The notes under the pieces are model-generated. The model was not told where the DNA came from and searched no databases. It was given only the letters and a program-made list of their open reading frames with translations. A stretch of 64,000 bases of DNA. Source: Actinoplanes sp. NBC_00393. GTDB taxonomy: Bacteria > Actinomycetota > Actinomycetes > Mycobacteriales > Micromonosporaceae. Shown piece by piece: positions 1 to 64,000 of the stretch; position 1 is the first letter of the stretch, and every line of letters begins with the position of its first letter. The DNA lies in contig NZ_CP107942.1 in the NCBI RefSeq assembly GCF_036053395.1, positions 3,748,501 through 3,812,500 on the forward strand. The letters run 5' to 3'. A program made the translations under genes and the position numbers.

Positions 1-201
1 CTGCTGCAACGCCCGGGCCTCGGCGGCCAGGCCCGCCACCAGCGCCGCCAGGCGGGCCCGGACCTCGCGTTGCAGATACTCCTCCAGGGCTCGCCAGGCC
101 TCCGGGGCGGCCACCGTGTCGAGGTCGGCGAGAGCTTCCACGGCCAGCCGCCAGTGCGCGACCTCGGCGCCGGTCTGCTCCCGTTCGAGCCGGTCAGTCA
201 T
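1..201 (-). CDS. Hypothetical protein, 5' part only (runs off the window)
   Basis: Only the first 67 codons are in the window; the gene continues past the left edge. The ATG at 201 overlaps the end of the preceding gene (its TGA is at 194-196), so the two are translationally coupled. The visible part is acidic and helical (MTDRLEREQTGAEVAHW, then Ala/Leu/Glu/Arg-rich heptad-like sequence) and fits a coiled coil. I do not recognise a family. Its position makes it the last visible member of the leftward gene set that starts near 6.7 kb. Confidence 0.7.
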   Translation of the reverse strand, partial: MTDRLEREQTGAEVAHWRLAVEALADLDTVAAPEAWRALEEYLQREVRARLAALVAGLAAEARALQQ

Positions 202-2347
202 GGTGCAGCCCGGGGCGCACGGTGAGTGTCGGAGCCGGCGGCGCGGCGGTTCCGATCCCGTCCCGGTCCGGGAAGGTGAACCGGTAGGTGAGGGTCACCC
301 CCGCCGCCGGATCCTTGGCCGCCTGGGTCAGGGTGGTGGCCGCCGCGGGCAGCTGGGCGGACACCCCGGCGACGATGCCGTCGGCGAGCCGGCCCGCCAG
401 CCCGGCAGCGCCCGAGTCCAGCCGCACGCCGTGCCGGGTCAGCAGTTTCGTCAGCCGCTCGGCGAGCCGCTGTTGCGCGGCCGGACCGACCAGGCGGCGT
501 ACCAGCGCGACGACCTGCACCATCTCCCCCTTGTCCAGGTGCCCGGCCAGGGTGTGCGCGTCACGCTCGCCGACCCGCAGGTGTACGCCGAGCACCGGCT
601 GCGCCGCCGTGAGGTCCAGCCGCAGCGCGAACAGGCGGTGCCGCCGCAGCGCGCGCCGGCCCACCCGTAGCCGGTAGAACCGCCGTCTGCGCCCGGACCC
701 GGCCAGCCGGGGGTTGCGGGCCAGCGCGGTCGCGGTCGCCGCGCTCAGTTCCTCGAATTCACCGGCCGCCGCCGCGATGTCCGCCAGGTCGCCGACCTCG
801 TACGCCGCCAGGTGCCCGGGGTTCGCCCCGTCCAGCAGCTCGTACACCTCCAACTCGGCGGTGACCGGCCAGGACTGCACGCCCGCGTCCAGCAGCCGGC
901 TCTCCAGGGTGTCCCCGCCGGCCATGGCCACCGAACGGGCGATCGGACGGCTGATGCGCACCGGCAACACCTGGCTGTACTTCTTGAACCGGTAGCAGGG
1001 CCGGGTCGCCCGCGGCATCATCACCCAGAACCCGTGCTCGCCCTCGGACTCGCTCTCCACGACCTCGGGGCGCAGCACCGCCGCCGGCAGGTGGCGCGCG
1101 GCGGCCTCGGCGAACGCGGCCTGCGTCTCGGCCGCCACCAGCAATTCGTCGCCGAGCTGCTCCGGTGGCAGTGCCAGCACCTCGTGCACGGTGTCCTCCA
1201 CCGTGGCCACCAGGGCTTCGGCGCCCAGGCCCGGATCCGCGCCGGTCTCCGCCTCGAGCCCGAGCAGGCCCAGCCCGGCACTGGCGATGTGCCGGGAGAG
1301 CAGCCGCGCCGCTTCCGGACCCACCATGCCTTTGATCAGCTGGGCGATCCCGTTGCCGAGGATGTTCACGATCTTCTCGCGGCCGACCACGCCCATCGCC
1401 AGCCTGATCGCCGGGCGTGCGGCCATCACCGCGGGGAGGAACTGCTCCATCTGGGCGGCCGGCGGCTGGTTCGGCTCGGCGTCGGTGAGCTCGCGGGCCA
1501 GCCGGGCGCGGGCCGCGTCCAGGTCGCGCAGCGGGTCACCGCCGGTCTCGCCGGTGTCGGCTGCCTCGGCCAGCAGGTGTTCCAGTGCCGCGTCGTTGGG
1601 CGCCAGCACGGCGTCGGCCAACTGCCGGTCGAACTCCGCGGCGAGATCCGGGGCGGACTCCGCCTCGCCCGTGAACCTGGCCGCCAGCCGGGTCGCGATC
1701 GGGCGTACCGCCGCGGGCAGTTTGCCGATCGCCTTGTCCAGCACGCGGCGCAGCAATGGCTTGATCAACTGCCGGAGGATGCCGAAGAGCTTGCCCAGCG
1801 GCATGATCTTCGCCACCGCCTTGAGGCCTTTGGCGGCCAGGTTACGCACGCCGGAGGCGAGTTTGCGCGCCTTGTTCAGCACGGACTTGAAGAACTGTTC
1901 CTGCGCGGCCAGCGGCCCCGCCGGGTCCAGCCCGGCAACCGACTCCAGCTCACCTTCCCGCAGCGAGTCGAGGGTACGGTCGGCGAAGTGCTCCTCCAGG
2001 CGCCCGAGCATCCGGCCGGCCTCCGCCGCCACCGACTCCAGCCACTGCCGGGTCTCCTCGGCGGCCATCGCCGGCGCGTCGGACTCCGCCGACCAGGTGG
2101 CCGCGCCGCGCAGGTGCCGGCCGGCGGCCTCCTCGCCGAGCGCGCGGACCGCCTCCTCGAACTCGTCGTCGTCCAGCTCGGCGGCGAGCGCGTCGACCGC
2201 CTGCCGGTCCAGGTCCTCCCACTCCGCAGTCATCGCCTCCGCGAACGGGGCAACCAACGCGGTGCCCACCGTCACCGGTGGTTCGGCGCCGGCGGTGAAC
2301 ACGCCCGCGGCGAACGGTGAGGCGGACAGGTACTCGGACGTTGTCAC
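194..2347 (-). CDS. Large helical protein of unknown function (717 aa)
   Basis: I do not recognise this family. The GTG start at 2347 overlaps the upstream stop (GTGA), which settles the start although the frame stays open upstream. Residues 30-145 are acidic and helical. Residues 150-224 are basic and amphipathic (KSVLNKARKLASGVRNL, then alternating Leu/Ile and Lys/Arg). Residues 303-365 are glycine-rich and hydrophobic (ILGNGIAQLIKGMVG). Residues 438-470 carry a distinctive aromatic/basic patch (GFWVMMPRATRPCYRFKKYS). The C-terminus (575-717) looks beta-rich. There is no signal peptide. The amphipathic centre could contact membranes, but that is inference. It lies in the same run of genes as two response-regulator-like proteins and an SGNH hydrolase. 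Confidence 0.8.
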   Translation of the reverse strand: MTTSEYLSASPFAAGVFTAGAEPPVTVGTALVAPFAEAMTAEWEDLDRQAVDALAAELDDDEFEEAVRALGEEAAGRHLRGAATWSAESDAPAMAAEETRQWLESVAAEAGRMLGRLEEHFADRTLDSLREGELESVAGLDPAGPLAAQEQFFKSVLNKARKLASGVRNLAAKGLKAVAKIMPLGKLFGILRQLIKPLLRRVLDKAIGKLPAAVRPIATRLAARFTGEAESAPDLAAEFDRQLADAVLAPNDAALEHLLAEAADTGETGGDPLRDLDAARARLARELTDAEPNQPPAAQMEQFLPAVMAARPAIRLAMGVVGREKIVNILGNGIAQLIKGMVGPEAARLLSRHIASAGLGLLGLEAETGADPGLGAEALVATVEDTVHEVLALPPEQLGDELLVAAETQAAFAEAAARHLPAAVLRPEVVESESEGEHGFWVMMPRATRPCYRFKKYSQVLPVRISRPIARSVAMAGGDTLESRLLDAGVQSWPVTAELEVYELLDGANPGHLAAYEVGDLADIAAAAGEFEELSAATATALARNPRLAGSGRRRRFYRLRVGRRALRRHRLFALRLDLTAAQPVLGVHLRVGERDAHTLAGHLDKGEMVQVVALVRRLVGPAAQQRLAERLTKLLTRHGVRLDSGAAGLAGRLADGIVAGVSAQLPAAATTLTQAAKDPAAGVTLTYRFTFPDRDGIGTAAPPAPTLTVRPGLHHD

Positions 2348-2670
2348 TCGAGTCTCCCCCGGATCATCTCGACGAGCTGTGACGGCGACATCCCGCCCAC
2401 CTCGGTCCGGTGCGCACGCAGCTCCCACAGGGCGGCACGCCGCCCGTCGTCGCCGAGCGCGATGACCTTCAGGTGGCAGGGCCGCAGGATCCGCTCCGCG
2501 TCGTCGAGGTCGCAGAGGACCACGTCGGCGGCAGCGGGCCAGATCGCAGCCGCTGCCGGATCGGCCGCGACGTCCACGATCCGCATGTCCGCACACCTTC
2601 CGATCAACTGGACGATCACGTCGCGCAGGATCCCCGGCGAGCCGATCACCAGAATCCGGATCTCTCGCAC
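2344..2670 (-). CDS. Small receiver-like protein, stand-alone
   Basis: About 108 residues resembling a response-regulator receiver fold: a first strand (IRILVIGSPG), an Asp-containing third strand (DVVLCDLDD) and later strands (LKVIALGDDG). No output domain follows. The acidic pair normally found after the first strand is absent (GSP instead of DD), so canonical phosphorylation chemistry is doubtful. I chose GTG 2670 because a GGAAGG ribosome binding site lies upstream. An in-frame ATG at 2748 overlaps the previous stop and would add 26 residues rich in Pro/Gly. The gene overlaps the next one by GTGA, so it is coupled to the 717-residue protein. Confidence 0.65.
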   Translation of the reverse strand: MREIRILVIGSPGILRDVIVQLIGRCADMRIVDVAADPAAAAIWPAAADVVLCDLDDAERILRPCHLKVIALGDDGRRAALWELRAHRTEVGGMSPSQLVEMIRGRLE

Positions 2671-2737
2671 GCCGAACCCGCCTTCCGCACCGGTGCCCGG
2701 TGCCGTCCCAGCGAGTCTTTCCGGCGCCGGCGGGTGG

Positions 2738-3439
2738 TCACCATGCATCGGCGGGGCCATCTGCGGCATGAACCGAACGGTTCACAGCAGCGTCACGGTG
2801 AGCCCGCAACCAGCCCGGGACCTCGGTACGCCGGCGCAGGCGCAGCTTCTCCAGAATGTGATGCACGTGGTTCTTCACGGTCGCGACCTCGATGTGCAGG
2901 CGGCCGGCGATCTCCTGATTGGTCAGCCCGCGGTCGATCAGCGCGACCACCTCGTGCTCACGGGCGGTCAGCTCCTCGCCCGGGTGCTCCGCACGGCGTC
3001 GCCGTCGCCGGCCGAGCGACTGGAGCAGCAGCCCGACGATGTGCGGGGAGTAGAACGCCTCGCCGCGGGCCGCCCGGTGGATCGCTGCCACCAGGTCGTC
3101 CAGGCTGCCGTCACGCGGCACGTACCCGGCGAGCCCGGCCTCGGCGCAGGCCACCACCCGGGCCTCGGTGTCCGGCACGCCGAGCCCGATCACCCGTACC
3201 CGGGGCGCGCGGTCGGCGAAGGCGCGGGCGATCGATTCCGCCAGGGCCATCGTCATGTCCACCACAGCGACGTCCGGGCCGGCCCGGATGATCCGCTGCA
3301 CGTCGGCCGGCGCGTCCGCGGCGACGTCGGTCACCGTGATCCCCGCCCGGCCGTGCAGCACGTCGCGGAGCCCTTCGCGGTACAGCCGGATCTCGGCCAG
3401 GATGGCGATCGAAACCGTAGTCCCCCGTGCCACCGTCAC
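2738..3439 (-). CDS. LuxR/NarL-type response regulator with degenerate receiver
   Basis: 233 residues. The N-terminal receiver-like domain (about 10-125) keeps an Asp in the phospho-acceptor strand (AVVDM) but has Ala-Glu where the acidic pair is expected (ILAEIRLYREGL). The C-terminus is a clear LuxR helix-turn-helix (about 155-215: ELTAREHEVVALIDRGLTNQ, then KNHVHHILEKL). An Arg-rich linker joins the two. The GTG at 3439 has a GAGGGGG Shine-Dalgarno. No histidine kinase is adjacent, so it may be phosphorylation-independent or serve a distant kinase. It is probably a regulator of the surrounding leftward gene set. Confidence 0.85.
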   Translation of the reverse strand: MTVARGTTVSIAILAEIRLYREGLRDVLHGRAGITVTDVAADAPADVQRIIRAGPDVAVVDMTMALAESIARAFADRAPRVRVIGLGVPDTEARVVACAEAGLAGYVPRDGSLDDLVAAIHRAARGEAFYSPHIVGLLLQSLGRRRRRRAEHPGEELTAREHEVVALIDRGLTNQEIAGRLHIEVATVKNHVHHILEKLRLRRRTEVPGWLRAHRDAAVNRSVHAADGPADAW

Positions 3440-3470
3440 GCCCCCTCGTGTCTCGGCACCGATATGTCGT

Positions 3471-4007
3471 TCAGCAGGGCTGCGGTACGCCCCGGATGCT
3501 CAGCCCCGATGCGTGGACGTAGGCGCCCGGGCGCGGCTGCGTCAGACGCATCCAGCGGCCGGTCGCGCATGCCACGACGACCCGGTCGCCGGCGTCGAGC
3601 CGGCCGACGACCTGCCAGCTGGTGCCGGGGCCGGACCGCAGGTTCCACGTCCCCGGCCGTACCGTGCCGGTGACGCCGGTCTCCGTGGTGCCGCCGTTGA
3701 GGTAGCCGAAGCCGACGACCAGCGACCCGATCAGGACCAGCACGGCCGCCACGATCCACAGCAGGGTTCCGGTCCCGCCCGAGGTGTCCGCCTCCTCGTA
3801 CGGCAGCCCGTGTTGCTGGTGCACGACCCGCAACAGGCTCTGCACCTCCTGGTCACCCGGGTTCGCCCTGGCCAGGAAGAGCAGTTTCGGCGCTGCCTCG
3901 GCGTACCGGCCCTGCTCGACCAGCTGTGCCGCATCGCGGCGCAGGCCGGCGTAGATGAGCAACTGCTGGTGATGTTGCTGTTGCATCCGATGCATGTGCC
4001 CGTGCAT
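3471..4007 (-). CDS. Single-pass membrane protein with extracytoplasmic SH3b-like domain
   Basis: 178 residues in three parts. A cytoplasmic His/Gln-rich and TPR-like helical N-terminus (1-75, with AAQLVEQGRYAEAAPKLL) is followed by one transmembrane helix (81-103) and a C-terminal bacterial SH3-like domain (about 112-172). The SH3b signature is WNLRSGPGTSWQVVGRLDAG, followed by a VVV strand and a conserved Trp. SH3b domains commonly bind cell wall peptides or glycans, so this one may sit at the wall side of the membrane. It lies 12 bp after the preceding small gene, within the same run of leftward genes. ATG 4007 has no strong ribosome binding site; ATG 3995 is an alternative. Confidence 0.75.
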   Translation of the reverse strand: MHGHMHRMQQQHHQQLLIYAGLRRDAAQLVEQGRYAEAAPKLLFLARANPGDQEVQSLLRVVHQQHGLPYEEADTSGGTGTLLWIVAAVLVLIGSLVVGFGYLNGGTTETGVTGTVRPGTWNLRSGPGTSWQVVGRLDAGDRVVVACATGRWMRLTQPRPGAYVHASGLSIRGVPQPC

Positions 4008-4019
4008 GGCGGAGCGCCG

Positions 4020-4373
4020 TCAGCCGCTGTGCGCGGCCAGCCAGTCGCCGAGCGCGCGCAGCGGGCCGCTCAGTGACTGCCCGGCCGCGGCGAACGCGCC
4101 GGCCGCGCTCAGCAGCCGGGTGAACCGGTCGAGAGCGCCGGCCGCCGTCGCGGTGTCCGGATACCGTTGGTCCAGCGCCGCGTCGGCACGGTCCAGCTCC
4201 TGCTGGGCGGCGGCGTCCATGGTTGGCGGCAGGCGCAGCTCGTCCAGGACGTCGCGCAGCTCGGCGATCCGCATGCGAGCGTCGATGTTGACGGTGGCGC
4301 CGGGGCTGTTGTTGACCTGGTAGCCGCGTTCGTTGTTGTAGATCGTGTTGGCGTTCTGCTTGCCGATCTCCAT
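4020..4373 (-). CDS. Small cytoplasmic protein with NNSPGATVNI motif
   Basis: 117 residues starting at ATG 4373, which is preceded by an excellent GAGGAGG ribosome binding site. The first 35 residues (KQNANTIYNNERGYQVNNSP) resemble the short Asn/Gly beta segments that precede effector-associated or STAND-related domains in actinobacteria. The remainder is alpha-helical. No membrane segment is present. The N-terminal motif could be a small adaptor or assembly segment. This comparison is by pattern memory only, and the function is unknown. It lies between two membrane-protein genes in a tightly spaced run. Confidence 0.7.
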   Translation of the reverse strand: MEIGKQNANTIYNNERGYQVNNSPGATVNIDARMRIAELRDVLDELRLPPTMDAAAQQELDRADAALDQRYPDTATAAGALDRFTRLLSAAGAFAAAGQSLSGPLRALGDWLAAHSG

Positions 4374-4384
4374 GGTGGCCTCCT

Positions 4385-4816
4385 CTAGCGGCCCATCGGG
4401 GGCTGCCACGCCCACGGACTGCGGGCCTGCAAGTCGCGCAGCCCCCGCCGCCGCGACGCGGCGACGATGTGCATGACGATCCCGGCGAGAAGCACGAACT
4501 GCCCGACGAACCCGATGGCGAAGCCGACGGCGAACAGCGGCATCGCGTCGAAGAACGGGCCCTGCCCGTTCACCATCTCGCTCGGGTCGACGGGGCCGAT
4601 CTCGTTCATGAAGCTCAGCAACTGGAGCATGGCGATGATGCAGCCGCCGGCGACCATCAGGAAGCCGACGACGACCAGGTGCCGGGCTTTGGTGCGGGCA
4701 CTCGCGATGTCCCGCAGGAAGTTATCGCGGGCCTGGACGTACTGGTTGTACTCCCAGTTGATGATCTGCTCCGCGTCCTGCTGTCCGATGTACCGCTGGG
4801 GTGGTGGGTCGTACAC
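4385..4816 (-). CDS. Two-helix membrane protein of unknown function
   Basis: 143 residues starting at GTG 4816, with a very strong AAGGAGG ribosome binding site. The cytoplasmic N-terminus (VYDPPPQRYIGQQDAEQI) is followed by a short helical stretch. Two transmembrane helices lie at about 47-70 and 93-118, separated by a short extracytoplasmic loop with several acidic residues. The C-terminal tail is basic, then WAWQPP. No family recognised. It is 13 bp downstream of the SGNH hydrolase gene and 11 bp upstream of the NNSPGATVNI gene, so the three are almost certainly co-transcribed. Confidence 0.75.
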   Translation of the reverse strand: MYDPPPQRYIGQQDAEQIINWEYNQYVQARDNFLRDIASARTKARHLVVVGFLMVAGGCIIAMLQLLSFMNEIGPVDPSEMVNGQGPFFDAMPLFAVGFAIGFVGQFVLLAGIVMHIVAASRRRGLRDLQARSPWAWQPPMGR

Positions 4817-4829
4817 TTGTCCTCCTTCG

Positions 4830-6662
4830 TCAGCCCGGGTAGTCGAATTTGACGGTGCCGAGGCCCGCGGTGCGCGAGGTGGCGTACACCTGCCGGCCGT
4901 TGATGCGCAGCCGCAGGCTGCTCATTCGGGCCACGTCCGGCCCGTCGCCGTCGCCCAGTTCCAGAGCGAGCGCCGTGATGTCGTGCAGCCGCAGGTCGCC
5001 GAAGGTGTCGACGACGCTGAGCCGGCCGAACGGGTGGTCCAGCCGGAACCGCCGCTCCGGGCTGATCCGCAGGAAGACCGGGAAAGCGATGTCTGGGTCC
5101 AGGCCGGGCAGGGCGATCAGCGGCGTCAGGTCGAGCTCGACGGTGAGGACGTCCACGACGGCGTGCTGTATGGCCGCGGCCAGCCCGGCAGCCGGGTCGA
5201 GGCCGTAGCTGCGCAGGAAGTCGCGGGTGCTCAGCGGGGCCGACGGCGCGGTCCCTCCGATCAGGTCACGCACGCTCTGCGTACGGTGCCGGGCATGCCG
5301 GGCCACGATCCGGTCGGCGTACCGGCGGGCGCCTCGCTCGTTGGGGTGCAGGAACGAGGCGATGACCGCGACCTCGATCCGGGCGATCTCGGCGGAGACC
5401 CCGGTGCGCGCGGTGGCCGCGGCGGCTCGGTCGCCACCGGAGGCGACGACCTCGGCCAGCCGGTCCCGCAGCGACGCCGGCCCGTCCAGCCGCTCACGGA
5501 GCTCGGACAGGCCACGTAACAGCTCAGAGAGGTCGCCGATCGGTGGCCGCGGGGGCACCAGCGCCAGGATGGTGAGCAGTCCCCGAGCGTCGCGCAGGGC
5601 GCTCAGGTGCGCGCGGCGCGGGATTCTGGCTTGCCGGTCGGCCAGCGCCGCGTCGCGTACCCCGTCGCTGTCGCCCTCGCCGGGCGGCCGGTAGCCCTCG
5701 TGCAGGAAAGCGGTGCCGGTCGCGAACAGCGCGTTCTCCGGGCGAAAGCCCGGATGGACGAAGTAGACGCCGGGCCGGCGGTCGCCGGCTTCGACGCGTT
5801 CCGCCACCGCCCGGCGCAGCCAGTACAGCCCGCGAGTGTGTGCGAACGCGGCCCGCCGGATCGCCTCCGTCACGAGAGCGTCGATGTCCTCGGTGCCGAA
5901 CAGCTCACCGAGCAGCACGAGCGGGAAGAACAGCCGGGAGAAACCGGAGGTGAGGATGTCGTTGAGCCACAGCTGCCAGCCGGGCCGCTCGCTCATGAAC
6001 CGGAACATGTCCGCCATCCGGCTCCGGTCGGACTTCGCCGAGAACGGCGGGTAGTAGCCGGTCACCGCGATGACCGCGGCCGGGAACTTGTTCCGGGCCT
6101 CGGCCAGCACCGCCTTGAGCTCGGTGAAGGCGGCGGCCTCGATGGCCGCGTCGATCTCGTCCAGTGACGGGCCGTCCAGTGGATCCAGGACCGCCTGCAG
6201 GCCGACGTCGTTCACACTGCCGTCGATGATCACCAGGTCGGTGGCCGCACCGACGGCAGCGGGCAGATCGGCGATCTGCCGGCCGATGGTCGGGAAGGTG
6301 CTCGGCACCTCGGCGAAGATCCGGCGGGCCACGTCCTCGTCACGCCCGGCGAAGAAGTCCAGCGCCTGCCGGTCGGTCCCGAACAGCGCGGGATAGGTGT
6401 CGTAGAAGACGTGCCGGTCCCCGGCCGCAACCCGCCGGGTCGTGCCGGATGGCAGCCGCACTGTCAGCCGCGACCGGGAATCCGCGGTGGCCCGCAGCTT
6501 CGCCCCGGATCGCGCGAGCATCCGGGTCACCAGCGGGCCGGCATCGAGTTCGTCAGCCAGCCGGCGGGCGGCGAGCAGCGCGAACTTGTCCTCCGTGGCG
6601 AGTCCCTGCCCCCACATGGCGGAGTCGCCGAGGACCGCGACCCGCAGTTCCCGCCCGGCCAT
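4830..6662 (-). CDS. SGNH/GDSL-family hydrolase, 610 aa, with C-terminal beta domain
   Basis: This protein shows the SGNH esterase/lipase blocks. The nucleophile block is VAVLGDSAMWGQG with Ser14. Block III is DGSVNDVG with Asn151-Asp152. Block V is HPNERGARRYADRI with His439. The normal domain is about 200 residues; here blocks III and V are separated by nearly 290 residues, which include an insertion, and a beta-rich C-terminal domain (about 500-610) is added. There is no signal peptide, so it acts in the cytoplasm or leaves by another route. ATG 6662 has a GGAAGGGAGG ribosome binding site and is preferred over ATG 6734. It is the first gene of the leftward run after the inverted repeat at 6727. 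The substrate is unknown. Confidence 0.85.
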   Translation of the reverse strand: MAGRELRVAVLGDSAMWGQGLATEDKFALLAARRLADELDAGPLVTRMLARSGAKLRATADSRSRLTVRLPSGTTRRVAAGDRHVFYDTYPALFGTDRQALDFFAGRDEDVARRIFAEVPSTFPTIGRQIADLPAAVGAATDLVIIDGSVNDVGLQAVLDPLDGPSLDEIDAAIEAAAFTELKAVLAEARNKFPAAVIAVTGYYPPFSAKSDRSRMADMFRFMSERPGWQLWLNDILTSGFSRLFFPLVLLGELFGTEDIDALVTEAIRRAAFAHTRGLYWLRRAVAERVEAGDRRPGVYFVHPGFRPENALFATGTAFLHEGYRPPGEGDSDGVRDAALADRQARIPRRAHLSALRDARGLLTILALVPPRPPIGDLSELLRGLSELRERLDGPASLRDRLAEVVASGGDRAAAATARTGVSAEIARIEVAVIASFLHPNERGARRYADRIVARHARHRTQSVRDLIGGTAPSAPLSTRDFLRSYGLDPAAGLAAAIQHAVVDVLTVELDLTPLIALPGLDPDIAFPVFLRISPERRFRLDHPFGRLSVVDTFGDLRLHDITALALELGDGDGPDVARMSSLRLRINGRQVYATSRTAGLGTVKFDYPG

Positions 6663-6726
6663 CGCGCCTCCCTTCCGCCGGCGATGCCGTTCACTCCGGG
6701 AGGGCGTGACATCCGACGGCGCAAGT

Positions 6727-6745
6727 TGTGCCACGCGGTGGCACA
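6727..6745. promoter_or_regulatory. Perfect inverted repeat, probable operator
   Basis: TGTGCCACGCGGTGGCACA has 8-nt perfect arms and a 3-nt spacer. It lies between the SGNH hydrolase start (6662) and the end of the ATPase regulator gene (6753). A second element with the same 8-3-8 layout lies at 9976. A transcription-factor operator is the simplest reading; a short hairpin terminator for the ATPase gene is an alternative. Confidence 0.6.
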
Positions 6746-6752
6746 GCGCGGC

Positions 6753-9700
6753 TCAGTGCAGCGTCCAGTGCACCGGTTGCCTCGGATCGGGCTGGTAGAC
6801 ACAGGTGGCGCCGGTCGACACGGTGGCCGCCAGGTAGCCGCCGAGGACCGGTTCGACGGCGCTGATCTCACCGATGGCACGTTTGATCGCCTTCTGTACC
6901 GCCGTGCGGGCGCGCTCCCCTGGGTCCGGGAACCGCCGGTCGCGCCCGCTTCGGCCGGTGACCTGGCGCAATTCGTCCAGTAGGGCGTCGAGCTCGGTGC
7001 GGAACCGGCGTACCGCGGCCGGGTCGGCGGCGTCCTCGGCCGCTTCGATGCGGCCGGTCAGCTCGGTCACCCGCCGCCGGTAGGCGGCCCGCGCCCGCTC
7101 GTCGAGGATCGGCTGCCCGCCGGGCGTGGCCAGCGCGCCGGCCGCCGGGCCACCGGCCAGCTGCAACGCCGAGATGGGCCGGCCGGGATTGGTCAACAGC
7201 TGCGCCAGATAGCGGGCGCCGAGCCGATCCGGTACGGCCGCCTGATGGTCCCCCATGGTCAGCAGCCACTGGCGGTGCCGCCGCACGATACTCGCCTGCG
7301 GGTGGGCGATGGCGCGCAGCCGTTTGCGCCAGTCGGCCGACCGGGCGGTCAGGCCCATGTCGTCGGCGCGCTGCGCGGCGTCGGCGAGCAGCTGGCCGGC
7401 CCGTTCGGCATCGCCTGCCAGGCCCCGGCACAACAGCGCCCCGGCAAGGTCGGCGAGGGTCACCGCCAGCATCGGGCGGTTGCCCAGCAGGACGTTGGCC
7501 TCGACCGCCCGCTCCAGGTGGGCGACGGCGTGGCCGGTGTCGCCCGCGGCCGCCGCGGCCAAGCCGAGCGCCCGTTCGGTGGAGCCGAAACAGGTGGTGG
7601 CCAGGGACGGCATGATCGGCAGATCGGCGTACGGCAGGAGCAGGTCGTACGCCTGGCGGGCCAGGTCCGCCTCTCCCAGCTCGTGCGCGGTCTGCACGAT
7701 CGCCAGCATGCCGGCCAGCCAGGTGCTCGACTGCGGCAGCGCGGCGAGCCCCGGCCGGGTCACCCGGCGCAGGATGGCCCGGGCCCGATCCGGTGAGCCG
7801 TGGCGCGCGGCGATGCCCGCCATGGTGGCCTGGAAGCCGAACTCGGCCGGGTTCAACGTCGGCGAATCGGCGATCTGCGCGATCGTCTCCAGCAGCTCGG
7901 CGTCACGGCCCTGCAGCCAGCGGATCGTCAGCAGGTGCGCGCCGAGGTAGCCGAGCGCGTCCGCGTCGCCGACCTCGGTACCGAGCTGAAAGCAGGCAAG
8001 CGCCGCTGCCTCGGCCTCGTCCAGCCGCCCGGCCCGGATCAGCAGCATCACCTCCATCGCCTCGGCGACGTAGCGCACACTGCGACATCCCAGCACCTCG
8101 GTGCGCGCCCGCAGCTCGGCCAGCGACCGGACCGCCTCCGCATCGCCCAGGTGGAACAGGTCCACGGTGCGCCAGCACAGACCTACCAAGGTCAGCATTC
8201 CCTCGCCGGACGACGCCGCCACGGTGATCAGCTCATCGGCCACCGGCAGCCGGGCGTGCGTGTGCTCGGGGGTCAGCAACGCGTGATGGTAGAGCGACAG
8301 GGCCTCGGCCAAGGCCGGCCCGTCGCCCAGCCCGCGGGCCTGCTCGACGGCGGTGAGCACCGGGCCGAGCGGCCCGCCCCGGTACACCCGCTCGGCGGCC
8401 AGCCGGGCAGCCAGCCGCCCACGCAGCACCCCGTGGTCGGCCGGCAGCCGTTGCAGGGCCCGTCGCTGCAGACCGGCGACGCGTTCCCAGTCCGTCCGGG
8501 TCCGGTGCTCGTTGACCCACACCCCGCCCAGACCGAGCGCCGCCCGGGCCAGCGCGCTCGGGTCGTCCTCCGCCTCGGCCTGGCCGGCGGCCCGCTCGAA
8601 CACCTGCCGGGCCTCGGTGAGCCGGCCGCACCGCAGAATCGCCTCGGCCCACTCGACCAGCAGAGTGCCGGGCGGATCCGGCAGGGCGGCCCGCTCGTGC
8701 ACGGTCACCGCATCACCGAGCATCGCCGCCGCCTGCTCGTAGCCGAATCCGCGCACCATCGAACGGGCGGCGATACGGCACGCTTCGACCGCCGTACCGG
8801 CCCGCTGCGCCGAGAGCGAGGCCGACCGGACCGCGTGGTACGCCCGGCGCGCCAGCCGCTGCGCGCTCACCGCACCGGCCGCAACGAACAGGTCCGCCGC
8901 GCGGGCATGCAACTCGGTACGCCGAGCCAGCCCGATCCCGCCGACCAGCACTTCCCGGACCAGGTCATGGCCGACCGTGACTTGCTCGTCGCCGTCGACC
9001 GTGGCCAGGCCCGCGGACACCGCCTCGGCGACCGCCGCCTGAACCTGATCGGCCGGCCGGTGGCACACCTCGGCCACATCGCGGATGCCGGCCGGCGTAC
9101 CCAGCAGGGCGATCACCTCGAGCACGTCGCGGGTGGCCGGGGTGAGCCGCTCCAGTGAGACAGCGATGACCACGCGCAGCCCACCCGGGCGCAGCGTCCC
9201 GCGTGGACCGGTCCGGCCCGCGGCGAGCAGGCGATGCAGGTGCAGCGGGTGCCCGTCGGTCACCCGGAACAGCGCGCGCAACAGGTCATGGTCGGTCACC
9301 GGTTCGCCGTGCGCCCGCAGGAAGGCCTCCGTCTCGGCCAGGTCGAACCGGTCCAGCGGCACGACCGTCGCCTCCCGGTCGACTTCCCAGAGCGCGTTCA
9401 GCGGCCCGTCGACCTCGGTACGGCAGGCGAGCACGAGCAGCAGCGGGAGCTGGGCCAGCGCGCGGGCCACGAATCGGGTGAGCAGGACGGCGCCGGGGTC
9501 CGCGGCGTGCACATCGTCGATGACGACCACCGCCGGCGACCGGGCACACACGGCCGCCAGATGCTCGGTGACCGCAGCGAACCGGGCGAACCGTTCCGGT
9601 TCCACGATCGCACCGCCGGCGTCACCGTCGAACAGCGGTCCAGCCTCCCGGTCGCCGAGCTCGGTGAGGATCGACTGCCACGGCCAGAGCGGCGGCGCGC

Positions 9701-9959
9701 CGCCGTCGGACCAGCACGATCCCCACGCCACCGCCAGCCCACCCCGGCGGGCCCGGAACACGACCTGCCGGCAGAAGCTCGTCTTGCCGACGCCGGACTC
9801 GCCGCTGACCAGGACCAGGCCGCCCTCGCCGTGACGCGCGGCGGCCACCGTGTCCTGGACCAGATCCAGCTCGCGTCCCCGGCCCACGAAGTGGCCGAGA
9901 AGCGCCGAATCCCCCGGCATCCTGAGAGTCTGCCAGCCCCGCGACCGTTCGACTGTCAT
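6753..9959 (-). CDS. Large STAND/AAA-type ATPase regulator with TPR-like middle
   Basis: 1068 residues. The N-terminal NTPase has Walker A GESGVGKT (53-60) and Walker B VVVIDD (about 144-149), followed by helical-bundle and winged-helix segments. A long helical TPR-like region covers about 350-830. The C-terminal module (about 890-1068) has the pattern GARYLAQLLTNPGR, then RAAYRRRVTELTGRI and RARTAVQKAIKRAIGEI. That module is known at the end of other actinobacterial ATPase/LuxR-like proteins, but no classic LuxR helix-turn-helix is visible. This is the architecture of MalT/AfsR-like signal-integrating regulators. ATG 9920 is an alternative start; neither has a strong ribosome binding site. 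Inverted repeats flank both ends, so it may control itself, the SGNH run and the divergent gene at 10048. Confidence 0.8.
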   Translation of the reverse strand: MTVERSRGWQTLRMPGDSALLGHFVGRGRELDLVQDTVAAARHGEGGLVLVSGESGVGKTSFCRQVVFRARRGGLAVAWGSCWSDGGAPPLWPWQSILTELGDREAGPLFDGDAGGAIVEPERFARFAAVTEHLAAVCARSPAVVVIDDVHAADPGAVLLTRFVARALAQLPLLLVLACRTEVDGPLNALWEVDREATVVPLDRFDLAETEAFLRAHGEPVTDHDLLRALFRVTDGHPLHLHRLLAAGRTGPRGTLRPGGLRVVIAVSLERLTPATRDVLEVIALLGTPAGIRDVAEVCHRPADQVQAAVAEAVSAGLATVDGDEQVTVGHDLVREVLVGGIGLARRTELHARAADLFVAAGAVSAQRLARRAYHAVRSASLSAQRAGTAVEACRIAARSMVRGFGYEQAAAMLGDAVTVHERAALPDPPGTLLVEWAEAILRCGRLTEARQVFERAAGQAEAEDDPSALARAALGLGGVWVNEHRTRTDWERVAGLQRRALQRLPADHGVLRGRLAARLAAERVYRGGPLGPVLTAVEQARGLGDGPALAEALSLYHHALLTPEHTHARLPVADELITVAASSGEGMLTLVGLCWRTVDLFHLGDAEAVRSLAELRARTEVLGCRSVRYVAEAMEVMLLIRAGRLDEAEAAALACFQLGTEVGDADALGYLGAHLLTIRWLQGRDAELLETIAQIADSPTLNPAEFGFQATMAGIAARHGSPDRARAILRRVTRPGLAALPQSSTWLAGMLAIVQTAHELGEADLARQAYDLLLPYADLPIMPSLATTCFGSTERALGLAAAAAGDTGHAVAHLERAVEANVLLGNRPMLAVTLADLAGALLCRGLAGDAERAGQLLADAAQRADDMGLTARSADWRKRLRAIAHPQASIVRRHRQWLLTMGDHQAAVPDRLGARYLAQLLTNPGRPISALQLAGGPAAGALATPGGQPILDERARAAYRRRVTELTGRIEAAEDAADPAAVRRFRTELDALLDELRQVTGRSGRDRRFPDPGERARTAVQKAIKRAIGEISAVEPVLGGYLAATVSTGATCVYQPDPRQPVHWTLH

Positions 9960-9975
9960 CTACGTGACCCGAGGC

Positions 9976-9994
9976 TGTGCCACGGGGCGACACA
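9976..9994. promoter_or_regulatory. Imperfect inverted repeat, second probable operator
   Basis: TGTGCCACGGGGCGACACA has the same 8-3-8 layout and an identical left half-site to the element at 6727, with 6 of 8 arm positions pairing. It lies in the 88-bp region between the divergent ATPase regulator and tail-fibre-like genes and could serve both. Confidence 0.5.
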
Positions 9995-10047
9995 ACGATG
10001 TCACGCCTTCACTGCGTCGGTCGGAGCACGGTGAAAGGAGCCGCAGC

Positions 10048-10839
10048 ATGGTCAGCCTTCAGGTCGAACGCAGCGTCGACGGCACCGCCCAGCGCGTCGG
10101 CGACACCGAGGGCGGCGTCAGCGCGCTGTCCCTGGCCACCGCCACGATCGAGGTGGCCGGCGATGTCGTCATCAGCCGCCGCGGCGACGGCGCGGTCCTG
10201 CTGACCCTCGGCACCGAACGACGCTGGGTGCTCCGTCAGCTCGGCACCGGCCCGGGCACCGCGCTGGAACTGGCCAGCATCGGCGGCGCCGCGGAAGGTC
10301 AGCCGATCGCCAACAAGAATCTGATCATCAACACGAGTGGGAAGGTGGGCATCGGCACCACCACCCCGCAGGCCACCCTGGACGTCAACGGCAGCATCCG
10401 GGTCGCCGACGACGTGGTGCTGGCCGGTGCCGACTGTGCGGAGGAGTTCGACCTGGCACCGGAGACCTGCGCCGAGCCCGGAACCGTCCTGGTCATCGGC
10501 GCCCAACGACGGCTGCACGCGTGCACCGAGCCCTACGACCGCCGGGTGGCCGGCATCGTCTCCGGTGCCCACGACCGCCCGGGCATCGTCCTCGGCCGTC
10601 GCCCCGCACCGACCGGCATCCGGCGCGTCCCGATCGCCCTGAACGGCACCGTCTGGTGCTGGGCCGACGCCGCCGACGACCCGATTCGCGTCGGCGACCT
10701 GCTCACCACGGGCACGCGCCCGGGCCACGCCATGCGCGCGGCCGACAGCACCCGCGCCTTCGGCGCGATCGTCGGGAAGGCCCTGGCCGACCTGAGCACC
10801 GGCACCGGCCGAATCCCGGTGCTGGCCACCCTCCAGTGA
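10048..10839 (+). CDS. Tail-fibre-like protein with GTTTP repeat and IMC-like C-terminus
   Basis: 263 residues from ATG 10048, with AAAGGAG just upstream. The centre carries the phage and bacterial fibre motif KVGIGTTTPQATLDVNGSI (about residues 95-120). It is followed by a segment like the intramolecular-chaperone/peptidase G2 family (GADCAEEFDL, RRVAGIVSGA). It ends with the common fibre C-terminal module (RVPIALNGTVWCWADA, VGDLLTTGTRPGHAM, GAIVGKALADL). Such modules form trimeric fibres or surface adhesins. There is no signal peptide. It is read divergently from the ATPase regulator. No other phage structural genes are nearby, so it looks like a domesticated fibre rather than part of a prophage. 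Confidence 0.75.
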   Translation: MVSLQVERSVDGTAQRVGDTEGGVSALSLATATIEVAGDVVISRRGDGAVLLTLGTERRWVLRQLGTGPGTALELASIGGAAEGQPIANKNLIINTSGKVGIGTTTPQATLDVNGSIRVADDVVLAGADCAEEFDLAPETCAEPGTVLVIGAQRRLHACTEPYDRRVAGIVSGAHDRPGIVLGRRPAPTGIRRVPIALNGTVWCWADAADDPIRVGDLLTTGTRPGHAMRAADSTRAFGAIVGKALADLSTGTGRIPVLATLQ

Positions 10840-10950
10840 CGACGGCCTCGCCCCGGAGGCGGGTGGGCTGACGCCGTTCTCGCTGCTCAACCGTGTCTGG
10901 ACGCCTACACACCCGTGGACGCGCCGCGGGGCGTGTGCTCGGATTGGCGG

Positions 10951-11397
10951 ATGCGCTTCGACCTCGACACGAAGGCCTCGCCCGAGCAGGTGCGCCGCGC
11001 CCTCACGGACTTCAGCGAGCGCAGGCCGCAGATCTGGAACCGCACCCTCGACGCGAAGAAGTACGAGTTGCGCGAGCAGGGCGACACCTGGGCGGTCGCC
11101 CGGGAGAGCACTCCCGGGTCACCCTTCTGGGTGGTCGCCCGCTACGACTGGTCCGAGCCCGCCGTGATCCGCTGGACGATCGTGGAGAGCAGCTACGGCG
11201 GAGGCGGCGACGGATTCGTACGGATCATGCCGCGAGACGACGGTGGCAGCCGGCTTCACGTCGAGTGGACCAGCACCGGGGCTCGCCCCTCGCAGCGGCC
11301 GATGCTGTTCCTGCTGCATCTGCCCCCGATGGGCCGGCTGATCTCCCGGATGTGGGCCGCGGCCCTGGACCGCTTCGCCCAGCAGAGCCCGGGCTGA
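10951..11397 (+). CDS. SRPBCC-fold (START/polyketide-cyclase-like) protein
   Basis: About 148 residues with a lipid-binding-fold pattern: an N-terminal strand (RFDLDTKASPEQVRRALTDF), a helix with Trp/Pro, central antiparallel strands (GDGFVRIMPRDDGGSRLHVEW) and a long C-terminal helix (PPMGRLISRMWAAALDRF). SRPBCC proteins bind small hydrophobic ligands. ATG 10951 fits the domain edge; an upstream GTG at 10915 would add 12 residues. It stands alone and converges with the next gene 43 bp away. The ligand cannot be named. Confidence 0.75.
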   Translation: MRFDLDTKASPEQVRRALTDFSERRPQIWNRTLDAKKYELREQGDTWAVARESTPGSPFWVVARYDWSEPAVIRWTIVESSYGGGGDGFVRIMPRDDGGSRLHVEWTSTGARPSQRPMLFLLHLPPMGRLISRMWAAALDRFAQQSPG

Positions 11398-11440
11398 CCC
11401 GCAGCAAGCCAGGATGCAGGAATCGCTCTGCTGCCGACTC

Positions 11441-12556
11441 CTACTTCGGCGGCGTCTCGTCGGTGATCTTCTGCTCCAGGACGACGCTCCAACCGAGCAG
11501 GCTTCCCGGCTCGCGCCTGGCGGTCCTGCCTTCCGAGCGAAGCACCCGGGTCTCCTCACCGAGCGCGCGCCCGCTCGCGACGTCGATCATGAAACGGCGT
11601 TCGATCGTGCCGCCCTGCGTGGGATACGCGAAACCTTGGCCCGGGCGGCCCCGCTGGTCGGTCACGTCGCCCAGCGAGCGCACGCCGGGCAGCGTGGCGA
11701 TCAGGCGGAAGGCGGCCGACCGCACCGCACCGCTGACCGGGATCTCGGTGATCAGGCCGGACGCGACGGTCAGCAGCCACTCGTCGCGGTCGACGGGCAG
11801 GTCACCGCCGCCGCCGTCGAACTGCTGCAGCAGTTCGGCGCGAAGCGCGGCCGGATCCACCGGCAGCTTCTCGAGGTCGCGTACCGAGACGTTCCTGACC
11901 CCGATCGCGTAGAGGTCCGCGGGCTCTGACGGCCCGCTGCGCCGCGGCCCGGCGGCGATGCTGACCGGAGAGCCGGGGCCGAGTTCGCCGTTCGGCAGCG
12001 GCTTGCCGACCATCACCTGCTTCGGTGATCCCGCGGCACGCCAGGCAGCGGCATCGGCGGGCGTGGTCGGCGTCATGCCGAGATCCTGGAAGACCAGCCA
12101 GTTGCGTTGCTTCCCGGAACGGGACAACCAGCTCTCGTACGACGACTTCTGCGTCATCTCGTAGGCCGAGGCACCGGATCCGACGGTGATCACCGATGCG
12201 CTCTCGGTCCGGACGACGAGGTACTTCCCGGTGCCGGAAGTCTCCCGGCTGCTGCGCTCGGCGGCCGCCAGCAGGATCTGCGAAGCGGTCAGCGGCCTCG
12301 CCACCTCGGCGGCGTCTGGCACCGGCGCCGGGTCGCCCGGCTTGATCGCGACAAGAGTGAGCACAGCGACTCCGGCGACCGCTGCGGCCGCGAGTGCTCC
12401 GGCGGGGATCAGCGTGGCGGCCCGCAGGCGCCGGGAACGGCGTACGGGAGCGGGCCGGCCGGTCAGGGCGAAGGGCAGGGGCGGCGTCGACGGCGCGTCC
12501 AGCTGCGCCGGTCGCGCGTCCGCGAGGGCCTTCAGGACGTCGGGGGGATTCTTCAT
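11441..12556 (-). CDS. CU044_5270-type membrane protein, probable ECF sigma partner
   Basis: 371 residues. There is a short cytoplasmic N-terminus (MKNPPDVLKALADARPAQL), one transmembrane helix (about 48-72) and a large extracytoplasmic domain. This is the layout of the CU044_5270 family, which in actinobacteria is regularly encoded directly after an ECF sigma factor and is thought to act as a membrane anti-sigma or sensor. The ATG at 12556 overlaps the sigma-factor stop (ATGA) and has AAGGAG upstream, which lies inside the sigma gene. The C-terminal domain has many beta strands (ERRFMIDVASGRALGEETRV). The ligand is unknown. Confidence 0.8.
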   Translation of the reverse strand: MKNPPDVLKALADARPAQLDAPSTPPLPFALTGRPAPVRRSRRLRAATLIPAGALAAAAVAGVAVLTLVAIKPGDPAPVPDAAEVARPLTASQILLAAAERSSRETSGTGKYLVVRTESASVITVGSGASAYEMTQKSSYESWLSRSGKQRNWLVFQDLGMTPTTPADAAAWRAAGSPKQVMVGKPLPNGELGPGSPVSIAAGPRRSGPSEPADLYAIGVRNVSVRDLEKLPVDPAALRAELLQQFDGGGGDLPVDRDEWLLTVASGLITEIPVSGAVRSAAFRLIATLPGVRSLGDVTDQRGRPGQGFAYPTQGGTIERRFMIDVASGRALGEETRVLRSEGRTARREPGSLLGWSVVLEQKITDETPPK

Positions 12557-13083
12557 CGGCTGGGCTCCTTGGTGACGATCGTGGTGGGTTCGCCGGCGGC
12601 CTCGACGGCGCGGGCGAGGCGGTTGCGCGCGCGATGCAGGCGTACGAGAAACGCCGGGGTGGAACAGTTCACGACCTGCGCCGCCGCACGGGGCGCGAGC
12701 CCGTCCCAGGCGGTCAGGGTCAGGACTTCCCGGTCGTTCTCGGACAGCCCGGCCAGGGCGGTCAGGACCGCCGCCCGTTCGGCGACGCCGTCGGCGACGT
12801 CGGGTGTGTCGGCTGCCCACGTCAGCATCTCGGCGGCGATGGCACGCTGGCGTTCCTCGTCGCGGTAGCGCTCGCGGATCACGTTGCGGGCGACACCGAG
12901 CAGCCACGGCAGTGCGACTGCGGCGGGCATCTGCGCGAAGCGCCGCCACGCGACGAGGAACGTCTCGGCCACCACCTCGTCGGCGAGTGACCGGCCGGCG
13001 CGGGCGACGGCGTAGGCGTACACGCGCCGGTGGTTGTCGGCGTACAGCGCGGTGAACTCCTGCGCGATCTCAGGGTCTGCCAC
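12553..13083 (-). CDS. ECF-type RNA polymerase sigma factor
   Basis: 176 residues with sigma region 2 (FTALYADNHRRVYAYAV, then LADEVVAETFLVAWRRF) and region 4 (AVLTALAGLSENDREVLTLT, then APRAAAQVVNCSTPAFLVRL). The group resembles actinobacterial SigE/SigK-like ECFs paired with CU044_5270 proteins, which is exactly the downstream gene. Start GTG 13083 has an AGGAC ribosome binding site. It is read away from the PadR regulator. Which promoters it recognises cannot be told from the sequence. Confidence 0.9.
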   Translation of the reverse strand: MADPEIAQEFTALYADNHRRVYAYAVARAGRSLADEVVAETFLVAWRRFAQMPAAVALPWLLGVARNVIRERYRDEERQRAIAAEMLTWAADTPDVADGVAERAAVLTALAGLSENDREVLTLTAWDGLAPRAAAQVVNCSTPAFLVRLHRARNRLARAVEAAGEPTTIVTKEPSR

Positions 13084-13172
13084 TGATGGGCCGTCCTTTG
13101 TGAAGGGGTGCTGTCACCAGGGAGTGCGCGCAGAAGCCGATTTCTTACAGGCGAGTCTTGACCGCCTCGTCT

Positions 13173-13196
13173 ATATACTGAGTATATTACTGAGTA
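13173..13196. promoter_or_regulatory. Double palindrome at the padR-type start, probable autoregulatory operator
   Basis: ATATACTGAGTATAT (13173-13187) is a perfect odd-centred palindrome, and TACTGAGTA (13188-13196) repeats its core immediately after, with centres 12 bp apart. The second copy ends on the A of the ATG start codon at 13196. This is a striking AT-rich island in GC-rich DNA. PadR regulators typically repress their own promoter through such repeats. Confidence 0.75.
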
Positions 13197-13771
13197 TGAG
13201 CATCCGGCATGCACTGTTGGCCCTGCTCAGCGAGGGCCCGAAGTATGGTCTGCAGCTGCGGCAGGAGTTCGAGGCCAGGACCGGAGAGGTGTGGCCGCTC
13301 AACGTCGGCCAGGTCTACACCACCCTGCAGCGCCTCGAGCGCGACGGTCTCGTCGCGTCGCAGGACACCGGCGGCGGCGCGAAGGCACAGAACGCCTTCA
13401 CGATCACACCGGCCGGCGCCGACGAGCTGACGGCATGGCTGCGCACCCCTGCGGAGGTGGTGCCACCACCACGCGACGAGCTGGTGATGAAGGTGCTCGT
13501 GGCGATGCGGGTCCCCGGTGTCGACCTGCCCGGGCTGCTCCAGGTGCACCGGCGCCACCTCGTCCAGGCGATGCAGGAATACACCCGGCTCAAGAGCGAG
13601 GTCGCCGAGGGCGAGGTGGAGCTGGCGCTCGTCGTGGACGCGGAGCTGTTCCGGATCGAGGCGATGGTCCGCTGGCTCGACGCCGCGGACGCCCGCCTCC
13701 AGCGCCTTCCGGTTCGCAGCGCGCCGTCAGCGCCGCGCATCGCCCGCAAGATCGCGGGGGTACGGCGATGA
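13196..13771 (+). CDS. PadR-family transcriptional regulator
   Basis: 191 residues. The N-terminal winged helix has the PadR hallmark (IRHALLALLSEGPKYGLQL, then WPLNVGQVYTTLQRLERDGL and a wing). The C-terminal part is a helical dimerisation domain of the Vir_act_alpha_C type. It most likely represses its own operon with the ABC exporter and responds to a drug or small ligand. The start codon sits inside the proposed operator, with no room for a ribosome binding site, so the transcript may be leaderless. It is translationally coupled (ATGA) to the ABC ATPase. Confidence 0.92.
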   Translation: MSIRHALLALLSEGPKYGLQLRQEFEARTGEVWPLNVGQVYTTLQRLERDGLVASQDTGGGAKAQNAFTITPAGADELTAWLRTPAEVVPPPRDELVMKVLVAMRVPGVDLPGLLQVHRRHLVQAMQEYTRLKSEVAEGEVELALVVDAELFRIEAMVRWLDAADARLQRLPVRSAPSAPRIARKIAGVRR

Positions 13772-14493
13772 CCGCCGCCCTGAAATTGCGCCAGGTGTCC
13801 AAGACCTACGGATCGGGCCCCACCGAGGTGCGCGCGCTGCGCGAGGTCGACCTGTCCGTGCGCAGCGGCGAGCTGGTGGCGGTGATGGGCCCCAGCGGCT
13901 CGGGCAAGAGCACACTGCTCACCATCGCCGGCACGCTGGAGGAGCCGACGAGCGGCGACGTCGTCATCGCCGGCCAGGAGGTGGCACGACTGTCCCGCAA
14001 CGACCGCGCACGGCTGCGGCGCCGCTCGATCGGGTACGTCTTTCAGGACTTCAACCTGCTGGCCGGGCTGACCGCCGTTGAGAACGTGGCGCTGCCCCTG
14101 GAGCTGGACGGCGTGAAGGTCAAAACCGCGCGAGCCGCCGCGATGGACGTGCTCGCCAAGCTGGACCTCGCCGACCGGGCCGACCACGACCCGGACGAGC
14201 TGTCCGGCGGCGAACGCCAGCGGGTGGCGATCGCACGGGCCGTCGTCGGGCACCGGCAGCTGCTGCTGGCCGACGAACCCACCGGCGCGCTGGACTCGCT
14301 GGCCGGCGAGACGGTGATGCGCCTGCTGCGCCGGGCCGGCCAGGACGGCGTGGCCTGCGTCATCGTGACCCACGACGCCCAGATGGCGTCCTGGGCGGAC
14401 CGCGTCGTGTTCCTGCGCGACGGCCGGCTGGTCGACCAGACGGCGCCGGGTCCCGGCCCGGAGTCCATCCTGGCGCCCGGATCAACCCCATGA
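13768..14493 (+). CDS. ABC transporter ATP-binding protein, MacB/LolD type
   Basis: 241 residues. Walker A is GPSGSGKST (41-49), followed by the Q-loop (YVFQDFNLL), signature LSGGERQRVAIARA, Walker B LLLADEPTGALD and H-loop VTHD. The ADEPTGALD form is typical of the MacB/LolD/FtsE branch that works with FtsX-like permeases by mechanotransmission, often in drug or peptide export or lipoprotein handling. Its stop overlaps the permease start (ATGA at 14490), so the two form one complex. Confidence 0.95.
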   Translation: MTAALKLRQVSKTYGSGPTEVRALREVDLSVRSGELVAVMGPSGSGKSTLLTIAGTLEEPTSGDVVIAGQEVARLSRNDRARLRRRSIGYVFQDFNLLAGLTAVENVALPLELDGVKVKTARAAAMDVLAKLDLADRADHDPDELSGGERQRVAIARAVVGHRQLLLADEPTGALDSLAGETVMRLLRRAGQDGVACVIVTHDAQMASWADRVVFLRDGRLVDQTAPGPGPESILAPGSTP

Positions 14494-16337
14494 GCCGCAC
14501 CGGCGGGCTGCCGGCCCGGCGCGCGGTGATCCGCTGGGCGTGGCGGCTGTTCCGCCGCGAGTGGCGTCAACAGGCCGCCGTGCTGACACTGCTGACAGTC
14601 GCCGTCACCGCGGCTGTCGTGGGCGTGTCGGCCGGCTACCACGCGGCGCCCCCCGCCACCGCCGCCTTCGGCGCCGCCGGTCAGTCGTTCACCTGGTACG
14701 CCGACGGTGAGCAGCCGCTGGAGTCCCGCCTGGCGCAGGCGCGCGAGTGGTTCGGCACGATCGACGTGATCGGCCACTCGCGGCTGCCGGTCCCGGGTTC
14801 GGCGGCTGTGGTCGAGCTGCGGGCGCAGGATCCGCACGGACTGTACGGCGCGCCGATGCTGCGGCTGCTCAGCGGCCGTTACCCGAGCGGGCCCGGCGAG
14901 GCGGCGGTCACCGACCAGGCGGCAACAGCCCTGCGGGTACGCGCCGGCAGCGCGCTCAATCTCGACGGGCGCACGTGGACCGTCGTCGGCCTGATCGAGA
15001 ACCCCGGCGACCTCAGCGCCGAGTTCGTCCTGGTGCCGGCGCAGTCCGAAGCGCCGGAGTCGGTCACCGTGCTCACCGAAGCCGACCCGGCCTCCTTCGC
15101 CCGGTATCGCGCGAAGCACGACCCGCCGGTGTCCGCGCTGCGCCCGGCGCACCAGTGGGTCGAGGCGGCCGCCGGTGTGTTCAGCGTCTTCGCGGTGAGC
15201 ATGCTGCTCGTCTGCCTGATCGCGGCGGCCGGGTTCGCCGTCGTCGCGCACCGCCGGCAGCGCCAGCTCGGCCTGCTCGCCGCGGTCGGGGCGACGCCAC
15301 GGCACCTTCGTCTCGTGCTGCTCGCGCACGGCGCCGCGGTCGGTGCCGCGGCGTCGGCGATCGGCACCCTCGCGGGTGTCCTGATCTGGTTCGCCGTGAC
15401 TGCACGCTTCGAGACCGCGGCCGGGCACCGCGTCGAACGGCTGGACCTGCCGTGGTGGCAGCTCGCCGCCGTCGTGCTGCTGACCGTCCTGGCCGCGACC
15501 GCGGCAGCCTGGCGGCCGGCTCGCGCCGCGTCACGCGTACCGATCACGCTTGCTCTTTCGCTGCGCCCGCCGCGACCCAAGCGGGTGCGCCGGTCGGCTG
15601 CGGCCGCCGCCGTGCTCGTGGTGTTCGGGATCGTGGCGTTGCGGCTCGCGCAGCGCAACCTCGCGGCGGATCGCGACGTGCTGGAGCTCGCCGACGTGGT
15701 GTTGATCGTCGGTGGCACGCTGGCGGTCGGGGTCGCCCTGCTGTTCGCCGCCCCACTGGCGATCCGGCTGCTGGCCACCGCCGCGGTTCGGCTACCGGTG
15801 GCTCCCCGGCTGGCGTTGCGCGATCTGGCCCGCCACCAGGCACGATCGAGTGCCGCGCTGGCCGCCATCAGTGTGGCGCTCGCCGTCCCGGCCGCGATCG
15901 TGATCGCGGCGAGCGTCCTGGAGCAGGCCGCCGCCGGGGACGGCCGCGACGGGCTACTGGCATTGCGCACGATCGCAACGACGGGTGGGGCAGTCCTCGC
16001 GCTCGTGATCCTCGCCACGACCGTCGGGCTGATCCGGGCCGAAGCGGCACCCGACCTGCGCACGCTGGCCGCGACGGGCGCGACCGGCGGCATCCGGCGC
16101 ACGCTCACCTCGGCGACGGCCGGCGGGCTCGCGCTGCTCGGCGCGATCCTGGGCATCGCCGCCGCGTACACCGTGATCCTGGCCGGCTCCTCCCGCAGCC
16201 AGCTCGGCGAGCTGGCGCGCGTGCCGGTCGTGGAGCTGCTCGTGATCGCCGCCGGGGTTCCGCTGGTCGCCGCGGCGCTCGGCTGGCTGCTGGCCGGCCG
16301 GGAGCCGCGATCACTGGTGCGGGTCCGGCTGGAGTAA
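14490..16337 (+). CDS. FtsX-like ABC transporter permease
   Basis: 615 residues with the duplicated MacB-type plan. TM1 is at about 25-48, followed by a large extracytoplasmic domain (50-225), three TM helices (about 228-345), a linker with a second cluster (from 365), and the final three helices to the C-terminus (from about 485). FtsX-domain features include HRRQRQLGLLAAVGATPRHL and the second RAEAAPDLRTLAATGAT. It partners the ATPase just upstream. With PadR control, export of a toxic compound is the likely job. The last 12 codons belong to a 44-45-nt sequence that is repeated twice more after the stop. Confidence 0.92.
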   Translation: MSRTGGLPARRAVIRWAWRLFRREWRQQAAVLTLLTVAVTAAVVGVSAGYHAAPPATAAFGAAGQSFTWYADGEQPLESRLAQAREWFGTIDVIGHSRLPVPGSAAVVELRAQDPHGLYGAPMLRLLSGRYPSGPGEAAVTDQAATALRVRAGSALNLDGRTWTVVGLIENPGDLSAEFVLVPAQSEAPESVTVLTEADPASFARYRAKHDPPVSALRPAHQWVEAAAGVFSVFAVSMLLVCLIAAAGFAVVAHRRQRQLGLLAAVGATPRHLRLVLLAHGAAVGAAASAIGTLAGVLIWFAVTARFETAAGHRVERLDLPWWQLAAVVLLTVLAATAAAWRPARAASRVPITLALSLRPPRPKRVRRSAAAAAVLVVFGIVALRLAQRNLAADRDVLELADVVLIVGGTLAVGVALLFAAPLAIRLLATAAVRLPVAPRLALRDLARHQARSSAALAAISVALAVPAAIVIAASVLEQAAAGDGRDGLLALRTIATTGGAVLALVILATTVGLIRAEAAPDLRTLAATGATGGIRRTLTSATAGGLALLGAILGIAAAYTVILAGSSRSQLGELARVPVVELLVIAAGVPLVAAALGWLLAGREPRSLVRVRLE

Positions 16338-16430
16338 ACCCGGCAGAGCCGCGATCACTGGTGCGGGTCCGCGGGAGCAAAACCCGGCCGGAGCCGCGAT
16401 CGCCGGTGCGGGTCCCGCTGGGATGAAACC
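16302..16430. repeat. Three tandem copies of a 44-45-nt unit at the permease 3' end
   Basis: Units begin at 16302, 16346 and 16391 with GAGCCGCGATC and share GGTGCGGGTCC. The first copy encodes the permease C-terminus and stop; the next two are non-coding and diverge slightly. It looks like replication slippage or local duplication of the gene end. Confidence 0.8.
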
Positions 16431-16509
16431 TCTGACCGGCACGCCGATCGGGTGAAGTCGGCCCGTTCGTGTGCCAGAACGGTGACGGTTGTGAGGATGC
16501 ACGATTTGA

Positions 16510-16519
16510 TGCACGTGCA
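16510..16519. promoter_or_regulatory. TGCACGTGCA palindrome upstream of the XRE gene
   Basis: A 10-nt perfect palindrome 45 bp before the XRE start. The identical 10-mer followed by G recurs at 17510-17519, upstream of the small partner gene at 17593. Two copies placed before two adjacent genes suggest a common regulator, possibly the XRE protein itself. Confidence 0.5.
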
Positions 16520-16563
16520 GACGGGTACGGCGATGGCGAGTCATCATGGCTCGAGGGGGATTC

Positions 16564-17442
16564 ATGACACAGGCATTCTCCGACAATCGCGGCGGCCCGA
16601 CCGCCTTACGCATGCGTGTGGGGGCACGCCTGCGCCGGTACCGTCTGGCCCGGCAGGTCTCCCGCGAGGACGCCGGCTGGCACATCCGCGCCTCCGAATC
16701 CAAGATCAGCCGGATGGAGCTGGGCCGGGTCCCCTTCAAGGAGCGTGATGTCACCGACCTGCTCGCCTTCTACGGCGTGGACGGCGACGAGCGGCAGAGC
16801 TTGCTGACGCTGGTCCGGGAGGCGAACACGCCCGCCTGGTGGCAGCCGTTGTCCGATGTCGTGCCGCCCTGGTTCACGTCGTATCTCGGGCTGGAGCAGG
16901 CCGCCTCGATGATCCGCACCTACGACCTGCACTTCGTCCCGGCCCTGCTGCAGACGCCGGACTACACCCGGGCGTTGCTGGAGCTGTCGTGCGCCTGCTC
17001 CGAGGAGGAGCTCGACCGGCGGGTCTCGCTGCGCCAGGCGCGGCAGCGGGTGCTGCGCGGCGCCAGCCCGGCGGTGCTGTGGGCGGCGGTGGACGAGGCG
17101 GCCCTGCGCCGCCAGCTCGGCGGCCCGGAGGTCATGCGCCGGCAGCTGGAGGTGCTGGCCGAGGCCAGCCGGGTCCCCAACATCCGGTTGCACATCGGCT
17201 CGTTCCGGGCGGACGCGCTGGCCACGGCCGCTCTGCCGTTCACCATTCTGCGTTTCGCCGAGCCGGAGCTGCCGGACATGGTCTATCTGGAGCAGCCGAC
17301 CGGCGCGACCTATGTCGACCGGCCACTCGACGTGGAGCACTACACCCTGGCCATCGACCGGGCCTGCGCCGGCGCCGCGCCGCCGAACCGCGCCGCCTCG
17401 GTCATCGCGGGCATGCTGGGCCCGCACCGCGCCGCGGCTTAG
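16564..17442 (+). CDS. XRE-family regulator with DUF5753 domain
   Basis: 292 residues starting at ATG 16564, with GAGGGGGA upstream. The N-terminal helix-turn-helix (about 17-65) contains VGARLRRYRLARQVSREDAG and SESKISRMELGRVPF. The DUF5753 domain (about 95-285) contains YLGLEQAASMIRTYDLHFVP, ALLQTPDYTRALL and the C-terminal YLEQPTGATYVDRP. In actinomycetes these regulators usually sit beside a small DUF397-type protein and have been linked to development, secondary metabolism and toxin-antitoxin-like pairs. The partner here is probably the small gene at 17593. Confidence 0.92.
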   Translation: MTQAFSDNRGGPTALRMRVGARLRRYRLARQVSREDAGWHIRASESKISRMELGRVPFKERDVTDLLAFYGVDGDERQSLLTLVREANTPAWWQPLSDVVPPWFTSYLGLEQAASMIRTYDLHFVPALLQTPDYTRALLELSCACSEEELDRRVSLRQARQRVLRGASPAVLWAAVDEAALRRQLGGPEVMRRQLEVLAEASRVPNIRLHIGSFRADALATAALPFTILRFAEPELPDMVYLEQPTGATYVDRPLDVEHYTLAIDRACAGAAPPNRAASVIAGMLGPHRAAA

Positions 17443-17509
17443 CCGTACCGGCTCGTCTGATCGGCGGAGCCGGCCATCCGATCTTCCATATCTCCGTTCG
17501 CTGTGCATA

Positions 17510-17550
17510 TGCACGTGCAGGAGCACTTGATTCTGCGAGTGCAGGAGCAC
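17510..17550. promoter_or_regulatory. Palindrome plus 12-nt direct repeat before the small gene
   Basis: TGCACGTGCA (17510-17519) is followed by two copies of GTGCAGGAGCAC (17515-17526 and 17539-17550), 24 bp apart, about two helical turns. This places possible regulator sites on one DNA face upstream of the gene at 17593. Confidence 0.5.
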
Positions 17551-17592
17551 AACCTTGGACGCGACGAACAAACTGGACGATGGGATACGGCC

Positions 17593-17841
17593 ATGGACAG
17601 AAACCGCGGTCCTGAGCGGCCGGCGAGTCAGTTCGACGAGGACGACTACTGCTTCGGCAGCGGGCCGCTGCGGTTACGCGTCGAACGTGTCCACTGGGAC
17701 AGCCCGGTGGAGTATCGCGGGGACCTCTGGTACGAGGTCGACGGCATGGAGGTCAGTTCCCTCGGCCACCAGGTGGGCCGCCGCCGCGTCATGATCAGGG
17801 CGCGGTGCCTGACGTCGCTGCCGTCCAATCGCCGGCAGTGA
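17593..17841 (+). CDS. Small acidic/basic protein next to an XRE regulator
   Basis: 82 residues (DEDDYCFGSGPLRLRVERV, then a beta-rich middle, then a basic tail RRRVMIRARCL). Its size and position match the small partners of DUF5753 regulators, but the sequence does not show the usual DUF397 WRKSS motif, so I give no family name. ATG 17593 is preferred because the upstream part of the open frame is made of the repeat region. It ends 6 bp before the convergent GH31 gene. Confidence 0.6.
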   Translation: MDRNRGPERPASQFDEDDYCFGSGPLRLRVERVHWDSPVEYRGDLWYEVDGMEVSSLGHQVGRRRVMIRARCLTSLPSNRRQ

Positions 17842-17847
17842 CAGTGC

Positions 17848-20217
17848 TCAGGGACGGGCCGTCAGGATCTCGCCGACCGCGGTGGCCAGCGCCTCGTCGA
17901 GGTCGAGGGCCTGCAGGACGGACAGGCGCACCGGCAGCGAGTGCCCGGACGTGGCGGCCTCGTACACGCGGGTCTTGGTCAGGTACTCGATCTGCGCCCG
18001 GTTCAACAGGGTGAACAGCCGTTCCGCGACGTCGTTGCGGCGCAGCCTCGGACGAGCGCCGAGAGCGATCGTCAAGGCGGCCGTGGTGGGCACCCGCTCG
18101 ACAGTGATGCGGGTCCGGGTTCCCTCGCGACGGACGTCCGCCGGCACGGGCACGTCGTCGACGGTGGCCACCGGCTCATCGGTGCCCGCGAACGCCGGCA
18201 GGGTCAGCGTCCAGGTGCGCACGGCCGGTACGGCGTCCACCGCGCCGCGCGCCGGCCCGGCCACCAGCGTTCCGGGCTCCTGCTCGTAGCGGAGGAGCGT
18301 ACGGGCGACCGCGTCGCCGTCCTCGATCAGCTCGAACTCGCCGTCAGCGCCGACCACCACGAGCACCTCGACGCGCTCCGGGTTGCCGAGGTCGTTGGCC
18401 GGCACGGCGTCACCGTCGAGCGCGACGATCGCCCCGGCAGCGGCCAGGACGGGAATGGTGGCGAGGTCGCGGTGCAGGTAGATCGTGCGGCCACCGTCGT
18501 ACACCAGGTCGGTGAACACGTCGACCCAGACGCCGTCGGGCAGCCAGGCCCTGACCCGGCCCAGGCCGGTCCGCCGGTCGGCCGGTTCGGTGATCGGCGC
18601 GACCAGCAGCTCGGTGCCGAACTGGTACTGGTGGGGAACCTGGTAGGCCTCGTCGGCGCCGGGTGCGCGGTAGTACATGGGCAGCACCAGCGGAAGGCCG
18701 TCCGCGGCAGCCCGGTGGTTCATGGTGTGCAGGTACGGCACGAGCCGGTGCCGCAGCCGCAGGAACGCCGTCATCACCTCGGCGACGTGTGACGGGAACG
18801 CCCACGGCTCCTTGGTCAGGAACGGGTTCTTCGCCGAGTGCAGCCGCATGATCGGCGAGAACGTTCCGAACTGCACCCAACGGGTGGCCAGCTCGTCGTC
18901 GCGTACCCCGAAGAAGTGCCCGCCGATGTCGTGACTCCACCAGCCGTACCCGATGTTGGCCGCGGTGGCGGTGAAGTGCGGCTGGAAGGCCAGCGAGGCC
19001 CAGGAGACGACGGTGTCGCCGGAGAAGCCCACCGGGTAGCGGTGGCTGCCCGGCCCGGCGTACCGGGAGAAGGTGAGCGCGCGCCGCCCGTCACGCCCGT
19101 TGTCCAGGTAGTGGAAGTGGTTGAGCATCCAGAGCGGATCGATGCCGGCGACCCGCGAGTGCGGCCCGGACTGCCAGTCCAGCCACCAGAAGTCGACGCC
19201 GTCAGCCTCCAGGCCGCGGTGCAGCACGTCGAAGTAGGCGGCCAGGAACCGCCGGTCGGTGACGTCGAACGCGATCGGCTCCCCCCGCGAGGGGTCGCGG
19301 TCGAGGGCGGCGGCCATCGCCGGGTACGCCTGCTCGTGCGCGCGGATCCCGTCGGCCGGATGCACGTTCAGCGTGACGCGCAGGCCGGCGTCGTGCAGCC
19401 GGCCCAGGAATTTCGCCGGCTGCGGGAACAGCTCCCGGTTCCAGGTGTAGCCGGTCCAGCCGCTGCCGTGCGCCGGGTCGACGTCGACCAGGTGCCAGTC
19501 CATGTCCAGGACGGCGACCGAGAACGGGATCCCGGCGTCGCGGAACCGGGCCATCAGCGCCAGGTACGACTCCGCGGTGTACCGGTGGTGCCGGCTCCAC
19601 CAGTTGCCCAGCGCGTAGCGGGGCAGCACCGGCACCGGCCCGGACACGGCGTAGAAGGCCTGCAGCGCGGCGGTGTAGTCGTGGCCGTAGGCGAACACGT
19701 ACAGGTCGGTGCGGCCGATGTTGTCCGCGGCGACCCAGCCGTCGGCGCCGAACAGCAGCGACTGCGAGTCGTCGAGCACGGCGTATCCGCTGCGCGAGAC
19801 GACGCCCGGCTCCAGCGGAATCGCGCCGTCGGCGTCGTCCAAGGTTCGCGCGGTGCCGCCGAGGGTCGGCGCGGGCTGCCCGTACCGCCACACCGAGTGG
19901 TAGGCGGTGACGCCGCCGCGCACGGCCACGCTCAGCCCGCTGGTGGTGAACGGGCCACGGTCGTACGTCAGATGCATGCGTGCCGTGACGATCTCCAGGT
20001 GGCCACCGCTCTCCGTGACCCGGAAGTCCGGGACCGGCAGGCGCCGGTTGACGGCGAAGGTCGACGCGCGGTCCTCGAAGACGCCGTCCTCGGCGTACTC
20101 CAGGCGCAGCAGACCGTCGGTGAGCACGGTGATGCGGTAGCGGTCGCCGCTGACCACGGCCGCCGCGTCAGCGACCGGCTGCGACGGCACCGGGTACGGA
20201 AACTGTGCGGAACCCAT
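17848..20217 (-). CDS. GH31 family alpha-glycosidase
   Basis: 789 residues, cytoplasmic (no signal peptide). There is an N-terminal beta-sandwich (1-190), a catalytic barrel (about 195-560) and C-terminal beta domains. The nucleophile motif is DFWWLDWQ with Asp347; the acid/base is GFSGD with Asp401. The substrate-pocket motif VAVLDMDWH is typical of GH31 alpha-glucosidases and alpha-xylosidases. It hydrolyses alpha-linked oligosaccharides brought in by the adjacent importer. Its ATG overlaps the permease stop by one base (TGATG), so it is the last gene of a four-gene operon starting at 23876. The exact sugar cannot be told apart from the sequence. Confidence 0.93.
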   Translation of the reverse strand: MGSAQFPYPVPSQPVADAAAVVSGDRYRITVLTDGLLRLEYAEDGVFEDRASTFAVNRRLPVPDFRVTESGGHLEIVTARMHLTYDRGPFTTSGLSVAVRGGVTAYHSVWRYGQPAPTLGGTARTLDDADGAIPLEPGVVSRSGYAVLDDSQSLLFGADGWVAADNIGRTDLYVFAYGHDYTAALQAFYAVSGPVPVLPRYALGNWWSRHHRYTAESYLALMARFRDAGIPFSVAVLDMDWHLVDVDPAHGSGWTGYTWNRELFPQPAKFLGRLHDAGLRVTLNVHPADGIRAHEQAYPAMAAALDRDPSRGEPIAFDVTDRRFLAAYFDVLHRGLEADGVDFWWLDWQSGPHSRVAGIDPLWMLNHFHYLDNGRDGRRALTFSRYAGPGSHRYPVGFSGDTVVSWASLAFQPHFTATAANIGYGWWSHDIGGHFFGVRDDELATRWVQFGTFSPIMRLHSAKNPFLTKEPWAFPSHVAEVMTAFLRLRHRLVPYLHTMNHRAAADGLPLVLPMYYRAPGADEAYQVPHQYQFGTELLVAPITEPADRRTGLGRVRAWLPDGVWVDVFTDLVYDGGRTIYLHRDLATIPVLAAAGAIVALDGDAVPANDLGNPERVEVLVVVGADGEFELIEDGDAVARTLLRYEQEPGTLVAGPARGAVDAVPAVRTWTLTLPAFAGTDEPVATVDDVPVPADVRREGTRTRITVERVPTTAALTIALGARPRLRRNDVAERLFTLLNRAQIEYLTKTRVYEAATSGHSLPVRLSVLQALDLDEALATAVGEILTARP

Positions 20218-21068
20218 CAGCTCTTGACCGATCCGGCGGTGAGCCCGCCAACGATGTAGCGCTGCAGAAACAGGAACAGCAGGACCACCGGCAGGGCGGT
20301 CATCAGGGCGCCGGCCGCGAAGACACCGAGGTTGTTCGACCGGTCCGACTCGATGATGCCGTACAGGCCGACCGCGAGGGTCTTTCGCTGGGTATCGGTG
20401 AGAAAGATCGAGGCGAGCAGGAACTCGCCGAGCGTGCCGACGAAGGCGAGCAGCCCGGTGACGGCCAGGATCGGCCGGGCCAGCGGCAGGATGATGCGCA
20501 CGAAGACGGTGCCGTGGCCGGCGCCGTCCATGATCGCTGCCTCGTCCAGCTCCCGCGGCACGGTGTCGAAGTAGCCCTTGAGCAGCCAGACCTGGGCCAG
20601 CGCCCCACCCATCAGCACCAGGCTGTATCCCGCGATCGTGTTGAGCCCCAGCGCCGGGATCGCCTCCCCCATCGCGGTGAACATGGTGAACAGGGCGACC
20701 GCGGCGAGGAACTGCGGGAACATCTGGATCAGCAGCAGGCTGAGCTGGCCGCCACGGCGGCCACGGAAACGGAAGCGGGAGAAGGCGTACGCCGAGAGCG
20801 CACTACAGAAGATCTGTACGCCGGTGACCGCCACACACACCAGCACGGTGTTGAGCGACCACCGCAGGAACGGCCGCGACGGGTCGTCGAACAGCGCCCG
20901 GAAGTGCACCAGGCTGAACTCGGTCGGAACGACACTGGTCGAGACGACGGTGCCCAGCGGGTTGAACGCCGCCGAGACGACGTAGAGCACGGGGACGACG
21001 GCGAAGGCCACGGCCAGCAGAGCGGCGACGTGGCGCCAGCCGACCTCCCGCCACCAGCGCACGGTCAC
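20217..21068 (-). CDS. Carbohydrate ABC transporter permease, MalG type
   Basis: 283 residues with six transmembrane helices and the EAA loop (ELDEAAIMDGAGHGTVFVRI) that docks to the ATPase. The C-terminus LQRYIVGGLTAGSVKS is the classical MalG ending. Start GTG 21068 lies just after the stop of the MalF-type gene (21070). It forms the membrane pore together with that protein. No ATPase is encoded in the operon. Confidence 0.93.
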   Translation of the reverse strand: MTVRWWREVGWRHVAALLAVAFAVVPVLYVVSAAFNPLGTVVSTSVVPTEFSLVHFRALFDDPSRPFLRWSLNTVLVCVAVTGVQIFCSALSAYAFSRFRFRGRRGGQLSLLLIQMFPQFLAAVALFTMFTAMGEAIPALGLNTIAGYSLVLMGGALAQVWLLKGYFDTVPRELDEAAIMDGAGHGTVFVRIILPLARPILAVTGLLAFVGTLGEFLLASIFLTDTQRKTLAVGLYGIIESDRSNNLGVFAAGALMTALPVVLLFLFLQRYIVGGLTAGSVKS

Positions 21069-21069
21069 G

Positions 21070-22599
21070 TCAGTGCACCTCCTCGAGACTGCGGGTGGCC
21101 CGGAACTGGGCCGCGGCCAGCACCCCGGTGATGACGAACAGCAGGGTGGCGATGGCGGACGCGAAACCGAACTGGGCACCGCCAGCGCCGAAGGCCAGCC
21201 GCACGGTGTAGCTGATCAGGATGTCGGTCGCGCCGGCGTTCGGGTTGTCGGGCGTGAACGGCCCGCCGTGGGTGAGCAGCTCGACGACGTTGTAGTTGTT
21301 GAAGTTGAACGCGAACCCGGCCACCAGAATCGGTGCGATCGCCACCAGCACCAGCGGGAACGTGATCCGGCGGAAGGCGGTCAGCCGGCCGGCGCCGTCG
21401 ATGGTCGCGGCTTCGCGCACGTCCGCCGGGATCGCCTGCAGCGCGCCGGTGGTGACCAGGAACATGTACGGGAAGCCCAGCCACAGGTTCAGCAGCAGCA
21501 GCGCCGCCTTGGCCGCGAACGGATCGCCGAGCCAGTTCACGTGCAGCCCGGTCAGACCGTTGATCAGCCCGAAGTCCTGGTTGAAGAACCCGGACCACAC
21601 CAGGATGCTGATGAACCCGGGGATGGCGTAGGGCAGCAGCAGGACCGAGCGGTAGAGCTTCTGCCCGCGCACGCGCGGGTCGTTGAGGGTGACCGCCAGC
21701 ACCAGCCCGAGGGCGAGGGTCAGCGCCACCGACCCGGCCGCGAAGACCACCGTCCAGGCGAAGATCCCTAAGAAGCTGCCGAGGATCCGCGGATCGGTGA
21801 ACACCTTGCGGTAGTTGTCCAGCCCGACGCCGGCCCGCCAGGACTGGTCGGTCAGCCGGGTGCCGCCGCCGTCGACGAAGTACTCCCGGTCGCCCTGCCG
21901 CTGCACGGTGTACCGCACGCCGGTGTCGGTGTTGACGATGGTGTCGGTGGCTTCGTCGTAGCGCAGCACGGCACGGCCTTCGAACGCCTCGCGCAGCCCC
22001 CGCGACCGGATGGCCCCGCCCTCGGTCGGCACCGCGAACTCGCGCAGATGCGGCGCGGCGTCGTTGACCTGCTTCGGGGTCAGGAACGTGTAGCCGGGCG
22101 CGGCGGTGACGAATCCGCCGGCGACCGTCACCTGATCCGGCTCCAGGCGCACCAGGCCCTCCTCGGTGCCGGAGAACGCCTCGGCGGTCGCCGGGTCGAC
22201 CAGGAAGAACGTGAAGGGACCGGCGACCGGGTTCCCGGTGGTGGCGACGGCGAGATGGAACGTCGGCGAATCCGGCGTCTCGACCACGGAGGTGGCCAGC
22301 ACCTGGGTGATGGTCTCCTGCTTGGTCGTGCGGGTGCCGTCGCCGTAGTTGGTCGTGGACAACTGCAGGGTGGCCAGGACCGGTGTGACCGTGAACAGCA
22401 CGAGCAGGATCGTGCCGGGGACCAGGTACTTGGCGACCAGCGGGCGGCGGGTGGCGTAGGTGCCGACCAGCACCGCGACGATCACCCAGGCCACGGCGAG
22501 CACGGCGTAGTGCCGGCCGGACACCAGGCTCGGGGTGAGCGCCGCGGCGGTGCCGACCGCCGTCCCCAGGCAGAGCACCCGGATCAGGACGGCGATCAC
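21070..22599 (-). CDS. Carbohydrate ABC transporter permease, MalF type with large periplasmic insertion
   Basis: 509 residues, much longer than typical actinobacterial permeases (about 300). After two N-terminal helices and a third at about 58-80, residues 85-265 form a soluble extracytoplasmic domain. The core permease helices follow, with the EAA loop DVREAATIDGAGRLTAFRRI. The layout matches enterobacterial MalF with its P2 domain, which contacts the maltose-binding protein. GTG 22599 overlaps the binding-protein stop (GTGA). This supports a maltodextrin-like alpha-glucoside as the substrate. Confidence 0.93.
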   Translation of the reverse strand: MIAVLIRVLCLGTAVGTAAALTPSLVSGRHYAVLAVAWVIVAVLVGTYATRRPLVAKYLVPGTILLVLFTVTPVLATLQLSTTNYGDGTRTTKQETITQVLATSVVETPDSPTFHLAVATTGNPVAGPFTFFLVDPATAEAFSGTEEGLVRLEPDQVTVAGGFVTAAPGYTFLTPKQVNDAAPHLREFAVPTEGGAIRSRGLREAFEGRAVLRYDEATDTIVNTDTGVRYTVQRQGDREYFVDGGGTRLTDQSWRAGVGLDNYRKVFTDPRILGSFLGIFAWTVVFAAGSVALTLALGLVLAVTLNDPRVRGQKLYRSVLLLPYAIPGFISILVWSGFFNQDFGLINGLTGLHVNWLGDPFAAKAALLLLNLWLGFPYMFLVTTGALQAIPADVREAATIDGAGRLTAFRRITFPLVLVAIAPILVAGFAFNFNNYNVVELLTHGGPFTPDNPNAGATDILISYTVRLAFGAGGAQFGFASAIATLLFVITGVLAAAQFRATRSLEEVH

Positions 22600-23876
22600 T
22601 TAGCCGGGACCACACTCTCGATGGTGCTGGCGGTCTTCTGCATCGTCGAGGCCGGGTCGGCGCCGCCGACGATCGCGGCGTACGCCTGACCGAGCGGCGG
22701 CCACACCCCCGACATGAACGGGAAGTCCGGCAGCGGGGTCGAGTTCTTCGCGCCGGCGGCGAGTTTCGCCATGTCCGGGTCCTTGGCCGACACCGAGGCC
22801 AGCACGTCGGTGCGCACCGGCGGGCGCGGGTCCTGGGTGTACATCGCCGTCATCGCCTCCGGCGTGTTCATGGTCTTGGTGATGAACTCCTGCGCGAAGG
22901 CGGGGTTGCGCGCCTTCGACATGAGCCAGAACGCCTGGGCGGCCAGGAACGGTGAGGCCGGTTCGCCGCCGGCGAACGGCGGAACCGGCGTGATGTCGTA
23001 GGGCACCCCGGACTTGCGGATGTCGGCCAGCGCCCACGGCCCGGAGACCAGGTAGGCGGCTTTGCCGTCGGTGAACTGGGCGATCGCGTTCGTCCCGTCG
23101 ACCGAACGGGTCAGCACCTTCGAGCCACCCTCCCCCAGCGCGGCGATCTTGCTCGCGGCGGCGATCGACTCCGCGGTGCCGACGCCGACCTGCTGCGGGT
23201 CGTACTGGCCGTCGGCGTCGATGGCGAACAGCGAGCCGCCGGCCGAGGTGAAGAACGGCTCCATGTGGTAGGCGTCGCCGTCCTGCCCGACCGGCAGCGA
23301 CAGCGCCCGCTCGACCGTCCCCTTCTTGACGGCGGCCTGCCCGGTAGAGACCAGTTCCTCGACGGTCGCCGGCGCTTTCGGGGCCGCCTTGGTGTTGCGG
23401 TAGAGGACGAGGTTCTCCATGCCGTACGGCAGCGCCCAGACCTGGCCGTTGCGGGTCACCGACGCCAGCGCGCCGGACTCGTACGCGGTGAGGTCCTCGG
23501 CGCGCAGCGGCAGCGGTGCGATCGCGCCGTTCTGCAGCGCCCCGCCCAGGAAGTCGTTGGGCAGCATCAGGACGTCCGGGCCGTTGCCGGCCGTGTTGGC
23601 GGTGATCGCGTTGGCGGCCAGGTCGGCGGAGATCACCTGCACCGCCACGGTGATCCCGTTCTGCCGGCCGAAGTCCTCGGCGATCGGCTGCACGGCGCGG
23701 CTCGCCACCTCCGAGGTCCAGATCACCAGGTCGGCGTTCTGCCGGGCCGGCGCGCCGCTGGCCGCGGGGGCGGCGCCGGTCGGTGCCGGCGAAGCGGGCT
23801 GCCCGTCGGAGCAGGCGGCGACAGCCAGCAGGGTGACCGCGGCGACCAGGGCGCAGCGTCTCTGTATCGGCTTCAT
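22596..23876 (-). CDS. Sugar-binding lipoprotein of the ABC importer, MalE type
   Basis: 426 residues. A signal peptide with lipobox (LLAVAACSDG, lipidated Cys about residue 22) is followed by a Pro/Ala/Thr linker and a family 1 extracellular solute-binding fold. That fold includes VIWTSEVASRAVQPIAEDFG, NGPDVLMLPNDFLGG, VWALPYGMENLVLYRNT and AAYLVSGPWALADI. It delivers alpha-glucosides to the MalF/MalG pair. It is the first gene of the operon, 17 bp from a perfect LacI-type operator, so LacI repression of the whole operon is very likely. Confidence 0.95.
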   Translation of the reverse strand: MKPIQRRCALVAAVTLLAVAACSDGQPASPAPTGAAPAASGAPARQNADLVIWTSEVASRAVQPIAEDFGRQNGITVAVQVISADLAANAITANTAGNGPDVLMLPNDFLGGALQNGAIAPLPLRAEDLTAYESGALASVTRNGQVWALPYGMENLVLYRNTKAAPKAPATVEELVSTGQAAVKKGTVERALSLPVGQDGDAYHMEPFFTSAGGSLFAIDADGQYDPQQVGVGTAESIAAASKIAALGEGGSKVLTRSVDGTNAIAQFTDGKAAYLVSGPWALADIRKSGVPYDITPVPPFAGGEPASPFLAAQAFWLMSKARNPAFAQEFITKTMNTPEAMTAMYTQDPRPPVRTDVLASVSAKDPDMAKLAAGAKNSTPLPDFPFMSGVWPPLGQAYAAIVGGADPASTMQKTASTIESVVPAK

Positions 23877-23892
23877 CGCGATCCTCTCGATT

Positions 23893-23910
23893 CGCGTAAA
23901 CGTTTACGCG
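23893..23910. promoter_or_regulatory. LacI-type operator in front of the sugar operon
   Basis: CGCGTAAACGTTTACGCG is a perfect 18-bp palindrome with the central CG of LacI/CcpA-type boxes. It lies between the binding-protein start (23876) and the divergent LacI gene. Confidence 0.9.
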
Positions 23911-24014
23911 CCAAGAGTGGGCTGCATCACCACCTCTGTCAACCATCGAAATACCTGAGTCCGCTGTCACGGCTACCAACTGCTCAAACGCTCGAAGCGA
24001 GTGTCCCAACATCG

Positions 24015-24030
24015 ACGCAAACGCTTACGT
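24015..24030. promoter_or_regulatory. Second LacI-type operator at the regulator start
   Basis: ACGCAAACGCTTACGT is a near-palindrome with the same AAACG core as the site at 23893. It sits 29 bp before the preferred LacI start and overlaps an upstream alternative GTG (24029), pointing to autoregulation and against that start. Confidence 0.8.
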
Positions 24031-24058
24031 GAACTACCGTACTCGCGTGGTGTTGAAC

Positions 24059-25075
24059 ATGGCCGACCTCGCCGAGCGCGCCGGCGTCTCCATCGCGACG
24101 GTGTCCCGGGCCCTGAGCGGCGCGCCCGGCGTGTCGGAGGAGACCCGGCGCCGGATCAAGAGCCTCGCCGAGGACCTGTCGTACACCGTCTCGCCGGACG
24201 CCGCCCGGCTCGCCCGCGGCGCCCGCGGCCGCGTCGCGGTGGTGACGCCGGACGTCGCGCACTGGTTCTACGCGGCCATGCTCGACGGCATCGTGACCAG
24301 CCTGCGCGGCACCGACCTCGACGTGATGCTCTACGAGGTCAAGGAGGAGCGGGAACGGCGGCGCTTCTTCGAGGAACTGCCCGCCCGCCGGCAGGTGGAC
24401 GCGCTCATCCTGATTGCGCTGCCGATCAGCGACGACGAACGGCGGCGGCTGGACCTGATGGGCGTCACCGTCGTGATGGCCGGCGGAACGCTGCGCGAGC
24501 ACCCGCACGTGCGCATCGACGACGTCGCGGCCGGCCGGCAGGCCACCGCGCAACTCGTCCGGGCCGGCCACGAACGGATCGCAATGATCAACTCGACCGG
24601 CACGTGGAGCCTCGAGTACGCCGCGCCCGGCGCCCGGCTGCGCGGCTTCACCAGCGCCCTGGAGGAGGCCGGTCTCGCCGTGCGCCCCGAGTACGTCGTG
24701 CATCGCCGCTGGGGCAGCCACGGCGGAGTCGAGGGGATGAGCGCGCTGCTGAGCCTGCCGCAGCCGCCGACCGCGGTCGTGGCCTTCTCCGACGAGGTGG
24801 CGTTCGGCGCCCTGCGCACGCTGCGCCGCGCCGGTGTGCCGGTCCCCTACGCGATGTCGGTGGTCGGCATCGACGACCACCACCTCGCCGACATGTTCGA
24901 CCTGAGCACCGTGCACCAGCCGGTGACGCAGCAGGGGTTCGCCGCCGGCGAGCTCGCGCGCCGGATCCTGCAGGAGGCGCAGGTCGACTCCCTGCACGTC
25001 ACGCTGCCGACCCACGTCGTGGTCCGCGGCACCACCGCAGCGCCGCCGGAGCCGCCGCCCGGGCGTCAGCCGTAG
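24059..25075 (+). CDS. LacI-family transcriptional repressor
   Basis: 338 residues. The N-terminal helix-turn-helix is MADLAERAGVSIATVSRALS, followed by the hinge helix (AARLARGARGRVAV) and a periplasmic-binding-protein-like effector domain (VVAFSDEVAFGALRTLRRAG, VVGIDDH, VHQPV). I chose ATG 24059 because the helix-turn-helix begins there and an operator covers the upstream alternative start. No ribosome binding site is visible, so the message may be leaderless. It most likely represses the divergent binding protein-permease-GH31 operon until an alpha-glucoside binds. Its 3' end overlaps the convergent TetR gene by 10 bp. Confidence 0.92.
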   Translation: MADLAERAGVSIATVSRALSGAPGVSEETRRRIKSLAEDLSYTVSPDAARLARGARGRVAVVTPDVAHWFYAAMLDGIVTSLRGTDLDVMLYEVKEERERRRFFEELPARRQVDALILIALPISDDERRRLDLMGVTVVMAGGTLREHPHVRIDDVAAGRQATAQLVRAGHERIAMINSTGTWSLEYAAPGARLRGFTSALEEAGLAVRPEYVVHRRWGSHGGVEGMSALLSLPQPPTAVVAFSDEVAFGALRTLRRAGVPVPYAMSVVGIDDHHLADMFDLSTVHQPVTQQGFAAGELARRILQEAQVDSLHVTLPTHVVVRGTTAAPPEPPPGRQP

Positions 25076-25677
25076 ATGCCCAGCAACGCCCGGGACGCGG
25101 CCTCGACGATCTCGTCGGTGCTGGCTCGCAGGGTGCCGTCCAACCACGCGGTGATGAGTTCGGCCATGCCGCCGATGAACAACATGCCGCCGATCTCGTC
25201 CTCGGTGACGCTGTGGCCGGGTGAGCCGAGCAGCCTGCGCGACTCGATCGCCGACTGGTGGGCGAGGTGGCGCAGCAGTGCGGTGCGGCGACGGCGCAGC
25301 TTCGGCACGGCGAGCGACTCCACGATGGCCACCCGTCCCTTGCGGGGATCGTCGAGCAACAGTTCCAGGAAGGCGCGCACCGATGCGCGTACCCGTGCTC
25401 CCGGATCGTCGCCTGCGGCCTCGGCCGCCGTGCGACTGGTCTCCTCGATCTCGGCCGCGATGGTGTCCATGACCGCTTCGAGCAGCGCGTCGAGCCCGGT
25501 GAAACTCTCGTAGAAGTAGCGCTCGCTCAGACCCGCCTCGGCGCAGACGGCGGTCATCGTGGTGCGGATCCGCGGGTCGGCCCAGACCGTGAGGGCGGCG
25601 GCGAGCAGCCGGGTGCGGCGCTGCGCCACCCGGTCGGCGGCGCTGACGCCCCGGTAGACACCTTGCTGGACCGCCAT
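25066..25677 (-). CDS. TetR-family regulator of the P450/acyl-CoA operon
   Basis: 203 residues with an N-terminal TetR helix-turn-helix (about 15-65: RRTRLLAAALTVWADPRIRT, VCAEAGLSERYFYESF) and a helical ligand-binding domain. ATG 25677 is read divergently from the P450 operon with a 97-bp spacer, the usual layout for a local repressor. Like many TetR proteins beside acyl-CoA dehydrogenase operons, it may sense an acyl-CoA intermediate; that is inference. No clear palindromic operator stands out in the spacer. Confidence 0.9.
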   Translation of the reverse strand: MAVQQGVYRGVSAADRVAQRRTRLLAAALTVWADPRIRTTMTAVCAEAGLSERYFYESFTGLDALLEAVMDTIAAEIEETSRTAAEAAGDDPGARVRASVRAFLELLLDDPRKGRVAIVESLAVPKLRRRRTALLRHLAHQSAIESRRLLGSPGHSVTEDEIGGMLFIGGMAELITAWLDGTLRASTDEIVEAASRALLGIYG

Positions 25678-25774
25678 GACGCAACCATGCCACAACACGC
25701 CCGCAACATTGACAGGACGCCCTTCCCGAATCACGCTGGTCGATACGGACGAGCCATCCGCGAGGTGTGAGCCA

Positions 25775-27121
25775 ATGACGGCCGAAACTCGGGAAATGCG
25801 CCAGATCGCCGATCTGCACCGCGACGACCGCGGTCTGCCGTGGATCGGCAACCTCTTCAACTATCAGCGGGACCCGGTCGCGTTCTACCGGCGCCACTGG
25901 GAGCGTTACGGACCGGTCGCCCCGTCCTACAACCTCGGCCGGCGCTCGGTGATGCTGATCGGCCCGGACGCCTGCGGCGAGGTCCTGCAGAACCGGGACA
26001 AGGCGTTCGCCAACGAGCCCGGCTGGTCACAGCTGGTCGGCCCGTTCTTCCACCGCGGTCTGATGCTCATCGACTTCGACGACCATCACGACCACCGGCG
26101 GATCATGCAGGAGGCGTTCACCCGGCCCCGGCTGGAGGGCTACACCCGCCGGCTGCACCCGGCCATCGAGCAGGGCATGGCGGGCTGGGCGCCCGGCCAG
26201 GAGTTCCCCGCGTTCTGGCGGCTCAAGCAGCTCACCCTCGACATCGCCGCGGACCTGTTCATGGGCGGCGCGCACGACACCAGCCGGGCCGAGATGCAGC
26301 GGATCAACAAGGCGTTCATCGCCTGTGTGCAGGCCGCCGCCGGCGTGGTCCGCGCCGACGTGCCGTTCACCCGCTGGGGGCGGGCCTACCGCGGCCGGCG
26401 GGTCCTGGAGAACTTCCTGCGCGGCTACCTGCCGGCGAAGCGGGCCACGCTCAGCGACGACATCTTCTCGGTGCTCTGCCACATCGAGACCGACGACGGC
26501 GCCCGGTTCTCCGACGACGACGTCATCAACCACATGATCTTCCTGATGATGGCGGCGCACGACACGTCCACCATCACCACCTCCGCGATCCTGCAGTACC
26601 TCGGCCAGCACCCCACCTGGCAGCAGCGCTGCCGCACCGAGGCGCTGGCGCTCGGCCCGGCGCCGACGATGGCCGAGCTGGAGTCGCTGGTCTCGATCGA
26701 CCTGGTCATGCGCGAGGCGCTGCGCCTGCGGGCCCCGGTGCCGGTGCTGCTGCGCTACACCGTCAAGGACACCGTGGTGCAGGGCGTGCGCATCCCGGCC
26801 GACACCATGTGCACGGTCGGCGTCCAGTTCACCCAGCTGATGGAGCAGTACTGGACCAATCCGATGGTCTTCGACCCGGAGCGCTTCGCGCCGCACCGCC
26901 GGGAGGACCGCTCGCACCGCTTCGCCTGGGAGCCGTTCGGCGGTGGCGTGCACAAGTGCATCGGCCTGTACTTCGCCGGCCTGGAGATCAAAGCGATCAT
27001 GCACCGGCTGCTGCGCGGCTACCACTGGAGCGTCGACCCCGGCTACGTCGCCCCGCTGGACCAGCACGCGCTGCCGTTCCCCAAGGACGGCCAGCCGATC
27101 GTGCTCCACCGCCTGTCATGA
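25775..27121 (+). CDS. Cytochrome P450 monooxygenase
   Basis: 448 residues. The I-helix motif is AAHDTST (260-266), the ExxR is Glu314-Arg317, and the heme loop is FGGGVHKCIG with Cys395 as thiolate ligand. This is a normal soluble bacterial P450; its I-helix and sequence style recall the CYP51/sterol and terpenoid branch, though I do not assign a CYP number. Start ATG 25775 has GAGGTG upstream. No ferredoxin or reductase is in the operon, so electrons come from elsewhere. Placed first in an oxidation operon, it may hydroxylate a hydrophobic substrate that the following enzymes convert to an acid and then degrade. Confidence 0.93.
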   Translation: MTAETREMRQIADLHRDDRGLPWIGNLFNYQRDPVAFYRRHWERYGPVAPSYNLGRRSVMLIGPDACGEVLQNRDKAFANEPGWSQLVGPFFHRGLMLIDFDDHHDHRRIMQEAFTRPRLEGYTRRLHPAIEQGMAGWAPGQEFPAFWRLKQLTLDIAADLFMGGAHDTSRAEMQRINKAFIACVQAAAGVVRADVPFTRWGRAYRGRRVLENFLRGYLPAKRATLSDDIFSVLCHIETDDGARFSDDDVINHMIFLMMAAHDTSTITTSAILQYLGQHPTWQQRCRTEALALGPAPTMAELESLVSIDLVMREALRLRAPVPVLLRYTVKDTVVQGVRIPADTMCTVGVQFTQLMEQYWTNPMVFDPERFAPHRREDRSHRFAWEPFGGGVHKCIGLYFAGLEIKAIMHRLLRGYHWSVDPGYVAPLDQHALPFPKDGQPIVLHRLS

Positions 27122-28698
27122 CCGCGGTCAGCGCACACCGGCCGGCCTGGTTGACCGACGCCCGGTTGGCCTCGCTGCGCCGCTGGGTCGCGGTTTCCGC
27201 CTCCGGCGGCAGCGGGGGTACGACCACCGCGCTCGCCCCCTTCGACGCCCAGCCGACCGTCGAGGTGCCCGCGTGCACCACCGAGGACGTCGACGCCGCC
27301 GCCGCGCGGGCCCGGTCGGCGCAGCAGCAGTGGGCCGACCTGTCGTACGGCGCCCGCGCGCAGGTCGTACTCCGCTTCCATGACCTTCTCGTCGAACGGC
27401 AGGACGAGGTGCTGGACCTCATCCAGTGGGAGATGGGCAAGGCCCGCCTGCACGCCTGGCAGGAGGTCCTGCTGCTGGGCACCGTGGCCCGCCACTACGC
27501 CCGGCACGGGCAGACCTATCTGGAGGACCGCGCCGTCCGCCCCGCCGTCCCGGTGCTCACCCGCGCCAAGGAGCTGCGCCTGCCCAAAGGCGTCGTCGGG
27601 ATCATCTCGCCCTGGAACTACCCGCTCTACCTCGGCGTCGGCGACCTGATCCCCGCACTGCTGGCCGGCAACACCGCCGTCAGCAAGGCCGACCAGCAGA
27701 CCCCGCTGACCCTGCTCTGGGCGCGGGCGCTGCTGGCCGAGGCAGGCCTGCCGGAACAGGTCTGGCAGGTCGTCACCGGCGACGGGCCGAGCATCGGCAC
27801 GGCCGTCGTCGACGCCGTCGACTACCTGTGCTTCACCGGCTCCACGGCCACCGGCCGGCTGGTGGCCGAACGCGCCGCCCGCCGGCTCATCGGCGCCTCG
27901 CTCGAGCTCGGCGGCAAGAACCCGCTGATCGTCCGCGCCGACGCCGACCTGGAGCTCGCCGCGCGGGGCACCGCCGAGGCCGCGTTCGCCAACAGCGGCC
28001 AGATGTGCATCCACATCGAACGGGTGATCGTGCACGCCGAGGTGTACGAGGCGTTCACCGCGGCGCTGCTGGCCGCCACCAGCGGGCAGCGGCTGGGCCA
28101 GGGGCTGGGCTACGGCTATGACATCGGCCCGCTCGCCGGCCAGGCCCAACTCGACCGGGTCGACGCGCACGTGCGTGACGCGGTCGCCAAGGGCGCCACC
28201 GTGCTGGCCGGCGGCCGCCCCCGCCCCGACATCGCCCCGTACGCGTACGCGCCCACGGTCCTCGCCGACGTCACCGACGACATGGACGTCTGCCTCGGCG
28301 AAACCTTCGGCCCGGTCATCGCGCTGCACCGCGCCGCCGACGACACCGCCGCGATCGCCACGGCCAACCGCGGCCGGCACGGCCTGTCCGCCAGCATCTT
28401 CAGCAGCGACACCGCCGAGGCCGAGGTGATGGCCCGCCGGATCCGCGCCGGCGCGGTCAACATCAACGACGGGGCCGGCCTGGCCATCGGCACGGTGGAG
28501 GCGCCCATGGGCGGGCGCGGGGACAGCGGCCTGGGCCGCCGGCACGGCGCGGAGGGGATCCGCAGGTTCACCGACGCGCAGACCGTGGCCGTCTCCCGGC
28601 TCGGCCCGCTCGGCCCACCGCCGGGCCGGCCGACCGAATCGTTCGTGGCGCTCGGCAACAAGCAACTCAGGCTGCTGCGGCGGCTCGGTATCCGGTGA
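27118..28698 (+). CDS. NAD(P)-dependent aldehyde dehydrogenase
   Basis: 526 residues. The active site has Asn167 (SPWNYP), general base Glu263 (LELGGKN) and nucleophile Cys297 (NSGQMC). The SGQMCIHIERV context and the tail are most like the succinate-semialdehyde-dehydrogenase branch, in which many fatty or terpenoid aldehyde enzymes also fall. The ATG overlaps the P450 stop (ATGA). It probably oxidises the aldehyde made after the P450 step to an acid, the substrate of the downstream acyl-CoA ligase. Confidence 0.93.
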   Translation: MTAVSAHRPAWLTDARLASLRRWVAVSASGGSGGTTTALAPFDAQPTVEVPACTTEDVDAAAARARSAQQQWADLSYGARAQVVLRFHDLLVERQDEVLDLIQWEMGKARLHAWQEVLLLGTVARHYARHGQTYLEDRAVRPAVPVLTRAKELRLPKGVVGIISPWNYPLYLGVGDLIPALLAGNTAVSKADQQTPLTLLWARALLAEAGLPEQVWQVVTGDGPSIGTAVVDAVDYLCFTGSTATGRLVAERAARRLIGASLELGGKNPLIVRADADLELAARGTAEAAFANSGQMCIHIERVIVHAEVYEAFTAALLAATSGQRLGQGLGYGYDIGPLAGQAQLDRVDAHVRDAVAKGATVLAGGRPRPDIAPYAYAPTVLADVTDDMDVCLGETFGPVIALHRAADDTAAIATANRGRHGLSASIFSSDTAEAEVMARRIRAGAVNINDGAGLAIGTVEAPMGGRGDSGLGRRHGAEGIRRFTDAQTVAVSRLGPLGPPPGRPTESFVALGNKQLRLLRRLGIR

Positions 28699-28713
28699 GC
28701 GAAGGGAATCAGC

Positions 28714-29895
28714 GTGGATTTCGACGACACCCCCGACGAGGCGGCCTGGCGTGCCGAGGTGCGCTCCTTCCTGGAGAAACACCACCCGTCCGGGGAACGG
28801 CCCCGCGACGACCCGGACGCGGCCCGCGCCTGGCAGGCCACCCTGTACGAGGCCGGCTTCGTCGGAGTCGCCTGGCCGCAGCAGGCCGGCGGCCGCGGCG
28901 GCACCCCGATGCAGCAGGCGATCGTCGACCAGGAGATGGCCCGGCTCGGGCTGCCCGCGCTGATCAACCTGATCGGCATCGGCATGTGCGGCCCGACCGT
29001 GATCATGCACGGCAGCGACGATCAGAAGCAGCGCTACCTCACGCGGCTGCTGCGCGCCGACGACCTGTGGTGCCAGCTGTTCAGTGAACCCGAGGCCGGC
29101 AGCGACCTGGCCGGGCTGCGCACCCGGGCAGTGCGCGACGCCGACGGCGGCTGGCGGATCACCGGGCAGAAGGTGTGGACGACGCTCGCGCACCTCGCCG
29201 ACTTCGGGATCCTGCTCACCCGTACCGATCCGGATGTTCCGAAACACCGCGGCCTGACCATGTTCGTGGTCGACATGAAGGCGCCCGGGGTCACGGTCCG
29301 GCCGTTGCGGCAGATGAACGGCGACGCGCATTTCAACGAGGTGTTCTTCGACGACGTGCGGATCCCCGACGCGGAACGCCTCGGCGAGCCGGGCGAGGGC
29401 TGGACGGTGGCGCTGACGACGCTGATGAGCGAGCGGCTCTCGCTCGGTGGCGGTGGCACGGCGGTCGGACCCAAACCGGAGGTGGTGGCCCGGCACGTCG
29501 CCGAGCACATCGGCGCGCTCACCGCCGACCGGCAGGTGCTGGCCCGCCAGCAGCTGGGCCGCGGTTTCGTCGCCGCGCTCGGGGCCCGCTACACCGGCTA
29601 CCGGCAACTGTCGAAACTCAGCCGCGGCGAGTTCCCCGGCCCGGAGGCGTCGGCGGGCAAGCTGAGCGGCACCCAGTCGGCGCGGGACCTGACCGACCTC
29701 GCGGTGCGCGTGCTCGGCGACGACGCGCCCATCGGCGGCGGCCCCTGGCAGACCGCGCAGGCGGTGATGCCGGGCATGGCCATCGCGGGCGGCAGCGACC
29801 AGGTGCTGCGCAACATCATCGGCGAGCGGGTCCTCGGGCTGCCCGCCGAACCCCGTGCGGACAAGGGCGTCACGTTCAAGGAGACCCTGGCATGA
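28714..29895 (+). CDS. Acyl-CoA dehydrogenase, larger subunit type
   Basis: 393 residues with the ACAD fold. The middle-domain FAD motif is LFSEPEAGSDLAGL and WRITGQKVWTT, and the C-terminal helical domain contains the GTQSARDLTDLAVRVLG region. Start GTG 28714 has AAGGGA upstream. It ends inside the start of a second, shorter ACAD gene (29892, ATGA). In actinobacteria such adjacent pairs form alpha2beta2 heterotetramers, known for FadE26-27 and FadE28-29 in steroid side-chain oxidation. A heteromeric enzyme acting on a bulky acyl-CoA is therefore likely. Confidence 0.9.
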   Translation: MDFDDTPDEAAWRAEVRSFLEKHHPSGERPRDDPDAARAWQATLYEAGFVGVAWPQQAGGRGGTPMQQAIVDQEMARLGLPALINLIGIGMCGPTVIMHGSDDQKQRYLTRLLRADDLWCQLFSEPEAGSDLAGLRTRAVRDADGGWRITGQKVWTTLAHLADFGILLTRTDPDVPKHRGLTMFVVDMKAPGVTVRPLRQMNGDAHFNEVFFDDVRIPDAERLGEPGEGWTVALTTLMSERLSLGGGGTAVGPKPEVVARHVAEHIGALTADRQVLARQQLGRGFVAALGARYTGYRQLSKLSRGEFPGPEASAGKLSGTQSARDLTDLAVRVLGDDAPIGGGPWQTAQAVMPGMAIAGGSDQVLRNIIGERVLGLPAEPRADKGVTFKETLA

Positions 29896-30872
29896 ACTTC
29901 GACCTGGACCAGGAGCATCTGGATCTGGCCGCCGCAGCCGGTGAGTTCCTGGCGGGCTCGGCGTCGCCGGCCGCGGCCCGGGCGGCGCTGGACGACGGCG
30001 CCGCGGCCCGGCCGGGCCGCGCGGAGCTGGTCAAGAGCGGCTACGCGACGATCACCGTGCCGGAGAGCGCCGGTGGGGGCGGCGGCAGCGTGCTGCAGCT
30101 CGCCGTGGTGGCCGAGCAGGCCGGGCGGGTGCTCACCGGTCCGTCACTGGTGAGCTTCGCGCGGGCCGCCGTGCTGCTGGACGGCGACGCGGACCGGCTG
30201 GCCGGCCTGGCCGACGGGAGTCTCGCCGTCGCGGTCGTCGACGACAGCGGGCCGGTGCTGGACGCAATCGGCGCCGACACCTTCCTGGCGCTGCGCGACG
30301 GCGCCCTGGTCTGCGGGCCGGGCACGGTCACCGCGCGGGAGCCGATCGACGCGACCCGCGGTCTCGGCGACGTCGAACTGGGCCAGACCGTGGTGCTGGC
30401 GCGCGACGCCGGCGAACGGTGGCAGCGGGCCGAGCGCGTCGGCCGTACGGTCCTCGCCGCCGAAGGCTTGGGGGCTGCCGCCTACCTGCTGGAGATGGGT
30501 GTGGCGTACGCGAAACAGCGCCACGCGTTCGGCCGGGCGATCGGCTCGTACCAGGCCGTCAAACACCTGCTCGTCGACGTGTACGTCGCCGTCGAACAGC
30601 TGCGCTCGCTGGTCTGGTGGGCCGCCTGGGCCGCCGACCGCGCGCCCGGCGAACTGCCCCTGGCCGCAGCCGCCGCCAAAGCCGCCGCAGCCACCACCCT
30701 CGAACAGGCGGCCGAGACAGTGATCCAGGTGCACGGCGGCATCGGGTTCACCTGGGAACACGACGCGCACCTGTACTGGCGGCGCGCCAAGGTGGACCGG
30801 TTCCTGCTCGGCGACGACGTGGCGGCCTTCGACGAGGTCGCCCGGCTGGCGATGAGGGAGGCAACGCGATGA
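29892..30872 (+). CDS. Acyl-CoA dehydrogenase, shorter partner subunit
   Basis: 326 residues with a reduced N-terminal and beta domain. The C-terminal part is well conserved: GVAYAKQRHAFGRAIGSYQAVKH, then ETVIQVHGGIGFTWEHDAHLY, the FAD/subunit contact typical of ACADs. The shortened middle domain and translational coupling to the 393-residue ACAD fit the beta subunit of a heteromeric dehydrogenase. It also overlaps the acyl-CoA ligase start (ATGA at 30869). Confidence 0.9.
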   Translation: MNFDLDQEHLDLAAAAGEFLAGSASPAAARAALDDGAAARPGRAELVKSGYATITVPESAGGGGGSVLQLAVVAEQAGRVLTGPSLVSFARAAVLLDGDADRLAGLADGSLAVAVVDDSGPVLDAIGADTFLALRDGALVCGPGTVTAREPIDATRGLGDVELGQTVVLARDAGERWQRAERVGRTVLAAEGLGAAAYLLEMGVAYAKQRHAFGRAIGSYQAVKHLLVDVYVAVEQLRSLVWWAAWAADRAPGELPLAAAAAKAAAATTLEQAAETVIQVHGGIGFTWEHDAHLYWRRAKVDRFLLGDDVAAFDEVARLAMREATR

Positions 30873-32356
30873 GTCACCACCTCGCGGTCCTTGCCGAGAA
30901 GGCGTACGAACGCCACGGCGACTACGAGTCGCTGTTCTTCGAGGGCAGATGGCTGACCTCCGGCGAGATCCATGACAGGTCGGCCCGGGCCGCCGGAGGG
31001 CTGCGCGCGCACGGCGTGCAGCCCGGCGACCGGGTGGTCGTGATGACCATGAACACCCCCGAGGTGTTCATCTCCTACCGGGCGATCTGGCGGGCCGGCG
31101 CGGTGGTGACCCCGGTGATCTTCCTGCAGAGCGGGCCGGAGCTGCGGCACATCCTCACCGACTCCGGCGCCACCGCGGCGATCATCAGCCCGGAGCTGAT
31201 CCCCCTGTTCCGCGGTGCCGCCGACGGGCTGGACATCACCACGTTCGTCATCGGCGAGAACTACGCGGAACTCGAGACCGGCGAACCGGCCGGGATTGAA
31301 CCGCGCGCCGACGACGACCTCGCGGCGCTGCTCTACACCGGCGGCACGACCGGACGGGCGAAAGGCGTCATGCTCAGCCACCGCGGCCTGTGGGAGTCCG
31401 GGCGCGGCCTCGAGCTGACCGCACGGGCGTCGACCGCGACCAGGTCGCTGCTGCCGCTGCCGCTGTCGCACGCCTACGGTCTGATCGTCACCATCGCCGG
31501 CCTGCACTCCGAGCGCCCGCTGGTCTCGGTGTTGCAGCGCTGGTTCGACCCGGTCGGCTGGCTGGAACTGGTCGCCGAACACCGCCTGGAATCCAGTCCC
31601 GTCGTGCCCACCATGCTGCAGATGCTGCTCGCCCAGCAGCACGCCGACTACGACCTCTCCTCACTGCAGACGTTCGGCTCGGGCGGCGCCACCCTGCCAC
31701 CCGCGATCCGCGCCGCGGCCGAGAAGACCTTCGGCGTGACCGTCCTGCAGGGCTACGGCTGCACCGAGTCCAGCGCGGTGATCTCCGCGGAGTCACTCTC
31801 CGACCACCGGCCCGGCAGCGTCGGCAAGCCACTCCCCCACGCCGAGGTGGCCATCCTCGACCCCGCCGGCAACCCGATGAAGGCCGGCACGGACGGCGAG
31901 ATCTGTGTCCGCGGTCCCGGCGTGATGCTCGGCTACTGGAACGATCCGGAGCTGACCGCGCAGACCGTCCGGGACGGGTGGCTGCACACCGGCGACGTCG
32001 GACATCTCGACGAGGACGGTTTCCTCTTCGTCGTCGACCGGATGAAGGACCTGATCATCCGGGGCGGTTTCAACGTCTTCCCCCGCGACGTCGAGGACGT
32101 GCTGCTGGAGCACCCGGCGGTACAGATCGCAGCCTGCGTCGGCAGGCCGGACACCGAGAACGGCGAGGAGGTGGTCGCCGTCGTGCAGCTCGTGCCGGGT
32201 GAGCAGGTCAGCGGCGCGGAACTCGTCGAGTACGCCAAGGACCGGATGGCGAAGTACAAGTATCCGCGCGAGGTCGTCGTGCTCGACACGGTGCCGTTGA
32301 CCAGCGTCGGCAAACTCGACCGCAAGGCCGTCCGCGCCCTGGTGCAGCCCCGATGA
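30869..32356 (+). CDS. AMP-forming acyl-CoA ligase
   Basis: 495 residues of the adenylate-forming family. The P-loop motif is LLYTGGTTGRAKGV, A5 is GYGCTESSA, A7/A8 is WLHTGDVGHLDEDGFLFVVDR and the hinge is GGFNVFPRDVED. A10, with the catalytic Lys, is PLTSVGKLDRKAV. It activates a carboxylic acid to its CoA ester using ATP, feeding the acyl-CoA dehydrogenases encoded just upstream. The size and motifs match FadD-type ligases of medium or cyclic acids; the acid cannot be named. Confidence 0.92.
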   Translation: MSHHLAVLAEKAYERHGDYESLFFEGRWLTSGEIHDRSARAAGGLRAHGVQPGDRVVVMTMNTPEVFISYRAIWRAGAVVTPVIFLQSGPELRHILTDSGATAAIISPELIPLFRGAADGLDITTFVIGENYAELETGEPAGIEPRADDDLAALLYTGGTTGRAKGVMLSHRGLWESGRGLELTARASTATRSLLPLPLSHAYGLIVTIAGLHSERPLVSVLQRWFDPVGWLELVAEHRLESSPVVPTMLQMLLAQQHADYDLSSLQTFGSGGATLPPAIRAAAEKTFGVTVLQGYGCTESSAVISAESLSDHRPGSVGKPLPHAEVAILDPAGNPMKAGTDGEICVRGPGVMLGYWNDPELTAQTVRDGWLHTGDVGHLDEDGFLFVVDRMKDLIIRGGFNVFPRDVEDVLLEHPAVQIAACVGRPDTENGEEVVAVVQLVPGEQVSGAELVEYAKDRMAKYKYPREVVVLDTVPLTSVGKLDRKAVRALVQPR

Positions 32357-33183
32357 GCCGCCGGATCGCCGGGATGGCCGTGATCGTCACCGGCGGCGCG
32401 CGCGGCATCGGCCGCGCCACCGCGCAGCACCTGGCCCGGCTCGGCGCATCGGTCGCGATCGGCGACCTCGACGCCGACCTGGCGGCCTCGGTCGCCGCCC
32501 CGTTCGGTGACCGGGTCACCGCCGCCCGGCTGGACGTCACCGATCCGGACTCCTGGAGCGAGTTCCTGACCGAGGTCGCCCACCTCGGCCCGTGGGACGC
32601 GCTGATCAACAACGCGGGCATCATGCCGCTCGGCTCGCTGCTCAAGGAACCCGACCAGATCACCCGGACCATCTTCGACGTCAACGTGTTCGGGGTGATC
32701 AACGGGACGAAGGCGGTCGCGCCCGGCATGGTCGACCGCGGTCACGGCCACATCGTCAACGTGGCCTCGGCGGTCGGCCGGCTCGCGGTCGCGAACGGCG
32801 CCACCTACTCGGCCTCCAAATTCGCCGTGGTCGGGTTCAGCGAGGCCATGCGCGCCGAACTCGAACCTTCCGGCGTCGACGTCACGCTGATCCTGCCGAC
32901 CGTGGTGCAGACCGAGCTGTCCGCCGGCGTCCCCGCAGCCAAGGGGGTCAAGTCGGTCACCCCCGACGAGGTGGCCAGGGTGATCGCCTTCGCGCTGCGC
33001 AAGCCGCAGGCCGAACTGTGGGTGCCGCGCTGGATCCAGGGCCCCACCAAGTTCACCCAGGCCCTGCCCCGCCGGGTCACGGCCGTACTCGACCGGCTCT
33101 CCGACGCCGGGAAGGTGCTGAGCCGGGCCGACCCGGCCGCCCGCGCGGCCTACGAGGAACGCGCCCGGCGCGGATCCGGGTGA
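32353..33183 (+). CDS. Short-chain dehydrogenase/reductase
   Basis: 276 residues of the classical SDR type. The NAD-binding motif is TGGARGIG; the active site has LINNAG, Ser (VNVASAVG) and Tyr-Ser-Ala-Ser-Lys. The conserved Asp after the second strand (IGDLDA) suggests NAD(H) rather than NADP(H). The extended C-terminus (TKFTQALPRRVTAVLDRL) is common in SDRs of lipid and steroid metabolism. It is the last gene of the operon, overlapping the ligase stop and followed by a strong hairpin. It probably oxidises a hydroxy intermediate. Confidence 0.92.
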   Translation: MSRRIAGMAVIVTGGARGIGRATAQHLARLGASVAIGDLDADLAASVAAPFGDRVTAARLDVTDPDSWSEFLTEVAHLGPWDALINNAGIMPLGSLLKEPDQITRTIFDVNVFGVINGTKAVAPGMVDRGHGHIVNVASAVGRLAVANGATYSASKFAVVGFSEAMRAELEPSGVDVTLILPTVVQTELSAGVPAAKGVKSVTPDEVARVIAFALRKPQAELWVPRWIQGPTKFTQALPRRVTAVLDRLSDAGKVLSRADPAARAAYEERARRGSG

Positions 33184-33189
33184 CTGCTC

Positions 33190-33220
33190 GCCGGCATCCT
33201 GCGGGCCGCGGGATGCCGGC
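33190..33220. terminator. Hairpin after the P450/acyl-CoA operon
   Basis: A perfect 10-bp stem (GCCGGCATCC pairing with GGATGCCGGC) around an 11-nt GC-rich loop begins 7 bp after the SDR stop. There is no T-run, as is usual in actinomycetes. Confidence 0.8.
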
Positions 33221-33353
33221 GGCCTGAGCCGGTCAGTTCGCCGGCGGGATGTTTTAGTTGATCCGGAACGGGTTGCGCGGGTCATAGGGCAGGACGGCGG
33301 CCGCGAGAGCACAGCCGGCCGAGCGGCTGGCGCAGCTCCATTAATGTTGATCC

Positions 33354-34076
33354 ATGACCAGCGGCAATTACGCGGCCCTGTTCATCAGCGCCCTCGCGCT
33401 CGCCATCTCGGTCTACGGCGTCCTTGAGCGGCGAAACGCAGCCAGGCGGGCGGAACGCCTTCGGCTCGCCGCGCTCATCGCCGAGCTTGATGGACTTCAC
33501 TTCGAACAGCTGAGCCCACCGGACGGCGTGGCACTGCGCGACTTTGTCGACACCATCAACAGCCGTCGCGGGCTGTTGTGCGCGCAGGTCCTGAACCTGC
33601 TCCCGCAGTTCCGCAAAGAGATCATCAGTTCCGAGCTGCGGGTTCTGGCGTACGCCCTGAGTCGGGCCGGGTATCCGGATGAAGCGAACCGTATCTGGAT
33701 GAATGCCGTCGACATGGCCGTCAAGGAGAGCATGCCGCTCGCGCTGTTCGCCCGACGCGGCTACGCCTACTTCCTGTTCAACGCGGGGCGTACCACGGAG
33801 GGCCGGACGATGATGCGCACGGCGGTCGACGCACTTACCGACACCGACGACGGGCTGGTCATGAAAATAGAGACTCTGAGGTTCTGGTCTATCGAGGAGC
33901 TCGACGCGTCACCGGGCGACACCACCGCGGCCGACGACCTGCTCGACGAAGCGCGCGAACTGGCATGCCGGGTGGCGGCCCCTCGGCGTCGCAAGCACGC
34001 TTACCAACTGCTTGGCGCCTCCGAGCCCGAGAGCCCCGGCGAACCGACCGGGACCGGGCCGCAAGGTCCCCACTGA
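33354..34076 (+). CDS. Membrane-anchored TPR-like protein
   Basis: 240 residues. One N-terminal transmembrane helix (about 7-24, YAALFISALALAISVYGVL) is followed by a basic stretch and a helical TPR-like domain (about 70-200, RAGYPDEANRIWMNAVDMA and ALFARRGYAYFLFNAGRTTE). The C-terminal tail is Pro/Gly-rich. No family recognised. The upstream 130 bp hold an AT-rich TTAATGTTGATCC just before the ATG and no clear ribosome binding site, so a leaderless message is possible. Codon use is a little less GC-rich than in the neighbouring operon. Confidence 0.7.
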   Translation: MTSGNYAALFISALALAISVYGVLERRNAARRAERLRLAALIAELDGLHFEQLSPPDGVALRDFVDTINSRRGLLCAQVLNLLPQFRKEIISSELRVLAYALSRAGYPDEANRIWMNAVDMAVKESMPLALFARRGYAYFLFNAGRTTEGRTMMRTAVDALTDTDDGLVMKIETLRFWSIEELDASPGDTTAADDLLDEARELACRVAAPRRRKHAYQLLGASEPESPGEPTGTGPQGPH

Positions 34077-34226
34077 CCTGGCCGGCCGGATACCAGCGGT
34101 ACCGCTACCTGGACATCGTGCGGTGGTTCGCCCGGAGCCAGGCGATCGCGGCGCACTCCGCCGCGTTCCGCGAGGCCGTGCTCGCCCGGCGCGCTGCGGC
34201 GCCGGGCAGAGCCGCTCGGAGAAGCG
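34077..34226 (+). other. Orphan coding-like fragment between two genes
   Basis: One forward frame here reads smoothly as a helix (GYQRYRYLDIVRWFARSQAI, then ARRAA), but it has no start or stop of its own and is shut between the TPR-like gene and the MMPL gene. It may be the remnant of a deleted gene. I see no regulatory structure here. Confidence 0.25.
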
Positions 34227-36425
34227 CTACCGGCTCGCGCCGACCGGTTCGGGCAGGGCCGGCGGCTCGTCCGGCACCGCGTCGCGCAGCCGTTCGCCCT
34301 CCACGTCGACGTTCGGCAGCAGCCGGTCCAGCCAGCCGGGCAGCGCCCACGCGCGCCGGCCGAGCAGTGCCATCACCGCGGGCACGATCGTCATCCGGAC
34401 CACGAACGCGTCGAGCAGGATGGCCGCGGCCAGCGCGAACCCGATCGACTTGATCAGCGGGTCGGGCGCCAGGACGAACCCGGCGAACACGCTGATCATG
34501 ATGATCGCGGCGGCGGTGACCACCCGGGCGCCGTGCGCGTAGCCGACGGTCACCGCCCGGGTCGGTGGCGCGCCGTGCACGTGCTCCTCGCGCATCCGGC
34601 TGACCAGGAACACCTCGTAGTCCATCGCCAGGCCGAACACGATGCCGATCAGGATCACCGGCAGCAGGCTGACGATCGGCCCGGTCTGGTCCACCCCGAT
34701 CAGCTCGGCCAGCCAGCCCCACTGGAAGACCGCCACCACCGCGCCGAAGGTGGCCACCACCGACAGCAGGAACCCGGCGATCGCCTTCAGCGGCACCAGC
34801 ACCGAACGGAACAGCACGGTCAACAGCAGAAAGGCCAAAACAACGATCACCGCAAGGTACGGCAGAAGCGCGTCCCCCATCTTCGCGGCGATGTCGATCG
34901 TGACCGCCGTCGTGCCGGTCACCGCCAGGTCCGCGCCGGTGCGCTCCCGCAACCCCCCGTCGGCGTCGCGGATGGCGTGCACCAGGTCGGTGGTCTGCGT
35001 GCTGTCCGGCGCGCTGGCCGGGATCACCTGCAGCATCGCGGTGTCGCCGGCCGGGTTGAACGTCGGCGGGCTGACCGACACCACCCCGGGCAGCGCGGTG
35101 ATCGTGGCGGCCGCCGCGTTCGCCGCCGCCTTCGCATCCGGGCTGCCGGCGGCGTCCACGACGACCAGCAGCGGCCCGTTGTAGCCGGCGCCGAAACCTT
35201 CGGTCACCAGGTCGTAGGCCTTGCGCTGGGTGGTGTCCGGCCCGGCCATGTTGTCACCGGGAAGACCCAACCGCAGATCCAGCGCGGGTACGGCGATGAG
35301 CAGCAGCCCGGCGACCGCGGTGACCGTGGTCAGCACCGGTCTGCGGGTGATCGCCCGCGCCCAGCGCAGGCTCAGCGTCGGGCGTTCGCCGTCCGCTTCG
35401 ATGTCGCGGGTCTGCCCACCACGCCCGGTGATGCGCCGCCCGGCGAATCCGACCAGCGCCGGCAGCAGGGTGAGCGCGATCAGCACCGCCACCGCGACCG
35501 CGCCGGCCGCGGCCAGGCCCATCTCGGTCAGCACCGGGATGTTCACCACGGCCAGCGCAGTCAGCGCGACGAGCACGGTGAGCCCGGCGAAGGTGACCGC
35601 GGACCCGGCGGTGCCGACCGCGCGCCCGGCCGCCTCCGGCCCGCTGCGGCCCAGGGCCAGCTCGTGGCGGTACCGGGACACGATGAACAGCGCGTAGTCG
35701 ATGCTGACCGCGATGCCGAGCATCAGCGCCAGCGTCGACGTGCTGCTGCTCAGGTCGAACATTCCGGAGGCCAGCTGGATGCCGGCCATCGTGGTGGCCA
35801 CCCCGAGGAAGGCGGTGAGCAGCGGCAACCCGGCCGCGACGAGCGAGCCGAAGGTGATGGTGAGCACGACCGCGGCGACGCCGAAGCCGATCACCTCGCT
35901 CAGCCCCTGTTCCGGCTCGGTCTGCAGAGCGTCACCGCCGGCTTCCACGCTCAGCCCGGCGTCGCGGCCGGTCTGCGCGGCCGCGAGCAGCGCCTCCCGG
36001 TCGGCGTCGTCGACTTCGGGCGCGGGCACCCGGAACGCGACCTGGGCGTACGCGATCGTGCCCGCGCTGTTGATCGTGCCCCGCAGCGGATCGCTGACCT
36101 CGGCCACCTGCGGCCCGGTCCGCAGCGCCGCAACCGTGCGGCCGACCGCCGCCCGGTTGTCCGGGTCGGTGAGTTTCTCGCCCGCCGGGGCGGCGAACAC
36201 CACCCGGGCCCCCGCCCCGCCCGCCGGTGACTCGCCGAAGCGCTCGCCCAACAGGTCCTGAGCCTGCTGCGCCTCGGTACCGGGAATCGTGAAGTCGTCG
36301 GAGGTCGGCCCGGACAGGGTGGCGGCGCCGACGCCGAGCAGCCCCAGCATGGCCAGCCAGATCGCCAGGACCAGCTTGCGCCGGTGGAAGCTGAGCCGGC
36401 CGAGCCGGTACAGGTACGTTGCCAT
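34227..36425 (-). CDS. MMPL-family (RND-type) membrane transporter
   Basis: 732 residues with the actinobacterial MMPL plan of two halves, each with one helix, a large extracytoplasmic domain and five clustered helices. The first half contains FTIPGTEAQQAQDLL and ALMLGIAVSIDYALFIVSRYR; the second contains GIVFGLAMDYEVFLVSRMREE. The Asp-Tyr pairs in the SIDY and AMDY motifs are the proton-relay signature. Such proteins export lipids or lipophilic compounds across the membrane. ATG 36425 has a GAGGGGGGAA ribosome binding site. It is divergent from the two-component pair, which may regulate it. No trehalose-lipid or mycolate genes are nearby. Confidence 0.92.
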   Translation of the reverse strand: MATYLYRLGRLSFHRRKLVLAIWLAMLGLLGVGAATLSGPTSDDFTIPGTEAQQAQDLLGERFGESPAGGAGARVVFAAPAGEKLTDPDNRAAVGRTVAALRTGPQVAEVSDPLRGTINSAGTIAYAQVAFRVPAPEVDDADREALLAAAQTGRDAGLSVEAGGDALQTEPEQGLSEVIGFGVAAVVLTITFGSLVAAGLPLLTAFLGVATTMAGIQLASGMFDLSSSTSTLALMLGIAVSIDYALFIVSRYRHELALGRSGPEAAGRAVGTAGSAVTFAGLTVLVALTALAVVNIPVLTEMGLAAAGAVAVAVLIALTLLPALVGFAGRRITGRGGQTRDIEADGERPTLSLRWARAITRRPVLTTVTAVAGLLLIAVPALDLRLGLPGDNMAGPDTTQRKAYDLVTEGFGAGYNGPLLVVVDAAGSPDAKAAANAAAATITALPGVVSVSPPTFNPAGDTAMLQVIPASAPDSTQTTDLVHAIRDADGGLRERTGADLAVTGTTAVTIDIAAKMGDALLPYLAVIVVLAFLLLTVLFRSVLVPLKAIAGFLLSVVATFGAVVAVFQWGWLAELIGVDQTGPIVSLLPVILIGIVFGLAMDYEVFLVSRMREEHVHGAPPTRAVTVGYAHGARVVTAAAIIMISVFAGFVLAPDPLIKSIGFALAAAILLDAFVVRMTIVPAVMALLGRRAWALPGWLDRLLPNVDVEGERLRDAVPDEPPALPEPVGASR

Positions 36426-36587
36426 CGGTTCCCCCCTCGTTGACTGCTCCACACTCGCCAAACGCGCGCCGGAAGTCGTCGTCCAGCTGTGGACAGTCGG
36501 CTACCACGCTTGCGGTACAGCGACGGGCGGCCGGTACCACGACGAGACGACGCCGCCGGGTGACGCCCGCGCGTAGGGTCGGCAGGG

Positions 36588-37808
36588 ATGGACACGACCG
36601 ACGGGCACCTGATCGGGCGCTGGCGGGTGATCGCCGAGCGTCCGCTCCTGGTGGATTTCGTGCTCGCCCTGGTGCTGGCCGCCGCGGTGTTCAAGGCGGC
36701 GCTGACCGGGTCCGCGCACCGGCCGACCGGCTGGGACGTGCTGATCGCGGTGGTGGCGTTCGTGGCGGTGATGGGCCGTCGCCGTCGGCCGATGCTCGCG
36801 CTCGCCATCGCCACCACGGCCACCGCCGTCGCGGTGGTGCAGGACGTGCGCAACCCGGGTCTGATCGTGGCGCTGGGCGTCATCACGTACTCGATCGCCG
36901 CGCACACCGACCGGCGCCGCGGCTGGACCTGCGCGGTCGCCGCGTCGTCGAGCGTGTACCTGACGGTGGTGCTGCTCAACCGCGACGTCTGGTTGCGCGC
37001 CGACGTGCTCGGGGTGTTCGCGTGGGTGTTCCTGGCCGCCGCGGTCGGTGACGCGGCCCGCTCACACCGCGCCTACGTGCGCGAGGTGGAGCAGCGGGCC
37101 CGCCGCGCCGAGCAGAGTCGCGAGCAGGAGGCCCGCCGCCGGGTCACCGAGGAGCGGATGCGCATCGCCCGCGAGCTGCACGACGTGGTGGCGCACCACA
37201 TCGCGGTGATCAACGTGCAGGCCGGCGCGGCCGCGCACCTGCTGCACCGCCGGCCCGAGCAGGTGGAGCCGGCGCTGCACCACATCCGGGAGGCGTCGAA
37301 CAACGTGCTCGCCGAGATCCAGTCCGTGGTGGGGGTGCTGCGCGGTGCCGACGATCCGGCCGACACCGAACCGGCGCCCGGCCTGGAGCGGCTGCCCGAC
37401 CTGCTGGCCGGTCTGGAGGCCGCCGGTTTCCCGGTGCAGGCGCGGCAGCTCGGCGATCCGGGGCAGCTGCCGGCGGTGGCCGACCTGGCGGCGTACCGGA
37501 TCGTGCAGGAGGCGCTGACGAATGCGTACAAGCACGGCGCCGGCGCCGCCCGGCTCACCGTGCGGCATACCCCGGGCACGGTTGAGATCGAGGTGGTCAA
37601 CGCGCTGCCCGCGGCCGCGTCCGCGCCGGGTTCCGGGTACGGGCTGCTCGGCATGCAGGAACGCGCCGCGTCCGCGGGCGGCACGCTCACCACGGGGAAG
37701 GTGGCCGGCGACTTCCGGGTGCACGCGGTGCTGCCGGCCGGCACGCCCGCGTCGGCGCCGGCCTTCGGTTGCGGTGGCGGGCTGCACAGCCGGGTGCGAC
37801 CGACGTGA
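36588..37808 (+). CDS. NarL-type two-component sensor histidine kinase
   Basis: 406 residues with about four to five N-terminal transmembrane helices (17-158) and almost no extracytoplasmic domain, so it senses within or near the membrane. A coiled linker is followed by a HisKA_3 dimerisation domain with phospho-accepting His198 (ARELHDVVAHHIAV). The HATPase domain has AAYRIVQEALTNAYKHG and GLLGMQERA. Its GTGA overlap with the response regulator fixes the pair. The MMPL gene runs divergently from the start and is a plausible target. Confidence 0.93.
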   Translation: MDTTDGHLIGRWRVIAERPLLVDFVLALVLAAAVFKAALTGSAHRPTGWDVLIAVVAFVAVMGRRRRPMLALAIATTATAVAVVQDVRNPGLIVALGVITYSIAAHTDRRRGWTCAVAASSSVYLTVVLLNRDVWLRADVLGVFAWVFLAAAVGDAARSHRAYVREVEQRARRAEQSREQEARRRVTEERMRIARELHDVVAHHIAVINVQAGAAAHLLHRRPEQVEPALHHIREASNNVLAEIQSVVGVLRGADDPADTEPAPGLERLPDLLAGLEAAGFPVQARQLGDPGQLPAVADLAAYRIVQEALTNAYKHGAGAARLTVRHTPGTVEIEVVNALPAAASAPGSGYGLLGMQERAASAGGTLTTGKVAGDFRVHAVLPAGTPASAPAFGCGGGLHSRVRPT

Positions 37809-38485
37809 CCATCCGGGTGCTGCTCGCCGACGACCAGGCGCTGATCCGGGCCGGCTTCCGCATGATCATCGACTCGGAGCCGGGATTCGAGGTGGTCGCC
37901 GAGGCCACCGACGGGCGCGAGGCGCTCGGCCTGGCCCGCACGGCCCGCGCGGACGTGGTCCTGATGGACATCCGGATGCCGCACATGGACGGCCTGGAGG
38001 CGACCCGGCGCATCGGCGCCGACGACGACCTGGCCGGGGTCCGGGTGCTCGTGCTGACCACGTTCGAGAACGACGACAACGTGTTCCTGGCGCTGCAGGC
38101 CGGCGCGAGCGGGTTCCTCGGCAAGGGTGTCGCGCCGGAGGATCTGCTGCACGCGATCCGGGTGGTGGCCGGCGGTGAGGCGCTGCTGTCGCCGCGGGCC
38201 ACCCAGGCCCTGGTCGGCCGGTTCCTGGATCATCTGCGGCCGGTGACCCCGCCGCCACCGGCGCTCGACGAGCTCACCGAACGCGAACGCGAGGTGCTGG
38301 TGCTGGTCGCTCACGGGCTGTCCAACGGCGACATCGCCGGCCGGCTGCACCTCTCGCCGTTGACCGCGAAGACCCACGTGAACCGGGCGATGACCAAGCT
38401 GGGGGTCCGGGATCGCGCCCAGCTGGTGGTCATCGCGTACCAGTGTGGTCTGGTCCGGCCGGGCGACGCCCTGCCGCAACGGTGA
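37805..38485 (+). CDS. NarL/LuxR-type response regulator
   Basis: 226 residues. The receiver has the acidic pair Asp9-Asp10, phospho-acceptor Asp55 (VVLMDIRMP), Thr in LVLTTF and Lys in FLGKG. The LuxR helix-turn-helix (about 160-222) contains LTEREREVLVLVAHGLSNGD and TAKTHVNRAMTKLG. All receiver residues are intact, unlike in the regulator at 2738. It is activated by the preceding kinase. Its last codons form one side of a strong terminator. Confidence 0.94.
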   Translation: MTIRVLLADDQALIRAGFRMIIDSEPGFEVVAEATDGREALGLARTARADVVLMDIRMPHMDGLEATRRIGADDDLAGVRVLVLTTFENDDNVFLALQAGASGFLGKGVAPEDLLHAIRVVAGGEALLSPRATQALVGRFLDHLRPVTPPPPALDELTEREREVLVLVAHGLSNGDIAGRLHLSPLTAKTHVNRAMTKLGVRDRAQLVVIAYQCGLVRPGDALPQR

Positions 38486-38515
38486 CCGCGGGGGCGACCG
38501 CGGTCACCGTTGCGG
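38474..38515. terminator. Bidirectional terminator with 17-bp perfect stem
   Basis: CCGCAACGGTGACCGCG pairs perfectly with its complement 8 nt later. The left arm contains the last codons and the TGA of the response regulator; the right arm ends 4 bp before the stop of the convergent secreted-protein gene. It serves both genes. Confidence 0.88.
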
Positions 38516-38518
38516 TGC

Positions 38519-39127
38519 CTATTGCAGGTTGAGCGTCATCGTGTTGTTCGGACCGGACAGCAGCAGGGTGAGCAGCGGCGTCAGCGCGCCGCAGCCGGTG
38601 AACCGCGGGATGGTGTAGGTGCCCTGCATGGTGATCGGCTTGAACAGGTCCACCGGGGTGGTGTTGTTCAGCGTCAGCGTCGACGGCTTGGCCGTGCGGC
38701 AGCCCTTCTTCACCAGGTTGATCTTCGGTGCGGCGTCGGCGTGCACGTTGACGACCTGCAGCGTGAACGTCGTCGTGGTCGACAGCTTCGAGGCGCCGAG
38801 GTCGATCGTGCCGGTCAGCCCGCCGACCGGGACGATCTTCACGGTCGAGGTGACGCCGAGCAGGTTGGCCAGTTTCAGCTTGGCGGTGAGGTCGGCCAGG
38901 TTGGCGCTGCCGGTGACCGTGTTGGTCTCCAGGTCGATCTGGGTCTGCACCGACGACGTCGGGACGGGGACGTCGACGTTCGGTTTGGCCAGGTGCGTCG
39001 TACCGGTGACGTTGTTGAAGTTGATCGGGATCGGCGCGGCCTGCGCCGGGGCGCCGACCGCGAGGGTGGCGGCGGCCCCGAGCAGGGCCGTGGTGGCGAG
39101 CATGATGGTGCGGCGTAGGTGGTGCAC
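38519..39127 (-). CDS. Secreted beta-rich protein
   Basis: 202 residues with a Sec signal peptide (VHHLRRTIMLATTALLGAAA, cleavage near APAQA-AP). The mature part is Thr/Val/Asn-rich, strand after strand (NNVTGTTHLAKP, TSTVKIVPVGGLTGTIDLGA), with a possible disulphide between two Cys in the last third. I place it with small actinobacterial secreted beta proteins of unknown role. GTG 39127 is chosen because GGAGG lies 8 nt upstream; GTG 39139 is an alternative. It is monocistronic, ended by the shared terminator. Confidence 0.8.
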   Translation of the reverse strand: MHHLRRTIMLATTALLGAAATLAVGAPAQAAPIPINFNNVTGTTHLAKPNVDVPVPTSSVQTQIDLETNTVTGSANLADLTAKLKLANLLGVTSTVKIVPVGGLTGTIDLGASKLSTTTTFTLQVVNVHADAAPKINLVKKGCRTAKPSTLTLNNTTPVDLFKPITMQGTYTIPRFTGCGALTPLLTLLLSGPNNTMTLNLQ

Positions 39128-39223
39128 GGGTGCCTCCACAGAGGGTGGTTTCTCTGACGGATGGGGTGGCGACCCGCACGTTACCCGAGAGTAAGTATTG
39201 ATGGAATACCGTCGATGCGACGG

Positions 39224-40696
39224 TTACACGCCGACGCCGCGCCAGCCGTCGAAGCAGTAACGGCCGAACTCGGCGAGCTCGCGCACCGGCCCGGTCCGCT
39301 CCTCGGCGACCGTGGGCTGCGGCGGCTCCGGTGGCGGCGTGCGGTCCGCCGGTGGCCGGCTGGGCGGCACGCCGGTGCGCTTGGGCGGCGCCAGCAGATA
39401 GTGCCGGATGGTCGCCGGGAAGCGTTCGGTGAGCAGGTTGCGCGGGCGCTCCCAGACGATGCCGGCCTCCTCGCACGCCTCCCGGACCGCACGCTCGGAG
39501 GCCAGGTTGGCGAAACCGGAACGCTGGTAAGGCAGCACGTGGTGCACCCGGTGCGGGCTCAGGCCGGCGGTCAGGAACAGGTCGATCCACCGGTTGCCGA
39601 CCACGCTGAGGTCGTAGCTCAGGCACACCTGCTGCGCCGCCCAGTCGTTGCGCAGGTGCCCCGGGATCGCGGCGAGATCGTCGTCCTCGGCGTCCTCGAA
39701 GTCGTGGCTCGCGACCACCAGGAACGTGTTGATCCACAGCGTGATGACGAACTGGGCGATCCACGCGAGTACGTGACCGGTGGCCAGGCAGGCGATCAGC
39801 TCGGCCAGCAGCAACGCCCGGACCAGCCAGAATTCGAGACGGTACGAGTGACGCTCGCGCTCCCTGGCGATGACCTCGTAGCCGCGCACACCGAGCCCGG
39901 ACACCAGGATGCCGAACTTGTGCAGCGTGTAACCGGGCACCCGCAACAGCGGATGCAGCCGCAGCATCCCGTCGAAGAACGTGCGTTTCACGTCCGCGCC
40001 GGAACCCAGGTACGGGTGGTGCAGCAGCACGTGTCCGTCCGTACCGATCAGGCAGGTGCCGACGTAGTTGACGTCGAACAGCGCCTTGCCGAACGGCACC
40101 GCGAACCGGCGGCGGCCCGGCTTGGACCTGCGGTGGATGTGGTAATGACCGGCGCCGGCGAGCGCGGTGCGGGTGAGCACCACCGTGACCACGAACAGCC
40201 AGGCCGGCATGATCCCGACCAGCAGCAGGGCGAACGCGCCGACGTGCGCGGCGCCGATGAGCGCGGTGACGACATCGAAGGCCCGGTCGTGGCGGCGTAC
40301 GGCCGGCCGGGACAGATACGTGTCGAGTTTCGCACGGATCGCGGCCAGCAGTGAGCCCCGCTCGGCGTACTCCAGCCGGGGCAGATCCTTCGACGCGTCG
40401 AACTCGGGCGCCATCAGGAACGGCGGCACCCCCATCTTCGGCAGCACGTCCGCCGCGGTGGGCCCGTCGATGCGGTACTTCGCGAGGATCCGGCGCAGCC
40501 GGGCCGGATCCCGGTGATAGGTGTGGAACAGCGCGCTGATGTCGCGGCCCTGGGTGGTCTCGAACCAGATGTTGCCGCCGGGATGGGTGTCCGCCCACTC
40601 GGAGAAGTCGTACGCAAGCCCGTCGACGATCCAGAACGGCGGCCCCTGCGGCAGCACCGTCCCGGTGAACGGGCTGCTCGGTGTGGTGTCGACCAT
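39224..40696 (-). CDS. Cytochrome b5-fatty acid desaturase fusion (second of two)
   Basis: 490 residues. The N-terminal cytochrome b5 domain (about 20-75) has the heme-binding HPGG at 38-41 and a second His in HTYHRD (58/61). The membrane desaturase domain (about 140-400) has His boxes HYHIH (184-188), HVLLHH (222-227) and HRVHH (382-386), plus His331 in ASHDFE. The fused b5 supplies electrons directly to the di-iron site. The C-terminal 50 residues are Pro-rich. It starts 1 bp after the stop of a close paralogue. Which chain is desaturated or hydroxylated is unknown; the linked polyketide synthase suggests a polyketide or fatty starter chain. Confidence 0.9.
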   Translation of the reverse strand: MVDTTPSSPFTGTVLPQGPPFWIVDGLAYDFSEWADTHPGGNIWFETTQGRDISALFHTYHRDPARLRRILAKYRIDGPTAADVLPKMGVPPFLMAPEFDASKDLPRLEYAERGSLLAAIRAKLDTYLSRPAVRRHDRAFDVVTALIGAAHVGAFALLLVGIMPAWLFVVTVVLTRTALAGAGHYHIHRRSKPGRRRFAVPFGKALFDVNYVGTCLIGTDGHVLLHHPYLGSGADVKRTFFDGMLRLHPLLRVPGYTLHKFGILVSGLGVRGYEVIARERERHSYRLEFWLVRALLLAELIACLATGHVLAWIAQFVITLWINTFLVVASHDFEDAEDDDLAAIPGHLRNDWAAQQVCLSYDLSVVGNRWIDLFLTAGLSPHRVHHVLPYQRSGFANLASERAVREACEEAGIVWERPRNLLTERFPATIRHYLLAPPKRTGVPPSRPPADRTPPPEPPQPTVAEERTGPVRELAEFGRYCFDGWRGVGV

Positions 40697-40697
40697 C

Positions 40698-42140
40698 TCA
40701 GTCCTCTCCGGTGCGCCAGCCGTTGACGAGGTAACGTCCGGCGCCGATCTTCTTCACGGCCGGTGCGGTCAGATAGGTGCGCACGAACACCGGGAACCGC
40801 TCGGTGAACAGGTTGCGCGGGCGTTCCCAGACCATCCCGGCCGTCTCGCAGGCGGCACGGACCGCCGGCTCGGACGCCAGGTTGGCGAACCCGGAACGCT
40901 GGAACGGCAGCGTGTGATGCACCCGGTGGGTGTTGAGCCCGGCCGACAGGAACACGTCGGCCCACTTGTTGCCGATGATCGTCAGGTCGTAGCTGAGGTG
41001 GATCTGCCGGGCCGCCCAGTCGTCGCGCAGCCGATCGGGCAGCCCGTCGACCGGGGCGTCCCGCTCGTCCGGCTCGAAGTCGTGGCTGGCGGTGATCAGC
41101 ACGGTGTTGAACCACAGCGTCAGCACGAACTGGGCCAGCCAGGCGAGCCAGTGCCCGGTCACCGCGCAGGCGACGAACTCGGCGGCCAGGAATCCGCGGA
41201 CCAGCCAGAACTCGGCACGGATGCCGGCGTGGTGGGTGCTGCCGAAGATGATCGGGAAGCCCAGCCGGGCGATGCCGCCCAGCGCCATCCCCAGCTTGAG
41301 CACGGTGTAGGCGGGGATCCGCAGCGCCGGGTGCACCCTCCGCAGTGCACCGAGGAACGCGCCCTTGATGTCGGCGCCGCTGCCCAGATACGGGTGGTGC
41401 AGGATGACGTGCCCGTCCACCCCGACCAGGTACGTGCCCACGTAGTTGAAGTCGAACAGCGTGCTGGGCAGCATCCCCGGGCTCAGCACCCGCGCCGGGC
41501 GCCGCGGCTTGCGGCGGTGCAGGTAGAAGTGGCCGGAGCCGGCCAGCGCCGTGCGGGTGAGGACCATCAGCAGCACGCACGCCCAGGCGGGCAGCGCGCC
41601 GAGCAGCAGGGCGGCCAGCACGGCGAGGTGCCCGGCGAGCACGGTCACGCTGATCGCGTCGAAGACCCGGTCGTAGCGCAGCAGCCGTTCGCGGGGCGCC
41701 CGTCTCTCGACCTCGCGGACGATCTCGGTACGCAGGTCGCCCGGCTTGGCGAACTCGAAGCGCGGCAGGTCGGTGGCCGCGTCGAAGCCGTCCGGCAGCA
41801 GGAACGGGGGCAGGCCCAGGTTCGGGATGACGTGCCCGGCGCCGACGTCGTCGATCCGGTACTTCGCGAGGATCGTGCGCAGCCGCTGCGGATCGCGGTG
41901 GTAGGTGTGGAACAGGGCGCTGATGTCCCGGCCGATCGACTCGGCGAACCAGGCGCCGCCGCCGGGATGCTTGTCCATCCACTCGCTGAAGTCGTAGGCC
42001 TCGCCGTCGACGATCCAGAACGGGCGGGGCAGGCCGGTGCGGTCACGTTCGGCGAGGGCGAGGTCGGGCCCGAGCGGATGCGCTCCCTGGGGTGGAGGCC
42101 GGTGCGGCGGGCCGGGCCGGCGCGGTGGCAGCTTGCTCAT
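40698..42140 (-). CDS. Cytochrome b5-fatty acid desaturase fusion (first of two)
   Basis: 480 residues, clearly paralogous to the next gene and with the same order. A Pro-rich N-terminal extension (1-38) is followed by a cytochrome b5 domain (HPGG at 58-61, second His in FHTYHRD). The desaturase has boxes HFYLH (204-208), HVILHH (244-249) and HRVHH. The ATG overlaps the polyketide synthase stop (ATGA), so synthesis is coupled. Bacterial b5-desaturase fusions are uncommon compared with the eukaryotic front-end desaturases. The third box is HRVHH, not the QxxHH of front-end enzymes, so the regiochemistry cannot be inferred from that. Confidence 0.9.
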   Translation of the reverse strand: MSKLPPRRPGPPHRPPPQGAHPLGPDLALAERDRTGLPRPFWIVDGEAYDFSEWMDKHPGGGAWFAESIGRDISALFHTYHRDPQRLRTILAKYRIDDVGAGHVIPNLGLPPFLLPDGFDAATDLPRFEFAKPGDLRTEIVREVERRAPRERLLRYDRVFDAISVTVLAGHLAVLAALLLGALPAWACVLLMVLTRTALAGSGHFYLHRRKPRRPARVLSPGMLPSTLFDFNYVGTYLVGVDGHVILHHPYLGSGADIKGAFLGALRRVHPALRIPAYTVLKLGMALGGIARLGFPIIFGSTHHAGIRAEFWLVRGFLAAEFVACAVTGHWLAWLAQFVLTLWFNTVLITASHDFEPDERDAPVDGLPDRLRDDWAARQIHLSYDLTIIGNKWADVFLSAGLNTHRVHHTLPFQRSGFANLASEPAVRAACETAGMVWERPRNLFTERFPVFVRTYLTAPAVKKIGAGRYLVNGWRTGED

Positions 42141-43303
42141 CGGTGATCACCTCCGGCGTTGACTTCGTGGCCGGCTTCGTCGCCGACGAAGCGCAGCAGC
42201 GCGGTCTCGATCTGGGCGCCCGGCCCCATGGTGATCATCACGCCGAGGTCGCCGGCGACCGCCGTGCCCTCGGCCAGCAGACGCTCCAAGCTGACCAGGA
42301 AGCTGCCGCTGGAGATGTTGCCGTAGTCGCGCAGCACCGACCGGGTGTGCCGCACGTCGTGCTCGTCGAGCCCCAGACTCACCTTGATCGAGTCGATCAC
42401 CGCGCCGCCGCCGGTGTGCATCACCCAGTGCCGGATCGCGGACCGCTCCAGCCCGTGCCGGGCGAGCAGCCGGTCCACCGGCTGATAGACGTTGAACCCG
42501 ATGACGTACGGGATGTCGCGGTCGAGGAAGAAGCTCCATTTATGGTGTTCGGCATTCCAGTCGAACCGCATCGCCGGCCACTGTTCCGGGATGCAGAAAC
42601 TCTCGAAATCCAGAATCTGCGGGCGCACCCCGCGACCCGCCCCGGCAGCCGATCCGGCGGTCACCACCGCGGCCGCCGCGCCGTCGCCGAAAATGCTGTT
42701 CACGATGCCGGTTCCCGGGGTGTCGTCGGCGACATAGATCGCCGAATTGATCTCGCAGCAGACCAGCAGCGCGATCTTGTCCGGATGGTTCCCGGCCCAT
42801 TGCGCGACCGCATTCATGCCGTTCAGCCCGGCGTTGCAGCCCATTCCGACCAGGTCGGCGCGGTGCAGGTCGCGACGGAACCCGAGCTCGCGGGAGAGCA
42901 GCGAACTCAGCCCCGGAACCATGAAGCCGGTGGTCGTGATGCACATCAGATAGTCGACGTCGCCGGCCTCGAGCGACGCCGCGCTCAGCGCCTGCCCGAT
43001 CGCCTGAGCACCGATCTCGAGGGCGCCGTCGCGGAACCGGCGGTGCAGATCCACCGGCGTCTCCACCGGGATACGCCCGCCCGGTCCCGGCTCCTCGGCC
43101 GGCAGAAAGAGGCGCCGGGTACGGATGTGCGGCGCACTCAGCAGCTTGCGCACGACCCGGTTGGTGAGGCCGAGCAGAGTGCCTATCTCGTCCTGCGTGT
43201 AGGAGCGCCGGGGAAAGGCACTGCCGACCGAGGCGACAAGTGCCGGACGGGTCGCCAGCCCGGGCACGGCGGCGGAAAGCATTTCCGTTGCATGGGTGGA
43301 CAT
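42137..43303 (-). CDS. DpgA-like type III polyketide synthase
   Basis: 388 residues, thiolase fold. The catalytic triad is Cys156 (LVGMGCNAG), His296 (HWVMHTGGG) and Asn329 (RDYGNISSG). The TMGPG loop near the C-terminus, instead of the plant GFGPG, matches the DpgA group that makes 3,5-dihydroxyphenylacetyl-CoA from malonyl-CoA. However, none of the partners DpgB, DpgC or DpgD is present, so a different product is likely. It is first in an operon with two b5-desaturases. ATG 43303 has AAGGACG upstream. Product and starter unit are unknown. Confidence 0.9.
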   Translation of the reverse strand: MSTHATEMLSAAVPGLATRPALVASVGSAFPRRSYTQDEIGTLLGLTNRVVRKLLSAPHIRTRRLFLPAEEPGPGGRIPVETPVDLHRRFRDGALEIGAQAIGQALSAASLEAGDVDYLMCITTTGFMVPGLSSLLSRELGFRRDLHRADLVGMGCNAGLNGMNAVAQWAGNHPDKIALLVCCEINSAIYVADDTPGTGIVNSIFGDGAAAAVVTAGSAAGAGRGVRPQILDFESFCIPEQWPAMRFDWNAEHHKWSFFLDRDIPYVIGFNVYQPVDRLLARHGLERSAIRHWVMHTGGGAVIDSIKVSLGLDEHDVRHTRSVLRDYGNISSGSFLVSLERLLAEGTAVAGDLGVMITMGPGAQIETALLRFVGDEAGHEVNAGGDHR

Positions 43304-43602
43304 AGGCGTCCTTAGGTCTAATTCGGATGGCTTATCGCGAGAGCCCAGCAATGGCGAGGAACGATAGCAGGGGCGTCCCGTTTCTCGCTGTCCCTATTGC
43401 GACTCGAACATCCGGGGCACAATTTCCGCTCTTAGCGGGCGACAGATACCCCTATTCTGATTTGCAGCATTATCCGATCGGCATTGATCTCTTTCGGTCA
43501 GCTTCGCGCGCCTGAGGTTCCGGAACCGCAAACCGTTGACGGCCGGGAGACGGGCCTGCGAGCGTACGTGCATCGATGATCTCGAATGCGCTGGAGCGGC
43601 AC
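43304..43602. promoter_or_regulatory. Divergent promoter region between PKS and GH92 genes
   Basis: 299 bp, noticeably richer in A/T (43320-43500) than the coding DNA around it. It contains a perfect 12-nt palindrome GGTTCCGGAACC (43516-43527), 76 bp before the GH92 start, and a short hairpin CCGCTCTTAGCGG (43427-43439). Promoters for both directions must lie here; no -10/-35 pair is convincing. Confidence 0.55.
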
Positions 43603-46600
43603 ATGAGAATCCGGGCCCTGATCGGCGTAACCACCCTGCTCAGCGGCCTGCTGGCCGTCCTGCCGGCCACCCCGGCAGCCGCCGCACCCGGCGACTTCAG
43701 CACCGGATTCGAGGCCGGGCAACCCCAGCCGACCTGGACGAACACCGCCGAGACGAGCGCCGGAGTCGGCGGCTACTGCTGCGCGCTGACCGGCATGGAA
43801 AGCGGCGTACGCACCGAGACCGCCCGGTCCGGCACGGCCGCCCTGATGTACTCCGGCACCGATCAGAGCACCACCCAGTCGTACTCCTACCAGCGCATCC
43901 TCGACGTCGACCTGCCGGTGACCGCGACCAGCTCACTGTCCTACTGGCTGTACCCGCAGTCCGGCGGGCACCTCGACGTCGCCGTCGACCTGGCCTTCAC
44001 CGACGGCACCTACCTGCGTGACTCCGGCGCCGTCGACCAGCACGGCATCCGGCTGCACCCCACCTTCCAGGGCAACGGATCCGTGCTCACCTTCAACACC
44101 TGGAACCACATCACCTCGGCGATCGGCGCCTACACCGCCGGAAAGACGATCGACCGGATCCTGATCGGTTACGACCAGCCGGCCAACACCGGGGTGTTCC
44201 GCGGCTACCTCGACGACCTCGAGATCCGCCAGGACGCCCCCGCGCTGCGGCTCAGCGACTACGTCGAGACCCGGCGCGGCTCCGACTCCAACAGCGGGTA
44301 CTCGCTCGGCAACACCTTCCCCGGCGCGACCGTGCCGCACGGCTTCAACTTCTGGACGCCGATCACGAACGGCAACAGCGACAACTGGCTGTACGAGTGG
44401 GACGACACCACCGTGCAGGGCTTCGGGATCAGCCACGAGCCCAGCCCGTGGATCGCCGACTACGCCCAATTGCAGATCATGCCGATGACCGGCGCCGTCA
44501 AATCCACCCCCGACGCGCGGCAATCCACGTTCAGTCACGCCAACGAGGTCGCCAAGGCCCACTACTACAAGACACGGCTCGACACGTACGCCATCACCGC
44601 TGAAATCGCGCCCACCGACCATGCCGGAGTGATGCGCTTCGCGTTCCCCGCCACCAGCGAAGCGGTGATCCTTTTCGACACCGTCGACAGCGCCGGCGGA
44701 ACCCTCGCCGTCGACACCGCGGCCCGCACCATCTCCGGCGAGATCACCCACCGTGGTCAGCGGATGTTCGTGCACGCCACCGTGGACAAGGCGATCGCCG
44801 CCTCCGGCACCATCACCGGGCAGGGCGCCACCAGCTGGATCCGGTTCGCCACCGGCGCCAATGAGCAGGTCACGCTGCGCATCGCCACCAGCTTCATCAG
44901 CGTGGCCCAGGCCCGCGCGAATCTCGCGCAGGAGGTCGGCGACAAGAACCTGGACACGGTACGCGAGGAAGCCGCCGCCCTCTGGGACAGCCGCCTCGGC
45001 AGCGTCCGGATCGAGGGCGCCAACACCAACCGGCTGATCACTTTCTACTCCAACCTGTACCGCGCGTTCATGTATCCCAACAACCGCTCGGAGATGGCCG
45101 GCGGGGTGCGCCGGCACCACAGCCCCTACGACAACCAGGTCCACGACGGGCAGATGTATGTCAACAACGGCTTCTGGGACACCTCCCGGGCCGCCTGGCC
45201 GCTGTACACGCTGCTCACCCCGACGAAGACCGGCGAGATGCTGGACGGGTTCGTCAACGCGTACCAGCAGAGCGGCTGGACACCGCGCTGGTCCGGGCCG
45301 CACAGCGTCGGCCTGATGGTCGGCAGCAACCAGGACCTGGCGTTCGCCGACGCGTACCTCAAAGGCGTCCGCAACTTCGACTACCAGGCGGCGTACGCCT
45401 CCATGGTGAAGAACGCGACCGTCTGGGCGCCCGCCACCCGCGACGGTCGCATCGGTAACCAAGTCTCGCTGTTCAAGGGTTACGTGCCCACCGGCGTCGC
45501 GGGCGAATCGGCGGCCTGGACCCTCGAGGACGCCACCAACGACTTCGGTATCGCGCAGCTGGCCGCCGCCCTCGGCAACAGCGAGGACGCCGCCTACTTC
45601 CGCAATCGGTCCCTGGACTACGCCAACCTCTACTCCCCCACCGTCGGGTTCTTCCGCGGCAGACAGAGCAACGGCAACTGGCGCACCAGCGACGCCGACT
45701 TCAAACCGCACCTGTGGGGCTGCGAATTCACCGAGGGCGCGCCCTGGCACTACGCCACCCCCGCGCCGCACGACCCGCAGGGCATGGCCAATCTGTACGG
45801 CGGCCGCGCCCAACTCGCCGCGAAGATCGACTCGGTGTTCGCGGCGTCCCGTGACTACCTGCCCGGCTGCTACGGCGGCGTCATCCACGAGATGCGCGAA
45901 GCCTACGACGCCGACATGGGCCAGTACGCGCACTCCAACGAGCCGATCCACCACATGCTCTGGATGTACAACTACGCCGGCACCCCGTCCAAGACCCAGG
46001 ACCGGGTACGCCACGTGCTGACCACCCAGTACGGCCCCGGCCCCGGCTACCTCGGCGACGAGGACAACGGCCAGATGTCAGCCTGGTACGTCTTCGGCGC
46101 CCTCGGCTTCTACCCGGCGCGAATGGGCAGCACCGACTACACGATCGGCGCCCCGCTGCACCCGCGGGCCACCGTGACCCTGGAGAACGGCCGCACCTTC
46201 ACCGTCGCCGCGCCCGGCGTCAGCGACACCAACCGCTACGTGCAGAGCGTCCGCCTCAACGGCGTCGCCTACACGAAGAACTACCTCACCCACGCCGACC
46301 TGCTCGCCGGCGGCACCCTCGACTTCGTGATGGGCCCCAACCCGTCCTCGTGGGGCAGCGCCACCGCCGACCTGCCGCCTTCACTGACCACCGGCACCGC
46401 CCGCCCCGCGCAGCTCACCGACCGCGCCACCGGCGGCACCCTGACCGTCACCGGCGAGAACCCGCCCACCGAGACCAAGGCCGCGCTGACCGACGACACC
46501 TCGGCCACCAAGTGGCTCACCATGGCCGGCACCGCCACCCTGACCAACCGCCTCACCGGCGCGGCCGCCATCAAGCAGTACACCCTCACGTCGGGCAACG

Positions 46601-46827
46601 ACGCCCCCGAACGCGACTCGCGGGCCTGGACCCTGCAGGGCTCGCCTGACGGCACCACGTGGACCACCTTGGACACCCGCAGCAACATCGACTTCGCCCA
46701 CCGGCGGCAGACCCGAGCCTTCGTCATCCCGGGCAACCCCGGCGCCTACCAGCAACACCGCCTGCAGATCACCGCCAACCACGGCGCCCCGATGACCCAA
46801 CTCGCCGAATGGCAACTGCTCGGCTGA
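43603..46827 (+). CDS. Secreted GH92-family glycosidase (alpha-mannosidase type)
   Basis: 1074 residues with a Sec signal peptide (MRIRALIGVTTLLSGLLAVL, cut after PAAA). An N-terminal beta-sandwich module (about 30-215) comes first. The GH92 core (about 220-900) has VETRRGSDSNSGYSLGNTFP, FGISHEPSPWI, NNGFWDTSRAAWPLYTLL, the catalytic region GCEFTEGAPWHYATP and SNEPIHHMLWMYNYAG, and GDEDNGQMSAWYVFGALGFY. A C-terminal F5/8-type carbohydrate-binding domain follows (about 935-1074). GH92 enzymes are calcium-dependent exo-alpha-mannosidases acting on N-glycan-like or yeast mannan chains. It is monocistronic with its own promoter region; ATG 43603 has GGAG upstream. Confidence 0.93.
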   Translation: MRIRALIGVTTLLSGLLAVLPATPAAAAPGDFSTGFEAGQPQPTWTNTAETSAGVGGYCCALTGMESGVRTETARSGTAALMYSGTDQSTTQSYSYQRILDVDLPVTATSSLSYWLYPQSGGHLDVAVDLAFTDGTYLRDSGAVDQHGIRLHPTFQGNGSVLTFNTWNHITSAIGAYTAGKTIDRILIGYDQPANTGVFRGYLDDLEIRQDAPALRLSDYVETRRGSDSNSGYSLGNTFPGATVPHGFNFWTPITNGNSDNWLYEWDDTTVQGFGISHEPSPWIADYAQLQIMPMTGAVKSTPDARQSTFSHANEVAKAHYYKTRLDTYAITAEIAPTDHAGVMRFAFPATSEAVILFDTVDSAGGTLAVDTAARTISGEITHRGQRMFVHATVDKAIAASGTITGQGATSWIRFATGANEQVTLRIATSFISVAQARANLAQEVGDKNLDTVREEAAALWDSRLGSVRIEGANTNRLITFYSNLYRAFMYPNNRSEMAGGVRRHHSPYDNQVHDGQMYVNNGFWDTSRAAWPLYTLLTPTKTGEMLDGFVNAYQQSGWTPRWSGPHSVGLMVGSNQDLAFADAYLKGVRNFDYQAAYASMVKNATVWAPATRDGRIGNQVSLFKGYVPTGVAGESAAWTLEDATNDFGIAQLAAALGNSEDAAYFRNRSLDYANLYSPTVGFFRGRQSNGNWRTSDADFKPHLWGCEFTEGAPWHYATPAPHDPQGMANLYGGRAQLAAKIDSVFAASRDYLPGCYGGVIHEMREAYDADMGQYAHSNEPIHHMLWMYNYAGTPSKTQDRVRHVLTTQYGPGPGYLGDEDNGQMSAWYVFGALGFYPARMGSTDYTIGAPLHPRATVTLENGRTFTVAAPGVSDTNRYVQSVRLNGVAYTKNYLTHADLLAGGTLDFVMGPNPSSWGSATADLPPSLTTGTARPAQLTDRATGGTLTVTGENPPTETKAALTDDTSATKWLTMAGTATLTNRLTGAAAIKQYTLTSGNDAPERDSRAWTLQGSPDGTTWTTLDTRSNIDFAHRRQTRAFVIPGNPGAYQQHRLQITANHGAPMTQLAEWQLLG

Positions 46828-46884
46828 AATCGTCCACAGTGCTCAGTGCTTGCGCTTCGATCCCGCTTCCCGTAGAACGTGCGC

Positions 46885-47679
46885 ATGGTGCCCACGGATG
46901 ACGAGACCGCAGCCCAGCTTCAGCCCGACATTCCACATGCAGCACGCATTTGGAATTACTGGATGGGTGGCAAGGACAACTTCGCCGCCGACCGGGCCGC
47001 CGGGGACGCGGTCGCCCAGGTCTACCCCGAGATCGTCCTCATGGCGAAGCAGTCCCGCGAGTTCCTCATCCGCGTCGTGCGCTACCTGGCGGCCGAGGCC
47101 GGCATCCGGCAGTTCCTCGACATCGGCACCGGCCTGCCGACCATGCAGAACACCCACGAGGTGGCCCAGTCCGTGGCGCCGGACTCCCGGATCGTCTATG
47201 TGGACAACGACCCGCTCGTGATGGTGCACGCCCGCGCGCTGATGGCGCAGACCACCGACACCGGCCGGACCATGCATGTGCAGGCCGACTACCACGATCC
47301 GGAGCGGATCCTCACCGAGGCGCGCAAGCTGCTCGACTTCTCCCAGCCGGTCGGCGTCATGTTCATGGGCGTCATGGGCTACGAGCCGGACCTGAAGGTC
47401 GTCTCGTCCCTGGTCAACCGGGTGCTGGAAGCGACGTCCCCGGGCAGCTACCTGGTGTTGTGGGACGGCACGAACACCACGCCGTCGGTGGTGGAGGGCG
47501 CCGAGCGGCTGGCGCAGAGCGGCGGCGTGCCGTACATCCTGCGCAGCCCCGACGAGATCGGCAGCCTGTTCGACGGCCTGGAGCTGGTCGAGCCGGGCCT
47601 GGTGCAGATCCCGCAATGGCGTCCGGACGGCGAGGCCGAGTGGCTGGACGCGTACGGGGCGGTGGCCCGCAAGCCCTGA
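46885..47679 (+). CDS. S-adenosylmethionine methyltransferase, PF04672 (DUF574) type
   Basis: 264 residues with the family signature PHAARIWNYWMGGKDNFAAD, the SAM-binding motif FLDIGTGLPTMQNTHEVAQ and the acidic strand VVYVDNDP-like IVYVDNDPLV. This family is greatly expanded in actinomycetes and its substrates are unknown. The start could be GTG 46879, ATG 46885 or GTG 46888; the choice is arbitrary to within three residues. It follows GH92 by 57 bp and may have a weak promoter of its own; there is no clear terminator between them. Confidence 0.9.
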   Translation: MVPTDDETAAQLQPDIPHAARIWNYWMGGKDNFAADRAAGDAVAQVYPEIVLMAKQSREFLIRVVRYLAAEAGIRQFLDIGTGLPTMQNTHEVAQSVAPDSRIVYVDNDPLVMVHARALMAQTTDTGRTMHVQADYHDPERILTEARKLLDFSQPVGVMFMGVMGYEPDLKVVSSLVNRVLEATSPGSYLVLWDGTNTTPSVVEGAERLAQSGGVPYILRSPDEIGSLFDGLELVEPGLVQIPQWRPDGEAEWLDAYGAVARKP

Positions 47680-47705
47680 CCCGGCCTGCCGTAACATTCC
47701 GGATC

Positions 47706-48449
47706 ATGATTCGTCGATGGATGCTCGTCGCGGTGCTGGCCCTCGCGGCGGGCTGCGACTCCGGCGGTGGCGCCTCCTCGGAGGCGCCCGCCGGTGACCC
47801 GCTCACCCAGGTCCGTGCCGCCGCTGCCAAGACCGCCGGGGTACCGGCGCATGTGACGTTGAGCGCCCCCAACGTCGAGGTCGACGGCGACACCGACCCG
47901 GCCGCGAAGGTGCTGGCCCTGACGGCCACGACGAAAGCCGACGGCGAGACCACCGAGTCCAAGATCCGGGTGGTCGGCGCCGACGCGTGGATGACGCTCG
48001 GCAAGACGTACCTGCCGAACCTCGACCCGACGAAGTTCATCCCGTTCCCGACGTCGGAGTTCGCGACTGCGTCGCTGGTGCATCTGGGCGACCCGTTCGA
48101 CCCGGCCGGGCTCAAGGGCCTGTCGGCGGCGATGACGTCCGCGACGAGCACCGGCGAGGGCGCCTTCACCGGCAAACTGGACCTCGCCGAGGCGCCGGCC
48201 GGGGTGTCGCGGGGCCTACTGCCGGCGACGACCGAGCAGCTGGAGGGCAACGGCGGCACGGCACAGTCCGTGCCGTACGAGGCGTCAGTCGATGCCGAGG
48301 GCTATCTGACCTCGCTCACCGTCACGCTGCCGACCTATGCGAGCACCGCCGAGTTCGCCGGCTTCGGCCAAGCCGTCAAGGTCGACAAGCCCGCCGCAAC
48401 CGAGGTTGCGGACGTGCCGGACGGGATCCGCAGCCTCCTGGCGGGCTGA
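47706..48449 (+). CDS. Lipoprotein of the LppX/LprG-like type
   Basis: 247 residues. A signal peptide with lipobox (LAAGCDSGGG, Cys about residue 17) is followed by a beta-rich domain resembling the mycobacterial LprG/LppX fold (TTKADGETTESKIRVVGADA, VPYEASVDAEGYLTSLTVTL). Such proteins carry lipids or act as envelope chaperones. It starts 26 bp after the methyltransferase and may share its message. The assignment is by pattern and is moderate. Confidence 0.8.
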   Translation: MIRRWMLVAVLALAAGCDSGGGASSEAPAGDPLTQVRAAAAKTAGVPAHVTLSAPNVEVDGDTDPAAKVLALTATTKADGETTESKIRVVGADAWMTLGKTYLPNLDPTKFIPFPTSEFATASLVHLGDPFDPAGLKGLSAAMTSATSTGEGAFTGKLDLAEAPAGVSRGLLPATTEQLEGNGGTAQSVPYEASVDAEGYLTSLTVTLPTYASTAEFAGFGQAVKVDKPAATEVADVPDGIRSLLAG

Positions 48450-48458
48450 CGCGGAACA

Positions 48459-49085
48459 TCACTCTCCGGCGGTGACCGCAGCGCCCTTGAAGACGACCTC
48501 CAGGCAGTCGCGGAACAGGTCGTCCACGGTGCGGCCGGGCCGGAAGTACTCGGCGATGGCGTTGACCACGGTCGGGTGCTGCTCGGTGAACGCGGCCATG
48601 TCGAAGGTCTTCAGCGCCTGCGCGTCCGGGCGGGGCGTCTGTTCCTCGAGGACGTGGCCGACCGTGAAACGCTCGACGGTCAGGACGATCACGCGGGCCT
48701 GCCGCAGCGGGATGCCGCGTGCCACCAGCGTGCTCATGGCGAGTTCGGACATCGCTGCCATGGTGACGGACAGCTGAGCGGTGGAGATGACCCGGGCGCC
48801 GTCCGGGTGGGCGAGCAGCGCGCGGCGCAGCCGTTCGGCCAGGTCTCGCAACCAGTCCTGCCAGGGTTGGTCCGGCGTGGGCGGTGACATCTCGCCGAAC
48901 TCCTGGTCGAGGATCGCGTCGGCGATCGCGGTGACCAGCGCCGCCTTGTTCGGCAGGTGCCAGTAGAGGGTCGGCGACTGCACGCCGAGCCGTGCAGCGA
49001 GTTTGCGTGTCGTCACGCCGTCGAGGCCCTCGGCGTCCAGCAGCGCGACGGCCTCAGCGACGATCCGGTTTCTGTCCAGCGCCAA
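48459..49085 (-). CDS. TetR-class repressor with TetR_C domain
   Basis: 208 residues. The helix-turn-helix (RIVAEAVALLDAEGLDGVTT, LAARLGVQSPTLYWHLPNK) and the C-terminal domain are close to the true tetracycline-repressor group. TTG 49085 is preferred because GGGAGG lies 9 nt upstream; GTG 49106 would place the start inside the first operator. Two tetO-like repeats follow immediately, so it most likely represses itself and the divergent oxidoreductase. The inducer may be a tetracycline-like or quinone-like compound, but no resistance pump is encoded here. Confidence 0.9.
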   Translation of the reverse strand: MALDRNRIVAEAVALLDAEGLDGVTTRKLAARLGVQSPTLYWHLPNKAALVTAIADAILDQEFGEMSPPTPDQPWQDWLRDLAERLRRALLAHPDGARVISTAQLSVTMAAMSELAMSTLVARGIPLRQARVIVLTVERFTVGHVLEEQTPRPDAQALKTFDMAAFTEQHPTVVNAIAEYFRPGRTVDDLFRDCLEVVFKGAAVTAGE

Positions 49086-49105
49086 TGCGGCACCTCCCGC
49101 CGGCA

Positions 49106-49145
49106 CTCTATCAGTGCTAGATTCTCTCTATCGGTGATAGAGAGA
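49106..49145. promoter_or_regulatory. Two tetO-like operators
   Basis: Site 2 (49123-49145) has perfect 10-nt arms (TCTCTCTATC and its complement) around GGT. Site 1 (49107-49121) is TCTATC-AGT-GCTAGA, a weaker copy with 5 of 6 arm pairs. The TATC-N3-GATA core matches classical tet operators. The tandem pair lies between the TetR gene and the divergent oxidoreductase. Confidence 0.9.
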
Positions 49146-49150
49146 TGGAG

Positions 49151-49360
49151 ATGATGATGTTGCATTGGGCGACCCATCGCATTCCCGGCGTCCCCGCGCA
49201 CGCCGAACGCCCGGCCGGCCACCAGGGCACGGCAGTCCACCGCCGCGGCGCGGCACACGGCTCGCCGAACCGCCGGTGGAACCACTCGGCCGACCGCCGT
49301 CCCCGGTTCCTGCCGGCCTGGCAGCGACGGATCGCGGCGCTCTTCGGCCGGGAGCTGTGA
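49151..49360 (+). CDS. Possible small leader protein before the oxidoreductase
   Basis: A short open frame (about 69 codons from the clustered ATGs at 49151-49157) begins just after the tetO-like repeats. It ends in a TGA that overlaps the oxidoreductase ATG (TGATG), an arrangement typical of coupled translation. The product is basic and rich in His/Arg/Pro with a C-terminal PAWQRRIAALFGREL and matches nothing I know. It could be a real small gene, a regulatory leader, or only chance in GC-rich DNA. Confidence 0.35.
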   Translation: MMMLHWATHRIPGVPAHAERPAGHQGTAVHRRGAAHGSPNRRWNHSADRRPRFLPAWQRRIAALFGREL

Positions 49361-50319
49361 TGAAGGCGGCAGTGCTGCACGAGATCGGCGGCATCCCTTG
49401 CTACGAGGACTTCCCGGATCCCGTGGCCGGCGACGACGAAGTGATCATCGACGTGAAGGCGGTCGCGGTCGAGACCGTCGACAAGCGCATCGCGGCCGGC
49501 ACGCACTACGCGAGCCGGCAGTACACCGCCCAACTGCCGGCGATTCCCGCCTTCGACGGCATCGGCGCGCTGCCGGACGGCACCCTGGTCGGGTTCGGCA
49601 ACCCACGCCGGCCCTACGGCGCGCTCGCCGAGAGGACCGTGGTGCCCCGGGGCGCGTACGTGCCGGTCCCGGAGGGAATCGATCCGGCGATCGCGACAGT
49701 CCTCGGCACGGCGATCACCGGCATGTCGATCAGGACTGCCGCCGGTTTCGTGCCCGGCGAGACCGTGCTCGTGCAGGGCGCCACCGGGGTCGCGGGACGA
49801 CTCGCGGTGAAGGTGGCCCGGCTGCTCGGCGCCGGCCGGATCGTCGCGACCGGCCGCGACGACGACCAACTGCGGGAGGTGCAGGCCCTCGGCGCCGACG
49901 CGGTGATCAACACCGCCGTGCCGGACGAAGCGCTGACCCAGGCGTACATGGACTCCCAAGGAGATGGCTACGACATCGTGCTGGACTTCCTCTGGGGCCG
50001 GCCCACCGAGATCCTGCTGCGGGCGCTGGTCCCGCAGACCTTCGCGTTCCCGAAACCGACCCGGCTGGTTCAGGTCGGCGAATCCGCCGGCGGCGCGCTC
50101 ACGCTCGCCGCGGAGAGCCTGCGCACCTCCGGGGTCGAGATCTACGGCGCGGCCAGAGGACTCGGCCCAGAGACCATGCAGGAGGTCTACCAGCAGGTCG
50201 TCACGTGGGCGCAGTCCGGCGAGCTGACCTTCGACGTGGTGAAGGTCCCGCTCAGCGACATCGAGACCGCCTGGCAGCGCACCGATCTACGGGGCAGCCG
50301 GCTCGTCGTGGTGCCCTGA
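49360..50319 (+). CDS. Zinc-independent alcohol dehydrogenase / quinone oxidoreductase-type enzyme
   Basis: 319 residues of the MDR family. The N-terminal GroES-like domain (MKAAVLHEIGGIPCYEDFPD) has no catalytic-zinc Cys-His set. The nucleotide domain has VLVQGATGVAGRLAVKVARL and VATGRDD. NADPH-dependent reduction of a quinone or enone is the usual activity. It lies downstream of the two tetO-like operators, so TetR-type control is expected. ATG 49360 has GGGAG upstream. Its end overlaps the convergent reductase gene by 33 bp. Confidence 0.88.
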   Translation: MKAAVLHEIGGIPCYEDFPDPVAGDDEVIIDVKAVAVETVDKRIAAGTHYASRQYTAQLPAIPAFDGIGALPDGTLVGFGNPRRPYGALAERTVVPRGAYVPVPEGIDPAIATVLGTAITGMSIRTAAGFVPGETVLVQGATGVAGRLAVKVARLLGAGRIVATGRDDDQLREVQALGADAVINTAVPDEALTQAYMDSQGDGYDIVLDFLWGRPTEILLRALVPQTFAFPKPTRLVQVGESAGGALTLAAESLRTSGVEIYGAARGLGPETMQEVYQQVVTWAQSGELTFDVVKVPLSDIETAWQRTDLRGSRLVVVP

Positions 50320-50730
50320 GCCGGCCGCGGTGAGTATCACCACCGGAATCTCCCGGCTGGTCGCCTTCCGGTACTCCTCATAGGACGGCATCGCCGCAAC
50401 CATCAGTTCCCACAGCCGCGATCGCTCCTGCCCGGTGGCGGTCCGCGCCGTCGCGGCGAAGGTCTCGGCGCCGATCTGCACAGCAACCCGGGGATCGGCC
50501 AGCAGGTTGAGATACCAGAAGGGATGCCGGTCCGCTCCGGCGTTGGAGGCGGCCACCACGTAGCGGTCGCCGTCTCGCACGTAGACCAGCGCGGTGCGGC
50601 GCGACTTGCCCGACCTACGGCCCCGGGTGGTCAGCAGCAGGTCGTTCATGCCGGGCCGGGCATTGCCGCCGGTCGCCACGAAACGGCGGATGTGCTCGGC
50701 CACCCAGGCGTTCGGGCTGTCGGAAACCAT
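50287..50730 (-). CDS. Deazaflavin (F420)-dependent nitroreductase family protein
   Basis: 147 residues with the split-barrel DDN-type pattern: PGMNDLLLTTRGRRSGKSRR, TALVYVRDGDRYVVAASNAG, PFWYLNLLADPRVAVQIGAE, then the helical SRLWELMVAAMPSYEEYRKA. Enzymes of this family reduce quinones, nitro compounds or enones with F420H2. ATG 50730 has GAGGGG upstream and overlaps the stop of the preceding NmrA-like gene by one base, so the two are coupled. Confidence 0.9.
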   Translation of the reverse strand: MVSDSPNAWVAEHIRRFVATGGNARPGMNDLLLTTRGRRSGKSRRTALVYVRDGDRYVVAASNAGADRHPFWYLNLLADPRVAVQIGAETFAATARTATGQERSRLWELMVAAMPSYEEYRKATSREIPVVILTAAGSGHHDEPAAP

Positions 50731-51365
50731 CAGCACCCCTCGACGCCGAGATGCATCCGGTGATGCTTGGGGGCGTCGACTTCGTCGACCAACACCACCG
50801 CAAAATCGGGGTACGAGATGCGACTCGCCGCGTCAGCTGCAGCCGTACGGTATCTCCCGCTGTGTTCCCCGTCGTGGTCGAAGTCGCCGGCCGGGCTGAC
50901 GATCAGCCAGTCGAGGTCGCTGCCCGCCGTGCCCAGCACCTGCGCCCCGGCGGCGTGCGCGAGATAGAACGAGCGGTACTCCTGCGGATATCCCGGCGTG
51001 TCCATCAACGCCACCCCGGAGGCGTCCGGCAGCACCGACGCCAGGCCGACCACCAGCAGCCGCCCCACACCCCCCTGCGGCAGCCCGCTGAGCAGGGCTT
51101 GGGAGGCGCTGGTGAAGAAGGCGGCGGGTTCAGCGCCGGCGTCGTACACCGCGCTGATCGCCGCATCATGCCCAGCGGCGACCCGGGCGACGCTGTCCCT
51201 GTCGGTCACGTCACCGGCCACCAGCCGCACGCCCTCGCCCGGGAGGGCGGCGTACTTGTCCGGTTCCCGCACCACAGCAGTGACCTGGTGACCACGCCGG
51301 CGTGCCTCAGCAACGGCTGCCCGCCCGGCCCGGCCGCCCGCACCGAACACCACAATGCTGCCCAT
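50730..51365 (-). CDS. NAD(P)-binding NmrA-like reductase (YwnB type)
   Basis: 211 residues, atypical SDR fold. The nucleotide motif is VVFGAGGRAGRAAVAEA, followed by VTAVVREPDKY, the second strand VRLVAGDVTD and the WLIVSPAGDF loop. There is no classical Tyr-Lys catalytic pair in order, which fits the NmrA/flavin-reductase-like group. It is divergent from the HxlR regulator with a 100-bp spacer, the arrangement typical of redox-sensing HxlR targets. ATG 51365 has GGGGGA upstream. A protective role against electrophiles is a reasonable inference together with the F420-type reductase. Confidence 0.87.
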   Translation of the reverse strand: MGSIVVFGAGGRAGRAAVAEARRRGHQVTAVVREPDKYAALPGEGVRLVAGDVTDRDSVARVAAGHDAAISAVYDAGAEPAAFFTSASQALLSGLPQGGVGRLLVVGLASVLPDASGVALMDTPGYPQEYRSFYLAHAAGAQVLGTAGSDLDWLIVSPAGDFDHDGEHSGRYRTAAADAASRISYPDFAVVLVDEVDAPKHHRMHLGVEGC

Positions 51366-51418
51366 CCGATCCCCCGCTCGCCTCGGCCGGCGCGCTTCGC
51401 CGGCCACCGCGGAGGACC

Positions 51419-51458
51419 GTATCCGGCGGCATGGTTACCGATCGGATACCAGTTACCG
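51419..51458. promoter_or_regulatory. Repeat cluster between HxlR and NmrA-like genes
   Basis: GTATCC (51419-51424) is inverted as GGATAC (51444-51449), and GTTACCG is repeated directly at 51434-51440 and 51452-51458, 18 bp apart. It is a likely HxlR operator region serving both divergent genes. Confidence 0.5.
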
Positions 51459-51465
51459 TGGGGCC

Positions 51466-51828
51466 GTGACCGCGCCACTGGACCCCGACATGTTCGATCC
51501 GGTCTGCCCGTCCGGCCTCTCGCCGATCCGCATCGGCGACAAATGGGCTGGCATGATCATCCGCTGTCTGGAGCACGGGCCCCGCCGCTTCTCCGAGCTG
51601 CGGATCCCGCTGCGCGGTATCACCGCGAAAGCGCTCACCAAGTCGTTGCGCGCGCTCGAACGCGACGGCCTGGTCCAGCGCACCACTTACCCCGATGGGG
51701 TACGCCGCGTCGAGTACGACCTGACCCTCCTCGGTCGCAGCCTGCTCGAGCCGATGGACGCCGTCTGCGCCTGGAGCCGGGAGCACTGGGAGGAACTCCT
51801 CGACGCCCGCGAAGCCTCGACCGGCTAG
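51466..51828 (+). CDS. HxlR-family transcriptional regulator
   Basis: 120 residues, winged helix: SPIRIGDKWAGMIIRCLEHG, RRFSELRIPLRGITAKALTK, LRALERDGLVQRTTY, VEYDLTLLGRSLLEP. One Cys stands near the N-terminus (DPVCPSG), the position of the redox or electrophile-sensing cysteine in HypR/YodB-type members. GTG 51466 is preceded by GTGGGG. It probably represses the divergent NmrA-like and F420-type reductase genes. Its stop overlaps the end of the convergent TPR gene by 4 bp. Confidence 0.93.
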   Translation: MTAPLDPDMFDPVCPSGLSPIRIGDKWAGMIIRCLEHGPRRFSELRIPLRGITAKALTKSLRALERDGLVQRTTYPDGVRRVEYDLTLLGRSLLEPMDAVCAWSREHWEELLDAREASTG

Positions 51829-53573
51829 TCCAGGAAGGCCAGGTTCTTGCAGGTCTCGACGGCGGCGCGGACCGCGGCGGCCACCTCGGGATCGAGCACC
51901 TCCGCGACCGCCAGCAGGTCGTTCATCGGCTCGGCCACGGTCTTGAGCGTGGCGGTCCGTTCCTCAGCCGGGCACAGCGCCGCCGCCCGCCGCAATTCGG
52001 CCAGCCCCTCCTCGGACCGTCCGGTCAGGATCAGCGTGTCCGCCAGGTCGAACGCGACCCACGGGTCCGCGCTGTCGTTGTACGCAGCGAACCGCGCCAG
52101 GTGCTCCAGCTGCCCGAGCCGGTCCCGGATCGCCGCGGTGCCGGTGCGCCGCAGCCCGGCGAGCAGCAGCATGATCCGCGCCTCGTTCATCAGCGGATAG
52201 AGGTTGTTCGGCGACAGCTCCGCCGCCCGCCGGTAACAGGTGAGCGCCCGATCGAGCAGCTCCTGATCCAGGGTTCCGGACGTCCTCGACCGGGCCATCC
52301 GGCGCAACAGACCACCCTGGGTGGCCCAGGTCTCGGCGTCACGGTCGTCGAGTTCCAGCGCCCGCTCGAACGCCACGGTCGCCTCCTGCGCCGACCCGGG
52401 AATCTTGCCCAGCGCGGTGCCGAGCTCCCGCCAGGCCGGCGCGTGACCGGGCCGCAGCTCGGTCGCGAACCGCAGCGCCTGGACGGCCTCGTGGTGCCGG
52501 CCCTCCCGGCGAAAGATCGACCCCAGCTCGTAGTGCGCCTGCCAGCTGGCCGGATTGCGGTCCACGGCGAGTTCGAGAAGCAGCACCTTACGGCGGGAAC
52601 TGGTGGTGCTGTGCGCCGCCTCCAGCAGATCCTCGGCCAACTGCTCGCGCAACCGGGCCAGCTCGGCGGTCATGTCCGCGCGCTCCTGGCGCATGGAGTC
52701 CAGCTCGGCGCGCGACAGCGTCACCGCCGGAGCGGCGTGACGGACCGGACTGTCCACATGCTCCGCGTTCTCCAGGCCGTCAGCAGCCGCCTCCGCGATC
52801 CGCTGGATCGACTCCTCCACGGCGTCCCTGCTGTACGGGATCACCCGAACCACGCGGGGATTGAACTTGACCTCATCAAGGTCCTGGCAGATCACGATCG
52901 TCACGTTGTCACGGGTCGCCCAGCGCACCCCGAGCTCCAGGTAGACGTTCGGGTTCGCGCCGGTCAGATCGGCGATGTAGAGCTCAGCATCCCGCGCCTC
53001 CCCGAACATCGAGCTGTGGATCACTCCCGGCCGGGTCTTCTCCTTCTCCAGGATCAACTTCACGTCACGGCCGATCAGTACGCCGATAGCGCGCGCAACC
53101 GGCTCCAACAGCTGCTTCCGAATCGCCGGAATGTCGTCCCACGCCGCCGCTCCCATGCTTTCGCCCGGCATCGCGACGAAACACCGCAGCGGATCCTGCT
53201 CCGAGGCGGGAGTCGCCGCCGGCGGAGCCGCCAGCCGGGATCTGCGCTCGTCGGTCTTCAGGCGCTGCAGCTCCCGCCACCGCTGCCGCCACCGGTCGAG
53301 CCGCGGATCGTCCTCGGCCGGCGGCCGGTGCTCACCGAGAAGCAGCAGCGTCTTCACCAGCGCCATCAAAAAGTCGATGCCCGGCAGCCGCCGCCCACCG
53401 AGCGCCTCACTGATCGCGGACGGCGACAGCGACCGCGAGCCGGGCGCCCGCCGGCTGATATCCGTCAACGACGGATTGCCTTGCTCAATACGCAGCGTGG
53501 TGAGGTCAGCGGCGAACCGGGCGAGTTCCCGGGCGTAGTCACCCGACTCCTCAGCGCGTTCGTCCTGTGCCAT
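51825..53573 (-). CDS. HTH / deoxyribosyltransferase-like (TIR-like) / TPR protein
   Basis: 582 residues in three parts. An XRE-type N-terminus (about 12-80: FAADLTTLRIEQGNPSLTDI, SPSAISEALGGRRLPGIDFL) is followed by an alpha/beta domain (about 128-250). That domain starts RCFVAMPGESM and contains GEARDAELYIADLTGANPNV and YLELGVRWAT; it is the nucleoside 2-deoxyribosyltransferase-like/TIR-related pattern with Asn208 and Glu213 as candidate active-site residues. A coiled coil (about 288-316) precedes TPR repeats (about 330-540). Proteins joining such a domain to TPRs are often NAD-cleaving or nucleotide-sensing parts of conflict and immunity systems. The HTH fusion is unusual. Function is not proven. 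GTG 53573 is the start in use. Confidence 0.8.
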   Translation of the reverse strand: MAQDERAEESGDYARELARFAADLTTLRIEQGNPSLTDISRRAPGSRSLSPSAISEALGGRRLPGIDFLMALVKTLLLLGEHRPPAEDDPRLDRWRQRWRELQRLKTDERRSRLAAPPAATPASEQDPLRCFVAMPGESMGAAAWDDIPAIRKQLLEPVARAIGVLIGRDVKLILEKEKTRPGVIHSSMFGEARDAELYIADLTGANPNVYLELGVRWATRDNVTIVICQDLDEVKFNPRVVRVIPYSRDAVEESIQRIAEAAADGLENAEHVDSPVRHAAPAVTLSRAELDSMRQERADMTAELARLREQLAEDLLEAAHSTTSSRRKVLLLELAVDRNPASWQAHYELGSIFRREGRHHEAVQALRFATELRPGHAPAWRELGTALGKIPGSAQEATVAFERALELDDRDAETWATQGGLLRRMARSRTSGTLDQELLDRALTCYRRAAELSPNNLYPLMNEARIMLLLAGLRRTGTAAIRDRLGQLEHLARFAAYNDSADPWVAFDLADTLILTGRSEEGLAELRRAAALCPAEERTATLKTVAEPMNDLLAVAEVLDPEVAAAVRAAVETCKNLAFLD

Positions 53574-53709
53574 CGGCGCCCTTCGGTGTCCTTCGGTGAG
53601 GACCTCCGATGCTACGGCTTCCTTCGCCGCCCGTACGCTCGCAAACGGGTTCGTTCGGGTTCGTCCGTCCCATGGGGTGGCCGCGCCGCCCGGCCGCTGT
53701 AGTGCTCGT

Positions 53710-53874
53710 ATGAACCTGAAACTGATGGAGCTGTGCGGCCTGCTCCTCCTGCTCGCCGTCTGCGCCGCGGTTTACGCAACCGCCGGCCCCGCCGCCCTCG
53801 CCGCCGTCACCGGCGTAGCCAGCACCCTGTTCGTCACGTGGCGCGGCACCCGCCGCGACCGCAACCAGCGATGA
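53710..53874 (+). CDS. Very small single-span membrane protein
   Basis: 54 residues: a short N-terminus, two hydrophobic stretches that together form one or two spans (GLLLLLAVCAAVYATAGPAA, LAAVTGVASTLFVTW) and a basic tail (RGTRRDRNQR). It is divergent from the HTH/TPR protein, with 136 bp between them that hold several short direct repeats. It has no recognised family, and chance is possible at this size, but the hydrophobic profile and basic cytoplasmic end look genuine. Confidence 0.5.
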   Translation: MNLKLMELCGLLLLLAVCAAVYATAGPAALAAVTGVASTLFVTWRGTRRDRNQR

Positions 53875-53995
53875 CCAGCCAAGCGCTGCCCTTCAAGCGT
53901 CATCACACGATCAGGCCGGACGGGCGTGACCAGCGTCCGAAGGAAGCACCTGTCACGCCCGCCAGCCTCCCCGCCACTCGGTTCGGTGACGGAAG

Positions 53996-54274
53996 TCAGA
54001 TCGGCTCCTGCCGCGGCCTCGTCGCAGGGAACCACTGCGCGCCGGCCCGCACCGCGCCGAGCAACGCCGGCCGGCTCGCTCCGGGCCGGCGCTGCGGCAG
54101 CCGCAGGCTGCGCGAGAAGATCGCCACCGCGCCCTCTCGCCGCCAGCATGGTCCCGGCGTACCGCAGGCGAGGCAGAGACCGGTCGCGCTGCATGTCACG
54201 TGCTCATCAAGCGTGGCCTGCGCACGGCTCAACTGAGAGTCGGCCGACGTTGCGTAATAAGTATTGCTGTCCAT
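53996..54274 (-). CDS. Small protein with CxxC pair, promoter displaced by an IS
   Basis: 92 residues. The pattern QLSRAQATLDEHVTCSATGL then CLACGTPGPCWRREGAV is that of a small actinobacterial protein with clustered Cys (C-x2-C-x5-C), possibly metal-binding. The remainder is Arg/Pro-rich. The ATG at 54274 lies 8 bp from the IS end. The insertion removed the GGGAG that would have been the ribosome binding site. Joined across the IS, the ancestral sequence reads GGGAGACCGAG-ATG. The gene may now be silent or transcribed from the IS end. Confidence 0.65.
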   Translation of the reverse strand: MDSNTYYATSADSQLSRAQATLDEHVTCSATGLCLACGTPGPCWRREGAVAIFSRSLRLPQRRPGASRPALLGAVRAGAQWFPATRPRQEPI

Positions 54275-54282
54275 CTCGGTCT
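54273..54282. repeat. Target site duplication, left copy
   Basis: ATCTCGGTCT, identical to the copy at 55655-55664, directly flanks the CAGGG end of the IS. Confidence 0.95.
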
Positions 54283-55654
54283 CAGGGTCATTGCGTTGTC
54301 GGGTAGCAGCTGGTCACGGCGGTGATCAGGTCGTGTGAGCGCCGATTGGCATAGCGGGTAGCGCGGGCGATGTTGGCAGCACCGGTGGCTCGGTGCCAGC
54401 CGATCGCGGTGTTACGCAGCGTCGCGATGACGGCGGGTCCGTTCCCGGTGCGGGCTTGGTGCTGGTCCTCACGGAACGTGGTGTCGCGGACGTGATGGAG
54501 CCGGTTCTCGATATGCCAATGACGGCGGATCCAGGTCTGCAGATCGCGGGCGGTGGCGTGGCCGGCGGGCAGCGAGATGGTCAGGTAGGCGGTCTCGCGG
54601 CTGGTCCGGCCTGCGACGACACGGGTGCGGGTGATCCGGATGGCTTGTGCGGCATGCGGAAACGCGATGCCGCCGGGCAGGTGGACGGTGACGGCTTTGA
54701 CGGTGCGGGTCTCGCGGCGGCCGTGGCCGCGGTCGCGAGTGCGGTCCCCGACCGGGATCTGCGCCCAAGGAAGGCGCTTGAGCTGCTTGAACAAGGTCGG
54801 CTGGTTCGCCTTCACCTGGACCAGCAGGTGAGCGCCGCGCCGGGCGACCTCGTCGGCGTGACCGGTCTGGGTGTGCAGGGCGTCGGCGATGAACAGTGCC
54901 CCGGTCAGGCTGCCCAGGACCTGCTCGACGGCGTCGAGCAGCGGCGCGAACGCCGGAATCTCGTTGCTCTTGGCATCGACGGTGACCTGGGCCAGCACGA
55001 TTCCGGTGCCGGTGTCCAGGGCGGACAGCAGGTGGATCTGACGGCCGTCGTCATGCCGGGCGCCGCGCAGGGTCTTGCCGTCGACCGCGATCACCCGCCG
55101 GTATCTGCGCGTGACGGCGGCAGGATCCGGCGGGCAGGCTCGGGTGCGCAGCCAGCCGGCGAGAACACCGGCCAGCAGCTGCGCGTCCAGCCGGATCAGC
55201 AACCGCCATACGGTCGTGCCGGCCGGGACGGCATCGGTGAACCCGAGCCGGACCCGGCCGTGTCCGTCGAGGTCTTGCAACCAATCGCTGATCGCGGCGA
55301 ACGACGACGCGCCGGCCATGACGGCGCAGACCGCTACGGCCAGAACCGCGGTCAGCGGGTACCGGATCCCCCGCGGATCCCGTGGATCGGGAACCTTCGC
55401 CAGGACAGCCAGCAGACCGCCCCGCTCACTTTCAGTGATCGGGGCGGGTAGGGCATCGGCGGAAGGTGTCGTGACAGTCAGTGCAGCAATGAGAGATGAT
55501 GCCATTGGCGGGTGAGGTCCTCGGGGCGTTATGGGGCGTAGAGAACTTCATGATCACTGACGTGATCTCACCCGTCCTCTTCGCCTCCACAGAGGCCACT
55601 CAACCCGCGAACCCCGAGGTCAGAGCCGTGCCATCAGACTATGCAACGGCCCTG
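54283..55654. mobile_element. Complete ISAs1-family insertion sequence
   Basis: The element is 1372 bp with terminal inverted repeats CAGGGTCATTGCGTTGTC (left) and CAGGGCCGTTGCATAGTC (right, read inwards), 14 of 18 positions identical. It is flanked by a 10-bp direct target duplication. It contains one intact transposase gene on the minus strand whose stop lies inside the left repeat, and about 150 bp of non-coding DNA at the right end. The perfect target duplication indicates a recent insertion. Confidence 0.95.
54288..55505 (-). CDS. ISAs1-family DDE transposase
   Basis: 405 residues, full length. The N-terminal part has KVPDPRDPRGIRYPLTAVLA. The DDE catalytic residues are Asp142 (VIAVDGKTLRGA), Asp208 (LFIADALHTQ) and Glu333 (HWHIENRLHHVRD). 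The ending TFREDQHQARTGNGPAVIAT is typical of the family. The reading frame is intact, so the element may still be active. ATG 55505 starts 149 bp from the right end. Confidence 0.96.
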   Translation of the reverse strand: MASSLIAALTVTTPSADALPAPITESERGGLLAVLAKVPDPRDPRGIRYPLTAVLAVAVCAVMAGASSFAAISDWLQDLDGHGRVRLGFTDAVPAGTTVWRLLIRLDAQLLAGVLAGWLRTRACPPDPAAVTRRYRRVIAVDGKTLRGARHDDGRQIHLLSALDTGTGIVLAQVTVDAKSNEIPAFAPLLDAVEQVLGSLTGALFIADALHTQTGHADEVARRGAHLLVQVKANQPTLFKQLKRLPWAQIPVGDRTRDRGHGRRETRTVKAVTVHLPGGIAFPHAAQAIRITRTRVVAGRTSRETAYLTISLPAGHATARDLQTWIRRHWHIENRLHHVRDTTFREDQHQARTGNGPAVIATLRNTAIGWHRATGAANIARATRYANRRSHDLITAVTSCYPTTQ

Positions 55655-55664
55655 ATCTCGGTCT
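55655..55664. repeat. Target site duplication, right copy
   Basis: ATCTCGGTCT immediately follows the CCCTG end of the IS and matches the left copy base for base. Confidence 0.95.
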
Positions 55665-55684
55665 CCCGTCAGCTGCAGTCCAGA

Positions 55685-55813
55685 GCAATCAAGTGATTGC
55701 CGAGATCGACAAAGGGACCACCGCGCTACATGTCAAACATGGTGGTGAAGGCGGCTCAGAATGAACACCCTGTGCGATCAGGAGCTTCCAAGGAAGCTCC
55801 CGGTTGAACCGGG
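55685..55813. promoter_or_regulatory. Cluster of four palindromes before the XRE-TPR gene
   Basis: In 129 bp lie four elements. GCAATCA-AG-TGATTGC is at 55685-55700, CATGT-CAA-ACATG at 55729-55741 and GGAGCTTCCAAGGAAGCTCC at 55781-55800 (9-bp perfect arms). CCCGGTT-G-AACCGGG is at 55799-55813 (7-bp arms). The last two overlap by 2 bp and would form adjacent hairpins in RNA. Operators, a terminator or an attenuator are all possible. Confidence 0.55.
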
Positions 55814-55857
55814 ATGTTCTGGCGCGCTCATCCATCACGTGCACTTCAAAGGCGGCC

Positions 55858-57390
55858 ATGGCCGGAGTAAATTCGTCCCATCGCCGGGACAGCAATGCAT
55901 CACCGGAGTCCGAAGGGGGCGCTGTGGGGGAAGGCGCCGCCACCGAGTGGCCACAGATCGACACGACCGGGCCGGCCGCACGGTTCCAGAGCCGCAGGCA
56001 GGAACGCGCTCATATCGCGCGTGCGCTGATGTCACAGGGCCGGACCACCGGAGAGATCGCCGACGTGTTCCGCGCTCGCTATCGCGTGAACGCACGGATT
56101 GCGTTCCGCTACGCTCGCGGCTGGAGCCAAGCGCGCGTTGCCGAAGAGTGGTGTACCAGGTGGCCGGACGACGCGAAGTCCGGAAAAGTAATCTCGACCT
56201 GGGAAGTATGGCCAAACGGTGGACACGCGCCTTCCCTGCAATCGCTCACCCGGCTCGCGGAACTCTACGAGTGCAGCGTTGCTCAACTGTTGGCCGACCT
56301 CCCGGACCACAGCCGCCCGCCAGATGCCGGCAACACGACGTTGTCTACGCCTGCGGAAGAAGGTCACGAAAAGATGCAACGCAGAAGCGCAATCGGCATC
56401 GGCGTGATGTTGGCGTCCAGCTTGGGCGGCGCACTGAAGGCAGGCCCGACAAGTGGCTGGCGAATCGGCGTGGCAGACGTGGAGCGACTCGACCGGGAAT
56501 CCTCCCGTCTACGCAATCTGTGCGCCCTGCACGGTGGGAACAGCTTGTGGCGAGCGGCATTGAGCGTCGCCCAGGAAGGACACCAGAAACTGGAGAAGGG
56601 GCAATACAGCCACGCCGTCGGGACCCTTCTTCAACAGGCCATCGGCCGGGCAGAAATGTGTGCCGGATGGCTCGCCATGGACAGCGGACAGCATGATGTC
56701 GCTCGAACCAGCTTCAATGAGGCCCTGTCTCTGGCACGACAGGTAGGTGACGCTGCTCTGGAAGTACATGCCCTTTGCAACCTCGCGCTGCAGAGCAACT
56801 TCCTGGGCATGCCCCGCCAAGCGCTGCGATTCGCCGAAGCGGCCGAGAGAGCGTCGAAGGACGCTGCGCCGAAAGTCGGCGTCGTGTTGAACCTCAGAAA
56901 GGCAACGGCTTTTGCCCTGATGGGCGATGACACTTCGAGTAAGAACGCTGTTACGGAAGCGCGCCGTCGCCTCGACCGCGAAGCAGAAAAGCCGGCTCTG
57001 CCATGGTGCGAGTTCGTCACGTCAGCCGAGATCGACGGGATCGAAGGGACGCGCCTGCTCCATCTTGCCCGAGGCAGGAACGACCGGCGCATAGCCCACC
57101 GCGCCGTGCGGACTCTTGAGTCGGCGATAGCTCGGCACGGGCCGAAGTTCGTGCGTAACAGGGCGCTCTATCGGGTCAGGCTCGCCAGCAGCCAACTAGA
57201 ACTGAACTCCATCACCGATGCGGCCCGCTCCGCAACAACGGCCCTGGGCGAACTCAGCAACGACGTGGCGAGTTCGATCGTGTCGACCGAATTGGACGGC
57301 GTCGCCGACGCACTTGCTCCCTACCGGAAGATGGCCGAAGTCGAACTGTTCGTGTCGCGCTATGACGCCGCAAAGGATCCGAAGGGGTGA
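55858..57390 (+). CDS. XRE-family regulator with C-terminal TPR domain
   Basis: About 510 residues. A variable N-terminus is followed by a helix-turn-helix region (about 50-135: RVNARIAFRYARGWSQARVA, VISTWEVWPNGGHAPSLQSL and LAELYECSVAQLLADL). A linker leads to a long helical TPR-like C-terminus (about 220-500: GRAEMCAGWLAMDSGQHDVA, FNEALSLARQVGD). This matches the large actinomycete group of HTH-TPR regulators of unknown signal. ATG 55858 has AAAGG upstream; GTG 55924 and upstream TTG 55804 are alternatives. It overlaps the GNAT gene (GTGA), so the two are co-expressed. Base composition is lower in GC than in its neighbours, as in the rest of this accessory block. Confidence 0.82.
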   Translation: MAGVNSSHRRDSNASPESEGGAVGEGAATEWPQIDTTGPAARFQSRRQERAHIARALMSQGRTTGEIADVFRARYRVNARIAFRYARGWSQARVAEEWCTRWPDDAKSGKVISTWEVWPNGGHAPSLQSLTRLAELYECSVAQLLADLPDHSRPPDAGNTTLSTPAEEGHEKMQRRSAIGIGVMLASSLGGALKAGPTSGWRIGVADVERLDRESSRLRNLCALHGGNSLWRAALSVAQEGHQKLEKGQYSHAVGTLLQQAIGRAEMCAGWLAMDSGQHDVARTSFNEALSLARQVGDAALEVHALCNLALQSNFLGMPRQALRFAEAAERASKDAAPKVGVVLNLRKATAFALMGDDTSSKNAVTEARRRLDREAEKPALPWCEFVTSAEIDGIEGTRLLHLARGRNDRRIAHRAVRTLESAIARHGPKFVRNRALYRVRLASSQLELNSITDAARSATTALGELSNDVASSIVSTELDGVADALAPYRKMAEVELFVSRYDAAKDPKG

Positions 57391-57956
57391 CAGGCTTGCA
57401 TCCACCGCTGGAGATCGAAGTGGGCGGCAGATCCGCGACGGCTCGCGACAAGGCAGACCTGATCGATGTTTATCGCGACGCGTACGAGGACAAACTGTCC
57501 GACCCGTTCCTGTCCGATCAGCGGCACTGGGAGCGAATCGAAGGGTACGCCTCGGCCAAGGGCTATGCCCTTGTGGAGGGACGAATTACGGGCTACCTGG
57601 TCGGATACGCCCTCGGCTACCGGCTGCCCGAGAATGCGACCTGGTGGAAAGGCCTCACCACGCCAGTGGATCCGTCTCTGATCGCCGAGGACGGGACGCG
57701 CACTTTCGCAGTCACCTACATGATGGTCCGACAGAAATATCGGCGGCGCGGTTACGCCAAGGTGCTGCACGACCAACTGCTGGAGGCACGCCCTGAGCGG
57801 CGTGCGGCGCTACTGGTCAATCCTTCGAATGTGGCGGCGCGAACGGCGTACGAGACATGGGGCTGGCGCAAGATCGGCGAGTTGCAGCCCTTCGCCGACG
57901 CTCCCGTCTATGACGCGATGCTCAAGGACCTCGCGCCGGCGCTGAAGCCGCGCTGA
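57387..57956 (+). CDS. GNAT-family N-acetyltransferase
   Basis: 189 residues with the GNAT core. It has the beta4 strand FAVTYMMVRQKYRRRGYAKVLH, which includes the acetyl-CoA motif (Q/R)xxGxA in altered form (YRRRGYAKVL), then ALLVNPSNVAARTAYETWGW (motif B). The substrate is unknown; coupling to an HTH-TPR regulator suggests modification of a small molecule or protein under its control. GTG 57387 is inside the previous stop. Confidence 0.85.
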   Translation: MTGLHPPLEIEVGGRSATARDKADLIDVYRDAYEDKLSDPFLSDQRHWERIEGYASAKGYALVEGRITGYLVGYALGYRLPENATWWKGLTTPVDPSLIAEDGTRTFAVTYMMVRQKYRRRGYAKVLHDQLLEARPERRAALLVNPSNVAARTAYETWGWRKIGELQPFADAPVYDAMLKDLAPALKPR

Positions 57957-58234
57957 TCCGGCTCGAGGTAGCCGGCGTCATGGGCCGCCGGCAGAGGTTC
58001 GTGGCCGCAGCAAGCCCCGACCCGCGTTCGCACCGGTACGCCCATATCGAACCGGCTTCCCGGGCGCCACGGCGCCCGCACGATAGCGGTCGGGACGGCG
58101 CGGCTTTCGCCAGCCCTGCGCAGGCGGACGAGCGACACAGTGGGCGAAACGCCCTTCACCTCACAATGATCATGCTGCTACCTTGCTGCATATCTTTTGC
58201 AACTACTAGGCTGCGGTTATTGGGGGGTGCCGGC
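57957..58234. promoter_or_regulatory. Promoter region of the iron-type ABC operon
   Basis: 278 bp without a gene. The last 80 bp (about 58160-58230) form an AT-rich island (CTGCATATCTTTTGCAACTA) in which the promoter should lie. Short palindromes ATGATCAT and TGCA pairs are present, but no convincing DtxR/IdeR, Fur or Zur box. Confidence 0.5.
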
Positions 58235-59323
58235 TTGACCACCACCCTGTCGGCCGGTCCGGGCCGGGATCTTCTCGGCCTCGGCGCGCAGCGCCGCCGG
58301 ACCACGTTGTGGCTGCTTGCGCTGACTGCCGGGCTCATCGCCACCGGGCTGGTCGCGGTCGGCACGGGGGCGATCGGGATCAGCCCGGCCACCGTCGCCC
58401 GGATCATCGGCTATCAACTGTTCGGCGTCGGCGACGTCACCTGGACGCCGCCTGAGGAAGCCATCGTCTGGCAGGTTCGGCTGCCCCGCGTCATTCTCGG
58501 CGTCCTGGTCGGCGCGGGACTCGCGGTCTGCGGCGTGGCCCTGCAGGCGATGGTGCGCAACGTGCTCGCCGACCCGTACCTGTTGGGCATCAATTCCGGC
58601 GCCTCCAGCGGCGCCGCTGCCGCGATCCTGTTCGGCGCCGGCGCCGGCTTCGGGCAGTACGCGCTGTCCACCAGCGCCTTCCTCGGCGCGATGGCGGCCT
58701 CGCTGCTGGTCTTCCTGATCGCCCGCAGCGGCGGCCGGGTCACCTCGATCCGGCTGCTGCTCGCCGGCGTCGCCGTCGGTTACGCCCTGTACGCCACCAC
58801 CAGCTTCCTGATCTTCGCGTCCGGCTCCGCCGAGGGCGCCCGCTCGGTGATGTTCTGGCTGCTCGGCTCGCTCGGCCTGGCCCGCTGGGACGCGCTGCTC
58901 GGGGTCGCCGCGCTGGTCATCGGCGGCACGATCGCCTACCTCACGGTGACCGGCCGCAGCCTGGACGCTCTGGCCGTCGGCGACGAGACCGCGCACACGC
59001 TGGGCATCTCCCCCGACCGGCTGCGGCTGCGCCTGCTGGTGATCGTCTCGCTCTGTGTGGGCGTACTGGTCTCGGCCTCCGGCAGCATCGGCTTCGTCGG
59101 CCTGGTCGTGCCGCACCTGGCCCGCCGCATCGTCGGCGCCCCGCACGTGCGCGTGGTCCCGGTCGCCGCGCTGCTCGGCGCGATCCTGCTGGTCTGGGCC
59201 GACGTGGTCGCCCGCGTGCTGCTCGCCCCGCAGGAGATTCCGATCGGCATCATCACCGCCCTGATCGGCACCCCGTTCCTGCTGATCCTGATCCGTCGCC
59301 TGCACGCCTCGAAAGGAATCTGA
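58235..59323 (+). CDS. FecCD-type ABC permease (iron complex or related)
   Basis: About 362 residues with ten or so transmembrane helices. The FecCD hallmarks are WQVRLPRVILGVLVGAGLAV, ALQAMVRNVLADPYLLGINS, LGISPDRLRLRL (coupling loop) and GSIGFVGLVVPHLARRIVG. It forms the membrane channel for uptake of an iron-siderophore, heme or cobalamin-like complex. Start TTG 58235 has GGGGGG upstream; the frame stays open upstream but that part is unlike the family. The stop overlaps the binding-protein ATG by one base. Confidence 0.93.
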   Translation: MTTTLSAGPGRDLLGLGAQRRRTTLWLLALTAGLIATGLVAVGTGAIGISPATVARIIGYQLFGVGDVTWTPPEEAIVWQVRLPRVILGVLVGAGLAVCGVALQAMVRNVLADPYLLGINSGASSGAAAAILFGAGAGFGQYALSTSAFLGAMAASLLVFLIARSGGRVTSIRLLLAGVAVGYALYATTSFLIFASGSAEGARSVMFWLLGSLGLARWDALLGVAALVIGGTIAYLTVTGRSLDALAVGDETAHTLGISPDRLRLRLLVIVSLCVGVLVSASGSIGFVGLVVPHLARRIVGAPHVRVVPVAALLGAILLVWADVVARVLLAPQEIPIGIITALIGTPFLLILIRRLHASKGI

Positions 59324-60297
59324 TGAGGGCTCGCCGCCTGCTCGCCGTCTCCGCCACCGTCGTGCTCGCCGCCGGGTGCGGCGCGAACGACGCCGCCTCG
59401 GGCACCGGCGAGGCCGCCTCCGGCTATCCGGTCACGCTGACCAACTGCGGCGCCGAGGTGAGCTTCGACAAGGCGCCGGAGCGGGTCGTGCTGCTCAAGA
59501 GCGCCGCCGTGCCCTACCTGCACTCGCTCGGCGTGATGGACCGGGTGACCGCGCGCGCCGGGCAGTACCCGAAGGAGTACTACGACGCCGCCACCCAGGC
59601 CGAGATCGACCGGATCCCGCTGCTCACCGACAAGACCGACACCAGCGGCCACCTGCAGATCTCCAAGGAGGTGGTGATCAGCCAGCAGCCCGACCTGGTG
59701 CTCGGCGAGGTCGACAACCTGTCGCGCGACACGCTCTCCGGCGTCGACATCCCGCTGCTCGAGGAACCGGCGCTCTGCCCGGACGCCACCGCCGTGCCGA
59801 GCTTCGACGACATCTACCGGCAGATGGAGGCCTACGGCAAGGTCTTCGACCGCCAGGCCGAAGCCACCACCGCGGTCAGCGCGCTCAAGGCCAGGATGGC
59901 CGGCATCAAGAAACCCACCGAGCAGCGTACGGCTGCCGTGCTCTACCCCACCGTCGGCGGCGGCGTGACCTACGCCTACGGCTCGACCAGCATGGCGCAC
60001 CCGCAGCTGGAGGCGGCCGGGTTCACCAACGTGTTCGCCGACAGCAAGGAGCGGGTCTTCGAGGTGACCCTGGAGGAGCTGCTCGGCCGCAACCCCGACG
60101 TGCTGATCCTGCTCTACAGCGACGGCGACCCGAAGGCGGTCGAGGCCGCGGTGACCAGCCTGCCCGGCGCGGTGAAACTCAAGGCCGTCAGCGGCGGCAA
60201 CGTGATGCCGCAGCTGTTCAACTTCACCGAGCCGCCGTCACCGCTGTCCATCGACGGCCTGGAGAGGATCGTCGAGCGTTTCCAGGCGCCGGCGTGA
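59323..60297 (+). CDS. Iron-complex type ABC substrate-binding lipoprotein
   Basis: 324 residues. The lipoprotein signal (LAVSATVVLAAGCGANDA, Cys about 19) is followed by the class III binding fold: NCGAEVSFDKAPERVVLLKS, LHSLGVMDRVTARAG, QPDLVLGEVDN, LEEPALCPD, HPQLEAAGFTNVFADSK. The ligand is a metal chelate by family; which one cannot be told. It overlaps the permease gene before and the ATPase gene after (GTGA at 60294). Confidence 0.92.
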   Translation: MRARRLLAVSATVVLAAGCGANDAASGTGEAASGYPVTLTNCGAEVSFDKAPERVVLLKSAAVPYLHSLGVMDRVTARAGQYPKEYYDAATQAEIDRIPLLTDKTDTSGHLQISKEVVISQQPDLVLGEVDNLSRDTLSGVDIPLLEEPALCPDATAVPSFDDIYRQMEAYGKVFDRQAEATTAVSALKARMAGIKKPTEQRTAAVLYPTVGGGVTYAYGSTSMAHPQLEAAGFTNVFADSKERVFEVTLEELLGRNPDVLILLYSDGDPKAVEAAVTSLPGAVKLKAVSGGNVMPQLFNFTEPPSPLSIDGLERIVERFQAPA

Positions 60298-61067
60298 TCG
60301 AGGCGAGCGGGGTGTCCTGGCGCTACGGCGCCACCCCCGTCATCGACAGCGTCGACGTCGCCGCTCAGCCGGGCCGCGTGCTCGGCCTGATCGGCCCGAA
60401 CGGCAGCGGCAAGACCACCCTGCTGCGGCTGCTCTACGGCGCCCTGCGCAGCCCTACCGGCACGGTGACCGTCGACGGCGACGAACTGCGCGCCCTGGCC
60501 CCGCGCGACGCGGCCCGGCGGATGGCCGTCGTCGTGCAGGAGTCCGGCGGCGAGACCGCGCTGACCGTGGCCGAGATGGTGCTGCTCGGCCGCGGCCCGC
60601 ACCTGGGCACCTTCCAGCGCACCGGCGCGAGCGACCACGAGATCGCCGCGCGCTGCCTGGACCGGGTCGGCGCCTCGCACCTGGCGGCCCGCTCGTTCGC
60701 CGGGCTGTCCGGCGGCGAACGCCAGCGCGTGCTGATCGCCCGCGCCCTCGCTCAGGAAGCCACCCACCTGCTGCTCGACGAACCCACCAACCATCTGGAC
60801 ATCCGCTTCCAGCACGAGATCCTGCGGCTGGTCCGCGGCCTGGACACCTGCTCGATCGTCGTCCTGCACGACCTCAACCTGGCCGCCCGCTACTGCGACG
60901 ACCTGGTCCTGCTCGGCGCCGGTGGTGTCGTCGCCGCCGGCCCGGTCACCGACGTGCTGGACCCGAAGATCCTCGAACCCGTCTACGGCATCGGCATCCG
61001 GCGCCTGGACCTCGAGGACGAGCTGCACCTGCTGTTCCACCCGATCGACGAGGAGATCCCCGCGTGA
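60294..61067 (+). CDS. FecE-type ABC ATP-binding protein
   Basis: 257 residues with Walker A GPNGSGKTT (34-42), signature LSGGERQRVLIARALAQ (137-153), Walker B HLLLDEPTNHLD (157-168) and H-loop VVLHDLNLAARYCD. It energises the importer with the two preceding genes. GTG 60294 is inside the binding-protein stop, and its own end overlaps the methyltransferase start (GTGA), giving one four-gene operon. Confidence 0.95.
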   Translation: MIEASGVSWRYGATPVIDSVDVAAQPGRVLGLIGPNGSGKTTLLRLLYGALRSPTGTVTVDGDELRALAPRDAARRMAVVVQESGGETALTVAEMVLLGRGPHLGTFQRTGASDHEIAARCLDRVGASHLAARSFAGLSGGERQRVLIARALAQEATHLLLDEPTNHLDIRFQHEILRLVRGLDTCSIVVLHDLNLAARYCDDLVLLGAGGVVAAGPVTDVLDPKILEPVYGIGIRRLDLEDELHLLFHPIDEEIPA

Positions 61068-61777
61068 GCGCTCAGGACCGTATCAACGCCTACTGGACCG
61101 GCCGGGCGCCCGCGTACGACGAATACCAGCAGCGGCCGGACCGGCTCGCCGCGGACGATCAGGCCTGGTCCGAGATCTGGCAGAGCGCGCTGTCCGGCGT
61201 ACCCCGCGATGTTCTTGATGTTCTCGATGTGGGAACCGGGAGTGGCCAGGTGGCCATGACCCTCGCCCGGCTGGGCCATCGGGTCACCGGCGTCGACCTG
61301 GCCGAAGGCATGCTGGAACGCGCCCGCGCGCACGCCGCCACGATCGAGGGCGGCCCGGACTTCCGGCTCGGCGACGCGGTCGACCCCGGCTTCCCGGACG
61401 CCACCTTCGACGCGGTCGTCGGCCGCTACGTGATGTGGACGCTGCGCGAGCCGCAGACCGCGGTCGCCAACTGGATCCGCCTGCTGCGTCCCGGCGGCAT
61501 CGTCGCCATGGTCGACAGCACCTGGTTCCCGGACGGCCTGGACAACGCCTCGGAGAACTTCGCCGGCTTCTACGACGACTCGGTGCAAGCGGTGCTGCCG
61601 TTGGCCGCCGCCAAGTCGATCGACGAAACCGTGCTGCTGATGGCGAACGCGGGGCTGCGCGACGTCACCGCGACCCCGCTGACCACGATCTACCGCCTTG
61701 ATCAGCAGTACGGCGTCGCCGAGAACCACGAGGTCCAGATGCAGTTTCTGATCACCGGCCGGCGATCTGAAAAATAG
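61064..61777 (+). CDS. Class I SAM-dependent methyltransferase in the importer operon
   Basis: 237 residues, UbiE/Methyltransf_11 fold: VLDVLDVGTGSGQVAMTLAR (motif I), GVDLAEGMLERARA, DFRLGDAVDPGFPDATFDAV, RLLRPGGIVAMVDST. Translation is coupled to the ATPase, so it probably acts on the imported ligand or on a co-regulated metabolite. This is inference from position; its substrate is not predictable. Confidence 0.9.
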   Translation: MSAQDRINAYWTGRAPAYDEYQQRPDRLAADDQAWSEIWQSALSGVPRDVLDVLDVGTGSGQVAMTLARLGHRVTGVDLAEGMLERARAHAATIEGGPDFRLGDAVDPGFPDATFDAVVGRYVMWTLREPQTAVANWIRLLRPGGIVAMVDSTWFPDGLDNASENFAGFYDDSVQAVLPLAAAKSIDETVLLMANAGLRDVTATPLTTIYRLDQQYGVAENHEVQMQFLITGRRSEK

Positions 61778-61905
61778 CTGGGAACTTCCGGGCGGCGGCC
61801 GGCGACTAGTGACATGACCTTCGCGATGTGGCGGAGGTCTTTGACGAAGTCCCCGGATGCCGGCGCACCCCCAGAGCGCCGCCGACACCTCGATGAGGAC
61901 AGCCG

Positions 61906-63366
61906 ATGGCCGTAACTCCCCAGGTCGCCGAGCCCGCCACCAGCGGTCACCAGGCGCAGCGCCGCACCGCCCCCGTCCGCAGCTTCGGTCCGTTGCTGCT
62001 GCGCCTGCACTTCTACGCCGGCCTCCTGGTCGCCCCGTTCCTGCTGGTCGCGGCGACGACCGGGCTGCTGTTCACGCTCGCCCCGACGCTCGACAAGGTC
62101 GTCTACAGCAGCGAGCTGATCGTTGCGGAGCCCGGTGACGCGGCCCTGCCGGTGGCCCAGCAGGTCGCGGCGGCGCGAGCCAGTCATCCGGAGGGCGACC
62201 TTGTCGGGGTACGGGTAGGCGAGGCCGACCGCACCACGCAGGTTGATTTCACCTCCCCCGACCTCAGCGTGGAGTCCGAGCTGGTCCACACCGTGTACGT
62301 CGATCCGTACACCGCCGAGGTGACCGGCCGGCTGACCACCTGGTGGACGGCCACCCCGCTGAACACCTGGCTGGACCAGTTCCACCGCGACCTGCACCTC
62401 GGCACGACCGGCTCGCTCTACTCGGAGTTGGCGGCCAGCTGGCTGTGGATCATCGCCCTGGGCGGTGTCATCCTGTGGTGGCGCCGGCAGCGCGGCAACC
62501 GCACCGCGCGCCGGCTGCTCGCTCCCGACCTGGCCGCCAAGAAGGGCGTACGGCGTACTCGCAGTTGGCACGGAGCCCTCGGCCTCTGGCTGCTGCTCGG
62601 CCTGCTGATCATCTCGGCGACCGGGCTGACCTGGTCCAACTACGCCGGCGCCAACTTCAGCGCCGCGCTGGACTCGATGAACGGCAACCGGCCGTACGTC
62701 GCCACCGAGCTGACCCCGGGCGCCAGTGCCGAGTCCGGCGGGCACCACGGCGCCGCCTCGCCCGGCACGGACGCCGCCGCCGACCCGGCCGCCATCGACA
62801 CCGTCCTGGGCGGGGCCCGCGAAGCCGGCCTCGACGGCCCGGTGCAGATCACCCCGCCCGCCGACGCCGCCAGCGCCTGGACGGTCACCCAGAACGACAG
62901 CCTCTGGCCGGTACGCCTGGACAGCGTCGCCGTCGACACCACCGGCGCGGTCACCGACCGGGTCGACTTCGCCGACTGGCCGTTCCTGGCGAAACTGACC
63001 TCCTGGGGCATCAACGCGCACATGGGCCTGCTGTTCGGCCTGGCCAACCAGCTGATCCTCGCCGCCCTGGCGATCGGTCTGATCACCGTGATCGTCTGGG
63101 GCTACCGGATGTGGTGGCAGCGCCGCCCCACCCGCGCCGACCGCCGCGCACCCGTCGGCGCCCCACCCGCCCGCGGCGCCTGGCAGCAGCTGCCGACCTG
63201 GGGCATCGCCGTCGGCGTACCGGTCGTCTTCGCCGTGGCCTGGGCCCTGCCGCTGTTCGGCATCCCGCTGATCGCATTCCTCCTGATCGACGTCGTCACG
63301 GGCGCCGTGCGCAACCGCCGGAACCGCAACGTGGTTCCGGTGTCTCCGGCACCCGTCAAGGGCTGA
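61906..63366 (+). CDS. PepSY-associated transmembrane protein
   Basis: 486 residues with the PepSY_TM plan of four helices and large loops. TM1 lies in LHFYAGLLVAPFLLVAATTG, a central His-rich loop is HRDLHLGTTGSLYSELAASW, further helices are GGVILWWRRQR, SWHGALGLWLLLGLLIISAT and INAHMGLLFGLANQLILAAL, and the C-terminal helices are basic-ended. PepSY-TM proteins are commonly linked to iron uptake operons and are candidate ferric-chelate reductases with bis-His heme; several conserved His on helices fit. It lies 128 bp after the importer operon. ATG 61906 has GAGGAC upstream. Confidence 0.9.
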   Translation: MAVTPQVAEPATSGHQAQRRTAPVRSFGPLLLRLHFYAGLLVAPFLLVAATTGLLFTLAPTLDKVVYSSELIVAEPGDAALPVAQQVAAARASHPEGDLVGVRVGEADRTTQVDFTSPDLSVESELVHTVYVDPYTAEVTGRLTTWWTATPLNTWLDQFHRDLHLGTTGSLYSELAASWLWIIALGGVILWWRRQRGNRTARRLLAPDLAAKKGVRRTRSWHGALGLWLLLGLLIISATGLTWSNYAGANFSAALDSMNGNRPYVATELTPGASAESGGHHGAASPGTDAAADPAAIDTVLGGAREAGLDGPVQITPPADAASAWTVTQNDSLWPVRLDSVAVDTTGAVTDRVDFADWPFLAKLTSWGINAHMGLLFGLANQLILAALAIGLITVIVWGYRMWWQRRPTRADRRAPVGAPPARGAWQQLPTWGIAVGVPVVFAVAWALPLFGIPLIAFLLIDVVTGAVRNRRNRNVVPVSPAPVKG

Positions 63367-63381
63367 TCAGGCTCGTCGCTC

Positions 63382-63918
63382 ATGACCGCGCTGCCGTCGC
63401 CCGGCCGTCCCTACTGCGGATCACGGCACCGGCGCGCCACCCGCCCGCATCTGCGCGTGCGTCACCTGCACGGGCAGGTCGTCCTGGTGGCGCGCCGGCA
63501 GCCGCCCGCATCGCTTCGGACGCCGGGCGCGCGTCTGCTGGTGCTGGCCTTCCTCGTCCTGGTCGCCGGCGTGGGCGCGCTGCTCGCCGTGCCGGACCTG
63601 ACGGCCGCACCGCCCGGCGGGCCCTGCCCCGCACGCGTCTCGCGCGCCCTGACCGACGGCCACGGCACGCTGCGGATCCGCGCCGAGGAGACGCACAGCA
63701 CCACCCTGGTCCATCTGTGCGCCGACCCCGACCTCGGCCCGGTCCGCGCCTGGGCGGCGTCGCACCGGCTCGGCGCTCTCTCGCGGAGCATTCCGGTCCA
63801 GGCCGTCGGCCGAAGCCTCGCCCTGATCGCCGTCACCGACGCCGCCGAGGCAGCGCTCACCCTGCGGTTGCGGTTGGAGTCCGGTGAGCACTCCACCTTC
63901 GTGATCTCGATCGGCTGA
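63382..63918 (+). CDS. Small single-span membrane protein, unknown
   Basis: 178 residues. A basic N-terminus (rich in Arg/His) is followed by one transmembrane helix (about 52-72, LLVLAFLVLVAGVGALLAVP) and an extracytoplasmic part with two Cys (GGPCPARV, LVHLCADP) that could pair. It starts 15 bp after the PepSY gene and may be in the same operon. The N-terminal 45 residues are of low plausibility, so the true start could be further in. No family recognised. Confidence 0.5.
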   Translation: MTALPSPGRPYCGSRHRRATRPHLRVRHLHGQVVLVARRQPPASLRTPGARLLVLAFLVLVAGVGALLAVPDLTAAPPGGPCPARVSRALTDGHGTLRIRAEETHSTTLVHLCADPDLGPVRAWAASHRLGALSRSIPVQAVGRSLALIAVTDAAEAALTLRLRLESGEHSTFVISIG

Positions 63919-64000
63919 CCGGGCGGATCATGGCAATGGGCCCGCAGAACAGGCCGAACGGCCCCTCCTCGAGAGGCGTGGACTGCCGATGGGGAAGGCA
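63919..64000. other. Right edge, no gene seen
   Basis: 82 bp with a small GGCC-GAAC-GGCC hairpin; I see no start of a further gene. Confidence 0.4.

What the first reader, a model, noticed from the sequence alone, without database searches (positions are those of the whole stretch)
1..10839. Unfamiliar gene set: STAND-like ATPase, SGNH hydrolase, SH3b and NNSPG proteins, degenerate receivers, tail-fibre-like protein
The genes from 6662 leftwards are tightly spaced (overlaps or gaps of 11-67 bp) and join a large helical protein with an amphipathic centre, a membrane SH3b protein, a two-helix membrane protein, an SGNH hydrolase and two receiver-like proteins lacking the usual acidic pair. A MalT/AfsR-like ATPase lies upstream and a fibre-like protein runs divergently. 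None of the usual contractile-injection or phage structural genes is visible, so this may be a distinct surface or conflict system. The link is inferred from order, spacing and the shared repeats.
Basis: partly seen in the sequence, partly recalled or inferred. Interest (0 to 1): 0.72.

Follow-up and report, generated by a model that had tools for sequence, protein, structure and literature searches.

The report
Tagged cell-wall enzyme gene module
Beside a phage-tail-like injection machine, this soil bacterium carries part of a conserved, apparently undescribed gene set in which a membrane-active-looking protein and interchangeable enzymes, many of them wall-cutting, share one short tag, which hints at an unknown way of getting enzymes to the cell envelope.

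Summary
The genes are real but are not one conserved system. (1) Just left of the window, same strand, lies a full extracellular contractile injection system (eCIS) cluster, so 'no contractile-injection genes' was a window-edge artefact. (2) The 717-aa protein is the first gene of a separate module running left out of the window: 717 – 415 aa (HETGH metallopeptidase-like) – 169 – 425 – VanY-type enzyme. All 33 loci found through the 415-aa protein, in Actinomycetota and Pseudomonadota, have the 717-type gene beside it; 32 also have the 425-type gene. Pfam and NCBIfam match none of the core proteins. The 717-type protein has a conserved cationic amphipathic stretch and shares a short N-terminal SPFA-like motif with the variable downstream enzymes (19 of 23, against 5 of 279 neighbouring genes); these lack signal peptides and are often wall hydrolases. 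(3) The SGNH protein and the 143/NNSPG pair are patchy pieces; some relatives of the pair carry an FHA domain. Best reading: a mosaic island in which an undescribed tag-sharing envelope-enzyme module, perhaps lysis-cassette-like, sits beside an eCIS. Conservation and motif are shown; the mechanism is inferred.

The parts
1..201 (-). 5' end of the 415-aa HETGH metallopeptidase-like gene (continues 1046 bases left of the window; L010:6954-8201)
   Evidence: HETGH at 186-190; H186, E187, H190, E227, D231 and H266 invariant in the 27 aligned members
194..2347 (-). 717-aa core protein of the module: N-terminal SPFA motif (residues 10-13) in a low-confidence, probably disordered tail; cationic amphipathic stretch (about residues 150-207); C-terminal alpha/beta part
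   Evidence: no family in Pfam, PHROGs, PADLOC or NCBIfam at the limits used; overlaps the 415-aa gene by 8 bases
2344..2769 (-). 141-aa (or 108-aa from 2670) degenerate receiver without output domain
   Evidence: acidic pair missing, acceptor Asp kept; no Pfam match at E<=0.1
2738..3439 (-). 233-aa atypical NarL-type regulator (receiver plus LuxR HTH)
   Evidence: GerE 1.1e-13; receiver 3.5e-6, below its cut-off; acidic pair AE, conserved Lys replaced by Arg
3471..4007 (-). 178-aa single-pass membrane protein with C-terminal SH3b domain
   Evidence: SH3_3 2.1e-7; one TM-like window
4020..4415 (-). 131-aa (117-aa from the inner ATG) NNSPG protein
   Evidence: matches in 11 of 100 relatives, own genome included; an FHA-domain gene stands beside the match in 3 of the 9 loci opened (L104, L106, L112)
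4385..4816 (-). 143-aa two-helix membrane protein, without the FHA domain that some relatives carry
4830..6662 (-). 610-aa SGNH/GDSL-type protein
   Evidence: G12-D13-S14 and N151 nearly invariant, D152 and H439 invariant in 21 aligned; the block V Asp position is an invariant Ser436
6753..9959 (-). 1068-aa AAA_16/STAND-like ATPase with TPR-like repeats, no recognised LuxR or BTAD domain
   Evidence: AAA_16 7.5e-19; Walker A GESGVGKT
9850..10839 (+). fibre-like protein (start 9850 or, by codon score, 10048), divergent from the ATPase gene
   Evidence: best PHROG tail match covers residues 153-193 only; no Pfam match at E<=0.1

Best explanation
The stretch is a mosaic. Its left end is the first gene of a conserved module (717 – 415 – 169 – 425 – exchangeable enzyme) that runs out of the window and ends 445 bases short of an eCIS structural gene cluster. 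Shown: the module keeps its order across two phyla, its core proteins match no Pfam or NCBIfam family, and the 717-type protein and most first-downstream enzymes share an N-terminal [STNAD]PF[A...] motif. Inferred: it is a cell-envelope attack or lysis cassette. The enzymes, which have no signal peptide, are docked through the shared tag to other module proteins (the 425-aa helical protein or the 415-aa metallopeptidase-like protein being the candidate receptor or processor). They reach the envelope when the cationic amphipathic 717-type protein disrupts or crosses the cytoplasmic membrane. This would work like a holin-endolysin pair but is built from unrelated parts. In this genome it may free or assist the neighbouring eCIS. 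The receiver, LuxR and STAND genes upstream are probably its or the eCIS's regulators. The SGNH protein and the 143/NNSPG pair are accessory pieces with their own histories. Likelihood: conserved separate module beside an eCIS about 0.95; shared tag functional about 0.75; envelope-disruption mechanism about 0.35.
For: Synteny: all 33 loci found through the 415-aa protein have the 717-type gene upstream on the same strand and 32 have the 425-type gene downstream (the exception, L045, ends at the contig edge). Five further loci from a class sample keep the order (L123-L127). Motif: SPFA, first seen in the G000 pair, occurs in the first 100 residues of 10 of 23 first-downstream enzymes against 0 of 279 other genes of the same loci (Fisher p 7.6e-13). 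The wider form, chosen afterwards, gives 19 of 23 against 5 of 279, and 27 of 32 717-type proteins (first 120 residues). The motif lies in a part of the 717 model with pLDDT under 50. Enzymes (33 proteins, hits at E<=0.001): PG_binding_1 9, tyrosinase 6, VanY 5, other M15 models 1-3 each, glucosaminidase 2, trypsin 2, and amidase, NlpC/P60, M23, phage lysozyme, pesticin-like, PLD, SIR2 and M35 one each (parts in 85, 86). None of the 33 has a signal-like hydrophobic N-terminus, against 74 of 349 other called genes. The cationic stretch is kept in 28 of 28 homologues (9-18 K+R, 0-3 D+E). Exchange: in L127 the enzyme is 70% identical to ours while 717, 415 and 425 are 36, 47 and 39%. eCIS next door. 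BTAD regulator genes near the module in 6 of 6 tested, picked by eye.
Against: No TM-like segment in the 717-aa protein by hydropathy, so it is not an ordinary holin. Tyrosinase, trypsin and SIR2 are not endolysins, and some of the enzymes match only families of unknown function or nothing. Motif misses: 4 of 23 first enzymes (L020, L023, L027, L052) and 5 of 32 717-type proteins (L028, L029, L032, L040, L043; in these the called N-terminus is cut or uncertain); in L127 the enzyme lacks it. Two distant relatives of the 415-aa protein (L128, L129) have no 717- or 425-type match beside them; the two weakest genome hits were not opened. For Actinomycetota that is 8 of 24 against 46 of 295 class genomes (47 of 296 with our own; p 0.04, not corrected for relatedness). 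The nearest eCIS relative, G040, lacks the module. In G093 the module lies about 12 kb from the baseplate J gene of a different eCIS: two linked cases in all. Foldseek gave nothing at E<=0.001 for either model.
Confidence: 0.4

Rival explanations
1. The 717-aa protein and the VanY-type enzyme are cargo or effectors of the neighbouring eCIS; the motif is an eCIS loading tag.
For: Same strand and adjacent to the eCIS cluster in G000, and about 12 kb from the baseplate J gene of another eCIS in G093. Geller et al. 2021 (PMC8213781, passages) list peptidoglycan hydrolysis, NAD+ phosphorylase and peptidase among predicted functions of eCIS-associated toxins.
Against: 23 of 32 module genomes show no PF14065 marker, and in the 9 that do it is on another contig. 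No eCIS_core domain in the 717-aa or VanY-type proteins. tblastn at 1e-4 with this cluster's proteins found no eCIS structural gene in the 33 loci, which reach at most 10 kb to either side.
Confidence: 0.2
2. A housekeeping or developmental wall-maturation cassette: tagged hydrolases, tyrosinases and proteases are put into the producer's own wall in a regulated way, without killing anything.
For: Peptidoglycan-binding domains (PG_binding_1 in 9 of 33) and tyrosinases (6 of 33) suit wall-located enzymes. Pathway-type BTAD regulator genes near the module (6 of 6 tested).
Against: Patchy distribution (717-type in 3 of 100 relatives, own included; 415-type in 10 of 296 class genomes, own included). 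Enzyme swapping and SIR2, PLD and pesticin-like members look like conflict genes.
Confidence: 0.25
3. A protein compartment or complex: the shared peptide packs enzymes into an assembly built from the 425-aa and 717-aa proteins, as encapsulin cargo peptides do.
For: Short shared N-terminal peptide, often twice in the 717-type protein, and mostly helical core proteins without a clear structural match.
Against: No match to a shell family in Pfam or NCBIfam; the cationic stretch is unlike a shell protein.
Confidence: 0.1
4. One reading: one eight-gene surface or conflict operon.
For: Contiguous, same strand, gaps or overlaps of a few tens of bases; co-transcription is plausible.
Against: SGNH in none of the 297 other genomes of an order sample; the 143-aa protein has 3 homologues besides itself in the protein search; the NNSPG gene recurs beside FHA or 143-like proteins without the others; the 717-type gene recurs in 33 loci without a match to the SGNH, 143, NNSPG or SH3b genes at 1e-4 within the flanks held.
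Confidence: 0.05

Closest known systems
Phage holin-endolysin lysis cassettes
   Same: A membrane-active-looking protein beside a signal-less peptidoglycan hydrolase in one gene cluster
   Different: The 717-aa protein is large and has no TM segment by hydropathy; further conserved genes; a shared tag; enzymes such as tyrosinase also occur
Extracellular contractile injection systems (neighbouring cluster)
   Same: Sheath, gp19 tube, CIS_tube-LysM, spike, gp25, baseplate J, tail I, Pvc16_N, AAA and eCIS_core proteins all present to the left
   Different: The window genes are not eCIS structural parts and, apart from an LuxR-type ATPase, have no counterpart in the closest related cluster, G040
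eCIS-associated toxins (Geller et al. 2021, PMC8213781, passages seen)
   Same: Enzyme classes overlap (peptidoglycan hydrolysis, NAD+-directed, peptidase); GerE and BTAD regulators near eCIS loci
   Different: No DUF4157/eCIS_core in the 717-aa or VanY-type proteins; the module mostly occurs without an eCIS beside it
CisA of Streptomyces coelicolor (PMC12237407, passages seen)
   Same: A membrane protein encoded beside a contractile injection cluster (compare the SH3b protein)
   Different: CisA is described as an unstructured N-terminus, one TM and a C-terminal domain resembling periplasmic substrate-binding domains; ours ends in an SH3b domain; no sequence comparison was run
Sle1/Sle2 phage-tape-measure-related CIS effectors (PMC13277306, abstract seen)
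   Same: Actinobacterial, membrane-associated, near CIS
   Different: No tape-measure match for the 717-aa protein in Pfam or PHROGs; its C-terminal part is conserved rather than variable
MalT/AfsR-type STAND ATPases
   Same: AAA_16 P-loop ATPase with TPR-like repeats (1068-aa protein)
   Different: No LuxR or BTAD domain recognised in the 1068-aa protein

Membership tests
eCIS (cluster left of the window) | sheath, inner tube, baseplate J, gp25, spike, Pvc16 and AAA ATPase genes together | tested here: met
   Phage_sheath_1 3.4e-15, gp19 3.9e-42, CIS_tube 3.7e-26, Phage_base_V 2.4e-21, gp25 2.8e-22, Baseplate_J 5.6e-19, Pvc16_N 1.6e-25, AAA 7.4e-32
eCIS (window genes as members) | kept with the eCIS core in related clusters | tested here: not met
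   absent from G040, the closest cluster (48-69% for the core genes), apart from an HTH match in a 919-aa ATPase; absent from the stretches of four other clusters of the genus apart from short HTH or ATPase matches
Holin-endolysin cassette | signal-less peptidoglycan hydrolase | tested here: met
   VanY 1.2e-13; no signal-like N-terminus; holds for many but not all module enzymes
Holin-endolysin cassette | holin with transmembrane segments | tested here: not met
   no window of 19 residues reaches 1.6 on the Kyte-Doolittle scale in the 717-aa protein
eCIS-associated DUF4157 effectors | eCIS_core domain in the protein | tested here: not met
   none in the 717-aa or 775-aa proteins
Zinc metallopeptidase (415-aa protein) | HExxH motif conserved | tested here: met
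   H186, E187, H190 invariant in the 27 aligned members; E227 also invariant
Zinc metallopeptidase (415-aa protein) | match to a known peptidase family or fold | tested here: inconclusive
   no Pfam or NCBIfam match and no convincing match among solved-structure sequences (best E 0.75); its fold was not predicted
Polymorphic toxin system | exchangeable toxin domains behind a conserved trafficking part | tested here: inconclusive
   exchangeable enzymes yes; the shared part is a short motif only
Polymorphic toxin system | cognate immunity gene | not tested
   no search was made
Encapsulin-like compartment | shell protein family | tested here: inconclusive
   no Pfam or NCBIfam match for the four core proteins; folds of two of the four only, without a clear match
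SGNH/GDSL hydrolase | block I GDS, block III ND, block V DxxH (motifs recalled) | tested here: inconclusive
   GDS and ND conserved, His439 invariant, but the Asp position of DxxH is an invariant Ser436; Pfam match below its cut-off
MalT/AfsR-type regulator | LuxR or SARP DNA-binding domain | tested here: not met
   no GerE or BTAD listed for the 1068-aa protein at E<=0.1
NarL-type response regulator (233 aa) | receiver with acidic pair, acceptor Asp and Lys, plus LuxR HTH | tested here: inconclusive
   HTH and acceptor Asp present; acidic pair AE, Lys replaced by Arg

The most novel reading that the evidence does not exclude
An undescribed class of tag-directed envelope-enzyme system spread over Actinomycetota and Pseudomonadota. 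Four core proteins without a described family, one of them a cationic amphipathic, presumably membrane-active protein carrying the same [ST/N]PFA(E) peptide as its cargo, deliver or release exchangeable signal-less enzymes (wall hydrolases, tyrosinases, proteases, PLD, SIR2) across the membrane without Sec or Tat. In a few genomes it has been placed beside an eCIS as its release device or companion weapon. More distant plasmid-borne forms in Ensifer and Paraburkholderia (L077, L078) may follow the same principle.
Probability: 0.35. Interest if true: 0.85.

Novelty: categorically new. Interest (0 to 1): 0.64.

Why it matters
If the module works as proposed, bacteria in two phyla share a Sec-independent way of bringing wall-degrading and other enzymes to the envelope, with a peptide tag that predicts its cargo from sequence alone. 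That would give a meaning to hundreds of unnamed proteins (660 relatives of the 415-aa protein passed among the 7,998 candidates scored) and a concrete, testable candidate for how some eCIS producers open their cells. If it is only a regulated wall-enzyme cassette, it is still a conserved gene set with no described family in the libraries searched.

Tried and rejected

Limits: gene calls outside the window are from my own codon-score caller, trained on this genome, so starts can be wrong and some genes are missed in lower-GC loci. The 33 loci come from two short peptide patterns and are not a census. The motif pattern was widened after seeing the data. The loci include near relatives (three Mumia, three Amycolatopsis, two each of Phycicoccus, Cellulomonas, Nocardioides and Bradyrhizobium), so counts are not independent. 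10 of 33 loci dropped out of the first-enzyme count because no 425-type gene was called, or no same-strand gene within 400 bases after it. The 33 enzymes are first and some second genes after the 425-type gene, including three that lie further off (L039, L051, L052). In the L123-L127 test four of five enzymes bear SPFA, but those four are one genus.

Full report
Where it lies. The window is bases 3748501-3812500 of a single-contig genome of 11,433,213 bases. G059, named by the tool as the same genus, shares contig length and module coordinates with the Paractinoplanes tereljensis contig behind L031, so the host is an Actinoplanes-group actinomycete.

The observation. The domains agree with Pfam where Pfam sees anything. 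Both receivers lack the acidic pair but keep the acceptor Asp. The repeat search shows only short imperfect families.

What lies to the left. I fetched 38 kb left of the window, called genes and scanned 20 of them, the one that crosses the window edge included, with Pfam. From 5.6 kb leftwards on the same strand there is a full contractile-injection cluster: AAA ATPase, Pvc16_N, sheath, gp19 tube, an eCIS_core protein, CIS_tube-LysM, spike, gp25, baseplate J, tail I, fibre-like proteins (one with Peptidase_S74) and a second, 1183-aa eCIS_core protein. The closest relative in the genus is in G040 (55% over the baseplate J protein; the next long matches are 35-38%; 46 of 67 genus genomes have some match, own included). 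The G040 cluster begins with the same ATPase gene and has none of the window's accessory genes apart from an LuxR-type ATPase at its far end. Four other clusters of the genus (G043, G046, G016, G783) are more distant; three of them have a gene with a short match to our LuxR regulator nearby. Geller et al. 2021 (PMC8213781, passages seen) report GerE beside 25.8% of eCIS loci and BTAD as a shell domain, so regulators of this kind beside an eCIS are expected.

The 717-aa protein belongs elsewhere. A relative of the 717-aa protein is found in 3 of 100 relatives, own included. In G093 and G059 the same genes follow: 415-type, a gene of about 170 aa, 425-type, then further genes that include an enzyme. 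A scan of genome contigs with the 415-aa alignment gave 33 loci in Actinomycetota and Pseudomonadota. All 33 have the 717-type gene on the same strand upstream and 32 have the 425-type gene downstream. None matches the SGNH, 143, NNSPG or SH3b proteins at 1e-4 in the flanks held (up to 10 kb); two match other window genes in part (L022 the ATPase, L038 the 233-aa regulator), and looser searches add a few HTH or ATPase matches. The 169-aa protein is matched in 3 of 33 only, but a called ORF of 65-230 aa stands in its place in 25 of 33 by reading the lists. The 415-aa family had 660 relatives among 7,998 scored candidates; the 120 listed are unnamed or 'hypothetical' and without Pfam domains. 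Pfam and NCBIfam match none of the four core proteins.

The shared motif. The 717-aa protein and the VanY-type protein of this genome both carry SPFA within the first 13 residues. In the loci, SPFA occurs in 10 of 23 first-downstream enzymes against 0 of 279 other genes. A wider form, [STNAD]PF[AGSTEVR], occurs in 19 of 23 against 5 of 279, and in 27 of 32 717-type proteins, often twice some 25 residues apart. The four first-downstream enzymes without the wider form are in L020, L023, L027 and L052. In this genome's 102-kb stretch the wider form hits 6 of 78 genes, but SPFA only these two. In five further loci, four enzymes (one genus) carry SPFA and one does not.

The enzymes. The 33 proteins scanned (first and some second genes after the 425-type gene, those of G000 and G093 included) hold peptidoglycan-binding, VanY/M15, glucosaminidase, amidase, NlpC/P60, M23, lysozyme- and pesticin-like, trypsin, M35, PLD, SIR2 and tyrosinase domains; others match only families of unknown function or none. 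None has a signal-like N-terminus, against 74 of 349 other called genes, module core genes counted among those. In L127 the enzyme is 70% identical to ours while the core proteins are 36-47%, which indicates exchange of the enzyme gene.

The 717-type protein. All 28 aligned homologues keep a cationic amphipathic stretch, roughly FLGxLxxKA...LxxLRxLVRPLLxRVLxxAI. There is no TM-like window in ours. The model gives helices up to about residue 430 and an alpha/beta C-terminal part. More distant loci with an HExGH protein (L077, L129) also carry a protein with a FLGGLxKKx-like cationic stretch, and L077 has 'SPF' in another acidic protein there; L078 and L128 show acidic proteins in the same place but no such stretch by the pattern used. 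These distant forms were read by eye, without a statistical test.

Mechanism. Inference from anatomy: signal-less wall enzymes plus a presumably membrane-active partner plus a shared tag suggest docking and release at the envelope, functionally like a holin-endolysin pair. The weak points are the lack of TM segments, the non-lytic enzymes and the absence of any experiment.

The other genes. The SGNH protein has 26 relatives among 7,992 scored candidates and none in the 297 other genomes of the order sample. The 143-aa protein has three homologues besides itself. An FHA domain followed by a 143-like part is seen in P0148, L104 and L106, and an FHA protein without a 143 match also stands beside the NNSPG gene in L112; L111 has a 143-like piece. 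The NNSPG gene itself matches in 11 of 100 relatives, own included. The pair is thus partly a unit of its own, here without the FHA domain.

Novelty. I rate the module categorically new in the narrow sense that no described family or system was found for its core and its tag in the libraries and searches named. The literature searches made cover only their terms. The window genes beyond the 717-aa protein look like accessory or regulatory genes of known kinds.

Noticed in passing
L011:11233-15733 (G000:C1:3721733-3726233), left of the window, inside the eCIS cluster: A class I lanthipeptide-like set lies between a fibre-like gene and a DUF4157 gene: LanB-like dehydratase (964 aa, Lant_dehydr_N 1.3e-144), LanC-like cyclase (417 aa, 1.3e-42), and directly upstream an ORF whose C-terminus has 11 Thr-Cys pairs, ten of them exactly four residues apart (counted by eye), behind an FDLD-type leader (leader motif recalled).. 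Not seen in the related G040 cluster.
   Followed up: partly
L104:1862-2677, L106:1876-2565, L112:1842-2543: Proteins with an FHA domain beside NNSPG genes; in L104 and L106 the FHA domain is followed by a part like the window's 143-aa protein. The window's copy lacks the FHA domain.
   Followed up: partly
P0007, P0008, P0009, P0013: SGNH relatives of about 700-820 aa carry Ig-like ASH/HYDIN-type Pfam domains (precomputed accessions; family names recalled).
   Followed up: no
L127:6151-13823: A module whose enzyme is 70% identical to the window genome's VanY-type protein while its core is 36-47%: enzyme gene apparently exchanged between modules.
   Followed up: partly
L077 (Ensifer adhaerens plasmid), L078 (Paraburkholderia plasmid), L128, L129: Distant relatives of the 415-aa protein beside acidic proteins; in L077 and L129 one neighbour carries a cationic amphipathic stretch. 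Possibly a wider superfamily of the same module.
   Followed up: partly
G093:C3:79963-111247: A second module close to an eCIS cluster of another kind, with a gene that looks trypsin-like in the enzyme position.
   Followed up: partly
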